A stretch of 64,000 nucleotides of DNA from SAR324 cluster bacterium (lineage in GTDB: Bacteria; SAR324; NAC60-12), in contig JADFZZ010000004.1 of assembly GCA_015232315.1 (NCBI GenBank), positions 115,414 to 179,413 of the forward strand, given 5' to 3'. A model generated the notes under the pieces. The model was not told the DNA's origin and searched no databases. It was given only the letters and a program-made list of their open reading frames with translations. This document shows positions 1-64,000 of this stretch, one piece after another (positions within the stretch are counted from its first letter, which is position 1; each line of letters begins with the position of its first letter). Both the position numbers and the translations under genes were made by a program.

Positions 1-167
1 TCAAACAATTCCTTGAGTTTCGCCATGGTTTTCTCAGGGTTCAATTCCAACGCCTTGGAGAATTCCACCATGGCACGATCAAACAGTTTCCCCTGAATAA
101 GGCCTTCGCCCCTCTTGATCAACTCATCTATCTGTGAATCATCGGCTTTTGTGGACTTATTGAACAT
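1..167 (-). CDS. TPR-repeat protein, N-terminal part
   Basis: The gene starts at ATG 167 on the minus strand, behind an AGGGGGTGG ribosome site, and runs off the left edge, so only about 55 residues are visible. They contain one tetratricopeptide-like helix pair: a Gly-rich first helix (GEGLIQGKLFDRA), then FSKALELNP, which matches the TPR consensus of small residues followed by A-L-x-x-x-P. TPR units mediate protein-protein contacts. No signal peptide is seen, so the visible part looks cytoplasmic. Function beyond scaffolding cannot be judged from this fragment. Confidence 0.7.
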   Translation of the reverse strand, partial: MFNKSTKADDSQIDELIKRGEGLIQGKLFDRAMVEFSKALELNPEKTMAKLKELF

Positions 168-633
168 TCCACCCCCTGAATACCTGGTTACTTATGATTA
201 AGGCTGATCGCACAAATCACCCTCTGGTCTCGTTTCTACGGTTTACTCACTGGATTCATGGTCTTCGCCCTGAATGACCAACGTAGAGACAGGTTTCAAA
301 CCCGTCTCTACCGATTATTTCTTTGGCCCGTTCGCATCTGAAAACAGTAACACGATGCAAACGGAATTCTCCGTGTTCGGGTTTTCGCCTGAAATCGAAT
401 ATTTTCAGCGTTGGATTGGTTTATAACATAAAAACCAACTTGATGTCATCTTTTGGACACATTTATCTGCCTATTTTAGATTCACCAAGTATGCCAGCCT
501 AAAAAAACCTGAATTTACAGTTGCGTCTCTTATCCTGAATTTGTTAAGAACCCTCTATGTTGTCCGAACCGATTTCCGGAACAGGAAAACTACTGGGAAG
601 AAACTTTTTTAACCTTTGAAAAAAGAGGGAACT
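168..633. other. Intergenic region between divergent genes
   Basis: About 470 bases separate the leftward TPR gene and the rightward DUF445 gene. I see no credible ORF. The one clear structure is the GTAG-tipped hairpin at 283-311. Promoters for both flanking genes must lie here, but no convincing -35/-10 pair stands out. Confidence 0.6.
283..311. repeat. GTAG-tipped palindromic repeat (REP-like hairpin)
   Basis: The left arm GTAGAGAC-A-GGTTT and right arm AAACC-C-GTCTCTAC pair with a single A/C mismatch around a one-base centre. It begins with GTAG and ends with CTAC, and shares the GTAGAGAC/GTCTCTAC arms with the hairpin at 53218-53244. It lies between divergent genes, so it is not a terminator for either. 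Confidence 0.6.
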
Positions 634-1848
634 ATGTGGCAAACGTTTATTGAACATCCCCTGTTATATTTGAGTATGCCCTTTGTCAGTGCGTTCGTGG
701 GATGGGGAACGAATGTGCTGGCGATAAAAATGGCCTTTGAACCCAAGGAATTCATTGGAAAACCGCCTATTCTCGGGTGGCAGGGAGTGATTCCCCGTAT
801 GGCTGAAAAATTCGCGACGATGACCGTCGATACCATGAGTGCCAAGTTGCTGGACATGCATGAACTGTTTTCGAAGTTCGACGCGGGCCGTGTGACGGAA
901 ATCATGGAACCATACATGCTTGATATCATTGAGGACATGTTGAATGATGTCATGATGGCTGAAATTCCAAACGTTTGGGAAGCCCTGCCTATCGCTATCA
1001 AAAAACAAATTTATAACGCCATCAAGGCCGAGGCACCGGACAGTATTCATGAAACCATGGAAGACATCAAAAACAACATTGAAGAAGTGTTTGATCTCCG
1101 CACCATGCTCATCACCAACCTGGTCAAGGATATTGATGTTCTGTGTAACATTTTTGAACGTTCAGCCAGTCAGGAAATGAAGTTCATCGCCAAATCTGGA
1201 GTTTATTTCGGGTTTCCATTGGGTATTTTGCAGATGTTTGTGTGGATGCACTGGCAGGATTGGTATCTGGTTCCACTGTTTGGCGCCTTGTGTGGCTATG
1301 TCACCAATGTTCTGGCGTTGCATATGATTTTTGAACCCAAAAAACCAGTGAAGATTGGTCCGTTCACCATGCATGGACTGTTCTTCCGCAGGCAGGATGA
1401 GATTGCCGCGGAGCAGGGCATGTTGATCGCCAAAGAAATCCTCAATCCTGAACGCGTCATTGAAGGCATTCTGAAAGGTCCCTCTTCGGATCGTCTGTTC
1501 AAGTTGATCCATAAAAATGTAAAAAAAGCGATTGATGAATATGCGGGTCTGGCAAAACCGCTGATGTTGGCGACGGTTGGAACAGAACGCTTTATCAAAA
1601 TCAAAAATGGTGTGATTGAAAAAATATTTGAACGGGCACAGGACATTATGAAACCACTACATGCCTATACCTATGAGGCACTGGACGTGGAAAATCTGGT
1701 ACGGGAGAAAGTAAAATTATTATCCCCTGAAGATTTTGAGAGCATGATACGCCCCATTTTCCAGGAAGATGAATGGATCATGACCGGTGGCGGAGCTGTT
1801 CTGGGAATCATCGTGGGATTTTTACAGTTGGGCATGTTTTTCTTTTAA
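634..1848 (+). CDS. DUF445 family membrane protein
   Basis: This 404-residue protein belongs to the DUF445 family (YheB/YjiN-like), whose function is poorly defined. The N-terminus (YLSMPFVSAFVGWGTNVLAIK) and a second similar segment near residue 215 (PLFGALCGYVTNVLALHMIF) are the paired hydrophobic G-x-x-T-N-x-L-A repeats typical of the family. A last hydrophobic segment ends the protein (GGGAVLGIIVGFLQLGMFFF). The middle is helical and charged. I chose ATG 634 because AGAGGGA sits just upstream; a TTG at 616 would only add six residues. It is followed after 67 bases by pta, possibly in the same transcript. The family assignment is firm, the role unknown. Confidence 0.85.
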   Translation: MWQTFIEHPLLYLSMPFVSAFVGWGTNVLAIKMAFEPKEFIGKPPILGWQGVIPRMAEKFATMTVDTMSAKLLDMHELFSKFDAGRVTEIMEPYMLDIIEDMLNDVMMAEIPNVWEALPIAIKKQIYNAIKAEAPDSIHETMEDIKNNIEEVFDLRTMLITNLVKDIDVLCNIFERSASQEMKFIAKSGVYFGFPLGILQMFVWMHWQDWYLVPLFGALCGYVTNVLALHMIFEPKKPVKIGPFTMHGLFFRRQDEIAAEQGMLIAKEILNPERVIEGILKGPSSDRLFKLIHKNVKKAIDEYAGLAKPLMLATVGTERFIKIKNGVIEKIFERAQDIMKPLHAYTYEALDVENLVREKVKLLSPEDFESMIRPIFQEDEWIMTGGGAVLGIIVGFLQLGMFFF

Positions 1849-1915
1849 ATTTTCAAATTCCGGGATGTGGTTCTCATACCCCGGGAAAAAACAATTCGTA
1901 ACATACAGAGGAGTT

Positions 1916-4021
1916 ATGGCAAAAAATTTATATATCACTCCAACCGTCAATTTGAGTGGAAAATCTGTGATTGCGCTGGGAATCATGGAAATGTTGCGCA
2001 GGGATGTGCGCAAAGTTGGATTTTTCAGACCCATTGTAGATTTGCATGGCAATAACACGCTGGATCCTGATACCGAACTTCTGTTGAATTACTACAAATT
2101 GCCGTTTGAACATGAGGAAACCCATGCGTTCACATTTGATGAAGCACAAAAACTGGTTCAGGCAGGAAAACAGTCAGATCTGATGGAAGGCATCATGAAC
2201 AAATATCAGGCCATGGCTGACAAATGTGATTTTGTGTTATGCGAGGGAACTGATTTTGAAGCAGGAACCTCCGCTTTTGAATTTGATATCAACGCGGAAA
2301 TCGCTTCGAATCTGGGCGCGCCGGTGTTGGTGATCACCAGCGGCAATAGTAAAAATCTGGAAAAAATATTCTCCGAAGCTCAAATGGCGATTCAGTCGTT
2401 TCAGGCCAAAGGCATCAATCCGCTGGGCGCGCTCATCAACAGAGTTTCTGAGGTAGACATCAAAACCGTGCAGGCCGGACTGAACAATTTCTGCAAAGCC
2501 AATAATTGTCTGACCTATGCAGTCCCCGAAGATCCCACGCTGGCAAAGCCCACAATGGCTGAAATTGTCAAATGGTTCAATGCCGACATTTTATTTGGCG
2601 AGGAACATCTGGATCAGCCTGTGGACAACTTCATCATGGGGGCCATGCACATCCATAATTTTATCAACCGAATCAAGGATGGAAGTGTTGTGATCACTCC
2701 CGGAGACCGATCCGATCTGATTCTGACAGCGCTGTTGTCCAATGTTTCCAGCACCATTCCAAACATTGCGGGCATCATTCTCACTGGTGGATTACTGCCG
2801 GAACCCAGTGTGAAACGGCTGATTGAAGGCTGGACCAAATCACCGATTCCGATCATTTCCGTGAAGGAAAGCACCTTTACCACCACCCAGTTGTTGCCAT
2901 CGATCCATTCCAAGATTCACTCCAGCAACAAACGCAAAATTGCCAGTGCCCTGAATCATTTTGAATCCAACGTCAATGTGGAAGAGTTGCGGGAAAAACT
3001 GAAAATGTCCAAATCAGAACGCATCACTCCTATCATGTTTGAACACGGACTCATTCAACGAGCCAAAGCCAACAAACAGCACATCGTCCTCCCGGAAGGC
3101 CTGGAAGACAGGATTCTGAAAGCCGCGGAAGTTCTGTTGCTCAGAAATGTGGTGGACATCACCTTGTTGGGCTATGAAGACAAAATTCAGGAACGTATCC
3201 GGAATCTGGGACTTAAACTGAATGGCGCGCAAATCATTCAACCTGATCAATCAAAATGGTATGAGGAATTCTGTCAGACCTATTATGATTTGCGCAAACA
3301 CAAGGGCATTACCATGGAGAACGCAAAGGATGTGATGGATGATTTCAGTTATTTCGGCACCATGATGGTTCACAAAGGTTATGCGGATGGCATGGTTTCA
3401 GGTTCTGTGCACACCACCCAGCATACGATTCGTCCCGCCCTGGAATTTGTAAAAACCAAGCCGGGCTTTTCTATTGTGTCCAGTGTCTTTTTCATGTGTC
3501 TGCGTGATCGAACACTGGTGTATGGGGACTGTGCGGTGAATCCCAATCCAACCGCTGAACAACTGGCAGAAATCGCCGTCAGTTCAGCCCAGACCGCCAG
3601 CGCGTTCGGGATTGAACCACGAATCGCGATGCTGTCCTATTCTACAGGTGTTTCCGGGCAAGGAGCCGATGTAGAAAAAGTGAGACTGGCTACCGAAATC
3701 GCCAAGAAAAACGCGCCTCATCTGAAAATCGAAGGCCCCATCCAGTATGATGCCGCTATCGATCCTGAAGTGGCCAGAACCAAAATGCCCAACAGCGAAG
3801 TCGCTGGAAAAGCCACAGTGTTTATTTTCCCTGATCTCAATACTGGAAACAATACCTACAAAGCTGTTCAGCGGTCCGCTCAGGCGGTAGCGATTGGACC
3901 CGTCCTGCAGGGGCTCAACAAACCCGTCAATGACCTGAGCCGGGGCTGTACCATTCCGGATATTGTCAATACCATAGCCATTACGGCCATTCAGGCTCAG
4001 GCTGAGAAGGAGGCAAAATGA
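1916..4021 (+). CDS. pta: Phosphate acetyltransferase, long form
   Basis: Converts acetyl-CoA and phosphate to acetyl phosphate in the cytoplasm, the first step of acetate formation with ATP gain. At 701 residues it is the long enterobacterial-type form: an N-terminal BioD-like P-loop region (about 1-190), a DRTGG regulatory domain (about 215-330, with VVITPGDRSDLILTAL) and the C-terminal PTA/PTB catalytic domain (about 375-700, with MMVHKGYADGMVSGS and YDAAIDPEVA). ATG 1916 is set by AGAGGAG six bases upstream and by agreement with the family N-terminus; the open frame itself extends to 1787 inside the DUF445 gene. Its stop overlaps the ackA start (ATGA), so the pair is translationally coupled. 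Confidence 0.95.
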   Translation: MAKNLYITPTVNLSGKSVIALGIMEMLRRDVRKVGFFRPIVDLHGNNTLDPDTELLLNYYKLPFEHEETHAFTFDEAQKLVQAGKQSDLMEGIMNKYQAMADKCDFVLCEGTDFEAGTSAFEFDINAEIASNLGAPVLVITSGNSKNLEKIFSEAQMAIQSFQAKGINPLGALINRVSEVDIKTVQAGLNNFCKANNCLTYAVPEDPTLAKPTMAEIVKWFNADILFGEEHLDQPVDNFIMGAMHIHNFINRIKDGSVVITPGDRSDLILTALLSNVSSTIPNIAGIILTGGLLPEPSVKRLIEGWTKSPIPIISVKESTFTTTQLLPSIHSKIHSSNKRKIASALNHFESNVNVEELREKLKMSKSERITPIMFEHGLIQRAKANKQHIVLPEGLEDRILKAAEVLLLRNVVDITLLGYEDKIQERIRNLGLKLNGAQIIQPDQSKWYEEFCQTYYDLRKHKGITMENAKDVMDDFSYFGTMMVHKGYADGMVSGSVHTTQHTIRPALEFVKTKPGFSIVSSVFFMCLRDRTLVYGDCAVNPNPTAEQLAEIAVSSAQTASAFGIEPRIAMLSYSTGVSGQGADVEKVRLATEIAKKNAPHLKIEGPIQYDAAIDPEVARTKMPNSEVAGKATVFIFPDLNTGNNTYKAVQRSAQAVAIGPVLQGLNKPVNDLSRGCTIPDIVNTIAITAIQAQAEKEAK

Positions 4022-5229
4022 AAATTCTGGTTATCAACGCGGGCAGTTCCTCCGTCAAGTATCAACTGTTCAATATGGAAAATCATCAGGTCATGGCCAC
4101 TGGCCTGGTGGAACGTATCGGAGAACCTCACAGTTCCCTGAAACATCAGAAATATCCAAAACAGCCGGGAGCGTCCGAGATCACCGTGGAACAAGCCATC
4201 AGTGACCACAAGGAAGCCATGGAACTCATTGGCAAACTCCTGACCGATCCGCATTCCGGTGTCATCAAGGATGCCTTGGAAATCGCGGGCATCGGGCATC
4301 GGGTGGTGCATGGCGGCGAAGCGTTTCATGACGCAATGGTCATGACCGATGAAGCACTTCAGGCCGTCAGGGATCACGTTCCACTGGCACCTTTGCATAA
4401 TCCGGCAAATCTGACAGGCATTGAAGTCTCCATCTCTATTTTCCCCGGAGTGCCTCAGGTTGGAGTGTTTGATACCGCCTTCCATCAAAGCATTCCCGCC
4501 CATGCCTATCATTATGCTCTGCCGTATGAGTATTATACGAAACATCGAATCAGACGGTATGGTTTCCATGGCACGTCGCATTATTATGTGGCCAAGGAAG
4601 CCGCAAAATATCTCAATAAACCGCTGAATGACTGTAATTTTATTACGATCCACCTGGGGAATGGCGCAAGTATGGCGGCGGTGGAACGTGGTAAAAGCGT
4701 GGATACCACGATGGGAATGACTCCGCTGGAAGGTTTGATCATGGGAACACGTTGTGGCGATGTGGACCCGGCTCTGCATGTGTATATTGCGGAAAATGTA
4801 GGATTAACGATTCAGGCGATTGACAAACTCATGAACAAGGAAAGCGGACTCAAGGGAATTTGTGGCAGCAATGACATGCGTGATATTCTGGAGAAAGTCA
4901 GGAAAGGTGACAAATACGCCAAACTCGCGTTTGATATGTACACCTATCGCATCAAAAAATATGTGGGATCCTATTGCGCGGTTCTGGGCGATGTGGATGC
5001 CATCATTTTCACCGCCGGTATCGGGCAGAATTCTCCAGATGTCCGGGAAGCTGTTTGTTCCCGTTTGAACAACATCGGCATTATTATGGATACCGCCAAA
5101 AACAAACAGAGCTGTTCTTCAATTCTCGAACTGAACACGTCTGAAAGTCCGGTCAAGATTTTGGCTATTGCCACCAATGAAGAACTGGAAATCGCCCTGC
5201 AAACGCATCGGGTGATTGCGGAAGGTTAA
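4018..5229 (+). CDS. ackA: Acetate kinase
   Basis: Transfers phosphate from acetyl phosphate to ADP, giving acetate and ATP, and works reversibly with the upstream Pta. The 403-residue length is normal. The ASKHA-fold signatures are intact: MKILVINAGSSSVKYQLF at the N-terminus, GHRVVHGG near residue 94, FDTAFHQSIP (catalytic Asp region), RRYGFHGTSHYYV, the ITIHLGNGASMAAV nucleotide loop, GTRCGDVDPAL and FTAGIGQNSPDVRE. It starts at the ATGA overlap with pta. Together they imply fermentative or overflow acetate metabolism, or acetate activation, and supply acetyl phosphate, a possible phosphodonor for the receivers in this region. Confidence 0.96.
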   Translation: MKILVINAGSSSVKYQLFNMENHQVMATGLVERIGEPHSSLKHQKYPKQPGASEITVEQAISDHKEAMELIGKLLTDPHSGVIKDALEIAGIGHRVVHGGEAFHDAMVMTDEALQAVRDHVPLAPLHNPANLTGIEVSISIFPGVPQVGVFDTAFHQSIPAHAYHYALPYEYYTKHRIRRYGFHGTSHYYVAKEAAKYLNKPLNDCNFITIHLGNGASMAAVERGKSVDTTMGMTPLEGLIMGTRCGDVDPALHVYIAENVGLTIQAIDKLMNKESGLKGICGSNDMRDILEKVRKGDKYAKLAFDMYTYRIKKYVGSYCAVLGDVDAIIFTAGIGQNSPDVREAVCSRLNNIGIIMDTAKNKQSCSSILELNTSESPVKILAIATNEELEIALQTHRVIAEG

Positions 5230-5309
5230 TTGCCAGATAATGTGACTCAGGCGTTGAAATCGTTCTCGTGAAGTCAACAGACTCCAGCCTAAATCGGGAC
5301 ACTTTGAGG

Positions 5310-5376
5310 GTAGGCCGGAACTACGTGTCCGGCAAACTCGACGCTCAGAAAAGCGGGGCTTGTGATCCCCGCCTAC
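5310..5376. repeat. Paired REP hairpins in inverted orientation (BIME-like)
   Basis: First unit: GTAG, then GCCGGA / TCCGGC stem around the eight-base loop ACTACGTG (5310-5333). Second unit, inverted: GCGGGG / CCCCGC stem around an eight-base loop, followed by CTAC (5353-5376). GTAG head plus six-bp stem plus eight-base loop is the arrangement of REP sequences associated with RAYT transposases; two units head-out form a BIME. It lies between ackA and the hemerythrin gene. Confidence 0.65.
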
Positions 5377-5425
5377 CAGGTGTCTCGCCTTAAGTGTGTA
5401 GCAAAAACAAACAAGGACTTTAACA

Positions 5426-6658
5426 ATGCAAAAAGCTATTTGGACTGATGAACTCTGTTGTGGAGTGGAATCGATTGATTCGCAAAACAAGTTATTGATC
5501 GGTTTTTTTTCAGATTATTATACAGCGTTGGCGATAGACGACAATTTTGCCACCATCAAAGATATTCTGTCCTTTATCCGAAGTCATATTGTCAAGCAGT
5601 TTGCCCATGAAGAAGCACTGATGGAATTGAATAAAGATCCGTTTTATTTGATGCATCAGAGCGCTCATCAGGAGTTTATTGACGCCTACAAAAAAACTTT
5701 GGAGGATTACCGGATCAATCGTGATTTCGAAAAATTGAAGGCTGATCTGGATTATATGTTTGAGTGGTTTCTCCTCCATATTGAAATATGGGATAAACAA
5801 CTGGGTGATTATCTGAAGGAATGCGACAATGATTCACGCAATTCAAAGTATCAATGGACGACATCGTTGAGTTGTTTTCTGACCAAAGGAGATGAACAAC
5901 ATCAGGAGTTATTCAATAAATTCGGTGACTATGCCGCAAACAGTCAGGCACAGGCTGATTCCACATCGACGTTTAAGATGCTTGAATTTCTTCATGGTTA
6001 TCTGACCAATCATTTCAGTGATGAAGAAGTCGGCATGAAAAAATTTGGTTATCCGCATTACGAACAACATAGAAAGGAACACATCAACTATATTGATAAA
6101 TACAAGGCCATGCTCCTGGAGTTTCAACAACAACAAGATCATACCAAACTGCATGAAAACGCGTTTGATATGTATGATACTCTGGTCAAACATATCAAAC
6201 GTTCAGATTTGAACATGGGTTTTTATATCAAAATCAGAGTGATGCAACGTCATACCAAAAAACGTATTGTTATTGTTTGTCAGGAAGAAAACCTGTCGTC
6301 CAGCCTTGAAAATGAATTTTCCACCTTTGGTTTTTCTGAACTCATTGTGACTAAAGATGAAATCGATGCCTGGGAATGGGTGAAAACGGATACGGTTTCA
6401 TTGTTGGTGATTGCCAGTGATCATGATGTTTTTCAAGGGGCAGATCTCTTGTTCAGAGTCAGAGGTGGTAAAGAGGATACCCCGGTCCTGCTTCTGCCAA
6501 ATCAAAAAAACTGCAAGAATCTTGAATCAACACTGAAAGGTCAGAAATTGCGAACCGCTGATAATTTGATTGAGATACGACCTTACGACTTAGGGAAACT
6601 GTTACATAAAATCGACGAAAAAATATTTAAACATCGTAAAGGACCCATAACCATTTAA
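5426..6658 (+). CDS. Tandem hemerythrin protein with receiver-like C-terminus
   Basis: A 410-residue cytoplasmic protein with three parts. Hemerythrin-like domain 1 (about 1-130) starts IWTDELCCGVESIDSQN; the first ligand His is Asn21 and the next is Gln58 (QFAHEE), while H77, H81 and HIEIWD remain, so a normal di-iron site is unlikely. Domain 2 (about 140-270) keeps the complete set: GDEQH, HFSDEE, YEQHRKEH and HIKRSD, predicting a working oxygen-binding di-iron centre. Residues 272-400 look like a CheY-type receiver (KRIVIVCQEENL, SLLVIASDHD), but the acidic pocket at the start is replaced by Gln-Glu. ATG 5426 follows AAGGA. It probably senses oxygen or redox and signals by protein contact. 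Confidence 0.85.
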   Translation: MQKAIWTDELCCGVESIDSQNKLLIGFFSDYYTALAIDDNFATIKDILSFIRSHIVKQFAHEEALMELNKDPFYLMHQSAHQEFIDAYKKTLEDYRINRDFEKLKADLDYMFEWFLLHIEIWDKQLGDYLKECDNDSRNSKYQWTTSLSCFLTKGDEQHQELFNKFGDYAANSQAQADSTSTFKMLEFLHGYLTNHFSDEEVGMKKFGYPHYEQHRKEHINYIDKYKAMLLEFQQQQDHTKLHENAFDMYDTLVKHIKRSDLNMGFYIKIRVMQRHTKKRIVIVCQEENLSSSLENEFSTFGFSELIVTKDEIDAWEWVKTDTVSLLVIASDHDVFQGADLLFRVRGGKEDTPVLLLPNQKNCKNLESTLKGQKLRTADNLIEIRPYDLGKLLHKIDEKIFKHRKGPITI

Positions 6659-6747
6659 CTTCAGCCCCATGAACTGAAGTGTTCAAAAAAATCACGTCCG
6701 CAACCTGATCACCTGATTTTCAAACCCCTCATCCCTTCAATGGAATT

Positions 6748-9108
6748 ATGCCCAACACCCAGTCAAATCCTGTGTCGGATATTTTTGCTGTTTACAAGCA
6801 TCCCAAAGAAAATTACATGACCACCCTGAATCTACTGTTGTCAACTTTGGATGAAACACAGATTCTTGCTTACATGGAAGAGGAAACCAAACTACAATCG
6901 CTCGTCTATCAGCAACAACAAACTGGCGATCCTGAAATAAAATCATTGCTTCAGCATGAGTTGGATCATCTCCGTGAAAAAAGTCTGTTTCTTCAGTTAA
7001 GGCAGGAAATCGAACTGCTGGATAAAAAGTTATATGAGAATCTTGCCGCGGCAGAAACAACAGCAACACAAACTGAACCTTCGCCGTTCTGGAAGGAATA
7101 TGCGGTGGAATACACAGCCGTCAGTTACCTGATCAACCACATGGTATCCGCCTGGAACCATACACGGAAAGGTGGCTTGAAGGCCATGCAACTGGCAAAA
7201 TATCCCACAATAGGACTGGTTTTCCTGTCGAAACTGGATCATCTCAAACAACTCCAGATCAATCGTCGTTCCGAGAAAGGGCTCACTCCCGCAGAAACAC
7301 TTGGGGTTGAAAAATTCATGCGCTCGTTCTGGACGAGACAGGTTTCCAGACCAACCTTGTGGAAATATGAAAAACCCTCTGTCAAGCAGGGGAATCTTTC
7401 CGATTACACTTTGACAAACACCCCTCCAAAACTGGAAGAAGGCAAAAACTATTTCAGGGTAATGGATCCAGAGCAGGAAAAGACGCTTGGAGTCCGCATC
7501 ATTGATCACAAATTAACCTCCGAATACGCTTCTTTTGTTCTGTCCTCAGGCATCCGTGCCAGTCAAGGCAACCTGACCTCAACGGAGGCTACTGAAGCAC
7601 AACGCCAAATGCTGGCTAAAATGGCTTCGCTGAATGCCACCATGCTGTATTATGGCACCAGAAATCACAAAATTCTGTATCACGTGAAAACGCATTACAC
7701 TTTCCTGTGGATTGAGCCGCATCTGGTTCCTGTCATCTGCACCGCATCATGGGCGGATTTAATGGATACGCATTCAGAAAAAATTTCTGACCAAAAACTA
7801 TTGAAGATGGTTTGCGGACAGTCCACAGGCTTTGAATATTCGATCCGACAATTGAATCCCCAAATTTTCCAGCAACTTCAGGTGATGGGAAAGCAGGGCG
7901 GCTATGAGACAGGTCAGCCGTTGACAAGCAAGGACTTTCCAAAAGAGATTCGATCCCAGATCAATGAATTGCTGTTGAAAACCCTGAATGATCTGGATGA
8001 TATCTATTCCATCACCGTCGTGGATAACAATCATCTGTCCTTGCCCAAACAGGATCCTGCCTTCTGTACATTCGGCAACATCACCCGCACGCATACCCGT
8101 TGTGAATTTGTTTATGAACAACCCTCCCATGACATTCTGCATCTGAACCTCCACCAGCGTTTTGCTCACTCCTGGATTGATGGCGCTGGCGCACTGGAGA
8201 TTCAAACTCGATTGCTGAAACAATTCCTGGCTGATCAAAATTCGGTTGAGGCATCAGCTTCCATGTCCCCAAGCCCGTATCAGCGAGACCATGTTCTGCT
8301 TCAGAAAACGCTGAATCCTGCCAGTCATTCATTTTGTGTCAGGGTGACGCAGGGTACTCAATTGACAGCATGGGAAAAGCAGGTTGGAAAAATCTGGAAT
8401 ATCATGCAAACCAAAGGCATTGCCAAACAGGATATCAAGGGCGTCAATCTGGATATTGTCATCATGACGGCCCTGATGCGCGGACTAGGCCTGAATCATG
8501 GCCATTATCTGGAAGCGTATGACCTTGATCCTGTGAATCCTGCAGAAAAAGGGATTTGCCCGGTCATTGTTCCCAGACCTGAATATTATCCGGACCGACT
8601 GGATCAGAAACTGGAAATGAAAGAATATCGCCGAGCCGTGATCAATGCCTGCGCGTTTATTTCAGAAGGACGTTCCATTGCGAAGATGGGAATGGGGCCT
8701 GTCAGCGGTTTTTCACTGTTCACCCGGAGATATAACAAAATTCTGGAAAGCATTGCCATGTTCATTGGGAAAAATGAAACCTCCATGATCAGTAAACCCA
8801 AGCTGATGTATTCCCGACTGTCTCCTGATCACCCCAATCAATCCGCGTTCTATACTGCCATGTCCGATGTGTATGAAGAGGCTGTGATCATCGGTGCCAT
8901 CTATGAAAACCAGAGAACTCACGCCACTGAGGACACACTGTTTATTTCGTTCGACATTGCGCCTGACGCTCCTGTTTCTTTGAGGGAAAAATTGATTCAA
9001 CTGATGTCACACCCGGCGGGAAGCACCCATCCCGGTGAAAAAATCACACAGTTGATCACGGAAGAACTTCAGCAACTGGAGCAAGTAGGGATAGAGTCTG
9101 AAAATTAA
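6748..9108 (+). CDS. Carnitine/choline acyltransferase-like protein (CoA-dependent acyltransferase fold)
   Basis: A 786-residue cytoplasmic protein with no signal peptide. Residues near 475 carry HSWIDGAGAL, matching the HxxxDG catalytic motif and very close to the EHSWGDG segment of carnitine palmitoyltransferases. Downstream, a segment near 575 (KGVNLDIVIMTALMRGL then HGHYLEAYDL) sits where that family has SPDAFxQxALQLAxY and HGKxVATYES. Overall similarity is weak, and the usual STRRFHHGRTE signature is not visible. The superfamily moves acyl groups from CoA to an acceptor hydroxyl; the substrate here is unknown. The N-terminus is a charged helical extension. ATG 6748 is the longest start; ATG 6817 is possible. 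Recognition rests on motif reading only. Confidence 0.55.
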   Translation: MPNTQSNPVSDIFAVYKHPKENYMTTLNLLLSTLDETQILAYMEEETKLQSLVYQQQQTGDPEIKSLLQHELDHLREKSLFLQLRQEIELLDKKLYENLAAAETTATQTEPSPFWKEYAVEYTAVSYLINHMVSAWNHTRKGGLKAMQLAKYPTIGLVFLSKLDHLKQLQINRRSEKGLTPAETLGVEKFMRSFWTRQVSRPTLWKYEKPSVKQGNLSDYTLTNTPPKLEEGKNYFRVMDPEQEKTLGVRIIDHKLTSEYASFVLSSGIRASQGNLTSTEATEAQRQMLAKMASLNATMLYYGTRNHKILYHVKTHYTFLWIEPHLVPVICTASWADLMDTHSEKISDQKLLKMVCGQSTGFEYSIRQLNPQIFQQLQVMGKQGGYETGQPLTSKDFPKEIRSQINELLLKTLNDLDDIYSITVVDNNHLSLPKQDPAFCTFGNITRTHTRCEFVYEQPSHDILHLNLHQRFAHSWIDGAGALEIQTRLLKQFLADQNSVEASASMSPSPYQRDHVLLQKTLNPASHSFCVRVTQGTQLTAWEKQVGKIWNIMQTKGIAKQDIKGVNLDIVIMTALMRGLGLNHGHYLEAYDLDPVNPAEKGICPVIVPRPEYYPDRLDQKLEMKEYRRAVINACAFISEGRSIAKMGMGPVSGFSLFTRRYNKILESIAMFIGKNETSMISKPKLMYSRLSPDHPNQSAFYTAMSDVYEEAVIIGAIYENQRTHATEDTLFISFDIAPDAPVSLREKLIQLMSHPAGSTHPGEKITQLITEELQQLEQVGIESEN

Positions 9109-9132
9109 AATTCTAAAAACTAAATCATCGAG

Positions 9133-11151
9133 TTACAGGGTGCGGACACAGCGTACATATTCAACAGTTCCATAGGTACCACCTGGAATTGCACTGAGAG
9201 AAGAAGTATTAATAACTAAAGGTTTACTACCAGCCCATGACATAGTGGATGATAAAAGGTTACTCGCACTTGAAAAGAACGTTGTATCAATAGCTGGAAT
9301 TGCGTGAGTTCCTGAATTGGTGATGGTGAGAGAATATAGTTCAATAATATTAGGCATTCGCCAGTCTGAGAACCCCCCTAATGTCAAACCTTCACAATAA
9401 TTAAGAGCGTTGTCAAAGTGTAAATTAGAAGTTCCGGACTCCCACATCAATCCCCGTGAAGAGTCTGTTACTGTTCCAGTTTCTGTGCCAGTTCCTGCTG
9501 TATAGACCCCATTACCGATGGGACCACCTGTAACACAGTGTACCCCATAGGAATTAGTTTTGGCTTGAAACTGAATTTCTGGATCGTTGCCTGCGCCAAG
9601 TTTAATATAATATGCAATGGTTGTAGGATTAGCTGAATCAGAAATAGAAGTCCAATAATATGTCCTACCTCCGGATATTCCCCCATTGTTTGAGTTAAAA
9701 CTTGCTATAGTCCAAATTTCAATACTAGACGGTAGCCTCCATGTATATCCAGCCAAGGACAAGCTTGTGCAATAAGGACCTGCCGCAGACCATTGGTAAT
9801 TGTTTCCATCATCTGTTTTTTGCCATATCAGCCCTGTTACGTTATCTGTAATCGTTCCATCTGAGTTATCAGTATATGAACGGGGATTGATGGAATAATC
9901 ATGATCTTCTCCAAAAATAAGGGTCGCGGAAGCTGGGTGTCCTGTATCAGGCAATCCACCATAGTCTATGAATGCGACACTGGCAGCAGTTGTACTTTCT
10001 CCAGTCGCATTTTTGGTGAATACCAGCAGATAATTTGCGCTATTTGGTATGACTGTATTGGATGGAAATGTGTATGTATAAGTAGCACTCCCATTTGCGG
10101 TAATTGTGGTGATAGCTGTTGTACTTTGTTTGATGACGTTACTGCTCCCCCAATAAAGCACATATTGGTTGATCGTGCTTTCACTGCTGGCTTTGGTAAT
10201 CGTGACCGGACCTCCTAGCTTTCCCAATAAAGAGTTTGTATCTTTAAACTCCACTTTGGTCGCTGTAACTGAAGGAGCGGCAATATCATTATCAGTGTTG
10301 GTTACACTCACATCACTGGGATTGAGTCCACTATAGTTAAGGTCACTGGAAGTGGCTGCTGCTAATATAATGGTGTAGGCAATATCACCATCCACCACAG
10401 CGTCATCAACACCTGTGACTGTGACAGTTTGGGCAATGCTGTAATTACTGGAAGTAAACGTCAATGTACTGATTGAGACAGTCCCTTCTGCTGTGTTGCT
10501 ACTGCTGACTGGAATGGTCACATTCGCTTCAGGTTTGCTGTTGAGTTTTACGGTAAAGGTTGATGTCCCCCCTGCTTCAGTCGTGTTCCCACTAATGGAA
10601 CTCACTGTAATGCCTGCAGTTCCAGTTGTAGTAGAAACTGTTGTGGTTGTTACAGTTCCAGTTGTAGTAGAATCAGTTGTAGTAGAATCAGTTGTAGTAG
10701 AATCAGTTGTAGTAGAATCAGTTGTAGTAGATGTTGTGTCAACAGGATTAATCACAATTTCCTGTGTCAATTCATCTTTTGTTTCTGATGGACTTGTTAA
10801 ATCACCAAGTAACGGGATTGAACTTGGTTGATTAAATTTTACTTTGATTTTTATATTAGATGTTCCTTTGGTTTTTTGAAGTTGAAGATCCTCTCCCAGA
10901 ACGAAACTAACAGCACATGCATCACTATCATCACATTCAGAAATTTTTGATCCATCCTTATACCATTCTATAAATTCATAGACAGAATCTGATGCATCAA
11001 AAACAACAGTTTCTCCTGAAATCACTTCACTTTTCTCTGATTTTAAAAGTGCTTTTGCTTTCTGATCCTCAGAACAACCTGCAACAGTCACCAGAATAAA
11101 TATGATTCCACCTAAAAATAAATATTGATCGACTAATTTTATGAAGTTCAT
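9133..11151 (-). CDS. Surface lipoprotein with Thr-rich repeat linker, Calx-beta-like and two DUF1566 domains
   Basis: A 672-residue predicted lipoprotein: an N-terminal signal ending in lipobox VAGC (Cys26). Next come an Ig/PKD-like region (about 30-125), a Ser/Thr linker made of DSTTT units, and a Calx-beta-like domain (about 175-285; FTVKLNSKPEANVTIPVSSS, NYSIAQTVTVTGVDDAVVDG). The C-terminal half has two DUF1566 (Lcl C-terminal-like) units. They are marked by DNVTGLIWQKTDD..WRLPSSIEIWT..GVHCVTG and by DSSRGLMWESG..DWRMPNIIELYS..VRCVRTL. Start ATG 11151 follows GGAGAATCT. It is probably displayed on the cell surface and may bind or adhere; the ligand is unknown. It has no partner genes nearby. 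The repeat linker may vary in length between strains. Confidence 0.8.
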   Translation of the reverse strand: MNFIKLVDQYLFLGGIIFILVTVAGCSEDQKAKALLKSEKSEVISGETVVFDASDSVYEFIEWYKDGSKISECDDSDACAVSFVLGEDLQLQKTKGTSNIKIKVKFNQPSSIPLLGDLTSPSETKDELTQEIVINPVDTTSTTTDSTTTDSTTTDSTTTDSTTTGTVTTTTVSTTTGTAGITVSSISGNTTEAGGTSTFTVKLNSKPEANVTIPVSSSNTAEGTVSISTLTFTSSNYSIAQTVTVTGVDDAVVDGDIAYTIILAAATSSDLNYSGLNPSDVSVTNTDNDIAAPSVTATKVEFKDTNSLLGKLGGPVTITKASSESTINQYVLYWGSSNVIKQSTTAITTITANGSATYTYTFPSNTVIPNSANYLLVFTKNATGESTTAASVAFIDYGGLPDTGHPASATLIFGEDHDYSINPRSYTDNSDGTITDNVTGLIWQKTDDGNNYQWSAAGPYCTSLSLAGYTWRLPSSIEIWTIASFNSNNGGISGGRTYYWTSISDSANPTTIAYYIKLGAGNDPEIQFQAKTNSYGVHCVTGGPIGNGVYTAGTGTETGTVTDSSRGLMWESGTSNLHFDNALNYCEGLTLGGFSDWRMPNIIELYSLTITNSGTHAIPAIDTTFFSSASNLLSSTMSWAGSKPLVINTSSLSAIPGGTYGTVEYVRCVRTL
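10661..10735 (-). repeat. In-frame 15-bp tandem repeat coding DSTTT units
   Basis: The unit GTTGTAGTAGAATCA (plus strand) occurs four times without change from 10661 to 10720, followed by a diverged fifth unit. Its length is a multiple of three, so copy-number change alters the linker length of the lipoprotein without shifting frame. Confidence 0.9.
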
Positions 11152-11416
11152 AGATTCTCCATTTGTTACAAGTTGTGATTTACTGGACTCTTGAAATTAA
11201 CCGATCATGAAAATACTCGATTTTTCGAAAAATAAGATAGGTTCTGTTGACATTTCAAACGTCTGTTTGATGTATTACAAATATTTTGAATATTAGCAAT
11301 TATATTGTGGAAAAGGGCTACCAACTTAACCCGATACAGATGTTCATAAAATTGTAGACAAAATTGTACGTCTCGCCTGACCTTGCGTGGGTTCTCTAAT
11401 TCATTGAATTTACAAA

Positions 11417-11854
11417 GTGTATCGGCTTACGTTGATAGCCCAGCCTGTGGACAATCTTGGATACTACTGGTTCAAGGCCTTTGTAAAAAACCCGACTCTG
11501 CAATCTATCGGTTTTGTTGCTCATGCCGCCGCGGAGGTTGGTGCGGCTCAACATACCTGGAACACCATGGGCAACTATCATGTGGAATATGAAGAATGGG
11601 CGGAAGACCACCATTTCAGTGATAACCTTGGAGATTTTGACAGAGTCCATGAGATGTTAAAAAACTATAGCACCAGCAAAGGTTTTCGGGTGACACTGAC
11701 TCAAACCGCCCAGGAATCCTATGCTCATGCAGAACCATTGTTCAACGCCTCCAATGCGGCGCGACTGAATGCCGCCCGTGATATGGCCCCCATGAGCATT
11801 GCCACCATCGTGACAGTATGGACCAAAGCCGTCAATAAACTGTACGGTGAGTGA
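11417..11854 (+). pseudogene. Orphan reading frame, probably 3' remnant of a larger gene
   Basis: The frame encodes about 145 residues with natural-looking composition (hydrophobic helices, FVAHAAAEVGAAQHTWNTMG, ending TVWTKAVNKLYGE). It lacks a convincing start: an in-frame stop lies at 11405-11407, the first possible start is GTG 11417, and no ribosome site precedes it. The upstream 265 bases hold no matching coding sequence in the other frames that I can recognise. It may be the C-terminal end left after a deletion, or a short gene with a weak start. I do not recognise the family. It sits between the leftward lipoprotein and the fiber-like gene. Confidence 0.4.
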
Positions 11855-12035
11855 TTTTCAGGCAAACCGGAGAAGTCCCTTTCACTCCTCCTCAAACTAT
11901 TCCGGTTTTCATCGGTTTCCTCTCTTTACAATTCCTGTTTTATTCTGCTATATCTCTCTTTAGATCACTGCAATAAGATTGTTTTTGTTGCATATAGCCG
12001 ATCATTTTGAGATACCGACAACAATGGAGAGTTTT

Positions 12036-12956
12036 ATGACAGAATACTCACCGGATCAGTATGAACAACTGGAAGGACGAATTAAGCAAATAGAACAGGA
12101 AAGCCGTAAAAAAAGATGGTTTCATCTTCCCTCCACAATTTTGGGAATTGTGATCTGCACCGTATTTTTGTCCATTCTGGGATACGCAAATACTCCGTCC
12201 AGTGTCAGTCGTACTGATTTTACAGCGGGGTCTGTCATCAGTTCTTCCAATATCAATTCCCAGTTCAACACCATTTACAGTGCGGTGAATGAACTACTGA
12301 CAAAAATTCAAATCGTAGGCAGCAGCATTAATGTTACCGGAAATCCCGCAATTACGGGAAACACAGCCATCATGGGGAATCTTTCCGCAACAGGAGTCGT
12401 CACGCTGAGCGACACCACCCAATCTACGTCCAAAGACACAGGCAGTGTTATCATGGAGGGCGGACTGGGGGTTGAAAAAGATATCTTTGCGGGAGGCGTG
12501 ATCTCAGGAAAACCAAGATATCTGGTTAAAGCCGTACTGACTAATAACTTTTCAGTTACCAGTTCCCTGACAAAAATCCCGTTCAACAAAGTGGATGGCT
12601 ATGGTTTTGAAAGTGGCGGTTCTTATTGGGATATCGCGAACAGCCGGTTTGTAGCGCCTTTTGACGGATACTATCAGGTTTCAGCATTGATTACCCAAGG
12701 ATTGCCAACAGGAACATCTGGTAATTCATGGTTTTTGCAGGTTAGGCAGAATGTCAGTGCCGACCTTGTCATTTATGCAGCGACACCAGCCAATGTTACC
12801 GGTAATTATCTGACGTTATCAGCGAACTCCATATTAAAGTTAGTCAAAGATGATTATCTGGAGTTTCATACATATCTAGCCAGCGGAACGCTTTCAACAT
12901 TAAGTGCGAACAATTCCTTTCAAAGTGTGACAGTGGAATACCTGGGCGCCTATTGA
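12036..12956 (+). CDS. Membrane-anchored fiber-like protein with C1q/TNF-like head
   Basis: A 306-residue protein. Residues 5-28 are charged and helical, and residues 33-51 form one hydrophobic segment (signal anchor or signal peptide). A low-complexity stalk follows, rich in N, G and T (NVTGNPAITGNTAIMGNLSATG). DTTQSTSKDTGSVIMEGG then GLGVEKDIFAGG matches the repeat seen in phage tail-fiber shafts. The last ~140 residues resemble a C1q-like jelly roll (FVAPFDGYYQVSALI, LKLVKDDYLEFHTYL, ending SFQSVTVEYLGAY). ATG 12036 is chosen because GGAGAG lies five bases upstream; earlier ATG 12024 overlaps that site. It leads a three-gene set with a parvulin that could fold it. Probably a trimeric surface or periplasmic adhesin; this is inference. 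Confidence 0.7.
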   Translation: MTEYSPDQYEQLEGRIKQIEQESRKKRWFHLPSTILGIVICTVFLSILGYANTPSSVSRTDFTAGSVISSSNINSQFNTIYSAVNELLTKIQIVGSSINVTGNPAITGNTAIMGNLSATGVVTLSDTTQSTSKDTGSVIMEGGLGVEKDIFAGGVISGKPRYLVKAVLTNNFSVTSSLTKIPFNKVDGYGFESGGSYWDIANSRFVAPFDGYYQVSALITQGLPTGTSGNSWFLQVRQNVSADLVIYAATPANVTGNYLTLSANSILKLVKDDYLEFHTYLASGTLSTLSANNSFQSVTVEYLGAY

Positions 12957-12993
12957 ACCACATCTTCCAACTCACAACACAAAAAAGAAACCT

Positions 12994-14319
12994 ATGACAA
13001 ACTGGAAATTGCTATGGATCGTATGTCTGCTGTGGATGATTCCCTGCTCAATGCTCATGGGACAGACTCTTCCGTCAACGTCGGAAAAAGTCGCGACGGT
13101 TAATGGGTTTGTGATCAGTTCCAAAGCGTTTCTGGTTTTGGAATCTTATCTTCAGAAAACACGTGAATTCACCAACCGGAAAGATCTGCTGGACAGTCTG
13201 ATCATCAATCACCTGCTCGCTGAAAAAGCCGCTAAAGCCTTGCCCGCAGAACAGTTGTGGGATGACACGTCCAGACAGCGTTTTGAGCAGGATTATCAAT
13301 CCGTGATGATTCATGCGCGTGACACACTTAAAATTCCATTCTCCAAACAGGAGGCCCTGGTGTTTCTGGCGGCACCACCCAAAATTCCGGAAACCCGGTT
13401 GATCGCGTTGATGGACAAACTAAAAAATCCGGAGGCACTAATCCAGCAAGACCTTAGGGATCAATTGCTCCATCAGCCGGAAACCCGTAAAATCAACTTA
13501 TTGACTTATGCTTTTACTGCTCAACCCACACAACATATCACCCTGTATGATGTGATTCAGCATGAAAATCCGCATGGCATGGCTGAAATCCGGAATGGCA
13601 ACATGGCCTATCTCCAGTCCCAGACACTGGATCTGTATTTTCAGCGACATCTGCGCTATTGGGCACAGTCAGCCAAAAATCCGGAACATGCGTTGTTTGC
13701 GGAACTGGAACCGTTGGTGAGTGACCGTTACATTGCGGAGCATTATCTCAACCATCTGGGCTTGAATCCCGGATTCAAGGAGGACAGGACGGTGATCAAA
13801 AAACGTGCTAAAGCCATTCCCGGGTCAGAAATAGAAACGCATTTCCGTAACAATGCTGAACGCTACACGCATGTGCAGGAAGTTCACGCCCGGCATATCC
13901 TCCTGGCTCAACAGGATACCGCCGATGACGTGTATCAGAAACTCATGGACGGTGCTGATTTTTCTGAGATGGTCCGACAGTATTCCCTTGCGCCAGACAA
14001 GAATAAACCTGTTCCCGGACAACTTGAACCCCTGTTCAATAAAGCTGATGGAAGTCTGCCGTTTTTGCACAAGATTTGTTTGATTCAGCCTGAAGGCGTC
14101 ATTTCACGTTCCATCCGTTCACCCGAAGGCTATGAAATTGTGCTGGTGGATAAACGCATCGAAGGCCTCCGTCCGTTGGATGAAGCCCTGATTGGTGAAA
14201 TTTCCAAAGAATTGGCCCTGGTGGCCTTGCGTCGTGACACTGAAAACCTCCGCAAAGACCTGTCCAGTCACTCTAAAATTGAGATCAATCAGTCTTTTCT
14301 GAAAGAATCCACCAAATGA
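12994..14319 (+). CDS. Periplasmic parvulin-type peptidyl-prolyl isomerase (SurA/PrsA-like)
   Basis: A 441-residue secreted protein with an N-terminal signal (LLWIVCLLWMIPCSMLMGQ). The N-terminal region is SurA/PrsA-like (VATVNGFVISSKAFLVLESYL). A long helical chaperone segment follows. A parvulin domain lies at about 285-385 (VHARHILLAQQDTADDVYQKL, GADFSEMVRQYS, RSPEGYEIVLVDKRIEG). Proteins of this family help outer-membrane or secreted proteins fold and isomerise X-Pro bonds. The gene lies 37 bases behind the fiber-like gene and overlaps the next gene by ATGA, suggesting one transcript and possibly a dedicated client. Several substitutions in the parvulin core leave catalytic activity uncertain; a chaperone role is safer. 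Confidence 0.8.
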   Translation: MTNWKLLWIVCLLWMIPCSMLMGQTLPSTSEKVATVNGFVISSKAFLVLESYLQKTREFTNRKDLLDSLIINHLLAEKAAKALPAEQLWDDTSRQRFEQDYQSVMIHARDTLKIPFSKQEALVFLAAPPKIPETRLIALMDKLKNPEALIQQDLRDQLLHQPETRKINLLTYAFTAQPTQHITLYDVIQHENPHGMAEIRNGNMAYLQSQTLDLYFQRHLRYWAQSAKNPEHALFAELEPLVSDRYIAEHYLNHLGLNPGFKEDRTVIKKRAKAIPGSEIETHFRNNAERYTHVQEVHARHILLAQQDTADDVYQKLMDGADFSEMVRQYSLAPDKNKPVPGQLEPLFNKADGSLPFLHKICLIQPEGVISRSIRSPEGYEIVLVDKRIEGLRPLDEALIGEISKELALVALRRDTENLRKDLSSHSKIEINQSFLKESTK

Positions 14320-15017
14320 ACAAAAACCATCTCATGAAATATTTATTGTTTGCCGCCTTAACCGGATTGTTGTGTTTTCTGGGTTGGGAGTTCTGGCAAA
14401 GTGGCCAAGCTCCGGAATCCATGCAGGAAACTGCCAGACCGGTTGAAACAACAGCCAAACCGCAGTCTGACTTGTCCAGGCCCTCAGCGTTCCCCCGCTC
14501 GGAATCATCAACCGTATCTGCCGGAAAGGTTATTGATGATGAGACTGATTCCCCGCCGACAGCAACTTCATCTGCTGAGACAGAAACAGCACAGGAGGAC
14601 TTGCTCTATGGCTGGGGTGGTGAAGAGGAGGACGAAGAGAACAATACCGACTCAGGTGAGGGGAAACAGAGCCGTGAAGAACAACTGGTACGGCAGATTC
14701 AGGCGAATCTGGAAGTGGGTGAAACCCGAATGCCCTCACTCTCGACACCTCCAGAACGCATCTTTGTTCCAGACGAAAAAGCAATGAAGGATAAAGATGA
14801 ATATCTGCGGCAACAAACTTCAGCACACCAGAATGCCCTGAAAAAAATGCAGGCCGCGTTTGAAGAACGTATCAAAACCACCAAAGACAATATTGAACAG
14901 GCTGAAAAAGATGGATCCCGGACCTTCAATGAAATCGAAGAAGCCAAAGAATCGCTAACCATCATGGAAGCCGCACAGAAAAAAATCCAGCAGGCCAACC
15001 AACGATATCCTGATTGA
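14316..15017 (+). CDS. Single-pass membrane protein with acidic linker and C-terminal coiled coil
   Basis: A 233-residue protein of unrecognised family. Residues 7-27 (MKYLLFAALTGLLCFLGWEFW) form one membrane segment. Residues 30-125 are a disordered P/S/T- and E/D-rich linker with an acidic run (GGEEEDEENNTDSGEG). Residues 155-233 are a strongly charged coiled coil with K/E heptads. Start ATG 14316 overlaps the parvulin stop by four bases, so the two are translationally coupled. The topology suggests a periplasm-spanning linker or tether that works with the parvulin. No enzymatic motif is seen. Confidence 0.65.
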   Translation: MNKNHLMKYLLFAALTGLLCFLGWEFWQSGQAPESMQETARPVETTAKPQSDLSRPSAFPRSESSTVSAGKVIDDETDSPPTATSSAETETAQEDLLYGWGGEEEDEENNTDSGEGKQSREEQLVRQIQANLEVGETRMPSLSTPPERIFVPDEKAMKDKDEYLRQQTSAHQNALKKMQAAFEERIKTTKDNIEQAEKDGSRTFNEIEEAKESLTIMEAAQKKIQQANQRYPD

Positions 15018-15028
15018 TCTTTCTGAAC

Positions 15029-15043
15029 GGCTCTGTCAGAGCC
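15029..15043. terminator. Short hairpin between convergent genes
   Basis: GGCTC / GAGCC arms pair around a five-base centre, or seven pairs if the loop closes to one base. It sits exactly where the rightward coiled-coil gene meets the leftward pseudopilin gene and overlaps the last codons of the latter. No T-run follows on either strand, so terminator function is uncertain. Confidence 0.35.
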
Positions 15044-15551
15044 ACAATCCACACCATTCAAATTTTTCAGGTGATTCTTCGGGATAGATTCGGATCTGAA
15101 TCAGGAGGCATCCGGGAACATTGCCTTCTACCTGAATTTTTTCAAAAGTAATCTCAGCGACATTTTCCAGAATGGTCTGAAAATTACCGGAACCTGCCCG
15201 TCGAAGTAGTTTTTGCTGTTCGGTATCAAAGCGATATTCCAGATGTTCCCGGGTATCCTGAAAATCTCCATCTTCGTTAAAATCAGCCTCGAAGACAAGT
15301 ACGCCCGAAACTACGCTAAAACCTGAAGCAGGATGTTCCATGCCATAACCAGCTTGCAGAAGTTCTGCTTTCAAGACCATCATCATTCGGTCAATTTCCA
15401 TGTTCCGGGAGCTTTGCTGTGTTTGATCAACCATGATTTCATGCAGGATGCCGGCAGGTTGCTGAAACATCCACAGCAGAAAAATACCAATCGTCATCGC
15501 AAACATCACTTCCAGCAGGCTCATGCCCGCAATCAGTCGATTCTGTTTCAT
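15036..15551 (-). CDS. Prepilin-like protein, PilW/GspJ type
   Basis: A 171-residue type IV pilin-like protein. A short basic leader (MKQNRLIAG) precedes MSLLEVMFAMTIGIFLLW, the class III signal with Glu at +5 and a hydrophobic helix, as cleaved by a PilD-type peptidase. The C-terminal part has PilW-like features (EIDRMMMVLKAELLQAGYG, a DFNEDGDFQDTREHLEYRF strand region). ATG 15551 overlaps the stop of the preceding pseudopilin by four bases. It is the last gene of the XPB-Bax1-pseudopilin set. Such minor pilins prime assembly of type IV pili or type II secretion pseudopili. PilW versus GspJ cannot be settled here. Confidence 0.75.
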   Translation of the reverse strand: MKQNRLIAGMSLLEVMFAMTIGIFLLWMFQQPAGILHEIMVDQTQQSSRNMEIDRMMMVLKAELLQAGYGMEHPASGFSVVSGVLVFEADFNEDGDFQDTREHLEYRFDTEQQKLLRRAGSGNFQTILENVAEITFEKIQVEGNVPGCLLIQIRIYPEESPEKFEWCGLWL

Positions 15552-15961
15552 GGAAGAGCATCGGGAAGAGTGAGTTGCCATTGATCCACCAGTTCTGGTC
15601 CAGATTGCAACGACATGGTCAGTCGTCTGGAATTCTGGCCGGAGTCCTCCGAAAGATTCCAACTCAATTCCGCGGGTTGTCCCTGCGGTGTCTCAAGCTT
15701 CATCTGACCGCTGAGCACCTCATTTCCCAGTTGTTCCATGATCTCCCTGTTCCAGTTTTCCCGCTGGCTCAGTACCCAATGCGCCTGATTCTCGATTTTT
15801 CGCTGATCTGCGGTATTGGCGACCAACGTTACAATTCCCAACAATCCCGTGACCAGAATCACCGACATGAACATCACTTCAATCAGCGTCATGCCTTTAT
15901 TGTGGTAATATTTCAGTTTGGCGGATTTTTCCAATGGGGCTGACCACAATCTGAACCTCAT
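15548..15961 (-). CDS. Prepilin-like protein, PilV/GspI type
   Basis: A 137-residue protein with a prepilin signal: a basic leader ending HNKG, then MTLIEVMFMSVILVTGLLG with Glu at +5. PilV proteins carry the same V-x-L-V-T-G-L-L-G pattern. The remaining ~90 residues form a small globular domain. ATG 15961 gives a 23-residue leader and overlaps the upstream gene by 65 bases; a TTG at 15934 would shorten the leader. It overlaps the next gene by ATGA. It probably joins the GspH-like and PilW-like proteins in a minor-pilin tip complex. Confidence 0.75.
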   Translation of the reverse strand: MRFRLWSAPLEKSAKLKYYHNKGMTLIEVMFMSVILVTGLLGIVTLVANTADQRKIENQAHWVLSQRENWNREIMEQLGNEVLSGQMKLETPQGQPAELSWNLSEDSGQNSRRLTMSLQSGPELVDQWQLTLPDALP

Positions 15962-16334
15962 AATTTGCGGATTGAAGCGTTAATGTGCCACCAGCGGCAA
16001 ACCCAGATGGACTGAATGACGGCCAGCGAGTTGCCTGAATCCGGATGTCTTCAGGCAGGGATTCCCAAACCTGTCGGGTGTTGTCTGATGTTCCGAGTGC
16101 CTGAATGATGATTTGCTGATTATCCTCACGAACCTGGTGGGAACTCAACCGGGTCAAGGCCAAAAGCTGAGCATGGGCCAGGGCATCCCGAACCATGCGA
16201 ATCTGCTGACTCAGATGCTGACGCTCCAACCAGGGATCCCAAACGCCGGTGGTCATACTCATCAGAACGCCGGAGATTGCCAGAACCAGCATGAGTTCCA
16301 CCAAAGTGAAGCCTGAGAATTTCTGTGACATCAT
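15897..16334 (-). CDS. Prepilin-like protein, GspH/FimT type
   Basis: A 145-residue pseudopilin. The prepilin signal MMSQKFSG is followed by FTLVELMLVLAISGVLMSM, with the +5 Glu. The C-terminal domain carries the GspH/FimT hallmark near residue 105 (FSPSGFAAGGTLTL). Members sit at the tip of type IV pili or type II pseudopili, and FimT-type proteins of some bacteria bind DNA during uptake (family knowledge; not shown here). It overlaps the Bax1-like gene by four bases (16331-16334) and the PilV-like gene by 65 bases, so it belongs to the same transcript as the helicase pair. Confidence 0.8.
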   Translation of the reverse strand: MMSQKFSGFTLVELMLVLAISGVLMSMTTGVWDPWLERQHLSQQIRMVRDALAHAQLLALTRLSSHQVREDNQQIIIQALGTSDNTRQVWESLPEDIRIQATRWPSFSPSGFAAGGTLTLQSANYEVQIVVSPIGKIRQTEILPQ

Positions 16335-17563
16335 TTTTGCCCGAAAACATTGGACTGCCAGGTTTCCAGCACTGGCCGGAGTTTGTCAGGAGTCGGCATT
16401 TCCCGAAACAAAAATCCATATTTTTTGAAATAGTCCGAACGTTCCACTATTTCCGCAATTGCAGGTTCTTTCAGTAGTTTTTTTGCCACACCCAGAATGA
16501 GTGGCGCCGAAGCAGATAATTCCAGTTGTCTCAATCGCTGTGTCAATGGCGAGGCATGCCAGGCGTGGAATAACTCCAGGGCAACCTGTTGTTTTGTTGA
16601 ATGCGTCAGCGTGTAGTCCGGAAAACAATAATGACTGCCACTGAGCGGAACAAAATTAACAGCAGGCTCGATTTTCCATTGAGGCAGAGATTTTTCCAGC
16701 GTTTGCTCCAGCAAGGCAATGTCTTCAGGGACATAAGACAGAAACTGGTGATAATGCGATTTGATTCCGCAGTTCTGGTCTAACGTGAGTTGAGCCGGTT
16801 TGCCTTTTTTGATGCTGATTTCCGCAGAGAGACTCCAGGCTTGTTGATGCAATACCGCAGGGAAAAACCAGGCCAGATTCTGTCCATATTTTTGGGTTTG
16901 CATGAACAGACTGAGCGGTCCATCAATTTCAATCACCCAGGTGTTTTCTTCCCGGGAAATGGTTGCCAGCAGTTGATGAAATCTCAGATATTTGAATAAT
17001 TGGCGCATATCCGCGGTTCCGGAATCAGGCAGGGACAGTTTCAGTTTGTCGCAATAAAACAAGAGTCCCTGAACCTGCGCGCAATTGTAGCGATGCAGTA
17101 ATCCTTCAGGTGAGATTTTTTTAAATTCGAGCATTTTTTGACAGGGGGGCAGATCCTGATACAGGGATTCAGCCAATTGTTCAGGGGTTTGATCGAAGGC
17201 CCGGGCGACTTGCTGTTGATATTCTTCCAGCGAAAATTCATCTTTCCGGGACAGCAACTGGCTGGTATGGCTAAACACTTTTTTACGCCATTCCAGGAGT
17301 TCAGTGTTGGTGCCTGTTTCAAATTCGGTGCGATCCATCAACAGTTTTTGCAGTCCGCGGGCCACCATGCCATGTCCCCTGAATTCACCGGCGATCATCT
17401 CCATGTCTGATTCCAGAGCTTCACGGGTTTCGCCGATATTTTGCGCAAACAATTCAAGGAGGCGTTCAGCCCAATCCAGCAGTTGTACATCACGGGGGTC
17501 CACAAATCGTGAAGTGATACGGTTTTTATAGATTCGGTAATTCAGGAGATCTTTGGTAAGCAC
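16331..17563 (-). CDS. DUF790 / Bax1-like nuclease, partner of XPB helicase
   Basis: About 410 residues of the DUF790 family. Archaeal Bax1 binds XPB helicase and acts as a structure-specific endonuclease. The N-terminus LTKDLLNYRIYKNRITSRFVD matches the family start (L-x-x-R-x-x-x-G-x-I-x-P-R-F). A C-terminal nuclease-like region holds FPDYTL, in line with a PD-(D/E)xK-type core. GTG 17563 is chosen because family members begin there; ATG 17623 would add 20 residues that lie over the helicase C-terminus. The gene overlaps the XPB-like gene by 38 bases (or 98) and the GspH-like gene by four. The helicase-nuclease pairing supports a role in opening and cutting damaged or foreign DNA. Confidence 0.8.
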   Translation of the reverse strand: MLTKDLLNYRIYKNRITSRFVDPRDVQLLDWAERLLELFAQNIGETREALESDMEMIAGEFRGHGMVARGLQKLLMDRTEFETGTNTELLEWRKKVFSHTSQLLSRKDEFSLEEYQQQVARAFDQTPEQLAESLYQDLPPCQKMLEFKKISPEGLLHRYNCAQVQGLLFYCDKLKLSLPDSGTADMRQLFKYLRFHQLLATISREENTWVIEIDGPLSLFMQTQKYGQNLAWFFPAVLHQQAWSLSAEISIKKGKPAQLTLDQNCGIKSHYHQFLSYVPEDIALLEQTLEKSLPQWKIEPAVNFVPLSGSHYCFPDYTLTHSTKQQVALELFHAWHASPLTQRLRQLELSASAPLILGVAKKLLKEPAIAEIVERSDYFKKYGFLFREMPTPDKLRPVLETWQSNVFGQK

Positions 17564-18914
17564 TGTGTTGTCTTCGACGCTGGTTGACAAAATATTCCCC
17601 GGTTCCTTTGGAAACCAGTTCATACAAGGTGGCGACCTTTCCGGTTTGAGGTCTTAAAATACGGCCCAATCGCTGGACATGCTCCCGCACACTGCCACTG
17701 CCCGCAACCACAATAGCAACGTTGGCTTCAGGGACATCCACGCCTTCATTCAGCACCTTGGAAGTCACCAGCACGGGATAGTCACCCTTGCGGAACGCCT
17801 CCAGAAATTGAGCGCGTTCCTTGACTTTGGTGTGATGGGTCAGCACCGGCAGAAAGAATTTCTTGCCAATACGGTAGGCCGCGTCATTTTCCTGAGTGAA
17901 CACCAGAATCCGTTCACCGGCATGTCGTCTGAGCAATTCCCAGATCCAGTCTTCTTTGGCCTGTGAGGCCTGGCTCAGACGACGTTGTTCCAGAAATGCC
18001 TTGAACGCCTGACGGCCCTTTGCGGATTGGGCCGTTTTACTGATAAAATTGCTCCACCCATGAGCGGAACTGAAGCTGATTTTTTCATCCTTGAGAAATT
18101 GAAGGTAGCAGGCGCGGGCCTGTTCATAGCGTTCCTGCTCTTCTGGTAGCATATCGACTTCAATGGTTTCAATTTCATAGGGCGCAAGTTCCCGGCCTTC
18201 GAGTTCGTGAATGTGAACCTGAAAACAGAGCGGGCCGCACAACTGATACAGCACTTGTTCCCGGCCATCACGTCGTTCGGGGGTGGCTGTCAGACCGAGC
18301 CTGAAGGGGGCGATGCTCGCAATGGCCAGATTCTGATATTGTTCTCCGGGAAGGTGGTGGCATTCATCAAAAATGATGAAGCCGAAACGATGCCCTTGAT
18401 GAAACACATGAATCAATGCCGAATCATAAGTCGCGACCGTGATTTTTTGCAGATCATTTTCGCCTCCCCCGAGCATGCCAATGGGTTCGTCAAAAAAACC
18501 GGAAAGCACAGAGTGCCATTGATGCATGAGATCAATGGTTGGCACATGGATCAATGCCGGGCGGCGGGTTTCCGCGATCATGAGCACTGCCAGGATGGTT
18601 TTCCCCGCACCAGTCGGCAATACCACCACGCCTGATGACCCCTGATTTTTCCATGCGTGCAGGGCATCCAACTGATAATGTCGGGGCGTGACCTGACGTT
18701 TCAGGGACCATTCCTGGGGTTCAAATTTTCGGGCATTATCCTGATAGGGAATCTGAAGCTTGCGCAGGGTCAGGACAATCTCACGGTAACACCATGCCGG
18801 AGCACGATGCAGGCGGGTTCTGGAATCCCAGAGAATTCCGGGCAATGACTCCGCCTGTGATTCTGTGAGAGGATGCAGGGTGAGGGTACCTTTTTCAAAT
18901 TCAAGAGACAGCAC
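17526..18914 (-). CDS. XPB/Rad25-type superfamily 2 DNA helicase
   Basis: A 462-residue helicase. The order is an N-terminal damage-recognition-like domain (about 1-75), helicase domain 1 with Walker A LPTGAGKT (about 100), DECHH (about 183) and LTATPERRDG, and an inserted thumb-like region. Helicase domain 2 follows with VLVTSKVLNEGVDVPEAN and motif VI HVQRLGRILRP. This matches the compact archaeal/bacterial XPB form used in nucleotide-excision-type repair or transcription-linked opening. GTG 18914 is the likely start, with no strong ribosome site. It is directly followed by the Bax1-like gene with overlapping ends, the arrangement known from archaea. The same strand then continues into three prepilin genes, an unusual neighbourhood. 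Confidence 0.88.
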   Translation of the reverse strand: MLSLEFEKGTLTLHPLTESQAESLPGILWDSRTRLHRAPAWCYREIVLTLRKLQIPYQDNARKFEPQEWSLKRQVTPRHYQLDALHAWKNQGSSGVVVLPTGAGKTILAVLMIAETRRPALIHVPTIDLMHQWHSVLSGFFDEPIGMLGGGENDLQKITVATYDSALIHVFHQGHRFGFIIFDECHHLPGEQYQNLAIASIAPFRLGLTATPERRDGREQVLYQLCGPLCFQVHIHELEGRELAPYEIETIEVDMLPEEQERYEQARACYLQFLKDEKISFSSAHGWSNFISKTAQSAKGRQAFKAFLEQRRLSQASQAKEDWIWELLRRHAGERILVFTQENDAAYRIGKKFFLPVLTHHTKVKERAQFLEAFRKGDYPVLVTSKVLNEGVDVPEANVAIVVAGSGSVREHVQRLGRILRPQTGKVATLYELVSKGTGEYFVNQRRRQHSAYQRSPELPNL

Positions 18915-18937
18915 TTGTTACCACGATAGTCAGAAAA

Positions 18938-20149
18938 TCAATCGACAAGGTGTTCCAGATCGCGCACCAGATTTTTTTCGAGGGCGGCCATACCCGCACC
19001 GACTTCCATTTTAACCCCTTCCGCCATAAAACTGACCCCCATCGCATACAGGGTTTTGAACAGATTATGGGATCGGCATTGTTCACCCATCTGACCAATA
19101 CGGACAATGTTGAGTCCGAAAGATCCTGAAATTTCCACCAGAAACCGTTTTGCCATGTATTTTCTGACTTTGTTGCCATCCACACCGTCAGGAATTTTAA
19201 TGGCAATGACCGAATTCAACCGGTATTCAGAGGGAACAAACAATTCCAGTCCCATGCCTTCAATGCCGGCCTGCAACGCCCGGGAACTCATGAAATGTCG
19301 TTCAAACCGTTTTTCCAGAGTTTCTTCACAAATCAACCGCAAGGCTTCATGCGTCGCCAGAATTCCGGGAACAGGTGCCGTGTAATGATATTGCTGGTGT
19401 CCCCAGAATTTCTGGGCACGCAAGGCGTCCAGGCACCAGTGTGGACGGACCGCTGTTCTTTTTTCCAGGACTTCCCAGGCTTCACTGGAAAACGCAATGA
19501 GCGAAACACCGGGAATGGAAGACAAACCTTTTTGTCCGCCGGTGATGGTCGCGTCAATGCCCCATTCATCCATGAACATGGGCATGGTGGTGAGGGTACA
19601 CACCGCATCCACAATCACCAGCGCGCCATGTTTTTTAGCGAGTTTTGCGATCTCCGGGACATTGTTCAGCACACCGCAGGAAGTTTCTCCCTGAACCATG
19701 GTGACCACGTCATAATGCTGTCGCTTGAGTTCATCTTCTACCTTTTGTACATCCACAGGGGTTGCCGTCGGCATTTCAAGCACCGTCACATCCGCGCCAA
19801 TTCCTGTTGCCATTTCCCCGAACCGGCCGCTGAAAATCCCGATTTTGAGTACCAGGACTTTCCGTCCCGGCCACAGCAGATTGCCAATTGCCATTTCCAT
19901 GGCGGCTGAAGACGGGCCTGAAACGCCCAGAATTTTATCGCTTTGGGTCTGAAACGCATAACGAGCCATGGATTTAACCCGACGGATCACTTCGTCCATG
20001 GTTTCACCGAGATGATTGATCACCACGCCATTGGCCCGTGAGACTGCCGCTGGCAGTGGAACAGGGCCAGCCCCCATCAGTAGCAAAGGTTCAGAAGGTA
20101 GAATGTTGGCTAACGATTGCGTTTCGGGTGGTAACATAGGAATTGTCAT
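18938..20149 (-). CDS. Class V aminotransferase, alanine/serine-glyoxylate type
   Basis: A 403-residue PLP enzyme of fold type I. The family start is clear (PLLLMGAGPVPLPAAV), followed by GVSGPSSAAMEMAIGNLL, the PLP-pocket Asp in VIVDAVCTL and the Schiff-base Lys in TGGQKGLSSIPGVSL. The C-terminus has FGLNIVRIGQMGEQC. These enzymes transfer an amino group from alanine or serine to glyoxylate or a related keto acid. ATG 20149 is chosen. The open frame continues upstream to 20212 only by reading through the palindromic repeat at 20181-20208, which is not part of the protein. The ketopantoate-reductase-like gene upstream may be co-transcribed. Exact substrates are not determined. Confidence 0.88.
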   Translation of the reverse strand: MTIPMLPPETQSLANILPSEPLLLMGAGPVPLPAAVSRANGVVINHLGETMDEVIRRVKSMARYAFQTQSDKILGVSGPSSAAMEMAIGNLLWPGRKVLVLKIGIFSGRFGEMATGIGADVTVLEMPTATPVDVQKVEDELKRQHYDVVTMVQGETSCGVLNNVPEIAKLAKKHGALVIVDAVCTLTTMPMFMDEWGIDATITGGQKGLSSIPGVSLIAFSSEAWEVLEKRTAVRPHWCLDALRAQKFWGHQQYHYTAPVPGILATHEALRLICEETLEKRFERHFMSSRALQAGIEGMGLELFVPSEYRLNSVIAIKIPDGVDGNKVRKYMAKRFLVEISGSFGLNIVRIGQMGEQCRSHNLFKTLYAMGVSFMAEGVKMEVGAGMAALEKNLVRDLEHLVD

Positions 20150-20180
20150 AATACGTTCCAGTTTAAGAATTAAGGGCATC

Positions 20181-20208
20181 GTAGGGGCGACCCGCCGGTC
20201 GCCCTTAC
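20181..20208. repeat. GTAG-tipped palindromic repeat
   Basis: The arms GTAGGGGCGACC and GGTCGCCCTTAC pair over 12 positions (one G-T wobble) around the loop CGCC. This element type, whose translation reads GDRRVAPT, is dispersed in many bacterial genomes. It lies in the short gap between the ketopantoate-reductase-like gene and the aminotransferase start and artificially lengthens the latter's open frame. Confidence 0.75.
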
Positions 20209-20252
20209 ACAAATTTTATCAAAGCTGAAATTGATGGTTTTGTACAGGCATG

Positions 20253-21200
20253 TCAAGAAGGAATTTTCTGTTGCCGATTGTGAACATCTTTCAGTTGCAA
20301 CAACGCATAGAGCGCCTGAATGTGAGGAATGGCCAGTTGATGCCTCCGTCCGATTTTGACCACATTGCCCAGAATCGCTTCTACTTCCATCGGCCGTCCG
20401 GCTTCATAATCCAGCAACATGCTGGTCCGGTAGGGAACCATGTTTCGGGTGTCAACCAGATTTTGCTCAATGACTGATTCCACCTGCGGGTGTCCTTCAT
20501 GGCTTGCCAGCAAACACACTTCTTCCATGACATGTTTCACCAATAGAACCGCTTCCGTGGATTCCATAATCTGACTTGTGTCAAGACAACCGCCCAACAC
20601 GGAAACAGGGTTATACGGAGCATTCCAGACCAGTTTCTTCCAGCGCGCGCTGATGATATTTTCCGAGGCCACACAGTTGATTCCTGCCTGTTTGAACCAT
20701 TCGCTCAATTCCAGAACGGCCTGATGCGAACCTCCAGGATACGCGCCAATGATCAGACGTCCATAATCCTGATGATGAATATGGCCGGGGCCGATACGGT
20801 TGGAACAGACAAAGGCCAGACCGCTAATCAACAGATTTTCGGGAAAAGCCTGTGCCACTGGCGGTTCAATATCAATCCCGTTCTGCAGAAGGACAATCAC
20901 GGTATCGGGGCCCACTACCGGTCGCAGAAGCGAAGAAACATCCGCGTCTGGCAGCACTTTAGTCGCGACAATCACATAGTCCGGAACACCGGAATAGTCT
21001 TCCGGTTTTCTGACCACCTGTGTTGGCTGGAAGTTGAAGTTTCCCAGACAACTGTCTATCTGAAAACCCTGTTGTTTGACATGTTCGTAATCAGAACGGC
21101 AGGTCACCGAGACATCAACCCCGGCTTTGTGTAAAAATCCGCCATACAGTGCTCCGACCGCTCCGGCGCCCAATACAAGAACTTTTTTTGAAGAAGACAT
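20253..21200 (-). CDS. 2-dehydropantoate 2-reductase family protein (PanE-like)
   Basis: A 315-residue NADPH-dependent reductase. The N-terminal Rossmann motif is VLVLGAGAVGALYGG (GxGxxG). The family substrate motif appears as ARWKKLVWNAPYNPVSVLGG (catalytic Lys in the KLxxNA segment), and YRTSMLLDYEAGRPMEVEAI matches the conserved Ser/Asp/Glu region. PanE reduces ketopantoate to pantoate for CoA synthesis, but many paralogues act on other keto acids, so the symbol is withheld. ATG 21200 follows GGGAGC; a TTG at 21215 would overlap the upstream gene. It sits in a leftward run with the GH114-like lipoprotein and the aminotransferase. Confidence 0.88.
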   Translation of the reverse strand: MSSSKKVLVLGAGAVGALYGGFLHKAGVDVSVTCRSDYEHVKQQGFQIDSCLGNFNFQPTQVVRKPEDYSGVPDYVIVATKVLPDADVSSLLRPVVGPDTVIVLLQNGIDIEPPVAQAFPENLLISGLAFVCSNRIGPGHIHHQDYGRLIIGAYPGGSHQAVLELSEWFKQAGINCVASENIISARWKKLVWNAPYNPVSVLGGCLDTSQIMESTEAVLLVKHVMEEVCLLASHEGHPQVESVIEQNLVDTRNMVPYRTSMLLDYEAGRPMEVEAILGNVVKIGRRHQLAIPHIQALYALLQLKDVHNRQQKIPS

Positions 21201-21211
21201 GAACGCTCCCT

Positions 21212-22054
21212 TCAAGGGTAAACAATCTGATCCAGTTCAACAGTGGCCACATAGGGAATAAATCCATGTTTTTTCTGGATTTCATAAATCAATCGTATGT
21301 TTTTTTTATCATCGGGATACCAGTAATCCAGACCGAACAAGGCCACACCATGATCCTTCTTAACATTTGTGAGAATACCAACATATTCTTTGGCATCCTC
21401 GATGGGTCTTAATTCATAGGTTTTATCGGTAAAATTATAATCCGCGAAAAAAGACTCCGCGAGAATCGCATCGACATAGGGTCCGTATTGAGGCGCGGCC
21501 TCAACGCCACGGTTGACCATGATATAAATTTCCGGAAATTGCTGTTTGATACGTTGTACCAGACGGATACTGGCTTCCACCATCCCTTTGCGTTCAGGGT
21601 TGGTTTGTTCCATATAAATCACGCTGTCCATGGTATCGAGAAACAGACCATTGAAGCCACGTCTGAGAATGTGGGGAATCCGCACATTGAGGAGCCACTC
21701 CTGCCATTTTTCGGACCGGATGTCAACGATGCGGCTTTTGTCCCAATTGGGGTTATATTCCAGCAGAAAGGAGGTGTCAGGCAGTTCAGAAAAATATTCT
21801 CGTTCGGTATCCACTTCACCAATACTGAGATAGCCCAGCACATGTTCCACTGAACGCCTGATTTTTGGAACATCGACTTTTGTCTGGTCATCCAGCACCA
21901 CCAGATTCACATTGCCCAAAGCTGTTGTTGTCAGTGCGTCATTTCCATAATAACAAATCCATTCCGGAGAGACTGTTTTGCATGAAATCATAAAACCACT
22001 CATTATTCCCAACAGGCTAATTGCCTTCCATGAATGTACTTTTTTGAAACGCAT
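21212..22054 (-). CDS. GH114-like TIM-barrel lipoprotein
   Basis: A 280-residue predicted lipoprotein with signal ISLLGIMSGFMISC (lipobox Cys near residue 25). The mature part resembles the TM1410/GH114 group of extracellular TIM-barrel proteins: ICYYGNDALTTTALGNVNLVVLD, VLGYLSIGEVDTER, RIVDIRSEKWQEWLL, GFNGLFLDTMDSV (barrel Asp) and VDAILAESFF (Glu). Characterised GH114 members cleave galactosaminogalactan-type polymers; many bacterial relatives have unknown substrates. ATG 22054 is supported by GAAGGA just upstream. The gene lies 11 bases before the PanE-like start, so co-transcription is likely. Assignment to the fold is good, activity is inferred. Confidence 0.75.
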   Translation of the reverse strand: MRFKKVHSWKAISLLGIMSGFMISCKTVSPEWICYYGNDALTTTALGNVNLVVLDDQTKVDVPKIRRSVEHVLGYLSIGEVDTEREYFSELPDTSFLLEYNPNWDKSRIVDIRSEKWQEWLLNVRIPHILRRGFNGLFLDTMDSVIYMEQTNPERKGMVEASIRLVQRIKQQFPEIYIMVNRGVEAAPQYGPYVDAILAESFFADYNFTDKTYELRPIEDAKEYVGILTNVKKDHGVALFGLDYWYPDDKKNIRLIYEIQKKHGFIPYVATVELDQIVYP

Positions 22055-22180
22055 GCGTCCTTCATCAATCAATAGGGGTTCGTTGTTTGAATTTGACTTG
22101 TGATCAAGCTATTTTATGATCTGGTCACTTGCAACAGGTTATATTGAAATTGTGGTTCAATTTTTTTTCAGGAGCTGTCT

Positions 22181-22417
22181 ATGCCTATTTATGAATATGA
22201 ATGTAATCATTGTCAGGATCACTTTTCTGAGTTGCGATCTTCCAGCGAGATGGATGATCCGATTGCATGTCCTCAATGCGGAACATCAGAAGCAAGGCGA
22301 CTTCTGAGTGGTTTTGCGGTTGGTGGAAAAAGCAAAGAAACCATGATGATGCCTTGTGGGGCCCCTAACGCGGCAGGATGCGGCGGCCATTGTGCGGCCA
22401 TGCAGCATTCACACTGA
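22181..22417 (+). CDS. FmdB-family zinc-ribbon protein
   Basis: A 78-residue protein with the FmdB signature: MPIYEYECNHCQDHF at the start, CPQCGTS as the second CxxC knuckle, and the usual Gly/Cys/His-rich tail (CGGHCAAMQHSH). FmdB-type proteins are small zinc-binding proteins once linked to formamidase regulation; their function is generally unclear. AGGAG precedes ATG 22181. It is followed within eight bases by the ParB-like gene. Confidence 0.9.
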   Translation: MPIYEYECNHCQDHFSELRSSSEMDDPIACPQCGTSEARRLLSGFAVGGKSKETMMMPCGAPNAAGCGGHCAAMQHSH

Positions 22418-22424
22418 GTTTGCA

Positions 22425-23414
22425 ATGACTGAAATCTATTCCACCATTCAGTACACAGACATTGACAGTTTTGACACCTCCATGGATTGGGCTGATTCTA
22501 ATCCTTCAGAGATGCTGCGCCAAGCCATCAGTCATTCCGGAATTCTGATGCCGCTGACGGTTCAGTCGCAATCCGGCAAACAGACATTCCGGATTATTGA
22601 TGGCTTCCGCCGATACAAGGCCTTGAAACAGGTTTGCGGTGAAGAAAATCCACAAATTCCTGTCAAAATACTACCGGAATCATTATCCTTCAAAACGCTG
22701 GCAATGATGCGTCTGCATGGGTTTTCGGGAGAACGGGCTTTTTCAGGGATCCGGTTATGCAGAGTGATCCGTCAACTCTCTGAAAATGGCTTTTCAGGGG
22801 ATGAGTTTACCTCACAGGTGTTGCCGTTATTAGGACTCTCACCTTCCAGAAAAACAGTCCAGATCCTGAAACAACTGGTCGAATTTCTTCCAGAAATGGA
22901 GGCTTATCCTTTTCTTCAGGAGTTGGGACATGAAGATCTGGCGGTGTTGCTTCGTTTTTCAGCAACGGAAATCCCTGTCATCCTCCAGGCGTTTCATTCG
23001 ATGAATCCGGGAGGGAACAAGTGGAAGGCTTTGCTGGGATTGTTGCATGATATCTGCCGGATTCAGCAGAAAACTGTGAGTGAACTGCTGAGGGTTCCTC
23101 CCTTGCCGGAGATTCTTGAGGCCGCTCATCTGCAGGGACCTGTCAGATACCGGATGCTGAAGGAACAACTCGAGCAATGGCGTTTCCCGACACTTCAACG
23201 TCTGCGGCATGACCTCAACGAACTGCGCCATCAATTGAAGATCCCCACCAATACTCAACTTGAAACAGATCCATTTCTGGAACAGGAATCCATCACTCTG
23301 CGCCTCCAGGTGTCATCGGCCCCTGAACTACAGGACTCGTTACATTCATTGAATTCAGAACAGAATGAACCACTCTGGACGAAAATGTTTGAGCTTCTGA
23401 AGGGAAGGCAATGA
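22425..23414 (+). CDS. ParB/Srx-fold domain protein
   Basis: A 329-residue protein. Residues 25-85 read as a ParB N-terminal domain (LRQAISHSGILMPLTVQSQ, then FRIIDGFRRYKALKQV), equivalent to the CTP/nucleotide-binding GERRxxA region of ParB. A helical middle (about 100-200) could hold a helix-turn-helix, and the C-terminus is charged and helical (LRHDLNELRHQLKIPT). True chromosome-partition ParB is normally next to parA and has GERRWRA; here it is GFRRYKA with no parA adjacent. It is therefore more likely a regulator or another ParB-fold DNA-binding protein. ATG 22425 is eight bases after fmdB and has no separate ribosome site, suggesting coupling. Confidence 0.65.
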   Translation: MTEIYSTIQYTDIDSFDTSMDWADSNPSEMLRQAISHSGILMPLTVQSQSGKQTFRIIDGFRRYKALKQVCGEENPQIPVKILPESLSFKTLAMMRLHGFSGERAFSGIRLCRVIRQLSENGFSGDEFTSQVLPLLGLSPSRKTVQILKQLVEFLPEMEAYPFLQELGHEDLAVLLRFSATEIPVILQAFHSMNPGGNKWKALLGLLHDICRIQQKTVSELLRVPPLPEILEAAHLQGPVRYRMLKEQLEQWRFPTLQRLRHDLNELRHQLKIPTNTQLETDPFLEQESITLRLQVSSAPELQDSLHSLNSEQNEPLWTKMFELLKGRQ

Positions 23415-23425
23415 GCCTCGCATGA

Positions 23426-24487
23426 TTATTCAGGAAACCATTGCTGGAGCAATTCGTCAGAATCAGCGATGATTTTTACCCTTTCAAAAAATTTCTCCCA
23501 GTTTTTCTGCTCTTCCTCAAAAACTTTGGCAAAAACCTCAATATTCTTGTGATAACGCCGCACTCCCATGAGATGCGCGTTATTCAACTTTTGAGAGAAC
23601 CAGCGGTCATAGGAAAGTCGTTTGAAGTCAGATTTTCTGTCAACCCATGTTTGCTTGAGGTCCGCGAATAGTTCCTGTTTTCGTGTGAGTTTTTCTCCCT
23701 CCGGTAAGGCTGTCTGATACAAGGTTTCAAGCGCCACATACGCCTGACTCACTATTTCCACGAACATGGCTTCTTCCTGACTTTCCTGCTCAAAATTCAG
23801 ATATTCCGGTGAATTCGCACCCTTGTGATGTTCCAGATAGGACTTGAGGCCTTCCTGTTCTACAAACACCGCAAAAGATTCATTGAACGAGGTGTTGCCG
23901 GAAACATAAACAACCTGATGCGCCATTTCATGGATCAATGTGCTGATAATATCCCAGTCTGAGCGATCGGTGAATGTATTCAACACAGGATCCGAAAAAT
24001 AATCCGGGATCCAGCGGTTGTTGAGCCATCCCAGCGTGGAATAGGCACCGGCGTGTCCCACCGATACATCCAGGCCTTCAAGAGCAAGTTGAGCGGCATA
24101 TTTTATGGCCTCTTCTTCCGCAAAATAGCCACGATACTCCACACATCCCGCAAACAGAAAACACCAGCGTCTGGATTGAAAAGCCAGTGGTTGGGAGGCT
24201 GTTACAATTGCGGTCACATAGGACCGTTTCAGGTCAACATAGCTGGTGTAACCATAGGTTGCTGGAAGGGCGAGTTGCGTGGACGCATAGTCTCTGACAC
24301 TGAGAATAAGACGTAATTTGGCTGTTAGCAAGGGTGGGGTTGCCGGGGCCTCCAGCAATTCGGAAATGCTCTGTTTTTGATTTAGAAGTTCCAGATGCCC
24401 TGAAACAGCCTGATAATAATATCCGATTTCAGAACAGCCACTCAAGAGCCCGCAGAACCCCAGAAACAAACATCTGGATAATTTCAT
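23426..24487 (-). CDS. Putative zinc aminopeptidase lipoprotein (PF10023-like)
   Basis: A 353-residue predicted lipoprotein (signal LFLGFCGLLSGC, Cys18). The sequence matches the proteobacterial putative-aminopeptidase family. Features are YYYQAVSGHLELL at the N-terminus, LPATYGYTSYVDL, the conserved Cys segment WCFLFAGCVEYRGYF, and the zinc motif HEMAHQ with ESFAVFVEQEG about 20 residues later supplying a further Glu ligand. It is expected in the periplasm or outer membrane, acting on peptides. ATG 24487. It lies 12 bases before the zinc-ribbon gene, on the same strand, so they are probably co-transcribed. Confidence 0.85.
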   Translation of the reverse strand: MKLSRCLFLGFCGLLSGCSEIGYYYQAVSGHLELLNQKQSISELLEAPATPPLLTAKLRLILSVRDYASTQLALPATYGYTSYVDLKRSYVTAIVTASQPLAFQSRRWCFLFAGCVEYRGYFAEEEAIKYAAQLALEGLDVSVGHAGAYSTLGWLNNRWIPDYFSDPVLNTFTDRSDWDIISTLIHEMAHQVVYVSGNTSFNESFAVFVEQEGLKSYLEHHKGANSPEYLNFEQESQEEAMFVEIVSQAYVALETLYQTALPEGEKLTRKQELFADLKQTWVDRKSDFKRLSYDRWFSQKLNNAHLMGVRRYHKNIEVFAKVFEEEQKNWEKFFERVKIIADSDELLQQWFPE

Positions 24488-24499
24488 TGGTTCCGCGTG

Positions 24500-25246
24500 T
24501 CAATTTGTGGCAACTTCTTTTTCTGTTTCCGGTTCAAAAAGATAATACAAAACACGGGCACAGTGGGGACAAATTTGATGTTTATCCGGATGAACTCTCA
24601 TTTCATTGATAAGTTGAGGCTGAATTTTCATATTGCATCCCCCACAGGCATTTTCTTTTTCCAACACTCTGCAAACAGGATTGGTGATCCCATTTGCGAT
24701 GCATCGCTCATAATAATTCCGTATTTTCGGTGTAAGCGCGGCCATGGATTCTTTCTTTTGGGCGATGAGGTTTTTGATGGAAGCTTCCAGCGATTTTTTC
24801 TCTTTAATTTCATCTTTCGTTTGTTTTTTAAAATCATTTTCCGCAACTTGCAGTTGTGATTGAGCTTCTTCCCGTTTTGCTGTCAATTCTTCAATTTGGA
24901 TCTGATATTCCAACACTGAATTTTCCAAAACACCCCGGCGTTTTCGACCTTCTTCCATCTGACGTTTACTGGCAGCAAACTCTTTCTGATTCCTAATCAT
25001 TGGAATCTGCGCTTCCATTTTTGCAATGCTGTCAGTCAAATGAAGCAGTTCCAGTTCGGCCTTTTTAGCATTTTCAACACAATCCTGATGTGCTTTTTCA
25101 ATCTGTTGTGTTTTTTCTTCCTGAGTTTGTATGATTTGACGCGCCTGTGTTATGACTCGTTCCAGTTCCCGAACTCTGTTTCGGGATACGAGCAGTTCCA
25201 CGTCAACAGATCCAAGTTGAGCTAGAGTCTCTATCGATTCGGACAT
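24500..25246 (-). CDS. Coiled-coil protein with C4 zinc ribbon (zf-RING_7 type)
   Basis: A 248-residue cytoplasmic protein. Residues 10-170 form a long antiparallel coiled coil with dense K/E/Q heptads. Residues 195-240 hold the zinc ribbon (CGGCNMKIQPQLINE, then ICPHCARVLYY). This architecture is widespread and almost always annotated as a C4-type zinc ribbon protein; some relatives act in secretion-chaperone or nucleic-acid roles. ATG 25246 follows AAGGAAAT. The open frame extends upstream to 25315 but without a ribosome site. Confidence 0.88.
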   Translation of the reverse strand: MSESIETLAQLGSVDVELLVSRNRVRELERVITQARQIIQTQEEKTQQIEKAHQDCVENAKKAELELLHLTDSIAKMEAQIPMIRNQKEFAASKRQMEEGRKRRGVLENSVLEYQIQIEELTAKREEAQSQLQVAENDFKKQTKDEIKEKKSLEASIKNLIAQKKESMAALTPKIRNYYERCIANGITNPVCRVLEKENACGGCNMKIQPQLINEMRVHPDKHQICPHCARVLYYLFEPETEKEVATN

Positions 25247-25712
25247 ATTTCCTTGTAGTGATGGTTTTCGATATGGAGAACCCTCATTTGTGAAATAGAC
25301 AGGCCTTGAAAACAAAGACTCTGTTTGTTATACAAGCTGAAGGGGAGAAACTGAGAAGCCATCTTTGCAAAACGGAATTTAAATATCAATACAAAGTTCC
25401 CGATCAATTTTATCTTCAATTTATTGATTGTTGCATTTTGGGGCGTGAATTGCCTGTGTCGAATGAAACGGCATCATTACGAAGCAATTGAATACGACTT
25501 GCATCATCAATTGAGACGATCCGTCTCACAAATCAAGTAAATCCCACAAAACAGCCCTTCATCACAAACAGTAATCATTTGATAATAAAGGATAAAAATA
25601 AAATATGACATTGGCATAGTCATAGCAGTATAGTGTTCTACAAGTTTATATTTGCTTAATAATATTTTTCATGGTCAGCTAGTAACATAAACAAACCGTA
25701 CATGGAGGGGAT
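25247..25712. other. Intergenic region, A+T-rich
   Basis: The 466 bases between divergent genes are visibly A+T-rich. I see no coding signal. One perfect seven-bp hairpin (TGAGACG / CGTCTCA around ATC) lies at 25512-25528. A long A/T run near 25585-25670 could hold the promoter of the small gene at 25713. Confidence 0.5.
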
Positions 25713-25961
25713 ATGAGACGTGTTAAATTTTGGACGATTGATTGTAATAAGCTCCAGGATGATGAATTTGATGTATTCGTAGGGGATGTAGAGCGATTTA
25801 TTGAATCAAGACCTGATCGTGGCAAACTCCCACAAAATGATAGTGAAGAATGGTTGGAACAATTTGCTATGGAATACACCAATTGGCCTGAACGTCGTTT
25901 TCAGACACAAGATCCGATTGATACATACCTGAAAATAGATTCCTTCAGTGCCATATCATAA
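25713..25961 (+). CDS. Small acidic hypothetical protein
   Basis: An 82-residue protein of unknown family. A strong ribosome site (GGAGGGGAT) precedes ATG 25713. The sequence is acidic and polar, with no signal or membrane segment (DDEFDVFVGDVERFIESRPDRG, then EEWLEQFAMEYTNWPERRF). Flanking sequence is A+T-rich and non-coding for 340-470 bases on both sides, so it stands alone and may have been acquired. The strong ribosome site argues for real translation. Confidence 0.6.
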   Translation: MRRVKFWTIDCNKLQDDEFDVFVGDVERFIESRPDRGKLPQNDSEEWLEQFAMEYTNWPERRFQTQDPIDTYLKIDSFSAIS

Positions 25962-26300
25962 GCTGTGATGTTCAATCGGTTAATTAAGAAGTCCTCGAAT
26001 TTGGATGCTGTCGAAAGCTTCGATGGTACTCTGTATTTGTTAATCCATGCGAAACGTAAACACTGTCATTACCTCTATCGCATCTCAAACCGTTAGTACT
26101 GCTCCTTACTGATTTTCATGTGATCAAGCTGTATTCCATTAAAAATATATTGCGTACTTTTTGAAATTCCATCATAAAGAGTGCCGTTATTTACCCAGTA
26201 TTCTGCTAACGGATATCCCTTCGCAATCTTGTCTTTCTCCTCCAGTCATCCTCCTTTTGGTCTGGAATTGCCTCAAGTTCTTCTTTTACAGGAACACCTC
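25962..26300. other. Intergenic leader upstream of the DEAD-box helicase
   Basis: About 340 bases without a convincing ORF. The helicase frame is open from 26181, but the segment before ATG 26301 shows no coding character. A long untranslated leader is common for cold-inducible RNA helicase genes. No strong structure was identified. Confidence 0.45.
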
Positions 26301-28043
26301 ATGACTTCCACTTCGTCGTCCCTGCCGTCTTTTCGGGAAATGTTTGTGATTGAACCGGTTCTCAAAGCACTCAATGATGTGGGATATGAAACCCCATCGC
26401 CCATTCAGGCTCAAACCATACCGCTGGTTTTTGAATGCCGTGATGTGATCGGTCAGGCTCAAACCGGTACAGGAAAAACCGCGGCATTTGCCGTGCCACT
26501 GCTTTCCCGGATCAATCTTCAACTCAAGGAACCACAGGTTCTGGTTCTGGTTCCAACAAGGGAACTGGCAATTCAGGTTTCAGAAGCTTTTCAGCGCTAT
26601 GCCCAGCATCTCAAGGGATTCCATGTCATGCCGATTTATGGTGGACAGGATTACGAGATCCAGCTCCGACAACTTAAACGCGGAGTGCATGTAGTGGTTG
26701 GAACTGCCGGTCGTCTCGTGGATCATCTGGAGCGCAAAACACTGAAACTTGACTCGATTCAATGTGTGGTTCTGGATGAAGCGGATGAAATGCTGAGAAT
26801 GGGCTTCATTGAACAAGTGGAATGGATCATGGAGCAAATGCCTGAGAAACGTCAGGTGGTTCTGTTTTCCGCAACGATGCCCGTGCCTATCCGACGGATT
26901 GCCAAAAAATACATGAAGGATCCGGCTGAAATCACCATCAAGGTCCAGACCAGTACTGCGGATAACATCCGTCAACGCTACTGGATTGTCAGCGAATTTC
27001 ATAAGCTCGATACCCTGACACGTATTTTGGAAGCAGAATCGTTTGACGGTATGATTATTTTTGTGCGCACCAAAACCGCTACTCTGGAATTGGCTGAAAA
27101 ACTGGATGCCCGGGGGTATTCTGTTGTTGCGCTGAATGGAGATATTGTGCAGAAACAACGCGAACGTACCATTGATCAACTGAAAAAAGGCAAATTTGAC
27201 ATTCTGGTTGCCACTGATGTCGCGGCAAGAGGTCTGGATGTGGAACGAATTAGCCATGTGATCAATTATGATGTTCCCTATGACTCCGAGGCGTACATTC
27301 ATCGTGTGGGCCGAACCGGACGTGCCGGACGTTCCGGTGAGGCGATTATGTTTGTCGCACCTCGGGAAAAACACCTCCTGCGAGACATTGAAAAAGCCGT
27401 CGGTCAGCCCATTGAACTGTTGAGTCTGCCTTCCACCGAAATGATCAACGACAAACGAATTTCCGCTTTCAAACAACGTATCACCGATACTATTGCCGAA
27501 GGTGATCTGGATTTATACACTGAAGTCATGGAACAGTATCAACGCGAACACAATGTTTCCGGTCTTGAAATCGCGGCGGCTCTGGCAAAAATCGCACAGG
27601 GAGACAAACCACTTTTACTGGAAGCAACGCCGGCACTCAAACAGGAATTTCGTGAAAACCGAAAAGGTGGTCAGGAATTCAGAGAAAACAGGAGAGGCGG
27701 CAGGGATAATACCGAATCCTCTGGAGGAAAATCAGGAAAAAAACGTCCGACTTCCGATGTACCAATGGTGACGTATCGCATGTCTATTGGCAGAAAAAAC
27801 GGAATAAAACCCGGTAACATTGTCGGAGCTATTGCCAATGAAGCCAATCTTGAAAGCCGGTTTATCGGAGACATCAAAATCAATGAAACCTGGAGCACTG
27901 TGGAATTACCAGCAGATTTATCTTCTGATGTACTGCAAACACTAAAAAAAGTTCGGGTATCAGGATTACCCTTGAAACTCTCCAAAGAAGTCGCTGTACC
28001 ACGCCGGATTAAAAAAAATCTTCCCGAATCTGATAAGGATTGA
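26301..28043 (+). CDS. deaD: ATP-dependent DEAD-box RNA helicase, CsdA/DeaD type
   Basis: A 580-residue RNA helicase. All motifs are present: Q motif (GYETPSPIQAQTIP), AQTGTGKT, PTRELAIQV, GTAGRLVDH, VLDEADEML, SATMP, IIFVRTKT, DVAARGLDVERISHVINYD and HRVGRTGRAGR. A basic Gly/Arg-rich linker (REN-R/K-GG repeats, about 445-475) leads to a DbpA-like RNA-binding domain (MVTYRMSIGRKNGIKPGNIV). The last residues are basic. This matches DeaD/CsdA, which unwinds rRNA in ribosome assembly and stabilises mRNA in the cold. ATG 26301 follows AGGAACACC. Confidence 0.93.
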   Translation: MTSTSSSLPSFREMFVIEPVLKALNDVGYETPSPIQAQTIPLVFECRDVIGQAQTGTGKTAAFAVPLLSRINLQLKEPQVLVLVPTRELAIQVSEAFQRYAQHLKGFHVMPIYGGQDYEIQLRQLKRGVHVVVGTAGRLVDHLERKTLKLDSIQCVVLDEADEMLRMGFIEQVEWIMEQMPEKRQVVLFSATMPVPIRRIAKKYMKDPAEITIKVQTSTADNIRQRYWIVSEFHKLDTLTRILEAESFDGMIIFVRTKTATLELAEKLDARGYSVVALNGDIVQKQRERTIDQLKKGKFDILVATDVAARGLDVERISHVINYDVPYDSEAYIHRVGRTGRAGRSGEAIMFVAPREKHLLRDIEKAVGQPIELLSLPSTEMINDKRISAFKQRITDTIAEGDLDLYTEVMEQYQREHNVSGLEIAAALAKIAQGDKPLLLEATPALKQEFRENRKGGQEFRENRRGGRDNTESSGGKSGKKRPTSDVPMVTYRMSIGRKNGIKPGNIVGAIANEANLESRFIGDIKINETWSTVELPADLSSDVLQTLKKVRVSGLPLKLSKEVAVPRRIKKNLPESDKD

Positions 28044-28084
28044 ATCTTAAGGAACAACAAAAGACTAAGTTGTAAAAGTTTGCT

Positions 28085-28154
28085 CGTGCCCTACGTCCTG
28101 TAGGGCACGCTATCCATCAGGCGAAGATCTGCTTTGCACCCACCGGAGGTGGGT
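28085..28154. repeat. Double hairpin downstream of deaD
   Basis: Hairpin one has perfect arms CGTGCCCTAC and GTAGGGCACG (10 bp) around GTCCT at 28085-28109. Hairpin two has arms ACCCACC and GGTGGGT around GGA at 28138-28154. No T-run follows, so these look more like a repeat element or RNA structure than a standard terminator, though they could stop or protect the deaD transcript. Confidence 0.5.
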
Positions 28155-28404
28155 CATGAAACGGTTATGAACAGGAAATACGTAAACAGAGAGTTTTCCC
28201 TGTTATTTTTGGAACGTTCCTAAATCACGCCAATAATGGATTTTTACAAAATATCCACCTCCTCCTGCCACACATAAAAAATTCTCATATTTCTTCATCG
28301 GCTATTTCATGATGATTGAGCCTTTTTTTTTCACTCAATATGGTCTATCCACAATGGAATGCTTTTAAAAATGTTGCCGTTCAAAAACAATTCAAGAGAA
28401 CACT

Positions 28405-30732
28405 ATGACTGAATCCATCCAGGAGTTATTCTCACAAACCAGTTTTATGCCGCATGGGCATTGTTATCTATGGAACCCAATAGTACTGGGCTTGCACGTT
28501 ATTTCCGATATGTTGATTTCCCTGTCCTATTTTGCGATCCCTATAGGATTGTTTTATTTTTTCAGAAAACGAAAGGATCTGCCCTATCGCACATTTATCC
28601 TGATGTTTGCGTTATTCATTGTGGCGTGTGGTATTACCCATGTGATCAACATCTGGACAATCTGGAATCCGGATTACTGGTTTGAAGGTATGGCGAAAGT
28701 CATCACAGCGATTATTTCTGTCTCCACTGCGGCGATGATGATTTATCTCATGCCTAAAATGGTGGAACAGCCCAACAGAGAACAATGGGAAAAAACTAAA
28801 CTGGATATTATGTCGCTGTCAGCACTGAACCAGCAGATACTTCAGTCTTTGCCCGGAGTTTTCTATCTGTTTGACGAAACTGGAAAATTTATTCGTTGGA
28901 ATAACAATCTGGAAAAACTAACGGGGCTCTCCAGAACAGAAATCCAGAATGCTCACCCACTGGAACTGATCGCACCGGAAGACCAACCCCAAATACAAAA
29001 TGCGATTCAAGAGGTCTTCTCCAAGGGGGGAGCTGAAGTTGAAGCAAATTTGCAATCAAAAACCGGGCACAAAACACCTTTCCTGTTCAATGGCTTGCTC
29101 ATCGAATTGGATGGCAAACCTGTGTTGATGGGGCATGGAATCGATATCAGCACAAACAAGGACTATGAAAAACAATTGAAAGAAATGAATAATGATTTTG
29201 TGGCCTTTCTGGAAAATACCAGTGATTTTGTGTATTTCAAGGATCGAGACAGTCGCTTCCGCTTTTGCAGTCAAACACTGGCAAACATCACCGGACACAA
29301 ACACTGGCAAGACATGATTGGCAAACATGATCTGGAAGTATTTCCCCCGGATACCGCACGTATCTATTATGAAGAAGAATTGCCTGTCTTTGCTGAAGGC
29401 CGACCCTTAATGAACAAGGTGGATCCCTACTATGACGATCAGGGACAACAACGCTGGGTACTCACCAACAAATGGCCGGTATTTGATGACGATGGCAAAA
29501 CTGTCGTTGGACTCTTTGGTATCAGCCGCGATATTACTGACCGTAAACAGGCGGAAGAGTTGCTACGTGAAGCAAAGTTACAGGCCGATGCGGCCAATCG
29601 TGCCAAATCAGAGTTTCTGGCCAACATGAGTCATGAAATCCGAACCCCACTCAATGCGATTCTGGGATTCAGTCAGCTTCTTTCCAGAAAAGCCAGTGCC
29701 CTTTCGCTTCCTGACAAGATGTATGCGTATTTACGAACGATTGAACAAAGTGGCGAAGCCTTGGCCGAGTTGATCAATAACATCCTGGATTTATCCAAGA
29801 TTGAAGCCGGCAAGCTGAGTGTTTCGAACGAACCTGTGACGATCAAACTGCTTATTCAGACAATCTTTCACATCAACAGCGCGGCCGCGAAAAACAAGAA
29901 ACTGGATTTCCAATATTTCATTTCCCCTCAGTTGCCTGAAAGAATTATTTCAGATCGCTCCAAATTGAATCAAATTCTGATCAATCTGGTCGCAAATGCC
30001 ATTAAATTTACGCCTGATGGCAAGCAGATCATGCTCAGTGGATTCAGAAAGGGTTCCTGGCTTGTACTGGAAGTCAGGGATCAGGGGATTGGCATTCCAA
30101 GGGACCGGCATCAAGCTATTTTCGAGGCTTTTGAACAGGTTGATAAAAGCATCACCCGAAATTATGGAGGAACGGGCCTGGGATTGGCAATCACAAAAAA
30201 ACTGGTGGAATTACTCCATGGCACCATTGAGGTTCAAAGCGAACCTGCTCAAGGCTCAGTCTTTACTGTGAAGATCCCGCTGGAAGAAGCCCAACAGGAA
30301 GAACCCGAAGCAGAAATAAAGAACCGGACGGAGTATCATTTTCTCCACGACAACAAAATTCTGGTTGTGGAAGATGAACCCACCAACCAGTACATGATCA
30401 CGGAGTTGTTCAATGGACTTGGTTTGGAAATCACAATCGCAAATAATGGCAGAGAAGGGATTGAGCAAACACTGAAACTGAAACCTGATCTCGTTTTAAT
30501 GGATATTCACATGCCGGAAATGAATGGGCTGGAAGCCATTGAAAACATCGTCAGTCATCCTGAAGGCAAACAAATTCCTATCGTGATTCTGTCGGCGGAT
30601 GCCTTCAATGAACAAATCAACGATGCTATGAACAAGGGTGCCTCTGGATATCTGACCAAACCGATCCGGTTGAAACAATTGTTTGCCGTTCTGGATCGGT
30701 ATTTACGAAAGGAACCCCCAATCATCGAGTAA
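28405..30732 (+). CDS. Hybrid histidine kinase with ethylene-receptor-like membrane domain
   Basis: A 775-residue membrane kinase. Residues 1-115 hold three hydrophobic segments matching the plant/cyanobacterial ETR1 ethylene-binding domain. Asp35, Tyr42, Ile72, Cys75 and His79 (LHVISDMLISLSY, FIVACGITH) fall exactly ten positions after ETR1 D25, Y32, I62, C65 and H69; Cys and His bind copper there. Then come PAS (about 140-255), PAS (about 260-380), HisKA (EFLANMSHEIRTPLNAILGF), HATPase_c (NQILINLVANAIKFT, DQGIGIP, GGTGLGLAITKKLV) and a receiver (ILVVEDEPTNQYM, DLVLMDIHMPEMNG, LTKPI). ATG 28405 is followed by MTESIQELF. No partner regulator is adjacent. Ethylene or another small ligand is a plausible input. 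Confidence 0.9.
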   Translation: MTESIQELFSQTSFMPHGHCYLWNPIVLGLHVISDMLISLSYFAIPIGLFYFFRKRKDLPYRTFILMFALFIVACGITHVINIWTIWNPDYWFEGMAKVITAIISVSTAAMMIYLMPKMVEQPNREQWEKTKLDIMSLSALNQQILQSLPGVFYLFDETGKFIRWNNNLEKLTGLSRTEIQNAHPLELIAPEDQPQIQNAIQEVFSKGGAEVEANLQSKTGHKTPFLFNGLLIELDGKPVLMGHGIDISTNKDYEKQLKEMNNDFVAFLENTSDFVYFKDRDSRFRFCSQTLANITGHKHWQDMIGKHDLEVFPPDTARIYYEEELPVFAEGRPLMNKVDPYYDDQGQQRWVLTNKWPVFDDDGKTVVGLFGISRDITDRKQAEELLREAKLQADAANRAKSEFLANMSHEIRTPLNAILGFSQLLSRKASALSLPDKMYAYLRTIEQSGEALAELINNILDLSKIEAGKLSVSNEPVTIKLLIQTIFHINSAAAKNKKLDFQYFISPQLPERIISDRSKLNQILINLVANAIKFTPDGKQIMLSGFRKGSWLVLEVRDQGIGIPRDRHQAIFEAFEQVDKSITRNYGGTGLGLAITKKLVELLHGTIEVQSEPAQGSVFTVKIPLEEAQQEEPEAEIKNRTEYHFLHDNKILVVEDEPTNQYMITELFNGLGLEITIANNGREGIEQTLKLKPDLVLMDIHMPEMNGLEAIENIVSHPEGKQIPIVILSADAFNEQINDAMNKGASGYLTKPIRLKQLFAVLDRYLRKEPPIIE

Positions 30733-30940
30733 TGAACTCACTTGAGTGACGATTGATCCCTGATTTTATAAGGCATTGATCAACTTTGTGCAATAATTTT
30801 AACTATTCGCTTTACTAGGTTGTTATTTTCTGAGAATAATAAATTGTTCACATACCTGTTGTCAGGGGTTTTAATCTCCGACAACCACTTGCGACAGGGT
30901 GTTTTATGATAAAGTTGGAGATATTATTTAAAGGTTGATT

Positions 30941-31132
30941 ATGCAAGGCACAGTAAAATGGTTTAATTCACAAAAAGGTTATGGCTTTATTCAACAAGAT
31001 GCTGGCGGTGAGGATTTGTTTGTCCACCATACAGCGCTCAATGGCGGGCAGATTAAAGATGGTGATAAAGTCAGCTATGACGTAGGACAAGGAAAGAAAG
31101 GACCCTGTGCCGAAAATGTAAAGAGAAGTTGA
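30941..31132 (+). CDS. Cold-shock protein, CspA family
   Basis: A 63-residue single cold-shock domain. RNP1 (KGYGFIQQD) and RNP2 (DLFVHHTAL) are intact, after the family start MQGTVKWFNSQ. It binds single-stranded RNA/DNA and acts as an RNA chaperone. ATG 30941 is preceded by AAAGG; an upstream in-frame TTG (30935) would fall too near the site. About 200 non-coding bases precede it, leaving room for the long structured leader usual in csp mRNAs, though I could not prove such a structure. Confidence 0.94.
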   Translation: MQGTVKWFNSQKGYGFIQQDAGGEDLFVHHTALNGGQIKDGDKVSYDVGQGKKGPCAENVKRS

Positions 31133-31141
31133 TTTTTTTCA

Positions 31142-31181
31142 GGTCGTACCCCGACGAGATGATCTCGACGGCTGTGCGACC
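31142..31181 (+). terminator. Long hairpin just after the cold-shock gene
   Basis: Outer arms GGTCG / CGACC enclose CCG-ACGAGA-TGA-TCTCG-ACGG, giving a branched-stem hairpin ten bases after the csp stop. A short T-run precedes rather than follows it. It may stop transcription or be another dispersed palindrome. Confidence 0.4.
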
Positions 31182-31298
31182 GCCCAAAACTGAAGGGGGA
31201 ATCCAAACACCCCTTCATATTTCCCCCTTGCTCTCCAGCACAGCCTTCTCCAGATATCCTAACCGGCAACCAGAACCCAATCGGTTTTACACTATCAT

Positions 31299-31328
31299 GT
31301 GAATCCGGATTCACCTACTATAAGTAGG
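31299..31328. promoter_or_regulatory. Two adjacent palindromes upstream of dapF
   Basis: GTGAATCC-GGATTCAC is a perfect 16-base palindrome (31299-31314). It is immediately followed by CCTACT-ATA-AGTAGG (31314-31328). The first has the size of a dimeric regulator operator, but it lies about 130 bases before the dapF start and may equally be repeat debris. Confidence 0.35.
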
Positions 31329-31446
31329 ACAAGTGGCTGAAATAACAATTCATCTCATGATAAACCCTGGAAAAATATCAGGGCGTATTCAACTCCATAA
31401 ACAGATCTCCAGATCATATTCATTCAGAAATTTTATAAGGATCCTT

Positions 31447-32409
31447 ATGTCTTTTCAATTCATCAAATGTCATGGTTCAGGCAACGATTTCATCATGTTG
31501 GAAGAATCTCAACTGCCAGAAGCCTGGGGCCCTCAGGAAATCGCTCAATTCGCTCGTCTTGTTTCTGATCGTCAGGGACACCTCGGGAGCGATGGTGTGT
31601 TGATCGTTGCGCCTTCAACCCGGTTTGATGGAAAAATGGTCATGTATAATTCGGATGGTTCCCGATCAGAAATGTGCGGAAACGGTATGCGTTGTGTGGC
31701 TCGCTTTCTCTTTGAAAAAACTGGCAGAGATCAACTGATGGTGGAAAGCGGCCTGGGGGTTGTGCCATGCCGCAGGCAAGCTGACATTTTTCAGGGCGTT
31801 TATACGGTTTCAGTCATTATCAACCCTGTCAATCTACAAGCGGAGACTGTCCCTGTCCATTATCCAGTACCACAAATTTTGAACCACCCCATGCCCGAAA
31901 TGGATCAGAACGCCACCTTCACAGCACTCAGCATTCCTAATCCACACCTGATCTCCATTCAGTCTGAAATTGATCGGGAACGTTTGCTTCAATGGGGTGA
32001 GACGGTCAAGGAACGGCAGGATATTTTCCCCAGGGGAATCAATGTGAGCATGGTAAAAGTCCTTGGGAAAAACCGGATTTTTGTCATGACCAATGAACGG
32101 GGATGTGGCATCACCCAGGCATGCGGAACGGCCATGTCTTCAAGTGCTTATGTAAGTTGTCTGCAAGGACTGTGTGACTATGCCAGTCCGGTTGAAGTTC
32201 AAAGTGAGGGGGGAATTACATTTTGTCAGGTGGAAAATCCTGAATCAGATCAGGTTTTATTGACAGGAAATGCGACCTATGTGTATCAAGGCCTGATTGA
32301 AATGGAATCTCTGGAAAAAGGACTCTGGCATGTGGCACAAAAAACCATGATCCCCCGGGAACAACAGCAGTATGAGGCGATGGTCAGACAATTCCGAAAG
32401 GCCTCATGA
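31447..32409 (+). CDS. dapF: Diaminopimelate epimerase
   Basis: Interconverts LL- and meso-diaminopimelate for peptidoglycan and lysine synthesis. The 320-residue protein has both catalytic Cys segments: EMCGNGMRCVARF (first Cys) and GITQACGTAMSSS (second Cys). It also has the N-terminal KCHGSGNDFIML, DGVLIVAPS, YNSDGSRSEMCGNG and NPHLIS. The insertion around residues 130-150 and the substitution of the usual GSGET-type stretch by RGCGITQ are slight departures. ATG 31447 follows AAGGA; the frame extends upstream to 31333 without homology. The stop overlaps that of the convergent next gene by a few bases. Confidence 0.92.
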   Translation: MSFQFIKCHGSGNDFIMLEESQLPEAWGPQEIAQFARLVSDRQGHLGSDGVLIVAPSTRFDGKMVMYNSDGSRSEMCGNGMRCVARFLFEKTGRDQLMVESGLGVVPCRRQADIFQGVYTVSVIINPVNLQAETVPVHYPVPQILNHPMPEMDQNATFTALSIPNPHLISIQSEIDRERLLQWGETVKERQDIFPRGINVSMVKVLGKNRIFVMTNERGCGITQACGTAMSSSAYVSCLQGLCDYASPVEVQSEGGITFCQVENPESDQVLLTGNATYVYQGLIEMESLEKGLWHVAQKTMIPREQQQYEAMVRQFRKAS

Positions 32410-33015
32410 GGCAACCGTATCCCGGATTCGTCGTGTTTCAGCTCTTAATTTCTGCAGGAGAGGCGCATAGTTGGTCGACCCTTCGGTGCGATCTCTCAAT
32501 AAATTACGGATAATTGCCAGAAACGCGTCAGCGGATTGCTGAATCAATTCAACCGGCACATCTGTCAATTCATGACGATGCATCTGAATCTGTTCAATCA
32601 GGCTTTCGGTTGATTCAGAAACCAGTCGCAATTTCTTGGAAGATATGATGTTGCAATGATATTTGATTTTGTGAAAGATGGAATAGAGCATATCAATCTG
32701 TTTGCTGTCTTCAGGATGATTGCGCAGTTTTTCCAGTTCCAGATCAATGGTGATCAGCGATCCGACCACTTCCTCCATAAACTGTTCAAGCACCAGCGTT
32801 TCCTGATCTGCCAAAGTTCCCCCCGTAGTTAGCGGAGCCTGTTGATCTTTGGGTTGGGGTTTGTCAGGTGCTTCAACGGTATCCTCTATAGCAATCAGTT
32901 TCAGCACAGGCTTGCTTTCCTTGGAAATCAGAATCTCGTTTCCCTTGAGAGCCAGAATCATGAGGTGTTGAAATTGTTCCTCAACTTTGTCGATCTCAAC
33001 CATTTTAGTAGGCAT
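32404..33015 (-). CDS. Phd/VapB-like N-terminus fused to HPt-like domain
   Basis: A 203-residue cytoplasmic protein. Residues 4-50 (MVEIDKVEEQFQHLMILALKGNEI, then LISKESKPVLKLIAI) follow the pattern of Phd/VapB-type antitoxin N-termini, which contain a G-E/N-x-I-x-I-x-x-x-x-x-P-V-x-x-L core. After a linker, residues 85-195 look like an HPt helix bundle: FMEEVVGSLITIDLELEKL, then IFHKIKYHCNIISSKKL, where the His occupies the phospho-accepting place of CheA-type HTxKG. I read it as a DNA- or protein-binding head plus a phosphorelay module; this is motif-based inference. ATG 33015 is preferred; a TTG at 33036 is possible. It lies 45 bases after the next unknown gene, probably as one operon. Confidence 0.6.
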   Translation of the reverse strand: MPTKMVEIDKVEEQFQHLMILALKGNEILISKESKPVLKLIAIEDTVEAPDKPQPKDQQAPLTTGGTLADQETLVLEQFMEEVVGSLITIDLELEKLRNHPEDSKQIDMLYSIFHKIKYHCNIISSKKLRLVSESTESLIEQIQMHRHELTDVPVELIQQSADAFLAIIRNLLRDRTEGSTNYAPLLQKLRAETRRIRDTVAS

Positions 33016-33059
33016 AGCCAATAATATTCCTCTCAAAAACCGACGTATGTCGGCATGTG

Positions 33060-33491
33060 TTAATAGTTTTGAATAATATCGAGTTTTTCCTGAAGTTCGC
33101 GTTTTCGTTTAGCGACAAATTCTTCCAGATTTTCCAGTGTCAATCTTAATAACTCAAAAATATCATGAATCTGGGTTTCAGTCAGTGCCATAACCGCAGA
33201 TTCCACAGGAAGGTTCTTTCCCTCTTCCAGTCCGAGTTCTGTGGGTGAAACCGCCACAAAATGCTGACGATCGGACAACTTGAGACCAAAGCCATCATTG
33301 TTGGGATGAAACGTCAGGTGAATCATGGTTCCGGGAATCACATAATCGGAAACAACGCCATCACTTTCAATCACTAATTCCACATTCAGCAGATGTAAAA
33401 TTGCTTCCGTGTATTTCTGTATTTTTTCCTGCATCATGCTCAGCAGTTCATTTTCCATCCGTTTGACGGTCGTGGTGATATCATGGGTCAT
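33060..33491 (-). CDS. Hypothetical protein with terminal helices
   Basis: A 143-residue protein of unrecognised family. The ends are helical (ENELLSMMQEKIQKYTEAIL; the C-terminal 40 residues form a charged coiled coil, ELLRLTLENLEEFVAKRKRE). The middle has beta-rich character (LVIESDGVVSDYVIPGTMIH). There is no signal or membrane segment. It is upstream of the Phd-like/HPt gene on the same strand, so it may work with it in signalling. ATG 33491 is preceded by GAAGGC at a long spacing. Confidence 0.7.
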   Translation of the reverse strand: MTHDITTTVKRMENELLSMMQEKIQKYTEAILHLLNVELVIESDGVVSDYVIPGTMIHLTFHPNNDGFGLKLSDRQHFVAVSPTELGLEEGKNLPVESAVMALTETQIHDIFELLRLTLENLEEFVAKRKRELQEKLDIIQNY

Positions 33492-33638
33492 AGAAAATTG
33501 CCTTCAGAAAACAAGTGCCTTCAGAAAAGGGGGTGACGTTCATAATTTCCAGGCTACAAAATTATAGAGCGTAAATTGAATCAACTTGTCAACTCGTTTT
33601 TTCCCCTGCCGGATTTTTGATTCAAAACATGGTTCCCC

Positions 33639-34472
33639 TCACCCACAGGAAAATGTGACAGGATGGATCTGAACCTGGTTATCTTCGATCATAATTTCAT
33701 GAAAAGAGGAATGAAACGGTTCCGGTATCGCAGTGGATGAAGCGGAATTGACCACTATCAGCGGTTCTGTTTCACGCGCCACACGATGAAACCAGTTTCT
33801 GTGAACATGACCATGAAGATAGAGTCGAACCTGTGGTTGCTTCAACAGCCACTGGCGTACAGGTTCCAGATTGTATAGCTCATGACGGTCATGAACATGA
33901 TGGTCGTCTGGAAACCACACAGGATAATGATTCATGATAATATATCTGGAAGCAGCAGAATGCCGGTTTATGTATTGTTCTGTTGCTAGAATTGTTGACC
34001 TGCGAACCGTTCCCGCTGCTGTCAGGATGTCATTGGGGTGTGTGCTGTCCCAACCGACAAGATGCCACTGGTCATTCAGCGGGATGGCGCGGATGGTATT
34101 GACTGTGAAAAACTCTCCGAAATATTTCTGAAACAGATCCGTGTCCGTATTCTTTCCGATATAGCGATCATGATTTCCAGGAATGATCGTGACTTTTTCA
34201 GGAACATTGAGTAAGGACTCCAGAAGAGTGCGTGCCTGTTCAAATTCTCTTTCAAGTCCAAGCGAAGTCAAATCACCGGTAATCAACAGATGATCAAAAT
34301 CCATGGTGCGGACCAGTGAGACGAGTTTCTGAAATCGGGCTACAGGAAATTTGCGAGCTCTCTGCAAAACAAGATTTCCGGAAGCCAGAAACCGTTTCAT
34401 GGTCCATTCATGCCATTGAAGGGGATAATCATGGCAATGCAGATCGGACAAATGGATGAGTTTTAATTTCAT
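33639..34472 (-). CDS. Calcineurin-like metallophosphoesterase
   Basis: A 277-residue cytoplasmic phosphoesterase. The dinuclear metal motifs are all present: LSDLHCHD (DxH), LITGDLTS (GDxx), IPGNHDRY (GNHD), MNHYPVW (His) and LYLHGHVHRNW (GHxH). The family hydrolyses phosphodiesters or monoesters (cyclic nucleotides, UDP-diacylglucosamine and others). The overall look is closest to 3',5'-cyclic nucleotide phosphodiesterase-like relatives, but the substrate cannot be fixed from sequence. It is divergent from the antiporter-like gene. ATG 34472. Confidence 0.9.
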   Translation of the reverse strand: MKLKLIHLSDLHCHDYPLQWHEWTMKRFLASGNLVLQRARKFPVARFQKLVSLVRTMDFDHLLITGDLTSLGLEREFEQARTLLESLLNVPEKVTIIPGNHDRYIGKNTDTDLFQKYFGEFFTVNTIRAIPLNDQWHLVGWDSTHPNDILTAAGTVRRSTILATEQYINRHSAASRYIIMNHYPVWFPDDHHVHDRHELYNLEPVRQWLLKQPQVRLYLHGHVHRNWFHRVARETEPLIVVNSASSTAIPEPFHSSFHEIMIEDNQVQIHPVTFSCG

Positions 34473-34571
34473 GATTCTGCTATTGACTAGGAATGCTTTG
34501 ATTTTGTAAGTGTATAGGGTATGCTCCGCACGCTTTGTAGTTTCCCTAACATTTCACCTCAGAAGGTCAAG

Positions 34572-36089
34572 ATGAAAAAATACTTCAAATTCATACTGTT
34601 GCTGGCTGGAATCATTGTTTTAGGCAGTGTGCTCTATGCTTCAGGGACGGCTCAAGACGCCGCAGGCTCCGTATTTCCCAAACCGCTGGAAAGCTATCAT
34701 GATCCGGATACCGGGGTGATGGACATCCTGGCGTCCCGAATATCCGCGGAACCCTTCAATCTGGTCGGCAGTCTGATTTTTTTATGTGCTATTCTGCATA
34801 CCTTTGTTGCCAGCAAAATCACAGCTTATGCGCATCATCTTGCCCATGAACACAAACACCGCCTGAAAAAACAGGGAATGAGCAATGACGACGCACAGAA
34901 ACATGTTCATTTTGGCGCTGAAATTCTTCATTTTTTTGGCGAAGTTGAGGCCATTTTCGGAATATGGGTGATTATGCTGGGATTTGCGATCACTGCGTTT
35001 CATGACTGGAATACCGTAGTGCATTACGTTGGCCGCACCGTGAATTATACGGAACCGATGTTTGTGGTGGTGATCATGACACTCGCCTCCACCCGTCCCA
35101 TTATGAAATTTGCGGAAAGTAGCTTGCTCAAACTGGCACAGATCGGTGGCAGTAAAGTCTCAGCATGGTGGATCACCATTCTGATTGTCGCGCCAATTCT
35201 GGGTTCATTCATCACCGAACCGGGTGCCATGACGATTGGTTCATTGCTTCTCGCAAAACAGTTCTATTCCCATAAACCCTCACCCAAACTGGCCTATGCG
35301 ACAATCGGACTATTATTTGTCAATGTCTCCGTCGGCGGAACCCTGACCCATTTTGCCGCGCCTCCGGTGTTGATGGTGGCAGGTCCCTGGGGTTGGGATA
35401 TGGCATTCATGTTCGAACATTTCGGTTGGAAAGCCGCTGTGGGCATTATTATTTCCACAATTGTTTATTATTATTTATTCATCAAGGAATTCAAGAATCT
35501 TGAAGCGGCGGCCGTCAAAGCCCGACAAAACGAAAAGAAAGCTCATGATGATGCCGATGTTCCCGCCTGGGTTATCGCAGTGCATATCCTGTTCATGGTA
35601 TGGACTGTAGTGAACAATCACTATCCCGCGCTGTTTATTGGTGGCTTTTTGTTTTTCCTCGGATTTGCCAAAGCCACGATGCCGCATCAAAATCAGGTGG
35701 ATCTAAAACCCGCGTTGCTGGTGGGCTTTTTCCTGGCAGGACTCGTCACTCATGGCGGCGTTCAGGCATGGTGGATCGCTCCAGTGCTGGGAAGTCTGTC
35801 TGAAGTACCGTTGATGCTGGGGGCGACATTCCTGACTGCGTTCAATGACAATGCGGCCATCACCTACCTCAGCACTCTGGTTCCAAATTTCAGCGATGCC
35901 ATGAAATACGCGGTTGTGGCAGGAGCGGTAACGGGAGGTGGTTTGACGGTAATCGCGAATGCGCCAAATCCCGCGGGACAAGCCATTCTTGGCAAATTTT
36001 TTGAAAACGGAGTTTCTCCGGCAAAACTCGCCATAGCCGCTATGTTCCCCACCATTGTGGTTGGTTTGTGTTTTATGTTGATCAGATAA
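34572..36089 (+). CDS. Putative Na+/H+ antiporter (PF07399-like)
   Basis: A 505-residue inner-membrane protein with an N-terminal signal-like segment (FILLLAGIIVLGSVLYA) and about ten further hydrophobic helices. Conserved features include ITEPGAMTIGSLLL, SVGGTLTHFAAPPVLMVA, TAFNDNAAITYLSTL and VIANAPNPAGQAIL, which fit the putative Na+/H+ antiporter family related to the ion-transporter superfamily with two inverted repeats (each with an NA/TxxG turn). It is expected to exchange cations for protons. ATG 34572 follows AGAAGGT; the frame upstream to 34521 has no ribosome site. A small lipoprotein follows after 13 bases. Confidence 0.85.
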   Translation: MKKYFKFILLLAGIIVLGSVLYASGTAQDAAGSVFPKPLESYHDPDTGVMDILASRISAEPFNLVGSLIFLCAILHTFVASKITAYAHHLAHEHKHRLKKQGMSNDDAQKHVHFGAEILHFFGEVEAIFGIWVIMLGFAITAFHDWNTVVHYVGRTVNYTEPMFVVVIMTLASTRPIMKFAESSLLKLAQIGGSKVSAWWITILIVAPILGSFITEPGAMTIGSLLLAKQFYSHKPSPKLAYATIGLLFVNVSVGGTLTHFAAPPVLMVAGPWGWDMAFMFEHFGWKAAVGIIISTIVYYYLFIKEFKNLEAAAVKARQNEKKAHDDADVPAWVIAVHILFMVWTVVNNHYPALFIGGFLFFLGFAKATMPHQNQVDLKPALLVGFFLAGLVTHGGVQAWWIAPVLGSLSEVPLMLGATFLTAFNDNAAITYLSTLVPNFSDAMKYAVVAGAVTGGGLTVIANAPNPAGQAILGKFFENGVSPAKLAIAAMFPTIVVGLCFMLIR

Positions 36090-36102
36090 TAAGGGAGTTT
36101 TT

Positions 36103-36399
36103 ATGCGATTCAAACAATTTATAGTTATGCTGTTGCTGGCCGGAAGCCTGGTTGGATGTACCGAGGAATCCAGGAATAAATTTTTCCGCTCAGCCGATAC
36201 GATGTTGGGTAAGGATTTAAAGGTTTCCTATGTTTCAGAAGGAAAAATCGTCAAATCATGGACTGTCAGAGACAGCAAGGTCACTTCAGGTAAAGATGAG
36301 AACGGTGCGAATCTGGGCTATTATTATTTCTGGAGTGAAGAAACGGGCTATGTGCAAGTACCAATCATCGGGACTATTATCGAGGAATTGAGGGAATAG
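36103..36399 (+). CDS. Small lipoprotein
   Basis: A 98-residue predicted lipoprotein with signal FIVMLLLAGSLVGC (Cys19). The mature part has FFRSADTMLGKDLKVSYVSEG, then KIVKSWTVRDSKVTSG, and ends in a short beta-rich stretch (YYYFWSEETGYVQVPI). The family is not recognised. It lies 13 bases after the antiporter-like gene with AGGGAG upstream, so it is probably co-transcribed. Confidence 0.8.
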   Translation: MRFKQFIVMLLLAGSLVGCTEESRNKFFRSADTMLGKDLKVSYVSEGKIVKSWTVRDSKVTSGKDENGANLGYYYFWSEETGYVQVPIIGTIIEELRE

Positions 36400-36519
36400 C
36401 TTTCAGGCTCAAGAGAGAGCCTCTCAATCTCGTTCCTTCAGTTCAATGGTCATCACAGGCAGTTCAAACAATTTCCTGCTGTAAATAATTGGGTGATGAA
36501 ATCCTGTGGTTCGCCACAA

Positions 36520-36586
36520 TGTCATCCCCGTGAAAACGGGGATCCAGGAGTGCACCGATGGATTCCGTGTCAAGCACGGAATGACA
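36520..36586. repeat. Dispersed cruciform-type palindrome
   Basis: The element starts TGTCAT and ends ATGACA, with inner hairpins CCCCG / CGGGG and TTCCGTG / CACGGAA, joined by GGATCCA and TGGATTCC. This TCATCCCCG...GGATCCA type is a palindrome dispersed in many proteobacterial genomes. It fills the gap between the lipoprotein and the CheA-like/CheZ gene. Confidence 0.7.
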
Positions 36587-36674
36587 CCGTTTGACAGCCT
36601 GAACCGGTTGCTGTCACCAGAAAATTTACAGCGGGAACAATTTGTCAACAGACAAAAATTTTCAGGTAAGCGTT

Positions 36675-38729
36675 ATGGCGGGGATAATTCAGAATGACAC
36701 TTTGGAACAACTGATTCCATTGCTGAAAAATGTGGATCAAGGTCTTGTTTCCTTGGAACGGGACCGGAGAAACACCCCTCTTCTGGAAGCGTTGATACTG
36801 AATTTTCACACTATGTCAGAACTGTCCCAACCCCTTTCCATGACCTCCGAACTCTCCCTGTCGATCTCGGAAATGCTGAAAAAAGTTCTTGAAAATCAGG
36901 ATACCATTTCTTCAGCAGGCTTTGAAATTCTGTTCAACGTCATGCCTCTCCTGCAGGAACAACTGGAATGGTGTCAAGCCCATGATTCCGAGGTTAGAAA
37001 CTCACAATGGGAACCACTAAGTCAGGCTCTTCAGCGTATCACTTCGCCTCAACCTGAAGCAATTCCCGCGGCCGTACACCACGTCACTGCGGAAACACCT
37101 GCGACCGCTTCTCCTGAAATGATGAGTGTCCTGCTGGCGCATAACAATAAAATATTGGAAATGATCCGGGAAGTGGAAGAGGTCACCTATGCGGGCGATC
37201 TGGACGCGATTCGCGAGCATGTCAATGAATGTATTCATTTTTGTGAATCGCTGGCGTTGGCTGAAATCTCAACGATTGAAAGCAGTCATGGCGAAAGCAT
37301 CACATCGATCCTTGAAGAACTGAAAGTCATGGTTCGTCAGTGGGGCATTGTTCAGGGAAAAGATATTGAATTGGTTGTAGGAGAGCATTATCATGTTACT
37401 AATAAAAAACAGCTTTCTGTCCTGAGAAAAGCCTTGTTTCAATGTTCTGAATACCTGATCGAGAGCAGCCTGGAAACACCAAGCAATCGCCGCAAAAAAG
37501 AACCCAAAGGGCACATCTACATCGACATTACGGAAGAAAATGACAATTTACTGATCGGGATCACTGATGATGGCCGTGGCTTGCGAACAGATTTCCTGAA
37601 AAACAGGGCTCTGGAACGGGGTGTCACCAGCAACACCGAACTCAAGCAGATGGAAGAATATGAAATCTGGTATTTTCTGTTTCGTGAAGCCATGTTTTCA
37701 CGTGAAGATGCCGAGGTTGGCGCCAATCTGCCCAAACTCAAAATACAGATTGAAGAACTTGGCGGCACCATTGGCTTGGAGTCTGTACCTGGAGAAATGT
37801 CCTCATTTCTGTTGGTTCTGCCTCAAAAAACAAACCTGATGGGAGAAATGTCAGGCTTCAACACCAAGGGCTTGCCGGAAGATGTTTCAAGAAATCTGGA
37901 AAACCTTCAGGATTCGGTGGATGATTTACAGTTCATTATCCATGGCGGGGCGATGAACTCCGATGGTGTGACGTCTTTGGAAAAACACCTGAGTTCGGTG
38001 TTTTCAACCATCAAACACCTCGTGGAAAAAATAAATCAGGGAGGCAGTTCCAAAGGTCTGGACCTCAAGGAAATTGCGATGGTGGATCTGTTTGGTGAGG
38101 TTGGAAACATTACCCGGGAGATGCATGACAAACTGAAAGATTTTGGAACCATGATGGATTCCCAGTTTCAAAATCTGACCATGGAGCGTATTCCTGATGC
38201 GGCTCACCGATTGGAGCACATCATTGAAATGACAGAAACCTCGGCCAATACCACACTCGATCTGGCAGAGAAGCTCACACTCGATTCGAATGAAACCTCC
38301 GAAGACATGGATGCCCTCAAAAAACTTCTGGGACAGAAAACCGTGGATGTCGAGGCTTGTCTCAAAATTGTTGAATCGGTCAAAGCCCGGGAAGTGAAAG
38401 TCAATGACAGTTTGCTGGATGTTATGACAGCACAGGATTATCAGGACCGGACCGGACAGGTCATTCGAAAGATCATTGAACTGGTCAATGACATGGAACA
38501 GAGACTGGTTTCCTTGATCACAAAATTTGGCACAATTCTGGGCGTAAATCCTGACGAATCGGCTTCCTCCAGGCATGAAACAGCCACGAATAAACAGGTG
38601 AACATTTCAAACATGATCGAGGAAATTACTCCGGAAAATGTGGAAATGTATGGTCCTCAACATTCGAAAGGAAAAGGGATGACGGATCAGGATGATGTTG
38701 ATTCCCTGCTGGCACAGTTTGGTTTCTGA
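36675..38729 (+). CDS. CheA-like (HPt + degenerate ATPase) protein fused to CheZ
   Basis: A 684-residue cytoplasmic protein with two chemotaxis halves. Residues 5-110 form an HPt-like bundle with His45 in NFHTMSE. Residues 205-400 follow a CheA P3/P4 layout. The G1 box DDGRGL is kept (near residue 298), but the N box normally RNAxDHG reads FQCSEYLIESS, and the GRGVGMDVV box is replaced by GANLPKLKI, so ATP use is doubtful. Residues 430-684 are CheZ-like: AHRLEHIIEMTETSANTTLDLAE, MTAQDYQDRTGQVIRKII with the catalytic Asp/Gln helix, and the CheY-binding tail QDDVDSLLAQFGF. It probably dephosphorylates CheY-P under control of the CheA-like part. ATG 36675 follows AGGTAAG; TTG 36642 is an alternative. 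Confidence 0.85.
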   Translation: MAGIIQNDTLEQLIPLLKNVDQGLVSLERDRRNTPLLEALILNFHTMSELSQPLSMTSELSLSISEMLKKVLENQDTISSAGFEILFNVMPLLQEQLEWCQAHDSEVRNSQWEPLSQALQRITSPQPEAIPAAVHHVTAETPATASPEMMSVLLAHNNKILEMIREVEEVTYAGDLDAIREHVNECIHFCESLALAEISTIESSHGESITSILEELKVMVRQWGIVQGKDIELVVGEHYHVTNKKQLSVLRKALFQCSEYLIESSLETPSNRRKKEPKGHIYIDITEENDNLLIGITDDGRGLRTDFLKNRALERGVTSNTELKQMEEYEIWYFLFREAMFSREDAEVGANLPKLKIQIEELGGTIGLESVPGEMSSFLLVLPQKTNLMGEMSGFNTKGLPEDVSRNLENLQDSVDDLQFIIHGGAMNSDGVTSLEKHLSSVFSTIKHLVEKINQGGSSKGLDLKEIAMVDLFGEVGNITREMHDKLKDFGTMMDSQFQNLTMERIPDAAHRLEHIIEMTETSANTTLDLAEKLTLDSNETSEDMDALKKLLGQKTVDVEACLKIVESVKAREVKVNDSLLDVMTAQDYQDRTGQVIRKIIELVNDMEQRLVSLITKFGTILGVNPDESASSRHETATNKQVNISNMIEEITPENVEMYGPQHSKGKGMTDQDDVDSLLAQFGF

Positions 38730-38734
38730 CTTTC

Positions 38735-40381
38735 ATGGCGTTCAAACTTCTGCTGTTTCAGCCTCCGGTTGAGGATTTCTATGACACGGATATTCGTCTT
38801 CAACCCATTGGTCTGGGATACCTCAAAGCCTCGGTCAAAAGATACCTCCCTGAAATTGAGGTCACGATCCGGGATTTCCATCATGGCCATGGACGCACCA
38901 CCATTCCCATTCCCAAAACACTTTCTTACCTGAAACCCTATTATTCCTTTGCCGATAAAACCCCGTTTTCCACATTTTATCATTACTACCATTTTGGCCT
39001 GTCCTTTGAAAAAATCGCTGAAACCATTCTGGCTGAAAAACCGGATATGGTCGGCATTTCATCCCTGTTCTCACCCTATTACCGTGAAGTATTGAAATGC
39101 GTTGAAGCTCTCAAACAGGTCATGGATGTCCCAATCCTGCTTGGTGGTTCCCATGTGTCGGCCAGGCCTGACCTGATGCTGAAACATCCCGGTGTGGATT
39201 TTGTGATTCAGGGAGAAGGTGAATTGGCACTCGTTGAATTTCTCAAAGCCTGGTTGACTGGTTCCAGTTATCAGAACATCCCGGGTCTCGGATTTAAAAA
39301 AGACGGTGAAATGGTTCTCAATCCGCCTGTCATTCCTGATCTGCCTGAGGATTTCCCCTTTCCTGATTTTTCCGATTTTCAACCCCGGAACTATCTGTAT
39401 GAAGGACAACCGCTGAGTTTTATTCTCACCTCCAGAGGGTGTCCCCACCAATGCACCTTCTGCTCGGTTCATACCACTTTTGGTTATCGCTATCGTAAAC
39501 GCTCTGTGGCTTCGATCATGCGTGAACTACGGTGGCGGTATGCTGAAGGATATCGGGTCTTTGATTTTGAAGATGACAATCTGACCCTGAATCAGCGTGA
39601 AATGAAGCTATTGTGTGAACAGATCCTTACAGAATTTCCAGCGGGCAGCATCCGGCTTCTGGCCATGAACGGCATCTCTTTTCTCAGTCTGAATCCGGAA
39701 TTGTTGTCCTTGATGCACCGGGCCGGATTCACCAATCTCAACCTGTCGCTGGTCAGTGCGGATGCGTTGACCCGGCAACAGACACGCCGTCCGCACTCCC
39801 TGGAAAAATATCTGGAAATCGCAAATCATTCAGCGTCGTTGGGATTTCAGATGGTGTCCTATCAGATTCTGGGATTACCTGGAGAATCGTTGGATTCAAT
39901 GATCAACACCGTGCTGGTGAATGTCGGTCTGCCGGTATTGTTGGGAGCCTCCATGTTTTATCTCACCCCGGATTCACCGATTGCCGAAGGTTGGCCTGAC
40001 CTGTCCGAAGATGATATTTTCAAAGCCAGACTCACGGCCATGGCAATTGAAACCGACCTGTTCAATCGGGATGAAATCTACACCCTGTTCATCACCATCC
40101 GGATGATCAATTTTCTGAAAGGACTGCGCTTTGGTTCCGGAACAATGACAATGGCCGCCTTACTGGATTGGGCGGAGAGGCAGGATGAACGTACAAAAAA
40201 CGGAGCAAAAATGCTGAAAATATTTTTTGAATCCGGTCAACTGAATGGTGTCTCAGGCAATGGAATCGTCCCCGTTCAACGCTTTCAGCCCACCCTGTTT
40301 TATCGAATATGGAATCAGATCACCACCATTGTGACGCAAACGAATGAAATCATTCAACGGAGTGTGGACCAGATAACATGA
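38735..40381 (+). CDS. B12-binding-domain radical SAM protein
   Basis: A 548-residue protein. Residues 1-175 form a cobalamin-binding Rossmann-like domain (KLLLFQPPVEDFYDTDIR, VGISSLFSPYYREV, PILLGGSHVSARPD, IQGEGELALVEFL). The radical SAM barrel follows, with the [4Fe-4S] motif SRGCPHQCTFCSV (CxxxCxxC) near residue 238 and DFEDDNLTLN. A C-terminal helical region (about 440-548) ends the protein. Such enzymes often methylate unactivated carbons or modify lipids, pigments or cofactors; the substrate is unknown. It starts five bases after the CheA-like/CheZ stop and may be co-transcribed with it. Confidence 0.9.
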   Translation: MAFKLLLFQPPVEDFYDTDIRLQPIGLGYLKASVKRYLPEIEVTIRDFHHGHGRTTIPIPKTLSYLKPYYSFADKTPFSTFYHYYHFGLSFEKIAETILAEKPDMVGISSLFSPYYREVLKCVEALKQVMDVPILLGGSHVSARPDLMLKHPGVDFVIQGEGELALVEFLKAWLTGSSYQNIPGLGFKKDGEMVLNPPVIPDLPEDFPFPDFSDFQPRNYLYEGQPLSFILTSRGCPHQCTFCSVHTTFGYRYRKRSVASIMRELRWRYAEGYRVFDFEDDNLTLNQREMKLLCEQILTEFPAGSIRLLAMNGISFLSLNPELLSLMHRAGFTNLNLSLVSADALTRQQTRRPHSLEKYLEIANHSASLGFQMVSYQILGLPGESLDSMINTVLVNVGLPVLLGASMFYLTPDSPIAEGWPDLSEDDIFKARLTAMAIETDLFNRDEIYTLFITIRMINFLKGLRFGSGTMTMAALLDWAERQDERTKNGAKMLKIFFESGQLNGVSGNGIVPVQRFQPTLFYRIWNQITTIVTQTNEIIQRSVDQIT

Positions 40382-40401
40382 TTTTTCCAGAGTTGGCACC
40401 T

Positions 40402-42432
40402 TCAGTTCAGTTGCAGAAGCAGGGAATGATTCCGCCGGATCAATACTGTTTTTTCCTGAACCAGTTTATCCAACTCATGGATACATCCCCCCTGACGATC
40501 TGTTCCGATAAACAGATATTTGATATTGTGTTCCTTCAACCAGGCGTCATTCCATTGTTCACAGATGTTATTCTTATAATTTTCAAAGGTGTACAGTTCC
40601 CGGTTTCCCTGAAAATAATAAAATGCCAGCGGAAAGGTGTCATACAGGGGGAGCACCCGGGCGCCGCCAAGCGGGAACAACCATTTTTCATGTTCACGGG
40701 ATTGTGCCATCGCGTTTTCCACAAGAATCAGGGGTTGTGGCATCTCAGGAAAATTCACGGTAAATTCTTTTTTCATAGTGACCATATACTTGATCACACG
40801 TTCATCCTCATTTCTCAGACACCCCATGGACCCGCAATAATTCTTGCGCAGTTCCTGATTGACTCTCAAACCCGGTTGTGTCATCGCCGAAAAACTCCCC
40901 ACCAGGATCAATATCCCCAACACCCTGACTGGCCTCAACGAGTAATCCCACACAACCCGCATGAGTTCCCACAGCATGATCATGAGCCAGAACCATAAAA
41001 TCTGCTTCTGACTATACGGCACATAATCCGCTAATAAGGAATAATCCCGAATATGTTGCAATTGCCTCAACACACTTTGCAAGGGCATGAAATATCCCAC
41101 GAACAGTAACCCCGAAACCATAATCACCCGCAAACGCCACCTATCCTGTTTTTTGATCAACAGGAGCATGGAACCCGCAAACAGGGACAGTGATACCATC
41201 CAGCTCATGTCCTGATTCCATAGATGGGAACTGAAAATATTCCTGTAATTCTCAAGGTTTCTGAATTGATTCAATCCGGTCTCCAGCAATATGGATAAAC
41301 CGGGAAAAATAACGGGGTCACCGGCCTCAAAATAATCATTGCTGAGCTGATTCCGTAGTAGCCTGTCCTGATAATAAGGATCCATGAAAATGACAGCTAC
41401 CAGCACAGACATGCTCACTGCGGTTATGAGTGGAACCATGTTTCCGGTCCTGATGAGGCTCATTACAAGGATCATCCCGGTCAAACCCGCACAGGCAAAC
41501 AGATTGGCGGGATTCAGCAGAAACAGGAATGCTCCGGTTAAAATCATACAGGCCGAATCAGAAATTTTGTTGCCCATGGATTTGCGCTCAAGGGGTGAGA
41601 TTTGTGTGATGAGCATGCTGAACAACACGGCAAACAAGCTCATGGAACTGTTTCTGCTGGTACCCTCAAGATGATAATACTCCACATGATATGCCAGCGG
41701 CATGACGCTCCAGAAACACCATAACAAGCCTGACATCAATAACGGAAATCGCCAACTGGATGTGATTTTCTGAGGATTGTCTAGTGCTTCGATGAGGATC
41801 AACACACCGATCCATGACTGCAAAAGAGGCTGGATCGTTACCACATTCCGTATATCCAGTCCGGACAATGTTTGCCAGATCCAGTTCATTACCGCAAAGC
41901 CAGCCGGATAACCAAATCCGTTTGTCCCCCAATCCCAGTTTGAGCCTGGAAACACGATTCCTCCGGTCCGGGAGATTTGATGCGCCCAGAACACGTGCAG
42001 GTCAGGGTCTGAAGATAGCATGATCACACGTGGAAGTTCCCGATAGACCACGACCAGCGAAAATGTTCCGAAAACACAGAATTGGATAAACAGGGCCGTT
42101 TTGTTTTCAGAAAAATATTGATAGAGCAAGACCAGTCCGGTTCGTTTCCATAGAAGGGTTCCTGCTACCGAGAGTAACACGATATAATCCATGAAACTGA
42201 GCGGAATGAATAAAAGTTGATTTCCCCAGGAACGAAGATAGACCCAAAACATGAAGCACATGAGACCGATGATAGAATCATGGGCAAACCAGGAATGGTT
42301 TCCATTGTTATACCAGACCATTGAAAAATTCATGCGAAGCAACAGGCCCAGAACACTGAGCAGGCTAAACGCAATGAGTATTTGGAGCGTGTATTGAATT
42401 ATCATATCGGAAGAGATGGTAGCCATAGTCAT
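40402..42432 (-). CDS. Large polytopic membrane protein
   Basis: A 676-residue inner-membrane protein with roughly 12-14 hydrophobic segments, followed by a soluble C-terminal domain of about 110 residues (MKKEFTVNFPEMPQPLILVENA ... YTFENYKNNICEQWNDAWLK). This layout, with DPDLHVFWAHQISRTGG in the first extracytoplasmic loop, recalls GT-C-type glycosyltransferases or related polysaccharide membrane proteins, but no family signature is certain. ATG 42432 is chosen at the start of the coherent region. The open frame runs on to 42600, where it contains a segment repeated at 42792-42820 and looks non-native. It converges on the radical SAM gene. Confidence 0.75.
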   Translation of the reverse strand: MTMATISSDMIIQYTLQILIAFSLLSVLGLLLRMNFSMVWYNNGNHSWFAHDSIIGLMCFMFWVYLRSWGNQLLFIPLSFMDYIVLLSVAGTLLWKRTGLVLLYQYFSENKTALFIQFCVFGTFSLVVVYRELPRVIMLSSDPDLHVFWAHQISRTGGIVFPGSNWDWGTNGFGYPAGFAVMNWIWQTLSGLDIRNVVTIQPLLQSWIGVLILIEALDNPQKITSSWRFPLLMSGLLWCFWSVMPLAYHVEYYHLEGTSRNSSMSLFAVLFSMLITQISPLERKSMGNKISDSACMILTGAFLFLLNPANLFACAGLTGMILVMSLIRTGNMVPLITAVSMSVLVAVIFMDPYYQDRLLRNQLSNDYFEAGDPVIFPGLSILLETGLNQFRNLENYRNIFSSHLWNQDMSWMVSLSLFAGSMLLLIKKQDRWRLRVIMVSGLLFVGYFMPLQSVLRQLQHIRDYSLLADYVPYSQKQILWFWLMIMLWELMRVVWDYSLRPVRVLGILILVGSFSAMTQPGLRVNQELRKNYCGSMGCLRNEDERVIKYMVTMKKEFTVNFPEMPQPLILVENAMAQSREHEKWLFPLGGARVLPLYDTFPLAFYYFQGNRELYTFENYKNNICEQWNDAWLKEHNIKYLFIGTDRQGGCIHELDKLVQEKTVLIRRNHSLLLQLN

Positions 42433-42527
42433 CGTTTCAGGCTCATCAACGACATCAGATCGAATCGAGTTCGTTGTCCTGTTGTTACTGATCGCCCGGA
42501 TAGGGCTATAGTCATCGTTTCGCCATC

Positions 42528-42820
42528 CGGTGGTCTCTGCAAACTGGTGGAGGTAGAAAAAAGTCTCCCTTTTGATAGAAAATGGTGAGAACCCCCTCAT
42601 CCATTTTCACCAAGAAGGAAGCCATGAGTTCATTAAATACCGAAGTGAAGCTGTTTTGTCCATCTCCGAGATGTTGGTCGTCCCTGCAAAATGGTGGAGA
42701 TGAATGACCTCAGTGACTTAGAAAGACCAGTTTTGAATTCAAGTTCCAGCAAAATCAAGGACTGGCGAGGGGCAAAAGTACTTAATTTGAGCTACCTCCA
42801 CCAGTTTTCAGAGACCACCG
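42528..42820. repeat. 29-bp inverted repeat pair with flanking duplications
   Basis: The left copy (42528-42556) and right copy (42792-42820) are inverted and agree at 28 of 29 positions; both encode Y-L-H-Q-F-(A/S)-E-T-T when read toward each other. A separate 14-base direct repeat (ATAGTCATCGTTTC) occurs at 42425 and 42508. The 235 bases between the inverted copies also include palindromic bits. This looks like a scar of rearrangement or a duplicated gene end. Confidence 0.6.
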
Positions 42821-42975
42821 TCATAGCCAAATTATTTTACTTTGAGGCACCTTCCACGGAAGAGCTATACGAACTATTCATGAAATATGCTGGACCATCT
42901 TGGATGTCCTGTGTCATTCAAGATGAGGAGAGTCCAATATTGCAGCCAAACCACTATTTGACATATTTTAAATAG
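42691..42975 (+). CDS. Small hypothetical protein in rearranged region
   Basis: A 94-residue frame of unknown family, acidic and soluble, with a plausible alpha/beta pattern (LFYFEAPSTEELYELFMKYAG, PSWMSCVIQDEESPILQP). It includes the YLHQFSETT segment that also occurs, inverted, at 42528-42556. No ribosome site precedes ATG 42691 or ATG 42700 at useful spacing. It may be a short gene or the end of a broken one. Confidence 0.4.
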   Translation: MVEMNDLSDLERPVLNSSSSKIKDWRGAKVLNLSYLHQFSETTVIAKLFYFEAPSTEELYELFMKYAGPSWMSCVIQDEESPILQPNHYLTYFK

Positions 42976-43029
42976 TATGTGAAAAAATAGTAACTTAGCG
43001 ACATCTGAACACACACCAAAGGCTGTGTT

Positions 43030-43096
43030 GTAGTGCTGTACAGGTAATGCTTTTTGTAAAAAAATGATCTCTAAAGCATCACCTGTGCAGTACTGC
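43030..43096 (+). repeat. 22-bp imperfect inverted repeat forming an RNA-like hairpin
   Basis: The arms 43030-43051 and 43075-43096 pair over 22 positions with a 23-base A/T-rich loop. Three of the four non-identical positions become G-U pairs when transcribed rightward, leaving one mismatch; on the other strand they would be A-C. The region around it (42976-43302) has no gene. Confidence 0.6.
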
Positions 43097-43302
43097 CCAT
43101 TCTTTGATCTGTACTTCCTCGTTCGTTTCCGTTAAATATCCCACTGAAGGACCCTTGAATTTCTTTGGGAAATTGCTGCCATTAAAACGGTTTGGTTCAA
43201 CAGGAAATTTAATGCAGTCTGCGTTGTAATAAACTTCTTATACGTTATGATTATTCTGGCCTGAAACCATCAGTTTATAACTATTATCTTAGAGGAAACG
43301 TC

Positions 43303-44454
43303 ATGGCCCTCAAATCTGCTATTGAAACCCATTATGAAAAAGAAGACTCCGGGAAAGTTGTGTTTGAAGAGCGCAAAGACGCTTTGGCAGAAATTTCCAA
43401 ATATCTGGAATTGCTGGTGGAATTGAAAAAATCCAAAGATCTGGATAAAGCATTGATTCCGGCTCTGGATGAAATTCATTTCAAACTGGAAAGCCTAAAG
43501 TTCACAGACATCCCCGAAAAAGAGCTTCATGCCAAAATAAAAAAATACACAAGGGTACCTTTGGGAGAAGGCAAATTCATGCATCTGAGTGCTTTCCTCA
43601 GCGGCACTGGGGAGGCCAAGGTGGTCAAATCCCAACAGGAATATCTCGATCAGGTTCAGAAAATGATCAAAAACACGATGGGCAATCTGACCAATCTACT
43701 CATTTTCAAAAAGGAGGATGAACACCTTCAGGCTTTTTTTGATGATCTGCAATCCATGAACAACAATACCAACTATGAAGATGTTAAAACCCGCATGGAC
43801 CACCTGACCATGAGCGGAATCATTAAGCATTACAATCAGATCAAACTGGATTTCCTGAAAAACTGGCTGGCGCCATTTCAAGCTCAATTGAACAAGCCCA
43901 TTGAGCAAATGACGGCAGAAGACATGCAGGGTGCGTTGCACAAAGTGGACGGTTTAAAAAAGAAAGAACTGGAGGAACTTGGCGTCAGAGTCACCAATGA
44001 AGCCTATAAAGAGTTCAGACCCTACAACCGGGTCATGCATGAACTCATGAATGGAAAATCCGCTGATTTCTGGGGGTCGATTGAATGCCGTGATGAATTT
44101 GTGGATTTGATGCAGAAAATCATCAATCGTTTTTCCTTCAAACTGGAAAATCATTTTCTGGTGTTTGAAATGGCGGATAAAAGCATTGCCTATATGATCG
44201 GGTTTCCTGACGATGCGTTCAAAACCGCAAAAAAACTCAAGGATGGACGCACCGGCATGACGCCACACATGAAAGTGTTTTTTCAGACACCGGATAAAAA
44301 ATACAAGGAAATGTGCAAGGAAAACGCGGAAAACACCACCCAGTTTTATAAAACACTGAGAACCGCGGTTGTTCCATTCCTCAGTTCAATGGCCATGATT
44401 CTCGGTGTTGAACTGAGTCAGGAACTCAAGGATGTGTTTGAAATCTGGATCTGA
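43303..44454 (+). CDS. Hypothetical soluble protein
   Basis: A 383-residue protein of unrecognised family, without signal peptide or membrane segment. It is strongly helical and Lys/Glu-rich: LAEISKYLELLVELKKSKDL, YLDQVQKMIKNTMGNLTNLL, and a more globular end (LENHFLVFEMADKSIAYMIG, VVPFLSSMAMILGVELSQ). A good ribosome site (AGAGGAAAC) precedes ATG 43303. It stands alone between the rearranged region and the dienelactone hydrolase gene. The role is unknown. Confidence 0.8.
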   Translation: MALKSAIETHYEKEDSGKVVFEERKDALAEISKYLELLVELKKSKDLDKALIPALDEIHFKLESLKFTDIPEKELHAKIKKYTRVPLGEGKFMHLSAFLSGTGEAKVVKSQQEYLDQVQKMIKNTMGNLTNLLIFKKEDEHLQAFFDDLQSMNNNTNYEDVKTRMDHLTMSGIIKHYNQIKLDFLKNWLAPFQAQLNKPIEQMTAEDMQGALHKVDGLKKKELEELGVRVTNEAYKEFRPYNRVMHELMNGKSADFWGSIECRDEFVDLMQKIINRFSFKLENHFLVFEMADKSIAYMIGFPDDAFKTAKKLKDGRTGMTPHMKVFFQTPDKKYKEMCKENAENTTQFYKTLRTAVVPFLSSMAMILGVELSQELKDVFEIWI

Positions 44455-44526
44455 AAAATCCCAATGGAATGGCAAAAGAATAAGTTGAAAATGAGACAGG
44501 TGCCCCTATCAACGCTACCGCACCGG

Positions 44527-45387
44527 TCATGACAGGTTGGCTTTAAGAAACGTGATAGTCCGGGACCATGCGAGTTTTGCCGCCTGCGCATTGTACCGTG
44601 CTTCATTGGTGTCATTGTTGAACGCATGCTGAACCCCTTCATACTGGTGAAGTTCATACCGGATTTTTGCGGCATCAAGAGCTTTGACATATTCTGGTAT
44701 TCCCTGATTGATACGGTCATCAATTCCAGCGTAATGCAACATTATCGGAACTTTTATGGATGGAACATCCGCACTGGCAGGTTGTTTGCCATAAAAAGCG
44801 ACAGACGCGTTCAAATCGCTGGAATGTATTGCCAGTTGATTGGCCAGACCGCCACCCCAGCAAAAACCGACACAACCTGTTTTCCCTGAAGATCGCGGCA
44901 ATTTTTTCAGGAAAGATACGGCACGAACATAATTGTTGAGCGTTTCATTCATGTCCAGTTCCTGGATCATATTTCTGGCCTGATCCATGTCTGGAGGTGT
45001 TCCGCCTTTAGGGGCCAGGGCATCAGGGGCCAGGGCAATGAAGCCTTCCAGGGCCAGTCGTCGGGTGATATCCGCGATGTGAGGATGCAAACCCCGGTTT
45101 TCATGAATCACCACCACACCAGGCAGTGATCCGGTAATTTTTGAAGGTTGGGCCAGATACCCTTTGAGGGGGCCGTTCTCTCCTGCATATTCCACCATTT
45201 TGGTTTCCAATCGTTCATCGTTGGCTGAAATGGTTTCAGCTTTAGCATAATTGCTTTCAAGAATGGGCAACAGCGACAGGGCCATCATGCTTCCACCGGC
45301 AAGCCTGGCTAAACGGTCCAGAAAATCCCGGCGGTTCATGGTGGAATGAATGTATTCATCGTAAAGATTGATGTATTTTTGTTCCAT
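44527..45387 (-). CDS. Dienelactone hydrolase family protein with Tat signal
   Basis: A 286-residue alpha/beta hydrolase. An extended N-terminus carries a twin-arginine signal (MNRRDFLDRLARLAGG, then a hydrophobic stretch), so it is probably exported folded. The catalytic triad is visible: Cys in VGFCWGGGL, Asp in YAGIDDRI and His in EGVQHAFNN; the oxyanion part is VVIHENRGLHPHI. The family opens dienelactones in chlorocatechol breakdown, but many members have other ester or lactone substrates. ATG 45387 follows AGAGGATAATT. The role may be in periplasmic ester or lactone hydrolysis. Confidence 0.9.
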   Translation of the reverse strand: MEQKYINLYDEYIHSTMNRRDFLDRLARLAGGSMMALSLLPILESNYAKAETISANDERLETKMVEYAGENGPLKGYLAQPSKITGSLPGVVVIHENRGLHPHIADITRRLALEGFIALAPDALAPKGGTPPDMDQARNMIQELDMNETLNNYVRAVSFLKKLPRSSGKTGCVGFCWGGGLANQLAIHSSDLNASVAFYGKQPASADVPSIKVPIMLHYAGIDDRINQGIPEYVKALDAAKIRYELHQYEGVQHAFNNDTNEARYNAQAAKLAWSRTITFLKANLS

Positions 45388-45436
45388 AATTATCCTCTTG
45401 AAAAGTTATTTAACGGAAGTCCTCATTCCTGGTAAG

Positions 45437-45564
45437 CGTTCAGCTTTCAGTATTCAGCTTTCAGTGTTTATGCGCCTCAGAAGCATTATGATTCAATAGC
45501 AGAAAATATCGTTAGGCTTCCAGTCTTTGATAATTTCTGAAAACTGATAGCTGACGGCTGAACG
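45437..45564. repeat. Imperfect inverted repeat of TTCAGC-rich units
   Basis: The left end (45437-45466) holds two tandem TTCAGCTTTCAG-like units; the right end (45537-45564) reads CTGAAAACTGATAGCTGACGG... and pairs with the left over roughly 20 of 28 positions. It looks like a small degenerate palindromic element between two leftward genes. Confidence 0.5.
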
Positions 45565-45639
45565 TGTACCATTTCTGAGTTAGGCTTTAGCCGAAAAGTA
45601 TTTTTCCATGCCGGAAACTTGCCCAAGGGAAGTTCACTT

Positions 45640-46548
45640 TTAAGCTTTAACCTTTATAGCTGATGGAAACAACGCAAACAGGATTCCGGACAGAATCAGA
45701 ACACCTCCCAAGCCCTCATACCATGAAAGCCAGTGTCCGAGTACCAGAAACTCTGTGATCAGGGTCGAAACAGGAGTGAAGGTGCTGATGAGCACTGTTT
45801 TGGAAACAGACAGATAACGCAAGGAATAAATGTAGGCCAGTCGGGCACCAAACGGACCAAGCAATCCCAGCAGAATCAACAGACGCCACTCGAATGCGCC
45901 AATCTGTTGAACTTCGGAAATAAGTTGTGCATCCATAGACATGAAAAAAACTGAAAACCCCAGTCTCCAGAAATTGATCACTTGCGGATCAACCCGATGA
46001 ATGATCTTTTTTGAAACCACCTGCGTGGCGGCAAAGGCCGCCGCTGAACAAACAGCCCATAAGACAGGAGTCCAGCCAGCCAGATCAAAGGTGAGTGAAT
46101 CGATTTTGGTGACAACCACGCCTCCAAGGGAAACAAGCATTCCGCCCCATAGCCGGAGTCCGGTTTGTTCTTTCAGAAACAGCCAGCTCATCAGCATGGC
46201 AAGCATCACTTCTCCCCGTTGAATGATCATACCCAAGGTAGGAGCCATGCCCATGAAGGCCTTGCCAATGGCATAATTTCCCAGAGTTGCCAGTCCTGCC
46301 ACACCGAGCAGCACCAGAAACAGGGGAATTGGTACTATCACTTTGGGCCGTTTCCACAGGATTCCCGGTACAGACATCAGGAACGCACAGCCAAACATGC
46401 CATAAACCACACCCATGGGGGAAACGGTTTTCAGAGCGATAGCATAGGGAATCGCTGTCAGGCCTGCACCCGTCATGCCGGCGACGGCCAGCAGATATCC
46501 GGTATAGGTCTGTTTCCAGGAAAGATCATGTGGAGTCATTGGTGCCAT
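45640..46548 (-). CDS. EamA/DMT-superfamily transporter
   Basis: A 302-residue inner-membrane protein with ten hydrophobic helices arranged as two five-helix EamA repeats (first repeat ends near VVVTKIDSL, second ends in GGVLILSGILFALF). Features such as YAIGKAFMGMAPTLGMIIQRGE and LSVSKTVLISTFTPVSTLIT match drug/metabolite exporters. The substrate is unknown. ATG 46548 or ATG 46539 may be the start. It is the second leftward gene after the dienelactone hydrolase gene, separated by a repeat-rich gap. Confidence 0.88.
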   Translation of the reverse strand: MAPMTPHDLSWKQTYTGYLLAVAGMTGAGLTAIPYAIALKTVSPMGVVYGMFGCAFLMSVPGILWKRPKVIVPIPLFLVLLGVAGLATLGNYAIGKAFMGMAPTLGMIIQRGEVMLAMLMSWLFLKEQTGLRLWGGMLVSLGGVVVTKIDSLTFDLAGWTPVLWAVCSAAAFAATQVVSKKIIHRVDPQVINFWRLGFSVFFMSMDAQLISEVQQIGAFEWRLLILLGLLGPFGARLAYIYSLRYLSVSKTVLISTFTPVSTLITEFLVLGHWLSWYEGLGGVLILSGILFALFPSAIKVKA

Positions 46549-46730
46549 ACCGAAGAATTTGGTGCATGAATTTCAGGTAACGCAAAGAAAGGTCTTCCCC
46601 TTTTCAAAATGATTATGCTAAGAAGATAAGCAGTCGGGCAAACCTTTTTCACTATTGATTTTTCAGACCTGAGCCTTAACAGACTGTTCGGGAATAAAAA
46701 TTCATGCGCATTGGATGACAGGAGGAGAAA

Positions 46731-47516
46731 ATGTACAAATGGTTTATAATAATTGTTGCTGGATTTATAACAACGCAGGCGTATGGGCAAACCGCTCACG
46801 AAATTATCAGCAAGGTCCGGGACAGGGAAATTGGCAATGCCACCAAGACTCGCATGACCATGGTTTTGATTGAAAAAGATAAAACGCAACGTGTCCGGGA
46901 GTTGATTTCCTTCAGCAAAAGTGATGAATCGCAAAGTAAGGATCTGCTTTATTTTGAATCGCCTCCTGATATGAAAGGGACAGGCTTTCTCAACATTCGT
47001 GTTCGTGAAAAAAATGGTGAAAAAGATCAATGGCTGTATCTGCCCGCCTTAAAAAAAGTAAAACGGATCGCGTCCAGCGAAAGCGGTGGTGATTTTCTGG
47101 GTTCAGACTTCAGCTACAGTGATATGGGTGGAACAGACATTGACAACTACAATTACGCTCTGAAAGGAGAAGAAACGGTCAATGGTTACGAGACCTACCA
47201 GATTATTTCCCAACCTAAAACGGATGCGATCGCCAAGCAGTTTGGCTATCGTAAAAGTATCCTCTGGGTTGCCAAAGATATCTGGCTGGTGGTCAAAGCC
47301 ATCAATTACACCACCAAACCCGGTGAAATAAAATTGATGGAAGCGTCCGACATCAAGGAAGTGAATGGAATCTGGACCGCCTACAAAATCCAGATGAGCC
47401 GTCTTCAGGAAAAAGCATTTCAGCATGCCACGATCATGGTTCTCAATGAGGTGGAATACAATGCGGATATTGATGATGGCATTTTCACCGAACGCCAGCT
47501 CATGAAAGGATTCTGA
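46731..47516 (+). CDS. LolA-like outer-membrane lipoprotein-sorting protein
   Basis: A 261-residue secreted protein (signal FIIIVAGFITTQAYGQT). The mature region matches the LolA-like family usually annotated as outer-membrane lipoprotein-sorting protein (PF17131 type): EIISKVRDREIGNATKTRMT, YFESPPDMKGTGFLNIRV, WLYLPALKKVKRIASSE, FLGSDFSYSDMG and GYRKSILWVAKDIWLVVKA. Such proteins form a half-barrel that carries lipid or lipoprotein across the periplasm and often accompany RND-type transporters; none is adjacent. AGGAGGAG precedes ATG 46731. The dtd gene follows after six bases. Confidence 0.88.
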   Translation: MYKWFIIIVAGFITTQAYGQTAHEIISKVRDREIGNATKTRMTMVLIEKDKTQRVRELISFSKSDESQSKDLLYFESPPDMKGTGFLNIRVREKNGEKDQWLYLPALKKVKRIASSESGGDFLGSDFSYSDMGGTDIDNYNYALKGEETVNGYETYQIISQPKTDAIAKQFGYRKSILWVAKDIWLVVKAINYTTKPGEIKLMEASDIKEVNGIWTAYKIQMSRLQEKAFQHATIMVLNEVEYNADIDDGIFTERQLMKGF

Positions 47517-47522
47517 ACCTTC

Positions 47523-47960
47523 ATGCGTGTGGTGTTACAAAGAGTCCGTGAAGCCAGGGTTACCGTTGATGAACAGACGCTTGGTCAAATTGGACCCGGA
47601 TTATTGCTGTTCACAGGCATTACCCATGATGACAGGCAGAGCAATGCGGAATTCCTGGCTGAAAAATGTATCAATCTCCGTGTCTTTGAAGATGAACATG
47701 GAAAAATGAACCGTTCCTGTCTGGAATGTCAGGGTGAGATTCTGGTTGTGTCTCAATTCACCTTGTATGGTAACTGTCAGAAAGGTCGTCGACCGGGCTT
47801 TGATCAGGCCGCCCCGCCATCCCTGGCTCAGGAACTGTATGACTATTTTGTCCAGATTTTGCAAAAATCCTCCTTAAATATCCAGACAGGCCGATTTCAG
47901 GCCACAATGCAGGTTCATCTGATCAATGATGGACCCGTCACTTTGATTCTGGAAAAATAA
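47523..47960 (+). CDS. dtd: D-aminoacyl-tRNA deacylase
   Basis: A 145-residue enzyme that hydrolyses D-amino acids wrongly attached to tRNA, and also glycine from tRNA-Ala. The full-length family pattern is present: MRVVLQRVREARVTVD, GPGLLLFTGITHDD, INLRVFEDEHGKMN, the catalytic SQFTLYG and NDGPVTLILE (the GPVT motif whose Gly-Pro pair excludes L-amino acids). ATG 47523 lies six bases after the LolA-like stop, so the two are probably co-transcribed. Confidence 0.95.
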   Translation: MRVVLQRVREARVTVDEQTLGQIGPGLLLFTGITHDDRQSNAEFLAEKCINLRVFEDEHGKMNRSCLECQGEILVVSQFTLYGNCQKGRRPGFDQAAPPSLAQELYDYFVQILQKSSLNIQTGRFQATMQVHLINDGPVTLILEK

Positions 47961-48010
47961 CCTGATGCGTCCGCATCACCTGCTTACATCCTCTTATTCC
48001 TGAAAGACTT

Positions 48011-48508
48011 ATGAACTCACCTCAAAGCGTAAAAATCCTGTTTGTCTGCATGGGCAATATCTGTCGTTCACCCGCCGCTGAGGGAATCATGCAAACCCTG
48101 GTGCGTCAAGCTGGACTCAACGACCGGATTGTCTGTGATTCTGCCGGAACCATTGGCTATCATACCGGGGAAAAAGCAGACGCCAGAATGCGAAGTCATT
48201 CCCAAAAGCGAGGCTATGAGTTATTGAGTTTATCCCGCCAGTTTGATCCCGGACGTGATTTTGAAAAATTTGATCTGATCATCACCATGGATAATCACAA
48301 CTATAAGGATGTTATCGCCATGTCTCTGGACAATGTCTCGAGGAAAAAAGTGTTTCGCATGACCGATTTCTGCCAGAGGATAAAAGACATCCATGAAGTG
48401 CCAGATCCTTATTATGATGGGGATCAAGGATTTGAAATGGTGCTGGACCTTCTTGAAGATGCTTGCACCGGCCTGTTGGAATATGTCAGAAAAACATGGA
48501 ATCTGTAA
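48011..48508 (+). CDS. Low-molecular-weight protein-tyrosine phosphatase
   Basis: A 165-residue phosphatase. The P-loop VCMGNICRSPAAEG (CxxxxxR) carries the nucleophile Cys and Arg, and the general acid lies in DPYYDG near residue 137, as in eukaryote-like LMW-PTPs. The family removes phosphate from Tyr residues, often in exopolysaccharide or stress control; no bacterial tyrosine kinase gene is adjacent. ATG 48011 follows GAAAGAC. It is close behind dtd. Confidence 0.93.
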   Translation: MNSPQSVKILFVCMGNICRSPAAEGIMQTLVRQAGLNDRIVCDSAGTIGYHTGEKADARMRSHSQKRGYELLSLSRQFDPGRDFEKFDLIITMDNHNYKDVIAMSLDNVSRKKVFRMTDFCQRIKDIHEVPDPYYDGDQGFEMVLDLLEDACTGLLEYVRKTWNL

Positions 48509-48557
48509 TCATGCAATGTGATGTAACTGTGATCATCCATGGCTGTTCACTTCTCTG

Positions 48558-48581
48558 GTAGGACGGGACTACGTGCCCGTC
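48558..48581. repeat. REP hairpin with ACTACGTG loop
   Basis: GTAG, then a GACGGG / CCCGTC stem around the loop ACTACGTG. The loop equals that of the unit at 5310-5333 while the stem differs by compensating changes, so the two are copies of one REP family. The surrounding 429-base gap (48509-48937) also has a six-bp hairpin at 48604-48624 (CGAGAT / ATCTCG) and no gene. Confidence 0.65.
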
Positions 48582-48937
48582 AAAAATCGGTGCCTCCTCT
48601 CTGCGAGATTTTCAAAATATCTCGAATCAGGTGCGCCCAGCACAACTGACGTTTCATGGCATCGACCCAATTGTCAGTCGAATAACGATCTGAAACGAGA
48701 ATTCCTTAGGTGAAACCCTATTGCCTCTGCACAAAAAATGACTTTCCATTAAAAATCAGCTTTTAAATTACAAAAAAACATTCATACTCTCCGCAATTCA
48801 TTGATGGACATGAGGATTAATGCCTCCTGATTCTGTATTGCCATTCCTTTTGGGTGCTCAGTTCATTCAGGCGTAGTTTGTGCATAACTCCTGTATCTTT
48901 TCCCCCTGATTGTTCAAATCATACCTGTGAGGTGTTC

Positions 48938-49201
48938 ATGGAGAACGACGTTTTAAGTTTTACCAGTGAGGTCATCAATGTTTTGTCAAAAGCTGAGTCC
49001 ATCAAAGAACCTGGTCAAAGCGGATGGGATCGATTGAATCGGTTGCGTTCCATGAAAAAAGAATCCCACGATATGGCATTGCATCGACTGAACAGTTTGA
49101 CAGCAAGATCGACCCACAGGGAAACAACACATGATGAACTGATCGACTCTCTGGTAGATGCCATTGATGGCATGGCCGGATACATTGCGTCGCATGGTTG
49201 A
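48938..49201 (+). CDS. Small hypothetical helical protein
   Basis: An 87-residue protein of unknown family, soluble and helical (LSFTSEVINVLSKAESI, MKKESHDMALHRLNSL, DELIDSLVDAIDGMAGYI). GAGGTG lies five bases before ATG 48938; the frame upstream to 48854 has no ribosome site. It precedes anmK by 62 bases on the same strand. No function is evident. Confidence 0.6.
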   Translation: MENDVLSFTSEVINVLSKAESIKEPGQSGWDRLNRLRSMKKESHDMALHRLNSLTARSTHRETTHDELIDSLVDAIDGMAGYIASHG

Positions 49202-49263
49202 ACCAAACCTCTCATATATATTGCCGGGGCGAAAATTGCTCCGGAGTGCCTGTTTAAATTCCC

Positions 49264-50469
49264 ATGAAATCAGATTCCAGCTTGCCCAAATTGCTGAACA
49301 TTGCCCAAAAACATGAACACCGCATTATTGGCGTAATGTCTGGAACTTCCCTGGATGGTGTGGATCTGGCGTTGGTTAAATTTGCAACCCACGGCAAAAA
49401 ATTCAGTTTTGACGTGGAATTTTTTACCACTGTTCCTTATCCCTCTCCCCTTAAAAAACTGTTGCACGAACAAATGCTGGAACACACGGCCAACGTAAGG
49501 TCTATCTGTTCGGTCCATCAGGATCTCGGGCTGTTTCTGGGGGAAGTGATTGCCGCGCAACTCCAGCAGTGGGATGTTTCACCTCATGAGGTGGACTGTA
49601 TTGCCAGTCACGGACAAACGATTTATCATTTGCCACACGGTACAAGATGGGATGGTGCACCCCTGAAAGCAACCCTGCAAATTGGCGATGGCGATCAGAT
49701 TGCGGTCAAAACCGGCATCATCACCATTTCTGATTTCAGAGTGAAAGATATTGCCTATGGTGGGGATGGTGCGCCCTTGATTCCCTATGCGGATTATTTA
49801 TTATTTGGACAGCGGGAAGAATCGTTGGTTCTGCACAATCTGGGCGGTATCAGCAATCTGACTTTTCTGCCGGGGCAAGGTAAAACTGAGGGAATTCTGG
49901 CCTTTGATACTGGTCCGGCCAATGTTCTGATCAATCTGGCGGTAGAACATTGTGTGGATCCAACCCTGGCGTTTGACCCGGAAGGAAAATTAGCCGCAGA
50001 AGGTAAGACATCAACTCCGTTGTTGAAGCGAATGCTGGAGCATCCTTTTTTTCAGCAACATCCGCCCAAATCCACAGGTCGGGAAGCCTTTGGGTATGCC
50101 TATCTTCAGGAAGTCCTGCAATGGTCTGAAGCCAGAAACCTGGACACTCGTGACTTGCTGGCCACGCTCACCATGCTGACCGCCCGATCCATTCAAATCG
50201 CCTATGATACTTTTTTGCCGTCCAGGAACTTAACGGCCTATTTTAGCGGAGGTGGGGCACACAATCTCACCTTGATGCAAAATATTCAGCAATGTCTGCC
50301 AACCTGTAAAATTTTGCCCTTTGAAAACCTCGGGCTTTCCACAGATTCGAGAGAAGCTGTGAGTTTTGCGTTGTTTGCTCATGAATTACTCACAGGCCGA
50401 ACGGTCACATTTCCCGGAATCACCGGCAACTCAAGCTTCACCACCCTCGGAAAAATTTCAATTCCATAA
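49264..50469 (+). CDS. anmK: Anhydro-N-acetylmuramic acid kinase
   Basis: Phosphorylates and opens 1,6-anhydro-MurNAc recovered from cell-wall turnover, giving MurNAc-6-phosphate. The 401-residue protein has the ASKHA hallmarks: IIGVMSGTSLDGVDLALV, ASHGQTIYHLPHG, TLQIGDGDQIAVKTGI, DFRVKDIAYGGDGAPLIPYAD, HNLGGISNLTFL, FDTGPANVLINL and FSGGGAHNLTLM. An N-terminal extension of about 18 residues precedes the core. It implies peptidoglycan recycling; other recycling genes are not in this window. Confidence 0.94.
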   Translation: MKSDSSLPKLLNIAQKHEHRIIGVMSGTSLDGVDLALVKFATHGKKFSFDVEFFTTVPYPSPLKKLLHEQMLEHTANVRSICSVHQDLGLFLGEVIAAQLQQWDVSPHEVDCIASHGQTIYHLPHGTRWDGAPLKATLQIGDGDQIAVKTGIITISDFRVKDIAYGGDGAPLIPYADYLLFGQREESLVLHNLGGISNLTFLPGQGKTEGILAFDTGPANVLINLAVEHCVDPTLAFDPEGKLAAEGKTSTPLLKRMLEHPFFQQHPPKSTGREAFGYAYLQEVLQWSEARNLDTRDLLATLTMLTARSIQIAYDTFLPSRNLTAYFSGGGAHNLTLMQNIQQCLPTCKILPFENLGLSTDSREAVSFALFAHELLTGRTVTFPGITGNSSFTTLGKISIP

Positions 50470-50485
50470 GCGCGGATCCATGAAT

Positions 50486-51397
50486 TCAGTCGTTTGATCC
50501 GGTTTGCTGAACGCCTTTCATTCGTGTGATATTCTGATCCTTGCTGATCCATAATTGATTGACCCATTCCTGAAAATTCTGCCGAAATGCGTCATCTTCT
50601 TCATAATTGCCATGAATCAGTTCCGGGGGAACACGCATTTCTTCAATATGGACTTTTACAGCAGGAATGTTTCCTGAAAGCAGATCCCAGAATTTGGGGG
50701 GATTGTGATTTCCCGGATAAACGATGGTGATGTTGAGAATATTGTTGATGTAGTCGCCCATGGATGACATGACCAGCGCAATTCCACCAGCCTTGGGATT
50801 TAGAAGATATTGAAATCTTGAATTACGGTTCTTGTGTTTTTCATGAGTAAAGCGTGTTCCTTCCAGAAAATTAATCACTGAAACATGGAGTTCCTTGAAT
50901 TTCTCACAGGCTTTACGGGTGGTTTCATAATCTTTGCCTTTCATTTCAGGATGTTTTTTCAGATATTCCTTGGAATACCGTTTCATGAAGGGAAAATCCA
51001 AAGCCCACCAGGCGAATCCCAGAAGTGGCACCCAGATCAGCTCTCGCTTGAGGAAAAACCGTAAAAATGGAATTTTCCGATTGAATAAATACTGAAGAAT
51101 CACAATATCTGCCCAGGACTGATGATTGGAAATCACCAGATATGATTTTTCCAGAGACAGATTTTCCACGTCACCGGAAATTTCAATTTGAGTTTTCTGT
51201 CGGGTCAGCACCTTGCTGTTGTTATCAATCCATTGGTTTGAAATTATCACCATGGCTTTGTTACAGAAAAGTCGAATCCCTTTGACGGGAAACATAATTT
51301 TAAGCAGGGTGAAGGGAATGAGCAGTAACACCAGCAGTGTGTTGGCGGTGACTAACAGAGAGTTGAAACAGCCAAGAATGAATGAGCCCTTTGTCAT
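50486..51397 (-). CDS. Lysophospholipid-type acyltransferase (PlsC family)
   Basis: A 303-residue membrane-associated acyltransferase. A hydrophobic N-terminus (FNSLLVTANTLLVLLLIPF) anchors it. The HX4D-type motif appears as NHQSWAD (block I), the glycerol-phosphate block as FLEGTRFTHEK, and later blocks as AGGIALVM and ITIVYPG. This is the PlsC/YihG group, adding a fatty acyl chain to lysophosphatidate or a related acceptor. ATG 51397 follows AAGGTCGTC; the longer frame to 51442 lacks a site. It is convergent with anmK and divergent from the ABC1 kinase gene. Confidence 0.88.
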   Translation of the reverse strand: MTKGSFILGCFNSLLVTANTLLVLLLIPFTLLKIMFPVKGIRLFCNKAMVIISNQWIDNNSKVLTRQKTQIEISGDVENLSLEKSYLVISNHQSWADIVILQYLFNRKIPFLRFFLKRELIWVPLLGFAWWALDFPFMKRYSKEYLKKHPEMKGKDYETTRKACEKFKELHVSVINFLEGTRFTHEKHKNRNSRFQYLLNPKAGGIALVMSSMGDYINNILNITIVYPGNHNPPKFWDLLSGNIPAVKVHIEEMRVPPELIHGNYEEDDAFRQNFQEWVNQLWISKDQNITRMKGVQQTGSND

Positions 51398-51658
51398 GAC
51401 GACCTTATACTGGAAAGTTTTCAATATGAATTGGTTGATCAATGTTTGGCCTACGATGCAACAGGTTTCTCCAAAAACTCAAGTTTACCGCTCAATACTT
51501 TGATCCTGAAATTCTCCGGTATCAGCGATTGATACTCCTGTACCAAACAAAAGAGCGTTTAGCATTGAAGCTTGCCTGTAATTTGCTTTCTAATGGTTTG
51601 ACCGCATAATGGTCAAGCATTATCCATGGATTTGTTCCTGCTCGAGAAGGTTGAACGA

Positions 51659-53206
51659 ATGAAAAAAAAATTGCTCACAAGAGGAATGGCAATTGCCCGT
51701 CTGGGAATGAAAGCGCACTCCTTCAAAAAAAATGAAGATGAAACTGTTCGTGACGCCGCAAGAAGTTATCTGGTTCAACAGATGGGACAGTTGAAAGGTT
51801 TGCCTCAAAAAGTGGGACAAATTATTTCCATGTCGGCCTCAGAAAAGGAAAACCCGCAGTTCATGAAGCTGGTAAATCAGGGGGAAGCCCTGCCCTTGTC
51901 GGTGATTCTGGAGTTGCTGGAAACATCGTGGCGCTGTTCCCCGTTTGATGTGCTGGAATCAATTGAGGAAACCGGGATGGCCGCATCGCTTGGTCAGGTG
52001 CACCGCGCGTTTTTGAAAGATGGCCGGGAGGTCGCGGTTAAAATACGTTATCCGGGGATCAGGGATGCGGTACACAACGATTTGAAAATGCTGGGATGGT
52101 TATCCGCGCCTTTTGGCGGTATGAAAAAATTTGATATGGAAGAATACCAACGGGTTTTTTCTGAAACCCTGAATCAGGAGATGGACTATCTCCGGGAATG
52201 CCAACAACAGAAACAGTTTTATCAGTTGTCGAAAAACAGTCGAATTTACTCCTGGATCGTTCCTGAAGTGATTGACGCCTGGTGTACCGATCAGGTGTTG
52301 ATGACTTCATGGGAGCAAGGCGAGGATATTCATGCGGTCTGTCAAAACTGGTCAAGGGAGGAAAAAAAACAACTTCAAACCATCATTGCGGATATTTTTT
52401 TCAAATGCGTGTTTGACGCAGGTGTCTTTCATGCGGATCCTCATCCCGGAAACTACGCTTTTCGCAAACGCGATGGCCGGATTGAAGTGGTGATGTATGA
52501 TTTTGGCTGTGTCGCGAATCTTTCAACAGAAGCCAGGATGGCCATTCTTAAACTTTATGAAGGGGTTTGCGGTCAGGGAAAATATTCGCCCTATCCCTGG
52601 TATGTTTATCTCGGGTTCAATGAAACTTATCTGGAACCGATCGCTCCTAAAATTCCCTGGTTCACGGAAGTTCTGATGGAACCGTTTGCCTGTGAAATCA
52701 AATTTGATCTGAGTCGCTGGAACCGCACTGCCAGAATTGCCGAAATGATGGCCGATGATCGCTGGAATATCCGCATTGCCGCACCTCCCTCCATTTTGTT
52801 GTTGATGCGGGGATTTGCGGGATTGTTTTATTATCTGGAACGATTGGGGCCTGAAATGTGGCTTTATCTCTACATGCAGGATCTTCTGAAACAATTTGAA
52901 AAAGAACTGCTGGATACAATTCCGCCAGTGGTCAGACTACAACCTGTGTATGACGACATGGCACGATGGCTTAAAATCAAGGTCACAGAATATGGTGCCA
53001 CCAAAGTTCAGATCACCATGAAACGCTCGGCTGTGGAAGATCTGGAAGAACTGTTACCTCAGGATATTGCACAGAAAGTCAGGGATCAAAATATTGATTT
53101 GTCTCATCTTGTCGCTGAGGCGCGTGCCAATATTTTCCGTCCCGGAGATATTTTTATTATGGAAATACCAGAGCGGCACAAATTGATACGAGTTTGGCTG
53201 GAGTAA
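51659..53206 (+). CDS. ABC1/UbiB-family atypical kinase
   Basis: A 515-residue protein kinase-like protein of the ABC1 (UbiB/COQ8) family. Key parts are GLPQKVGQIISM (KxGQ segment), the Ala-rich nucleotide loop AASLGQVHRAFL, VAVKIRYPGI (Lys), FHADPHPGNYAF (catalytic loop) and MYDFGCVANL (DFG). ABC1 proteins support quinone synthesis or lipid homeostasis. Unlike UbiB, no C-terminal membrane helix is obvious, so it is closer to general ABC1 kinases. ATG 51659 has GAGAAGG eight bases upstream; ATG 51626 adds 11 residues without a site. Confidence 0.88.
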   Translation: MKKKLLTRGMAIARLGMKAHSFKKNEDETVRDAARSYLVQQMGQLKGLPQKVGQIISMSASEKENPQFMKLVNQGEALPLSVILELLETSWRCSPFDVLESIEETGMAASLGQVHRAFLKDGREVAVKIRYPGIRDAVHNDLKMLGWLSAPFGGMKKFDMEEYQRVFSETLNQEMDYLRECQQQKQFYQLSKNSRIYSWIVPEVIDAWCTDQVLMTSWEQGEDIHAVCQNWSREEKKQLQTIIADIFFKCVFDAGVFHADPHPGNYAFRKRDGRIEVVMYDFGCVANLSTEARMAILKLYEGVCGQGKYSPYPWYVYLGFNETYLEPIAPKIPWFTEVLMEPFACEIKFDLSRWNRTARIAEMMADDRWNIRIAAPPSILLLMRGFAGLFYYLERLGPEMWLYLYMQDLLKQFEKELLDTIPPVVRLQPVYDDMARWLKIKVTEYGATKVQITMKRSAVEDLEELLPQDIAQKVRDQNIDLSHLVAEARANIFRPGDIFIMEIPERHKLIRVWLE

Positions 53207-53217
53207 AAAAGAACGTG

Positions 53218-53244
53218 GTAGAGACGTGACATGTACGTCTCTAC
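53218..53244. repeat. GTAG-tipped palindromic repeat
   Basis: Arms GTAGAGACGT and ACGTCTCTAC (10 bp, perfect) enclose GACATGT. It shares the GTAGAGAC tips with the hairpin at 283-311. It lies between the convergent ABC1 kinase and cheV genes, where it could also act as a transcription stop, although no T-run follows. Confidence 0.65.
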
Positions 53245-53265
53245 AGCATCCGATGCGGCAAGGCG

Positions 53266-54201
53266 TTAGTTTTTGAGGCAGAAACGATCTACGGCTTCAA
53301 GGAGTCCCGCAAAGTTGTTTTTCGCGATATGCGCGTCCGCGTAAACACTTTGGGATTTCTGGATCATTTGTTCATCAAACATCGAGGACAGAATGATGAC
53401 CGGAATTTCAGGGATGTCTTCCTTGATTTTACGACACAGGGTAATGCCATCCATCTTGGGCATTTCAATGTCTGTGATGATCACACTGACATAATCCGTA
53501 ATATGATTATGTTCATGAACAGCCTTGATTTTCAGGGCATGGACTGTATTGAACAGGTCAAGTCCGTTGCTGAACAGGGTGATATCTTTATATTCCGCGA
53601 TTCTAAGATTTTCCCTGACACCCTCCTTGAACGTGACTGAATCATCGGCCAGCATGATTTTTGATGCGTTCCTTCTGCTTTTTTTATCTTCAATTGAAAG
53701 TTTCTGGCTTTCATTCTGGACAAATTTCCGGCTTTCAGGGTTGATATCAAAAATAATCCCTTCAAAATCAAGAACCAGAAGTTCCCGTTCATCAATGGTG
53801 GTGGTGCCGACGATGCGTGAAGTGTACTGAGACAGGGTATGGGGCACTGGATGCAGATTTTCCCACGAAATCCGATGAATACGGTTCACCCCGTTTGTCA
53901 GAAATCCGTTGAGCGCACCGTTGAATTCACAGACCAGCGCAATGGGAATGTGTGGTTCGGTGAAGGGTTTTCGTTTCAGATGCAGATTCAGATCAATCAG
54001 TGGAATCGCCTGTCCATGATACAGAACGGTTCCAAGGACAGAGGGATAGGTGTTGGGCAATTTGGTGACGCTGGCAAAATCGAATTTTACAATCTGTCGG
54101 ATTTTGGCCACATTGATGCCGAAGCTCTGATGTCCCAGATAAAATTCCAGGAATTCCACTTCATTGGTTCCTGATTCCAGGAGAATGTTGTGCTCTGTCA
54201 T
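53266..54201 (-). CDS. cheV: CheV chemotaxis coupling protein
   Basis: A 311-residue protein: a CheW-type domain (about 12-160; EFYLGHQSFGINVAKIRQIV, VLGTVLYHGQAIPLIDLNLH) followed by a receiver (about 180-310). The receiver has LADDSVTFKEG, the phospho-acceptor Asp in VIITDIEMPKMDG, Ser in ILSSMFD and a Lys at the end of sheet five (HIAKNN). CheV couples receptors to CheA and its receiver tunes the coupling. ATG 54201 follows AAGGCC. It lies 63 bases after the chemoreceptor gene on the same strand, forming receptor-coupler units with cheW. Confidence 0.93.
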   Translation of the reverse strand: MTEHNILLESGTNEVEFLEFYLGHQSFGINVAKIRQIVKFDFASVTKLPNTYPSVLGTVLYHGQAIPLIDLNLHLKRKPFTEPHIPIALVCEFNGALNGFLTNGVNRIHRISWENLHPVPHTLSQYTSRIVGTTTIDERELLVLDFEGIIFDINPESRKFVQNESQKLSIEDKKSRRNASKIMLADDSVTFKEGVRENLRIAEYKDITLFSNGLDLFNTVHALKIKAVHEHNHITDYVSVIITDIEMPKMDGITLCRKIKEDIPEIPVIILSSMFDEQMIQKSQSVYADAHIAKNNFAGLLEAVDRFCLKN

Positions 54202-54264
54202 AAGGCCTTGTGGAAATGGGAACGGATGGTTTCCGTTCCCAGGTGTTGAGGAACCCTAAAGGGG

Positions 54265-56961
54265 TCAATATTTTCCAAATTCATCATCATCCAATTGGAT
54301 TACCTGACTGGGATGAATCTTTTTGCCTTTGGAAGCTGGCGGCAGATTGGCCGGTTTTGGTGTCGGGTTGGGCCTTGGTGCCGCTGGAGCCGGTATGACT
54401 GGTTTGGGTGCTGCCGCAGGGGGCCGACCACCTCCCGTCTGTGCCAGATATTGCTGGAAAGCCTGCATCATTTCAGGTGGAATATTCATGGGCAGATCGT
54501 AGTTCACTTTCTTTTCTTTCAAACGGAACCGTGACAGTTGTTCTTTCAACTGAATGGATTGTCCGGAAAGTTCTTCAGCGGCCGCCGCACTTTGTTCGGA
54601 ACTGGCTGAATTCTGCTGGGTCACCTGTTCAATCTGATTGAGTCCCTGGTTGATTTGTGAAATGCCTGAAGCCTGTTCCCGGCTGGCGGCAGTGATTTCG
54701 CTGACCAGATCTCGCACCTTGGTGATACTGTTTACAATTTCTGTCAAAGCGTCTGCTGTTTTATCCGCAATTTCAATTCCTCTGCGAACTTTTTTGATGG
54801 AATCACCGATCATTTCAGTGGTTTCCTTGGCGGCTTGAGCACTGCGTGCCGCAAGATTGCGTACTTCATTGGCGACAACCGCAAAGCCTTTGCCATGGGT
54901 TCCCGCACGGGCGGCTTCCACAGCGGCATTGAGTGCCAACAGGTTTGTTTGAAAGGCGATTTCGTCAATCACCTTGATGATTTTTGAAATGTTTTGACTG
55001 GAATCATCAATGGCCGCCATGGCCACTGTCATTTCTTTCATCTGCTGGTCACCAACTTCGGCGCTTTCACGTGCGACCTTGGCGAGTTTGTTTGCCTGAT
55101 CGGCATTTTGAGCGTTTTGTTCAGTTTGAGAGGACATTTCCGCAATGGACGCGCTGATTTGTTCCACCGATGCGGCCTGCTCCGTAGCACCCTGGGCCAA
55201 AGCCTGGCTGGAATCCGCGATTTGCCGGCTACCTTCCGCAATTTCAATGGATGCCTGCTGGATTTGACCCAGCATATCGTTCAAGCCATCCACAATTTTC
55301 AAAATGGCATTCCCCATTGCGTCAACATCTGATTTGGGGATAATATTTACTGTCAGATCCCCTTCGGATATCGTTTCAGCCGAAGTTGATAATTCGCGGA
55401 GTGAGTCCAGTGTTGTGTTCAATGCGTTTTTAAGCATGGCGTGATCACCCTTGTATTCACCTGTGACATAGGCATTCACATCACCCCGGGCAATATGCGC
55501 CAGTTTCTCACGAATTTCCCCGATGGGTTCGACAATGGCTTCAATGATTTGGTTGATATTGGTGATCATGGGTTTGTAAGCTTCTGGCATTTCTGCGACA
55601 TTGCCCCGGTCATGGAGTTGTCCTTGTGTAACGGCATTGAGCAACCGGTTAATTTCTTTTTTATAAATAGCCCGTTCATTGTAATCCACCCATTCGACAC
55701 CATTACCGATATGGTTGCCATCTTTATCCCGGAGTGCCATGGCGTTCAATCCGAAAGCCAGGCCGCCAACAGAAATTTCTGTTTTATAGGGCAGGTTTCG
55801 AGGATTTCCAAGAATGCTCCGCTGATGTGCCGGGTTTTTATGAAACTCATCCAGATTGCGGCCAATGAGTTTGTCCACGTCAAATCCGGGAAACAGGCTT
55901 TTGAAAATGTGGGTATATTGCCGCATCATTTTCAGAACGGAAGGATTGCAATAGGTGATCTTGAAGTCAGTATCGCATACCATGAAATTGGTGGTTGATT
56001 CTTCTATCATGCAGGATAGTCGGGCCGCTTCCTGTTCTTTGGAACGCTCCTTGGAGATATCTTTCCATTCCAGTGTGGCTCCGATGTAATTTCCCTGACC
56101 ATCAATAATGGCATTCACACTGAGTCTGAATATCAGGTGCATGACATCAATTTCTGTGCTGTAGGGTAAATTGGACGGATTGCCCAGAAGTGAACGTTGA
56201 CGTGAGGGATCCTGATGGAAATCATCAATGCTTCGGCCAATCAGTTTGTCTGGATGGAAATCCCTGAATCGTGTCTGAAACGCTTTCAAATGGGTTTTGA
56301 ACATACTCCTGGCGGTTTTGCTCACATAGGTAATCCGAAGGTCTCGATCACACATCATGATGTTGACGCTTGAATTGTCAACAGCCGCGCGGAGGGCATT
56401 CAGATCATTTGCCATGTCAATTGTTTCAGTCATAGAGGACTCCTTTGGGTTCAATAAATTAGAAACCGGATGATGTTCATGACGGGCATCCGGCGTTTCA
56501 ACAATCTTAAATTTATTTGAATGTTCTTTCGGCGATGGTTCCAGTTGATAGGTTTTCAACAGGGTGTGAAAAATCACATTGAGAAATTCAAGCCATGAAT
56601 TCCGGATTTCCAGGCTCCATTCCGTGCCATAGTCTTCACGGAGCAAGGCCAGTAAGCGCGTTCTGATTCTCCCGACAAATTCAGGTAAAAATCCGTATTT
56701 CTGAGCAGATTGCCCAAGTTGGATCCATTGTGGGATCCATAATTCAGGGTTTTCTGTGTTTGCCAATAGTTCCCGGCACCAATACCTGACAACGGATTCC
56801 AGTTCAGCAGGAGCGATATTCTGAAAATACTGCCATTCGGTCAAAAACGGTTTAAGTGACAAGACCCATGAGATCACTTGAGCTGGATTGTTTAATCCCT
56901 GGATAAACTTTTCGAGAATTTCAACCTTAAATCCAAGCGGGTTCTGTATCAGGGCATGCAT
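54265..56961 (-). CDS. Cytoplasmic chemoreceptor: globin-like region, two PAS domains, MCP hairpin
   Basis: An 898-residue methyl-accepting protein without a membrane segment. Residues 1-140 resemble a globin fold, especially WIQLGQSAQKYGFLPEFVGR followed by LLALLREDYGTEW. The position of the heme His (three before Y in YGV/YGF) is Ala, so heme is unlikely. PAS1 (about 185-300) and PAS2 (about 310-425) are of the kind with HxNPxxQRxxL and LEWKDIS/VEWVDYN. A HAMP-like segment (about 450-560) and the signalling hairpin EIAFQTNLLALNAAVEAARAG follow. The tail is Pro/Ala-rich with acidic DDDEFGKY and no NWETF-type tether. ATG 56961. It reads an internal cue and couples through the neighbouring cheW and cheV. 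Confidence 0.88.
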   Translation of the reverse strand: MHALIQNPLGFKVEILEKFIQGLNNPAQVISWVLSLKPFLTEWQYFQNIAPAELESVVRYWCRELLANTENPELWIPQWIQLGQSAQKYGFLPEFVGRIRTRLLALLREDYGTEWSLEIRNSWLEFLNVIFHTLLKTYQLEPSPKEHSNKFKIVETPDARHEHHPVSNLLNPKESSMTETIDMANDLNALRAAVDNSSVNIMMCDRDLRITYVSKTARSMFKTHLKAFQTRFRDFHPDKLIGRSIDDFHQDPSRQRSLLGNPSNLPYSTEIDVMHLIFRLSVNAIIDGQGNYIGATLEWKDISKERSKEQEAARLSCMIEESTTNFMVCDTDFKITYCNPSVLKMMRQYTHIFKSLFPGFDVDKLIGRNLDEFHKNPAHQRSILGNPRNLPYKTEISVGGLAFGLNAMALRDKDGNHIGNGVEWVDYNERAIYKKEINRLLNAVTQGQLHDRGNVAEMPEAYKPMITNINQIIEAIVEPIGEIREKLAHIARGDVNAYVTGEYKGDHAMLKNALNTTLDSLRELSTSAETISEGDLTVNIIPKSDVDAMGNAILKIVDGLNDMLGQIQQASIEIAEGSRQIADSSQALAQGATEQAASVEQISASIAEMSSQTEQNAQNADQANKLAKVARESAEVGDQQMKEMTVAMAAIDDSSQNISKIIKVIDEIAFQTNLLALNAAVEAARAGTHGKGFAVVANEVRNLAARSAQAAKETTEMIGDSIKKVRRGIEIADKTADALTEIVNSITKVRDLVSEITAASREQASGISQINQGLNQIEQVTQQNSASSEQSAAAAEELSGQSIQLKEQLSRFRLKEKKVNYDLPMNIPPEMMQAFQQYLAQTGGGRPPAAAPKPVIPAPAAPRPNPTPKPANLPPASKGKKIHPSQVIQLDDDEFGKY

Positions 56962-56990
56962 TCTTTCCGTATTCTGATGGATTGAAGTTG

Positions 56991-57470
56991 TCAGTGTGTT
57001 GAAGGCTGACGTTCCACCACGCGTTCAATATTCATGAGCACAATCACTTTTTCCTGAATTTTCCCCAAACCTTCCATGAATTTCTGGGTGGAAGGGTGGT
57101 TGGTTGATGGCGGTGGTTGAATGAGAGAGTCAGGAATGTTCATCACTTCGGAAACCCGATCCACAATCAAACCGACAAAGGCATCTTTCAACTGAACAAC
57201 AATAATGCAGGTCCGGTCATCATACTCCCGTTCCAGCATGTTAAAACGCAGACGCACATCCATCACAGGAATCACCTGTCCTCTTAAATTAATGACACCT
57301 TTGATATAAGGTTCTACATCAGGAACATCGGTGACTTTCTGAATTCCGATAATTTCGAGAACATAGCGAATGGCGATGCCATAGGTCTGTTCAGCCAGGG
57401 TAAAAGTGAGGTACATGCCTGACATTGCATCTTCATCCTCTGTTGCCCCGTTGACTTGGTTATTGTTCAT
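56991..57470 (-). CDS. cheW: CheW coupling protein
   Basis: A 159-residue CheW-domain protein linking receptors to CheA. It has YLTFTLAEQTYGIAIRYVLE, the strand YIKGVINLRGQVIPVMDVRLRF and IVDRVSEVMNIPDS, followed by a short C-terminal helix. The N-terminal ~20 residues are polar. ATG 57470 has GGAGATGATT upstream; ATG 57488 is earlier without a site. It is 29 bases ahead of the chemoreceptor, so cheW-receptor-cheV form one leftward transcript, divergent from cheR. Confidence 0.93.
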   Translation of the reverse strand: MNNNQVNGATEDEDAMSGMYLTFTLAEQTYGIAIRYVLEIIGIQKVTDVPDVEPYIKGVINLRGQVIPVMDVRLRFNMLEREYDDRTCIIVVQLKDAFVGLIVDRVSEVMNIPDSLIQPPPSTNHPSTQKFMEGLGKIQEKVIVLMNIERVVERQPSTH

Positions 57471-57702
57471 AATCATCTCCGATTTCACATAATACTGGAA
57501 TAAATCACATTTAGTATCTACTTATCAAAGTATTTCCAACTAGTTCAAGCCCAATTTAAAACTTTATCCCCGGAATTTAACTTAATTTATTCCATGCCTG
57601 AGAAACTCTGAATTTTTTACTATCACTTTGCGAGTGTAATTGCTATAGAGGGGAAAAAACTTACAATAAGTTGGCTTTCCATCATTTTTCAGCACAGCGG
57701 AC

Positions 57703-58566
57703 ATGACTCAAACCAGCACCAGCGCACCTTTTGAATCTATTGGTATCTCAGCGGAAGAATTCAAGTTGTTTCAACAATTCATCTATGAGCGTGTCGGAAT
57801 CAATCTTTCTGAACAAAAACAGGGATTACTGGTCACACGACTGAACAAACATATTAAAAAACTGGGATTACGAAGTTTCAGGGACTACTATGACTATCTG
57901 ACAAGAGATACCACAGGGCATGAACTGAGTGAACTGATCAATCAGGTATCCACCAATCATACCTTTTTCTTCAGGGAAAAAGCCCATTTTGATTTTATGA
58001 CAGAAGCAGTATTGCCGCAAATCACGCAGACCCTGAGCAGTCGTGGCGAACTTGATTTGAGGGTCTGGTGTGCGGCCTCTTCAACGGGTGAAGAACCCTA
58101 TGGACTGGGGATGACTCTGATGGAGTTTCTGGGCGACAGATATTCTTCATGGAGTGCTGGTTTGCTCGCCACGGATGTTTCCAGCCAGGCTCTTGAAACA
58201 GCGCAGAACGGCTTTTATTCCGATGACCGGGTGGCTTCAGTGCCAGCGCATTTGAAAGCCAAATACTTTATCAGAGTTGATGAAACCACATGGCAGGTCA
58301 AACCACATCTACGGAAAGAGATCACCTACCGCCGGTTCAATCTGATGAATAAAACCTTCCCGTTCAGAAAACCGTTCCATATCATTTTTTGTCGCAATGT
58401 GTTGATTTATTTTGATCAGCAGACGGTGGAGGAACTGATCCACAGAATGTATACCTGGACTGCTCCGGGTGGTTATTTGTTTGTGGGGCATTCCGAATCA
58501 CTGGGACGAATCAATAATCCATACCGTTACATCAAACCTTCTGTTTATCGAAAGGATGGTTTATGA
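57703..58566 (+). CDS. cheR: CheR receptor methyltransferase
   Basis: A 287-residue enzyme that methylates Glu residues of chemoreceptors using SAM. The N-terminal helical domain (FKLFQQFIYERVGINLSEQK, TRLNKHIKKLGL) is followed by the SAM domain: RVWCAASSTGEEPYGLGM, LATDVSSQALETAQNG, and FHIIFCRNVLIYFD. The NHTFFFRE segment is typical. It opens the rightward operon, with 66 bases to cheD. The 230-base divergent gap to cheW must hold promoters for both sides; no sigma-28 site is obvious. Confidence 0.95.
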   Translation: MTQTSTSAPFESIGISAEEFKLFQQFIYERVGINLSEQKQGLLVTRLNKHIKKLGLRSFRDYYDYLTRDTTGHELSELINQVSTNHTFFFREKAHFDFMTEAVLPQITQTLSSRGELDLRVWCAASSTGEEPYGLGMTLMEFLGDRYSSWSAGLLATDVSSQALETAQNGFYSDDRVASVPAHLKAKYFIRVDETTWQVKPHLRKEITYRRFNLMNKTFPFRKPFHIIFCRNVLIYFDQQTVEELIHRMYTWTAPGGYLFVGHSESLGRINNPYRYIKPSVYRKDGL

Positions 58567-58631
58567 GTGGAGCGACATGTCTGCTGAAAAATTGAGTTTT
58601 TTGTTTCATTCAACATGCGGGGGAAAAACTG

Positions 58632-59135
58632 ATGTTTGCCACTGATTTGAAAAACATGAATGAGGTGGTGATAGGTCTGGGAGATATGGCCGTTGTGTCC
58701 GGGCCTGGAAAATCGATCAAAACGTTCGCGCTGGGGTCGTGTGTCGCCGTGATCCTGACAGCTCCACAGCAACAGATTGCGGGAATGGTTCATATTGTGC
58801 TTCCTGATTCAAGGATTGATGCCGCCAAAGCAAAAATCAAACCCGGATATTATGCGGATACAGCGATTCCGCTGTTGATTCAGAAGATGCGACAGGCAGG
58901 TGCCCGTGACGCTATGGTATGTAAAATCGCCGGTGGCGGGAAAATGGTTCAGTCGGTAGAAACGTTCAATATCGGAGAAAAAAACTACCTGGCCGCAGAA
59001 GAACTGTTGCGTAATTCAGGACTTTCCCTGGCCGCCAGGGACGTGGGAGGTGTATTGAGCAGAACGGTTTCTGTGTCATCCACAAGCGGGCAAATACTGC
59101 TTTCTTGTCCGGGTTATCAGGAGTGGCATTTATAA
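58632..59135 (+). CDS. cheD: CheD receptor deamidase
   Basis: A 167-residue deamidase converting receptor Gln to Glu. The catalytic Cys is in FALGSCVAVIL, the His in GMVHIVLPDS and the Gly-rich KIAGGGKMV loop follows; GYYADTAIP and RDVGGVLSRTVSV complete the family pattern. GGGGGAAA lies just upstream of ATG 58632. It sits between cheR and an unknown gene, all same strand and closely spaced, so it probably modifies the receptor at 54265-56961. CheD often also interacts with CheC; no cheC is present here. Confidence 0.93.
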   Translation: MFATDLKNMNEVVIGLGDMAVVSGPGKSIKTFALGSCVAVILTAPQQQIAGMVHIVLPDSRIDAAKAKIKPGYYADTAIPLLIQKMRQAGARDAMVCKIAGGGKMVQSVETFNIGEKNYLAAEELLRNSGLSLAARDVGGVLSRTVSVSSTSGQILLSCPGYQEWHL

Positions 59136-59150
59136 TTACGGAGTTGCTTT

Positions 59151-59636
59151 GTGAAGTCATTGATTGATAAGGCTTTTTCATTAAAAATCGCATATTTTTT
59201 CCAGAATATTGCCAACGAGGAATTGCGAAATTATTTCTATCAGGAACTGCACCGTCAACTGACGGATCTGGAAAAAATCTGGTCTTCCATTGAATATTTT
59301 GATGATCAGCAATTAAATTCTCAGGAACTGGAGGATTATCAGTATAAAATTGAACGACTGCTGTTCAGACTCGAAGAAATTCAATATTTTATCGAGACCA
59401 CTACGGGTCCTGCGATTGTCAAATTTATCTGTTCTGAAATTGGTAATCTTGTTTCGGAAAAACGTTTTCTTGGAACAAAATGGACTGCTGAAGAAAAAGA
59501 AAGCATCGGGGTCGTGTTTACGGTGATGAATACGTTTTACCTGCCTGAAGTCATGGACCTGACTGTACACACAGTGGATGATGTTTCCAAAGCCCTGCGC
59601 ACGGCGATGCAGCCCTTGTTGACAGACATCCTGTAA
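59151..59636 (+). CDS. Unknown helical protein of the che operon
   Basis: A 161-residue soluble protein with no recognised family. It is rich in aromatic residues and helices (IAYFFQNIANEELRNYFYQE, YQYKIERLLFRLEEIQYFI, WTAEEKESIGVVFTVMNTFY). GGAG lies seven bases before GTG 59151. It is tightly placed between cheD and the MinD-like ATPase (15 bases on each side), so it very probably belongs to the same pathway, for instance as an adaptor of the ATPase. Confidence 0.75.
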   Translation: MKSLIDKAFSLKIAYFFQNIANEELRNYFYQELHRQLTDLEKIWSSIEYFDDQQLNSQELEDYQYKIERLLFRLEEIQYFIETTTGPAIVKFICSEIGNLVSEKRFLGTKWTAEEKESIGVVFTVMNTFYLPEVMDLTVHTVDDVSKALRTAMQPLLTDIL

Positions 59637-59651
59637 TTTTTGAGGAACCCA

Positions 59652-60644
59652 TTGGAAAACGCTTCTGGAATCATTATTCCCGTCGCAAGTGGAAAAGGCG
59701 GTGTGGGAAAAAGTGTTCTGACCGCTAATCTTGCCATCAGTCTGGCTGAAGCCGGATACTCCACCATTGCCATCGATCTGGATCTGGGCGGTTCCAATCT
59801 GCATTCCTATCTTGGACTGTCCAACGATTTTGCGGGAATTGGCGATTATGTACGTGCCAGAACCGCCTCCCTAGAGGATTTGCTGATTCCAACAGGAACA
59901 ACCAACCTCCGGATCATTCCAGGGGATGTCCGTACACCGATGATGGCAAATTTTCATCATGCCCAGAAAATAAAATTGATCAACGACATCAAAAAACTGG
60001 AGGCTCATTACATTTTACTCGATCTCGGTGCCGGCAGTTCGTTCAATACCCTGGATATGTTTGGAATGTCCTCAAGGAGTCTACTGATCACGACTCCGGA
60101 ATATCCGGCAATCATGAATATGCAGATGTTTCTGAAAAATTTTATTTTCAGAAGAATTGAGGGCCTGGTCAAATCCAGGAGTATTCTGTTGAATCTGGTC
60201 CATCACCTGTTTGCGTTACCTCACACGGAGGTAGTTTCGGTGGAACGAATTTGCCGCGAAATTGAAACTCGGGACAGGGACATCGCACAAAAAATCAGAA
60301 CGCTGTGTGCGACCTATCGCCCACGAATTATCTACAACATGGGGCAACATTATGAGGACGTGAACGTCGCTCAAAAAATTGACAAAAGCCTGTACCAGAT
60401 GTTATCCATGGAAATTGATCATTTTGGTTTTGTTTTTTCTGACTCGGAGGTCACGTCCTCAACACGTGGAAAAACGCCATTGTTGCGCTATCACCGAGAC
60501 AGTGTGGTGGCTCAAAATATTATTGAAATCGCGGATAGAATTATTCGGTTGTGGCCCAAAAAACTTTCAGCATCCTCGGAACGGCTATACCAGAATGCTC
60601 AAAAAAATTATGAACAGTGGTTTCACGGTGACTCATTCCAGTAA
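59652..60644 (+). CDS. MinD/FlhG-family ATPase of the che operon
   Basis: A 330-residue deviant Walker ATPase. The signature SGKGGVGKSVLTANLAISLA (Walker A with the leading Lys) is followed by IAIDLDLGGSNLHSYLG and YILLDLGAGSSFNTLD (Walker B region). The middle and C-terminus (LNLVHHLFALPHTEVVSVE; RIIYNMGQHYEDVNVAQKID) fit the MinD/FlhG branch more than ParA. Such proteins position cellular machines, e.g. flagella or chemoreceptor arrays. TTG 59652 is chosen because GAGGAA sits five bases upstream. A small group of che operons carries a ParA-like array-positioning ATPase, so it may place the cytoplasmic array. Confidence 0.82.
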   Translation: MENASGIIIPVASGKGGVGKSVLTANLAISLAEAGYSTIAIDLDLGGSNLHSYLGLSNDFAGIGDYVRARTASLEDLLIPTGTTNLRIIPGDVRTPMMANFHHAQKIKLINDIKKLEAHYILLDLGAGSSFNTLDMFGMSSRSLLITTPEYPAIMNMQMFLKNFIFRRIEGLVKSRSILLNLVHHLFALPHTEVVSVERICREIETRDRDIAQKIRTLCATYRPRIIYNMGQHYEDVNVAQKIDKSLYQMLSMEIDHFGFVFSDSEVTSSTRGKTPLLRYHRDSVVAQNIIEIADRIIRLWPKKLSASSERLYQNAQKNYEQWFHGDSFQ

Positions 60645-60656
60645 TAAAAGGACCTC

Positions 60657-61712
60657 ATGGCAAAAAAAATTCGAGTTCTGGTCGTTGATGATTCAGCCTT
60701 GGTGCGTCAGATTCTGACGCAGGGGCTGAACAATGATCCTGATATAGAAGTGGTGGGAAGCGCTCCTGATCCTTATGTCGCCCGGGATAAAATTGTAGAA
60801 TTGACCCCGGATGTGCTCACGCTGGACGTGGAAATGCCACGGATGGATGGTGTGGAGTTCTTACGAAAACTGATGCCGCAATTTCCTATGCCTGTTGTCA
60901 TTGTGAGTTCGCTCGCGGAGCGTGGTTGCAAAATCACACTGGATGCCCTCGATGCCGGTGCCGTGGATTTTGTGACCAAGCCCAGTTCGAACGTGATGGG
61001 CGGACTGAGCGCTATGATGGGTGAATTGTGTGCTAAAGTGAAGGTTGCGGCTAAAGTGGATGTCAGCCACTGGAAAGGTCGGACCGTTGTCGCCCCGAAA
61101 GCCAGAATCGCAAGTCATGCGCTGTCAGTTTCTACCGACAAAGTCATTGCTATTGGCGCGTCTACCGGAGGCACAGAGGCTTTGCGTAAAGTGCTGGAAC
61201 GTCTTCCTGCAGATATCCCCGGGATTGTGATAGTACAGCACATGCCTCCCAAATTCACCAAAATGTTTGCTGACCGGTTGAATGATGTTTGCGCGATTGA
61301 TGTCAAAGAAGCACAGAATGGGGACCGGATCATCAAAGGTCTGGCTCTGGTGGCCCCGGGGGATGCCCACATGACGGTTATTCGTTCTGGCGGAACCTAT
61401 GTCGTTGATTGTACTCCCGGAGAAAAAGTTTGTGGCCACTGCCCCTCTGTTGAAGTAATGTTCAATTCTGTTGCCAAATATGTGGGCGCTAACGCTGTTG
61501 GCGTGATGCTTACAGGAATGGGCCGTGACGGAGCTGACGCGATGCTCAACATGAGAAAAGCCGGTGCCAGAACAATGGCACAGGATGAAAAAAGTAGTGT
61601 TGTATTCGGGATGCCCAAAGAAGCGTATGAACGCGGTGGTGCTGAAAAACTGGTTTCTCTGGATAATATTCCCGAAGCCCTCATTCAACTGCTTAACCAA
61701 AAAACGCCATGA
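60657..61712 (+). CDS. cheB: CheB protein-glutamate methylesterase
   Basis: A 351-residue response regulator with esterase. The receiver (1-125) has VDDSALVRQIL, phospho-acceptor Asp in TLDVEMPRMDG and TKPSS. The esterase half (about 160-350) has the catalytic Ser in IGASTGGTEAL, His in VIVQHMPPKFT and Asp in LTGMGRDGADAML. It demethylates receptors and is the counterpart of CheR for adaptation. AAAAGGACCTC precedes ATG 60657. Its stop overlaps the next start (ATGA), giving coupled translation. Confidence 0.96.
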   Translation: MAKKIRVLVVDDSALVRQILTQGLNNDPDIEVVGSAPDPYVARDKIVELTPDVLTLDVEMPRMDGVEFLRKLMPQFPMPVVIVSSLAERGCKITLDALDAGAVDFVTKPSSNVMGGLSAMMGELCAKVKVAAKVDVSHWKGRTVVAPKARIASHALSVSTDKVIAIGASTGGTEALRKVLERLPADIPGIVIVQHMPPKFTKMFADRLNDVCAIDVKEAQNGDRIIKGLALVAPGDAHMTVIRSGGTYVVDCTPGEKVCGHCPSVEVMFNSVAKYVGANAVGVMLTGMGRDGADAMLNMRKAGARTMAQDEKSSVVFGMPKEAYERGGAEKLVSLDNIPEALIQLLNQKTP

Positions 61713-62602
61713 ATATTTTATTGCAGGATGATGAAGCTCTGTTGCTCGAACAACTGGGACAGTACCTTAAAATGTTGGGGCATCATGTCACTTTGGCCTC
61801 AAATGGACAGGAGGGCTGGAATGTTTATTCGGCTCAACCAAATGCGTTTGATGTTATTATCAGTGATATCAAGATGCCTCGTCTTTCAGGTCTCGATTTT
61901 CTGCAAAAACTCCGTCGTGAAAATTTCAAAACTCCCATTATTTTCATGACAGGTCATGCGGATCTCAACGCGGCGGTTACTGCCATAAAACTGGGTGCGT
62001 TTGATTTTATTCTCAAACCTTTCAAACTGAACTTCCTCAGAGAAAGTCTGGATAAACTTCAAATCTATAAAATTCCAGTGAATGATTTGAAGGAAATCAT
62101 GAAAAAGCCTGAAATTGATATTCAGTTAACAATCGACAGCAACACCAGGCTTATTTCGGCAGTGTCACAATATTTCCAGAACATGATTGAACCGTTATGC
62201 AGAGTTTATGATATCAGCATTTACCAGATCAATCTTTGTCTGGTCGAATCGTTATCCAATGCGATTATTCATGGGAATTTAATGGTGCCTTCGACGTATC
62301 GGGAGAATTCCTATGAAATCTACATGGAGGAAATCAAAAAACGTGAACAGGCTCCGGAATATTTATCCAGGCAGGTGATTCTGGGGTGTCGGGTGCGAGA
62401 TCATGTCCTCACTCTGAAAATTCAGGATCATGGCACTGGCTTTAATTGGAGCAAACTGCCTCTGTATGATCCCTTGAGTCTGGCTGTGCATGGCAGAGGA
62501 ATCCTGATCATGAAAACGACTATGGATGCCATCGAATGGAATGAAACCGGCAATTGTGTGACGATGACCAAAAATCTGAAACCTGCTGAGCAATCCTCTT
62601 AA
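61709..62602 (+). CDS. Receiver fused to RsbW-like ATPase domain
   Basis: A 297-residue protein. Residues 1-120 are a complete receiver (LLQDDEALLLEQLG, Asp in VIISDIKMPRLSG, FMTGHAD, LKPFKL). Residues 150-295 are a HATPase domain of the anti-sigma (RsbW/SpoIIAB) type: N box LVESLSNAIIHGN, G1 KIQDHGTGF and G2 HGRGILIMK. No dimerisation/phosphorylation His domain is present, so it resembles a receiver-controlled serine kinase or anti-sigma partner rather than a histidine kinase. It is translationally coupled to cheB by ATGA. It may link chemosensory phosphorylation to a partner-switch; no STAS antagonist is adjacent. Confidence 0.82.
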   Translation: MNILLQDDEALLLEQLGQYLKMLGHHVTLASNGQEGWNVYSAQPNAFDVIISDIKMPRLSGLDFLQKLRRENFKTPIIFMTGHADLNAAVTAIKLGAFDFILKPFKLNFLRESLDKLQIYKIPVNDLKEIMKKPEIDIQLTIDSNTRLISAVSQYFQNMIEPLCRVYDISIYQINLCLVESLSNAIIHGNLMVPSTYRENSYEIYMEEIKKREQAPEYLSRQVILGCRVRDHVLTLKIQDHGTGFNWSKLPLYDPLSLAVHGRGILIMKTTMDAIEWNETGNCVTMTKNLKPAEQSS

Positions 62603-62718
62603 TTCTCAAGTAAACCACTGTATCATTGAAAAACCATCAAATTCATAATTTTTGATTCTGGAAAGGCCATTTTTTGCATGGCTTGTTTCAGACTGTTTTG
62701 CTTGTCAATTTTTTCCTG

Positions 62719-63375
62719 ATGATGTCAATGAAATATTTTTTCCTCATTTCGGGAATGTTGTGTTTTGGTATGTCTCTGGTTTCGGGAGCTGAACCCCCCC
62801 GGAAAATGGCAAGCGCCGAGTATTATGTTGTCGGGGTATCTCCACTGATTAGACGTTATGAAGGTTTGTCCGCGACACCATTGCGGTTTGGAATGTTCGT
62901 CAATCAGCATGATATGATGGGCCTGGAAACTGGCAGCGGATCTTTCAGAGCAAAATCAGAGGGGGAGACCAAGAATCTTGATTACAGCACTCTTGGTGTT
63001 TATTACCGTTTTTTCCTGGGGGATGCCCTCAATGCGATGGCTGGCTTTTTTCAGAGAGTGGTCTCCGGGAATATGACGTTCAAAGGGGATGATGTCACGT
63101 CTTCCGCACAGACCGCCTTGAGCGTTGAGACCAATCTGATTGGCTGGAGTGTCGGTCATCAGTGGTTGTTTGAAGGGGGCGCTGTACTCGGTGTGGACTG
63201 GGTTTATGGCTCAGCACTGATTTACCATAACAGTTCTGTTTCCATTCAGACGTCTTCTCTTACCGTAGAACGCAAGGCCACTATCCATAAAAGACTCCAA
63301 TCAATTGCTGACAATGCCATTGATGAAACAATTCCTGCCGGTGTCTTGATGATGACCTTCGGACTTTCCTTTTGA
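62719..63375 (+). CDS. Probable outer-membrane beta-barrel protein
   Basis: A 218-residue secreted protein. The signal (MKYFFLISGMLCFGMSLVSGAEPP) is followed by alternating strands with aromatic ends (LRFGMFVNQHDMMGLETGSG, YSTLGVYYRFFLGDALNAM, LIGWSVGHQWLFEGGAVLGV) and a C-terminal GVLMMTFGLSF ending in Phe, as in outer-membrane barrels. The family is not recognised. ATG 62719 or 62728 gives a good signal peptide. A TTG at 62674 has GGAAAGG seven bases upstream but would extend the signal. It follows the receiver-ATPase gene by about 115 bases. Confidence 0.65.
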   Translation: MMSMKYFFLISGMLCFGMSLVSGAEPPRKMASAEYYVVGVSPLIRRYEGLSATPLRFGMFVNQHDMMGLETGSGSFRAKSEGETKNLDYSTLGVYYRFFLGDALNAMAGFFQRVVSGNMTFKGDDVTSSAQTALSVETNLIGWSVGHQWLFEGGAVLGVDWVYGSALIYHNSSVSIQTSSLTVERKATIHKRLQSIADNAIDETIPAGVLMMTFGLSF

Positions 63376-63376
63376 T

Positions 63377-64000
63377 TCAAACATTCGGCATATATTGCTG
63401 AATAAGCGCCGCAATGCCCTGTGAACGAAGAATTTTAGTGGTATATTCTATTTTGGCCACAGTTCCATCAGCATGTCTTCCGGCGGATGAAACCATTCCC
63501 TTGACTGGATCAAACCATCCCGCATTCTGGTCATTCGCGAGTTGAAACTGTACCCGACTTCCAATTCCCAACTCCAATTCAGAAACAATCTGACATTCCT
63601 TGAGCGATAATTCCAGACAGAGTCCATTGGTCGTTTTATGTCCAGAGGTGATCTGAACAGCAATCTCCACTTTGACCTTGGCGTTTTCCATTTCAAGTTT
63701 GCGTCGTTTGATTTTTGAGGCCTCTTCAATCGCGGGTTTGAGAGAGTCCCAGGCAAAGGGTTTGCACAGGTTGAGATCAGCCCCCAATTGAAGGGAATTT
63801 TGCTGATATTCCTCATTTTGATCGGGCAACAGCATGATAATGACAGTTTCATGAAATTTCTTTTCCTGGGTAATTTGATGCAGTAATTTCAGGCCATGCA
63901 CGTCAGGCAATTCAAAATTACAGAAAATCACCCCCATCTCTCTGTTTGCTTTCAGGATCATCAGGGCGTCTTTGGCACTTTCGGCCTCAACGATCTGGGT
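63377..64000 (-). CDS. Receiver-PilZ-like protein, 5' end beyond window
   Basis: Only the last 207 residues are visible; the frame is open to the right edge. Residues up to about 85 form the end of a receiver-like domain (VIFCNFELPDVHGLKLLHQI, then LGADLNLCKPFAWD). The place of the phospho-acceptor Asp seems to be Asn (FCNFELP). The C-terminal 110 residues resemble a PilZ domain (KRRKLEMENAKVKVEIAVQI, LCLELSLKECQIVSE), but the usual RxxxR and D/NxSxxG motifs are weak. It could bind cyclic di-GMP or act as a plain adaptor. It converges on the outer-membrane barrel gene. Confidence 0.65.
   Translation of the reverse strand, partial: TQIVEAESAKDALMILKANREMGVIFCNFELPDVHGLKLLHQITQEKKFHETVIIMLLPDQNEEYQQNSLQLGADLNLCKPFAWDSLKPAIEEASKIKRRKLEMENAKVKVEIAVQITSGHKTTNGLCLELSLKECQIVSELELGIGSRVQFQLANDQNAGWFDPVKGMVSSAGRHADGTVAKIEYTTKILRSQGIAALIQQYMPNV

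Follow-up and report, generated by a model that had tools for sequence, protein, structure and literature searches.

A degenerate CheA-like core joined to a complete CheZ domain in bacteria of the SAR324 group

In chemotaxis, CheA acts as the kinase and CheZ as the enzyme that terminates the signal, and the P5/CheW domain is the array-docking domain of CheA. In the genome of a marine SAR324-type bacterium, one gene within a 64,000-nucleotide stretch (the window) places the on- and off-enzymes of this signal on a single chain, the kinase half being apparently dead. What is a signal-terminating phosphatase doing behind the remains of a kinase? Here we report an analysis of this gene and its relatives, from which we consider it fairly probable that the protein is a conserved fusion in which a dead CheA core (P1-, P3- and P4-like, without P5) heads a CheZ phosphatase and positions it or tunes its activity. 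Such an arrangement allows CheA-type parts to be tested for a role in regulating or tethering CheZ.

The ORF at 36675-38729 (+) is a single 684-aa frame with no internal stop. The upstream-extended frame (36642/36675-38729, +) contains an in-frame TTG at 36642 that precedes the ATG at 36675; the ATG is the likely start, since AGGTAA sits 5' of it and the homologue from a second genus of SAR324 starts at the matching residue. A MITE-like element of 165 bp (window 36473-36637), whose ends are 24-nt imperfect inverted repeats, stops 37 bp 5' of this ATG; it has 27 genome copies, each at least ~150 bp long and 84-100% identical, and the promoter of the fusion gene may perhaps lie within it. The features of the gene are collected in Table 1.

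Table 1. Features of the fusion gene, in window coordinates
Feature	Coordinates	Strand	Evidence
Whole gene: pseudo-CheA core (P1-like, P3-like, P4-like, without P5) + CheZ	36675..38729	+	ORF calling, second-genus homologue
CheA-P1/HPt-like helical bundle, residues 1-124, degenerate	36675..37046	+	hhalign, AF2
His45 codon at phospho-His column, not conserved	36807..36809	+	profile alignment, second-genus alignment
P3-like antiparallel helical hairpin, residues 147-206, dimerisation-domain position	37113..37292	+	AF2, Foldseek 4xiv
P4-like HATPase fold, residues 207-385, pseudo-ATPase	37293..37829	+	Pfam, NCBIfam, PDB, AF2, Foldseek, hhalign
N-box position, residues 254-267, LFQCSEYLIESSLE, lost	37434..37475	+	alignment to Desulfacinum CheA
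G1 box DDGRG, residues 298-302, kept	37566..37580	+	alignments
G2-box position, residues 346-355, AEVGANLPKL, lost	37710..37739	+	alignment
Helical linker, residues 386-467, at CheA P5 place	37830..38075	+	AF2 helices
Complete CheZ domain, residues 468-684	38076..38726	+	Pfam 1.6e-38, 1kmi 1.6e-11
CheZ catalytic D591-RTG-Q595 (E. coli D143/Q147)	38445..38459	+	1kmi match, alignments
CheY-binding C-terminal peptide DQDDVDSLLAQFGF	38676..38726	+	1kmi match, alignment of both fusions

Judged from its sequence, the C-terminal half is certainly a complete CheZ, as an initial annotation of this DNA had claimed. Residues 472-684 match the CheZ family of Pfam (PF04344; E 1.6e-38, 133 bits against a cut-off of 30.7), and matches were also obtained to the NCBIfam CheZ model (1e-25) and to the E. 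coli CheZ structure 1kmi (1.6e-11). Alignment to E. coli D143/Q147 shows the catalytic pair D591/Q595 intact, and the tail DQDDVDSLLAQFGF aligns with SQDQVDDLLDSLGF of E. coli CheZ, so that the CheY-binding peptide is intact as well. The AF2 model makes this part helical, at low confidence. The whole domain, the catalytic Asp/Gln and the CheY-binding C-terminal peptide are thus held in common with known CheZ, whereas ~465 CheA-like residues stand in front of it that E. coli-type CheZ does not have.

The best-defined portion of these residues certainly has the CheA P4 fold. Pfam HATPase_c reaches E 5e-5 and 24.1 bits, just under its curated cut-off of 26.4; NCBIfam CheA_Halo matches at 1.7e-15 (CheA P4 region, ~205-385), the Thermotoga maritima CheA P4 structure 1i58 at 8.1e-9, and hhalign against CheA P3-P4 gives 99.5%. 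In the AF2 model, residues 207-383 form a HATPase fold (pLDDT mostly 60-85), which Foldseek superposes on CheA P4; the closer hits have a TM of 0.86-0.89 by target length, and the first match is the CheA P3P4 structure 4xiv. The evidence from the fold is not fully independent, for the four aligned rows of the AF2 run included a true CheA P3-P4; the evidence on P4 from sequence and profiles does not depend on that row.

The catalytic motifs of this fold are largely gone. At the N box, Desulfacinum CheA LVHMIRNAVDHGIE corresponds to LFQCSEYLIESSLE in the fusion and to LFQFTQYLIEESLE in the second genus, and in both SAR324 genera the Mg-binding Asn of the N box is replaced by Tyr. The G2 box changes from SGRGVGMDVV in Desulfacinum CheA to AEVGANLPKL in the fusion and AEVGAQFPQL in the second genus, and the G1 box is kept (QDDGKGLD, TDDGRGLR and SDDGKGFR, respectively). 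With this Asn replaced by Tyr in both genera, kinase activity is very unlikely, and on these motifs P4 reads as a pseudo-ATPase in which the N and G2 boxes are gone and only DDGRG is left. The initial annotation had described just such a CheA-type ATPase layout, with DDGRG kept and the N and GRGVGMD boxes lost, and the alignment to Desulfacinum CheA (SGRGVGMD to AEVGANLP) bears this out. The structure prediction that it had proposed for the nucleotide pocket returned the HATPase fold, with the box losses read from the alignment. P4 might still bind ATP or ADP through DDGRG and so switch CheZ. Conservation of G1 (DDG[RK]G across the two genera) and the retained fold favour such nucleotide sensing; we regard it as quite unlikely, however, because neither genus has kept the Asn for Mg or the G2 glycines/ATP lid.

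N-terminal to P4, the AF2 helices 147-173 and 176-200 form a P3-like hairpin at low confidence (pLDDT 38-58). The Foldseek alignment to 4xiv runs on into P3, where the hairpin is of that low confidence, and Pfam H-kinase_dim has no match in the protein. The N-terminal segment is modelled as a helical bundle (pLDDT ~80-89) and scores 89.6% in hhalign against the CheA P1 profile, a value reached by none of 60 shuffles; a Pfam search of the protein gave no match of any Hpt model to this segment. The proposed HMM checks thus came out with CheZ over its cut-off, HATPase_c just below and Hpt unmatched. His45, which the initial annotation had placed in an HPt-like domain, indeed occupies the phospho-His column when the profiles are aligned to CheA P1; the HxxKG motif has become HTMSE (HxxSE), and the counterpart of His45 is Gln in the second SAR324 genus, the sole close relative. 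A P1-like fold is supported here; a phosphorylatable His in HxxKG is not.

These residues bear on the suggestion that the protein is a phosphate sink or phosphorelay, in which His45 would take phosphate in trans from a true CheA and a CheY or the CheZ half would remove it. The canonical position of His45 and the precedent of Rhodobacter split CheAs, which phosphorylate separate P1 domains (PMC10782961, PMC6829392), are compatible with such a route, but HxxKG is lost, Gln stands in place of the His in the sole close relative and Lys or Gln in the long CheZs of Desulfobacterota considered below, and phosphorylation by the protein's own P4 is not to be expected. We hold this reading, which the initial annotation had entertained, to be very improbable.

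No P5/CheW domain was found in the fusion by Pfam or at its genomic place by a genome-wide CheW search, and the absence of this domain means that the fusion is not a CheA. Docking to arrays through P5 is impossible, which weakens the array recruitment once proposed for the CheA-like part; it could associate only through its P3- or P1-like regions, perhaps with a true CheA. The absence of P5, the P3-like hairpin and the second genus all go beyond the initial annotation.

The second genus is represented by the SAR324 MAG PL25a_bin.125, which encodes a homologue of the same architecture, 45% identical and with the same motif losses. It is the only full-length relative found among ~85,000 species genomes, in a scan that reaches close relatives only, and it answers an earlier call to look for the same architecture elsewhere. 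Architecture and losses being shared by two genera, the fusion is not an assembly chimera. That an assembly error or a frameshift had merged two adjacent genes could have been suspected from the MAG-like multi-contig assembly and from the neighbouring positions of cheA and cheZ in other bacteria, but the independent MAG at 45% identity shows the same order and open frame and no stop separates the parts; we rejected this explanation, the chance of which is negligible. In sum, the three observations that had been named as fatal to the annotation were not made: the CheZ match is there, the ATPase pocket is not intact, and the frame is not an artificial join.

The identity between the two fusions is 35% in the P1-like part, 45% in the P3-like part, 46% in the P4-like part, 61% in the CheZ core and 90% in the 29-residue C-terminal tail. 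Conservation of the P4-like part is close to that of the P3-like part and exceeds that of the linkers, which argues that it is not decaying freely. The same figures weigh on the simplest rival, a plain CheZ carrying a passenger, in which the pseudo-CheA half would be a non-adaptive leftover of the fusion event with a role, at most, in tethering length or stability. The vanished kinase motifs, the mere 35% identity of the P1-like part and the lack of most of P3-P4 in the Desulfobacterota relatives would suit a passenger, but 45-46% identity of the P3/P4-like parts across genera beside 61% for the CheZ core, a fold intact in the AF2 model and a frame open in both genomes speak against it, and we consider it unlikely.

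We return to the conserved fusion with a positioning or tuning role. The protein would dimerise via the CheZ four-helix bundle and the P3-like hairpin, would not autophosphorylate, and through its CheZ half would dephosphorylate a CheY-P. The pseudo-CheA half may position the phosphatase or tune its activity, most simply by association with a true CheA, by analogy with the pair CheA-short/CheZ. In E. coli, CheA-short, a CheA form without the phospho-His region, tethers CheZ and brings it to receptor clusters, whereas the CheZs of delta- and alpha-proteobacteria were reported to lack the CheA-short binding site (PMC7750401). Unlike the fusion, CheA-short and CheZ are two separate proteins, and CheA-short keeps P5 and an intact P4. 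Of the pseudo-kinase-controlled phosphatase originally proposed, the joining of a phosphatase to a pseudo-kinase CheA module is supported by sequence, profile and fold, and control is a proposal.

A possible origin is suggested by Desulfobacterota, in which a cheA copy and cheZ, as adjacent genes, could have become joined. Among 22 CheZs of 430-530 aa from this phylum, nine have a Pfam Hpt match (best 8.5e-6), and cheA lies directly upstream of the long cheZ in 15 of the 22 sampled loci, with a 65-base overlap to a 15-base gap. In hhalign, the long-CheZ N-terminus scores 91.0% against the CheA P1 profile and 89.7%, collinearly, against the N-terminus of the fusion; the middle scores 83.5% against the last 39 residues of P4, and the P4-tail homology rests on these 39 residues. 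None of 60 column shuffles came near these values, and reversed profiles reached at most 2.3%. The phospho-His column in these proteins is Lys or Gln. Single-sequence AF2 of the Desulfacinum CheZ gave a bundle, modelled with confidence, that matches CheA P1 domains best among known structures (Foldseek prob 1.00, TM ~0.65-0.72 for crystal structures, E only 0.01-0.1) and shares its layout with the AF2 bundle of the fusion; at residues 175-205, the expected place of the P4 remnant, it gave a helix-strand-strand at low confidence. MAFFT set the long-CheZ P1-like part against the P4 region of the fusion, and the placement used here was taken from the profile comparison.

The fusion and the Desulfobacterota long CheZs thus appear to share a CheA-derived N-terminus. 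Like the fusion, a long CheZ (e.g. Desulfacinum hydrothermale, 472 aa) has a P1-like head without the phospho-His, a remnant of the P4 end and CheZ; unlike it, there is no recognisable P3, only the last ~39 residues of P4 are left, and cheA is directly upstream. In addition, both fusions have QDRTGQ where the motif reads QDLTGQ or QDLSGQ in all of the aligned long CheZs from Desulfobacterota, Arg592 being confined to the two fusions and Leu occupying that site in all the sampled long CheZs. The shared N-terminus fits either loss of P3-P4 in Desulfobacterota or their gain in SAR324. In the CheZ tree, the fusion does not stand next to the Desulfobacterota CheZs, although that placement is allowed (p-AU 0.476), as are those with SAR324-short (0.174) and SAR324-long (0.585); the tree neither shows nor excludes an origin of the fusion CheZ from SAR324's own two CheZ types. 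The SAR324 405-aa CheZ type, tried as an N-terminal relative, was rejected, as its N-terminus matches none of these profiles (at most 1.1%).

Probably, capture of a dead CheA core by CheZ founded a lineage of which the fusion is the least reduced member known. Somewhat short of an even chance, in our estimation, is the fuller scheme of one CheA-derived pseudo-kinase phosphatase family comprising the long CheZs and the SAR324 fusion, in which a neighbouring cheZ captured a cheA copy, catalysis and P5 were lost, the remnant became a built-in substitute for the CheA-short tether, and SAR324 is an intermediate keeping P3 and P4. If this link is true, the unexplained N-terminal extensions of many CheZs would gain a CheA origin and, with it, a testable role in bringing the phosphatase to CheA without CheA-short.

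Among 52 SAR324 genomes, the fusion occurs only in the genome of the window and in PL25a_bin.125, the other CheZs being ~250-290 aa or ~400-430 aa. Among the matches listed for 395 Desulfobacterota genomes, there was no unsplit CheZ in a frame >541 aa; scans of viral contigs found nothing, and a plasmid scan found cheA and cheZ only as separate genes. Desulfobacterota frames of 520-690 aa with split CheZs were rejected as further fusions, since they have a large hairpin insert and no HATPase. In these (L059, L060, L061, L065, L066), ~230-290 residues are inserted between the domain halves, and in the two scanned the insert had no Pfam match. PL25a_bin.125 also encodes a second, 1149-aa CheZ-CheA fusion (L056:11498-14947; G021:C55:294498-297947, minus), in which the CheZ, Hpt, H-kinase_dim, HATPase_c and CheW domains each exceed their cut-off; a CheW-sized gene comes after it. 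This possibly bifunctional kinase/phosphatase resembles the fusion of the window in having both enzymes on one chain in the same phylum, and differs in its N-terminal CheZ of the short SAR324 type and in having all of the Hpt, dimerisation, HATPase and CheW domains.

A full-text literature search, with subscription papers mostly outside its reach, returned no report of a CheA-CheZ fusion. A survey of 13,673 CheAs found P5/CheW in 100% of them and makes no mention of a fusion to CheZ, the fusions that it describes being those with CheC/CheX in Leptospirae (PMC10782961); since every CheA there has a CheW domain, pseudo-CheAs without P5 were probably missed. The reduced CheA remains that appear to be present in the Desulfobacterota long CheZs (P1 fold, P4-end remnant) are new here. 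The Leptospirae proteins also join a kinase protein to a CheY-P phosphatase, but are F1 CheAs with core domains, and CheC/CheX are unrelated to CheZ (PMC10782961). Rhodobacter sphaeroides CheA3 has a dead P4 and dephosphorylates CheY6-P (PMC10782961, PMC6829392). It is, like the fusion, a CheA derivative with a dead P4 and CheY-P phosphatase activity, known for CheA3 and predicted for the fusion, and differs in keeping a working P1 and P5 and in having no reported CheZ domain (PMC10782961, PMC6829392).

The fusion gene has no adjacent che genes; within the window, 14.5 kb separate it from the nearest chemosensory cluster. This cluster (53266-59132) encodes a CheW-REC (CheV-like) protein, a PAS-HAMP MCP, CheW, CheR and CheD, and just past the window on the same contig lies a 1180-aa frame with CheA-like and CheW matches. 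This genome has three cheZ genes, and no cheA was seen alongside any of them. It carries a large chemosensory set, with 39 CheW-domain matches genome-wide, two of its frames having three CheW domains apiece. Several CheY-P pools are likely, since it encodes three paralogues of FliM and has a CheW domain in at least a dozen frames of CheA length. Also in the window (32404-33036, minus strand) is a 210-aa protein with an HPt-like stretch, FHKIK, and a weak CheA match (0.0016), in which the segment ahead of this stretch resembles Phd-type antitoxins by eye.
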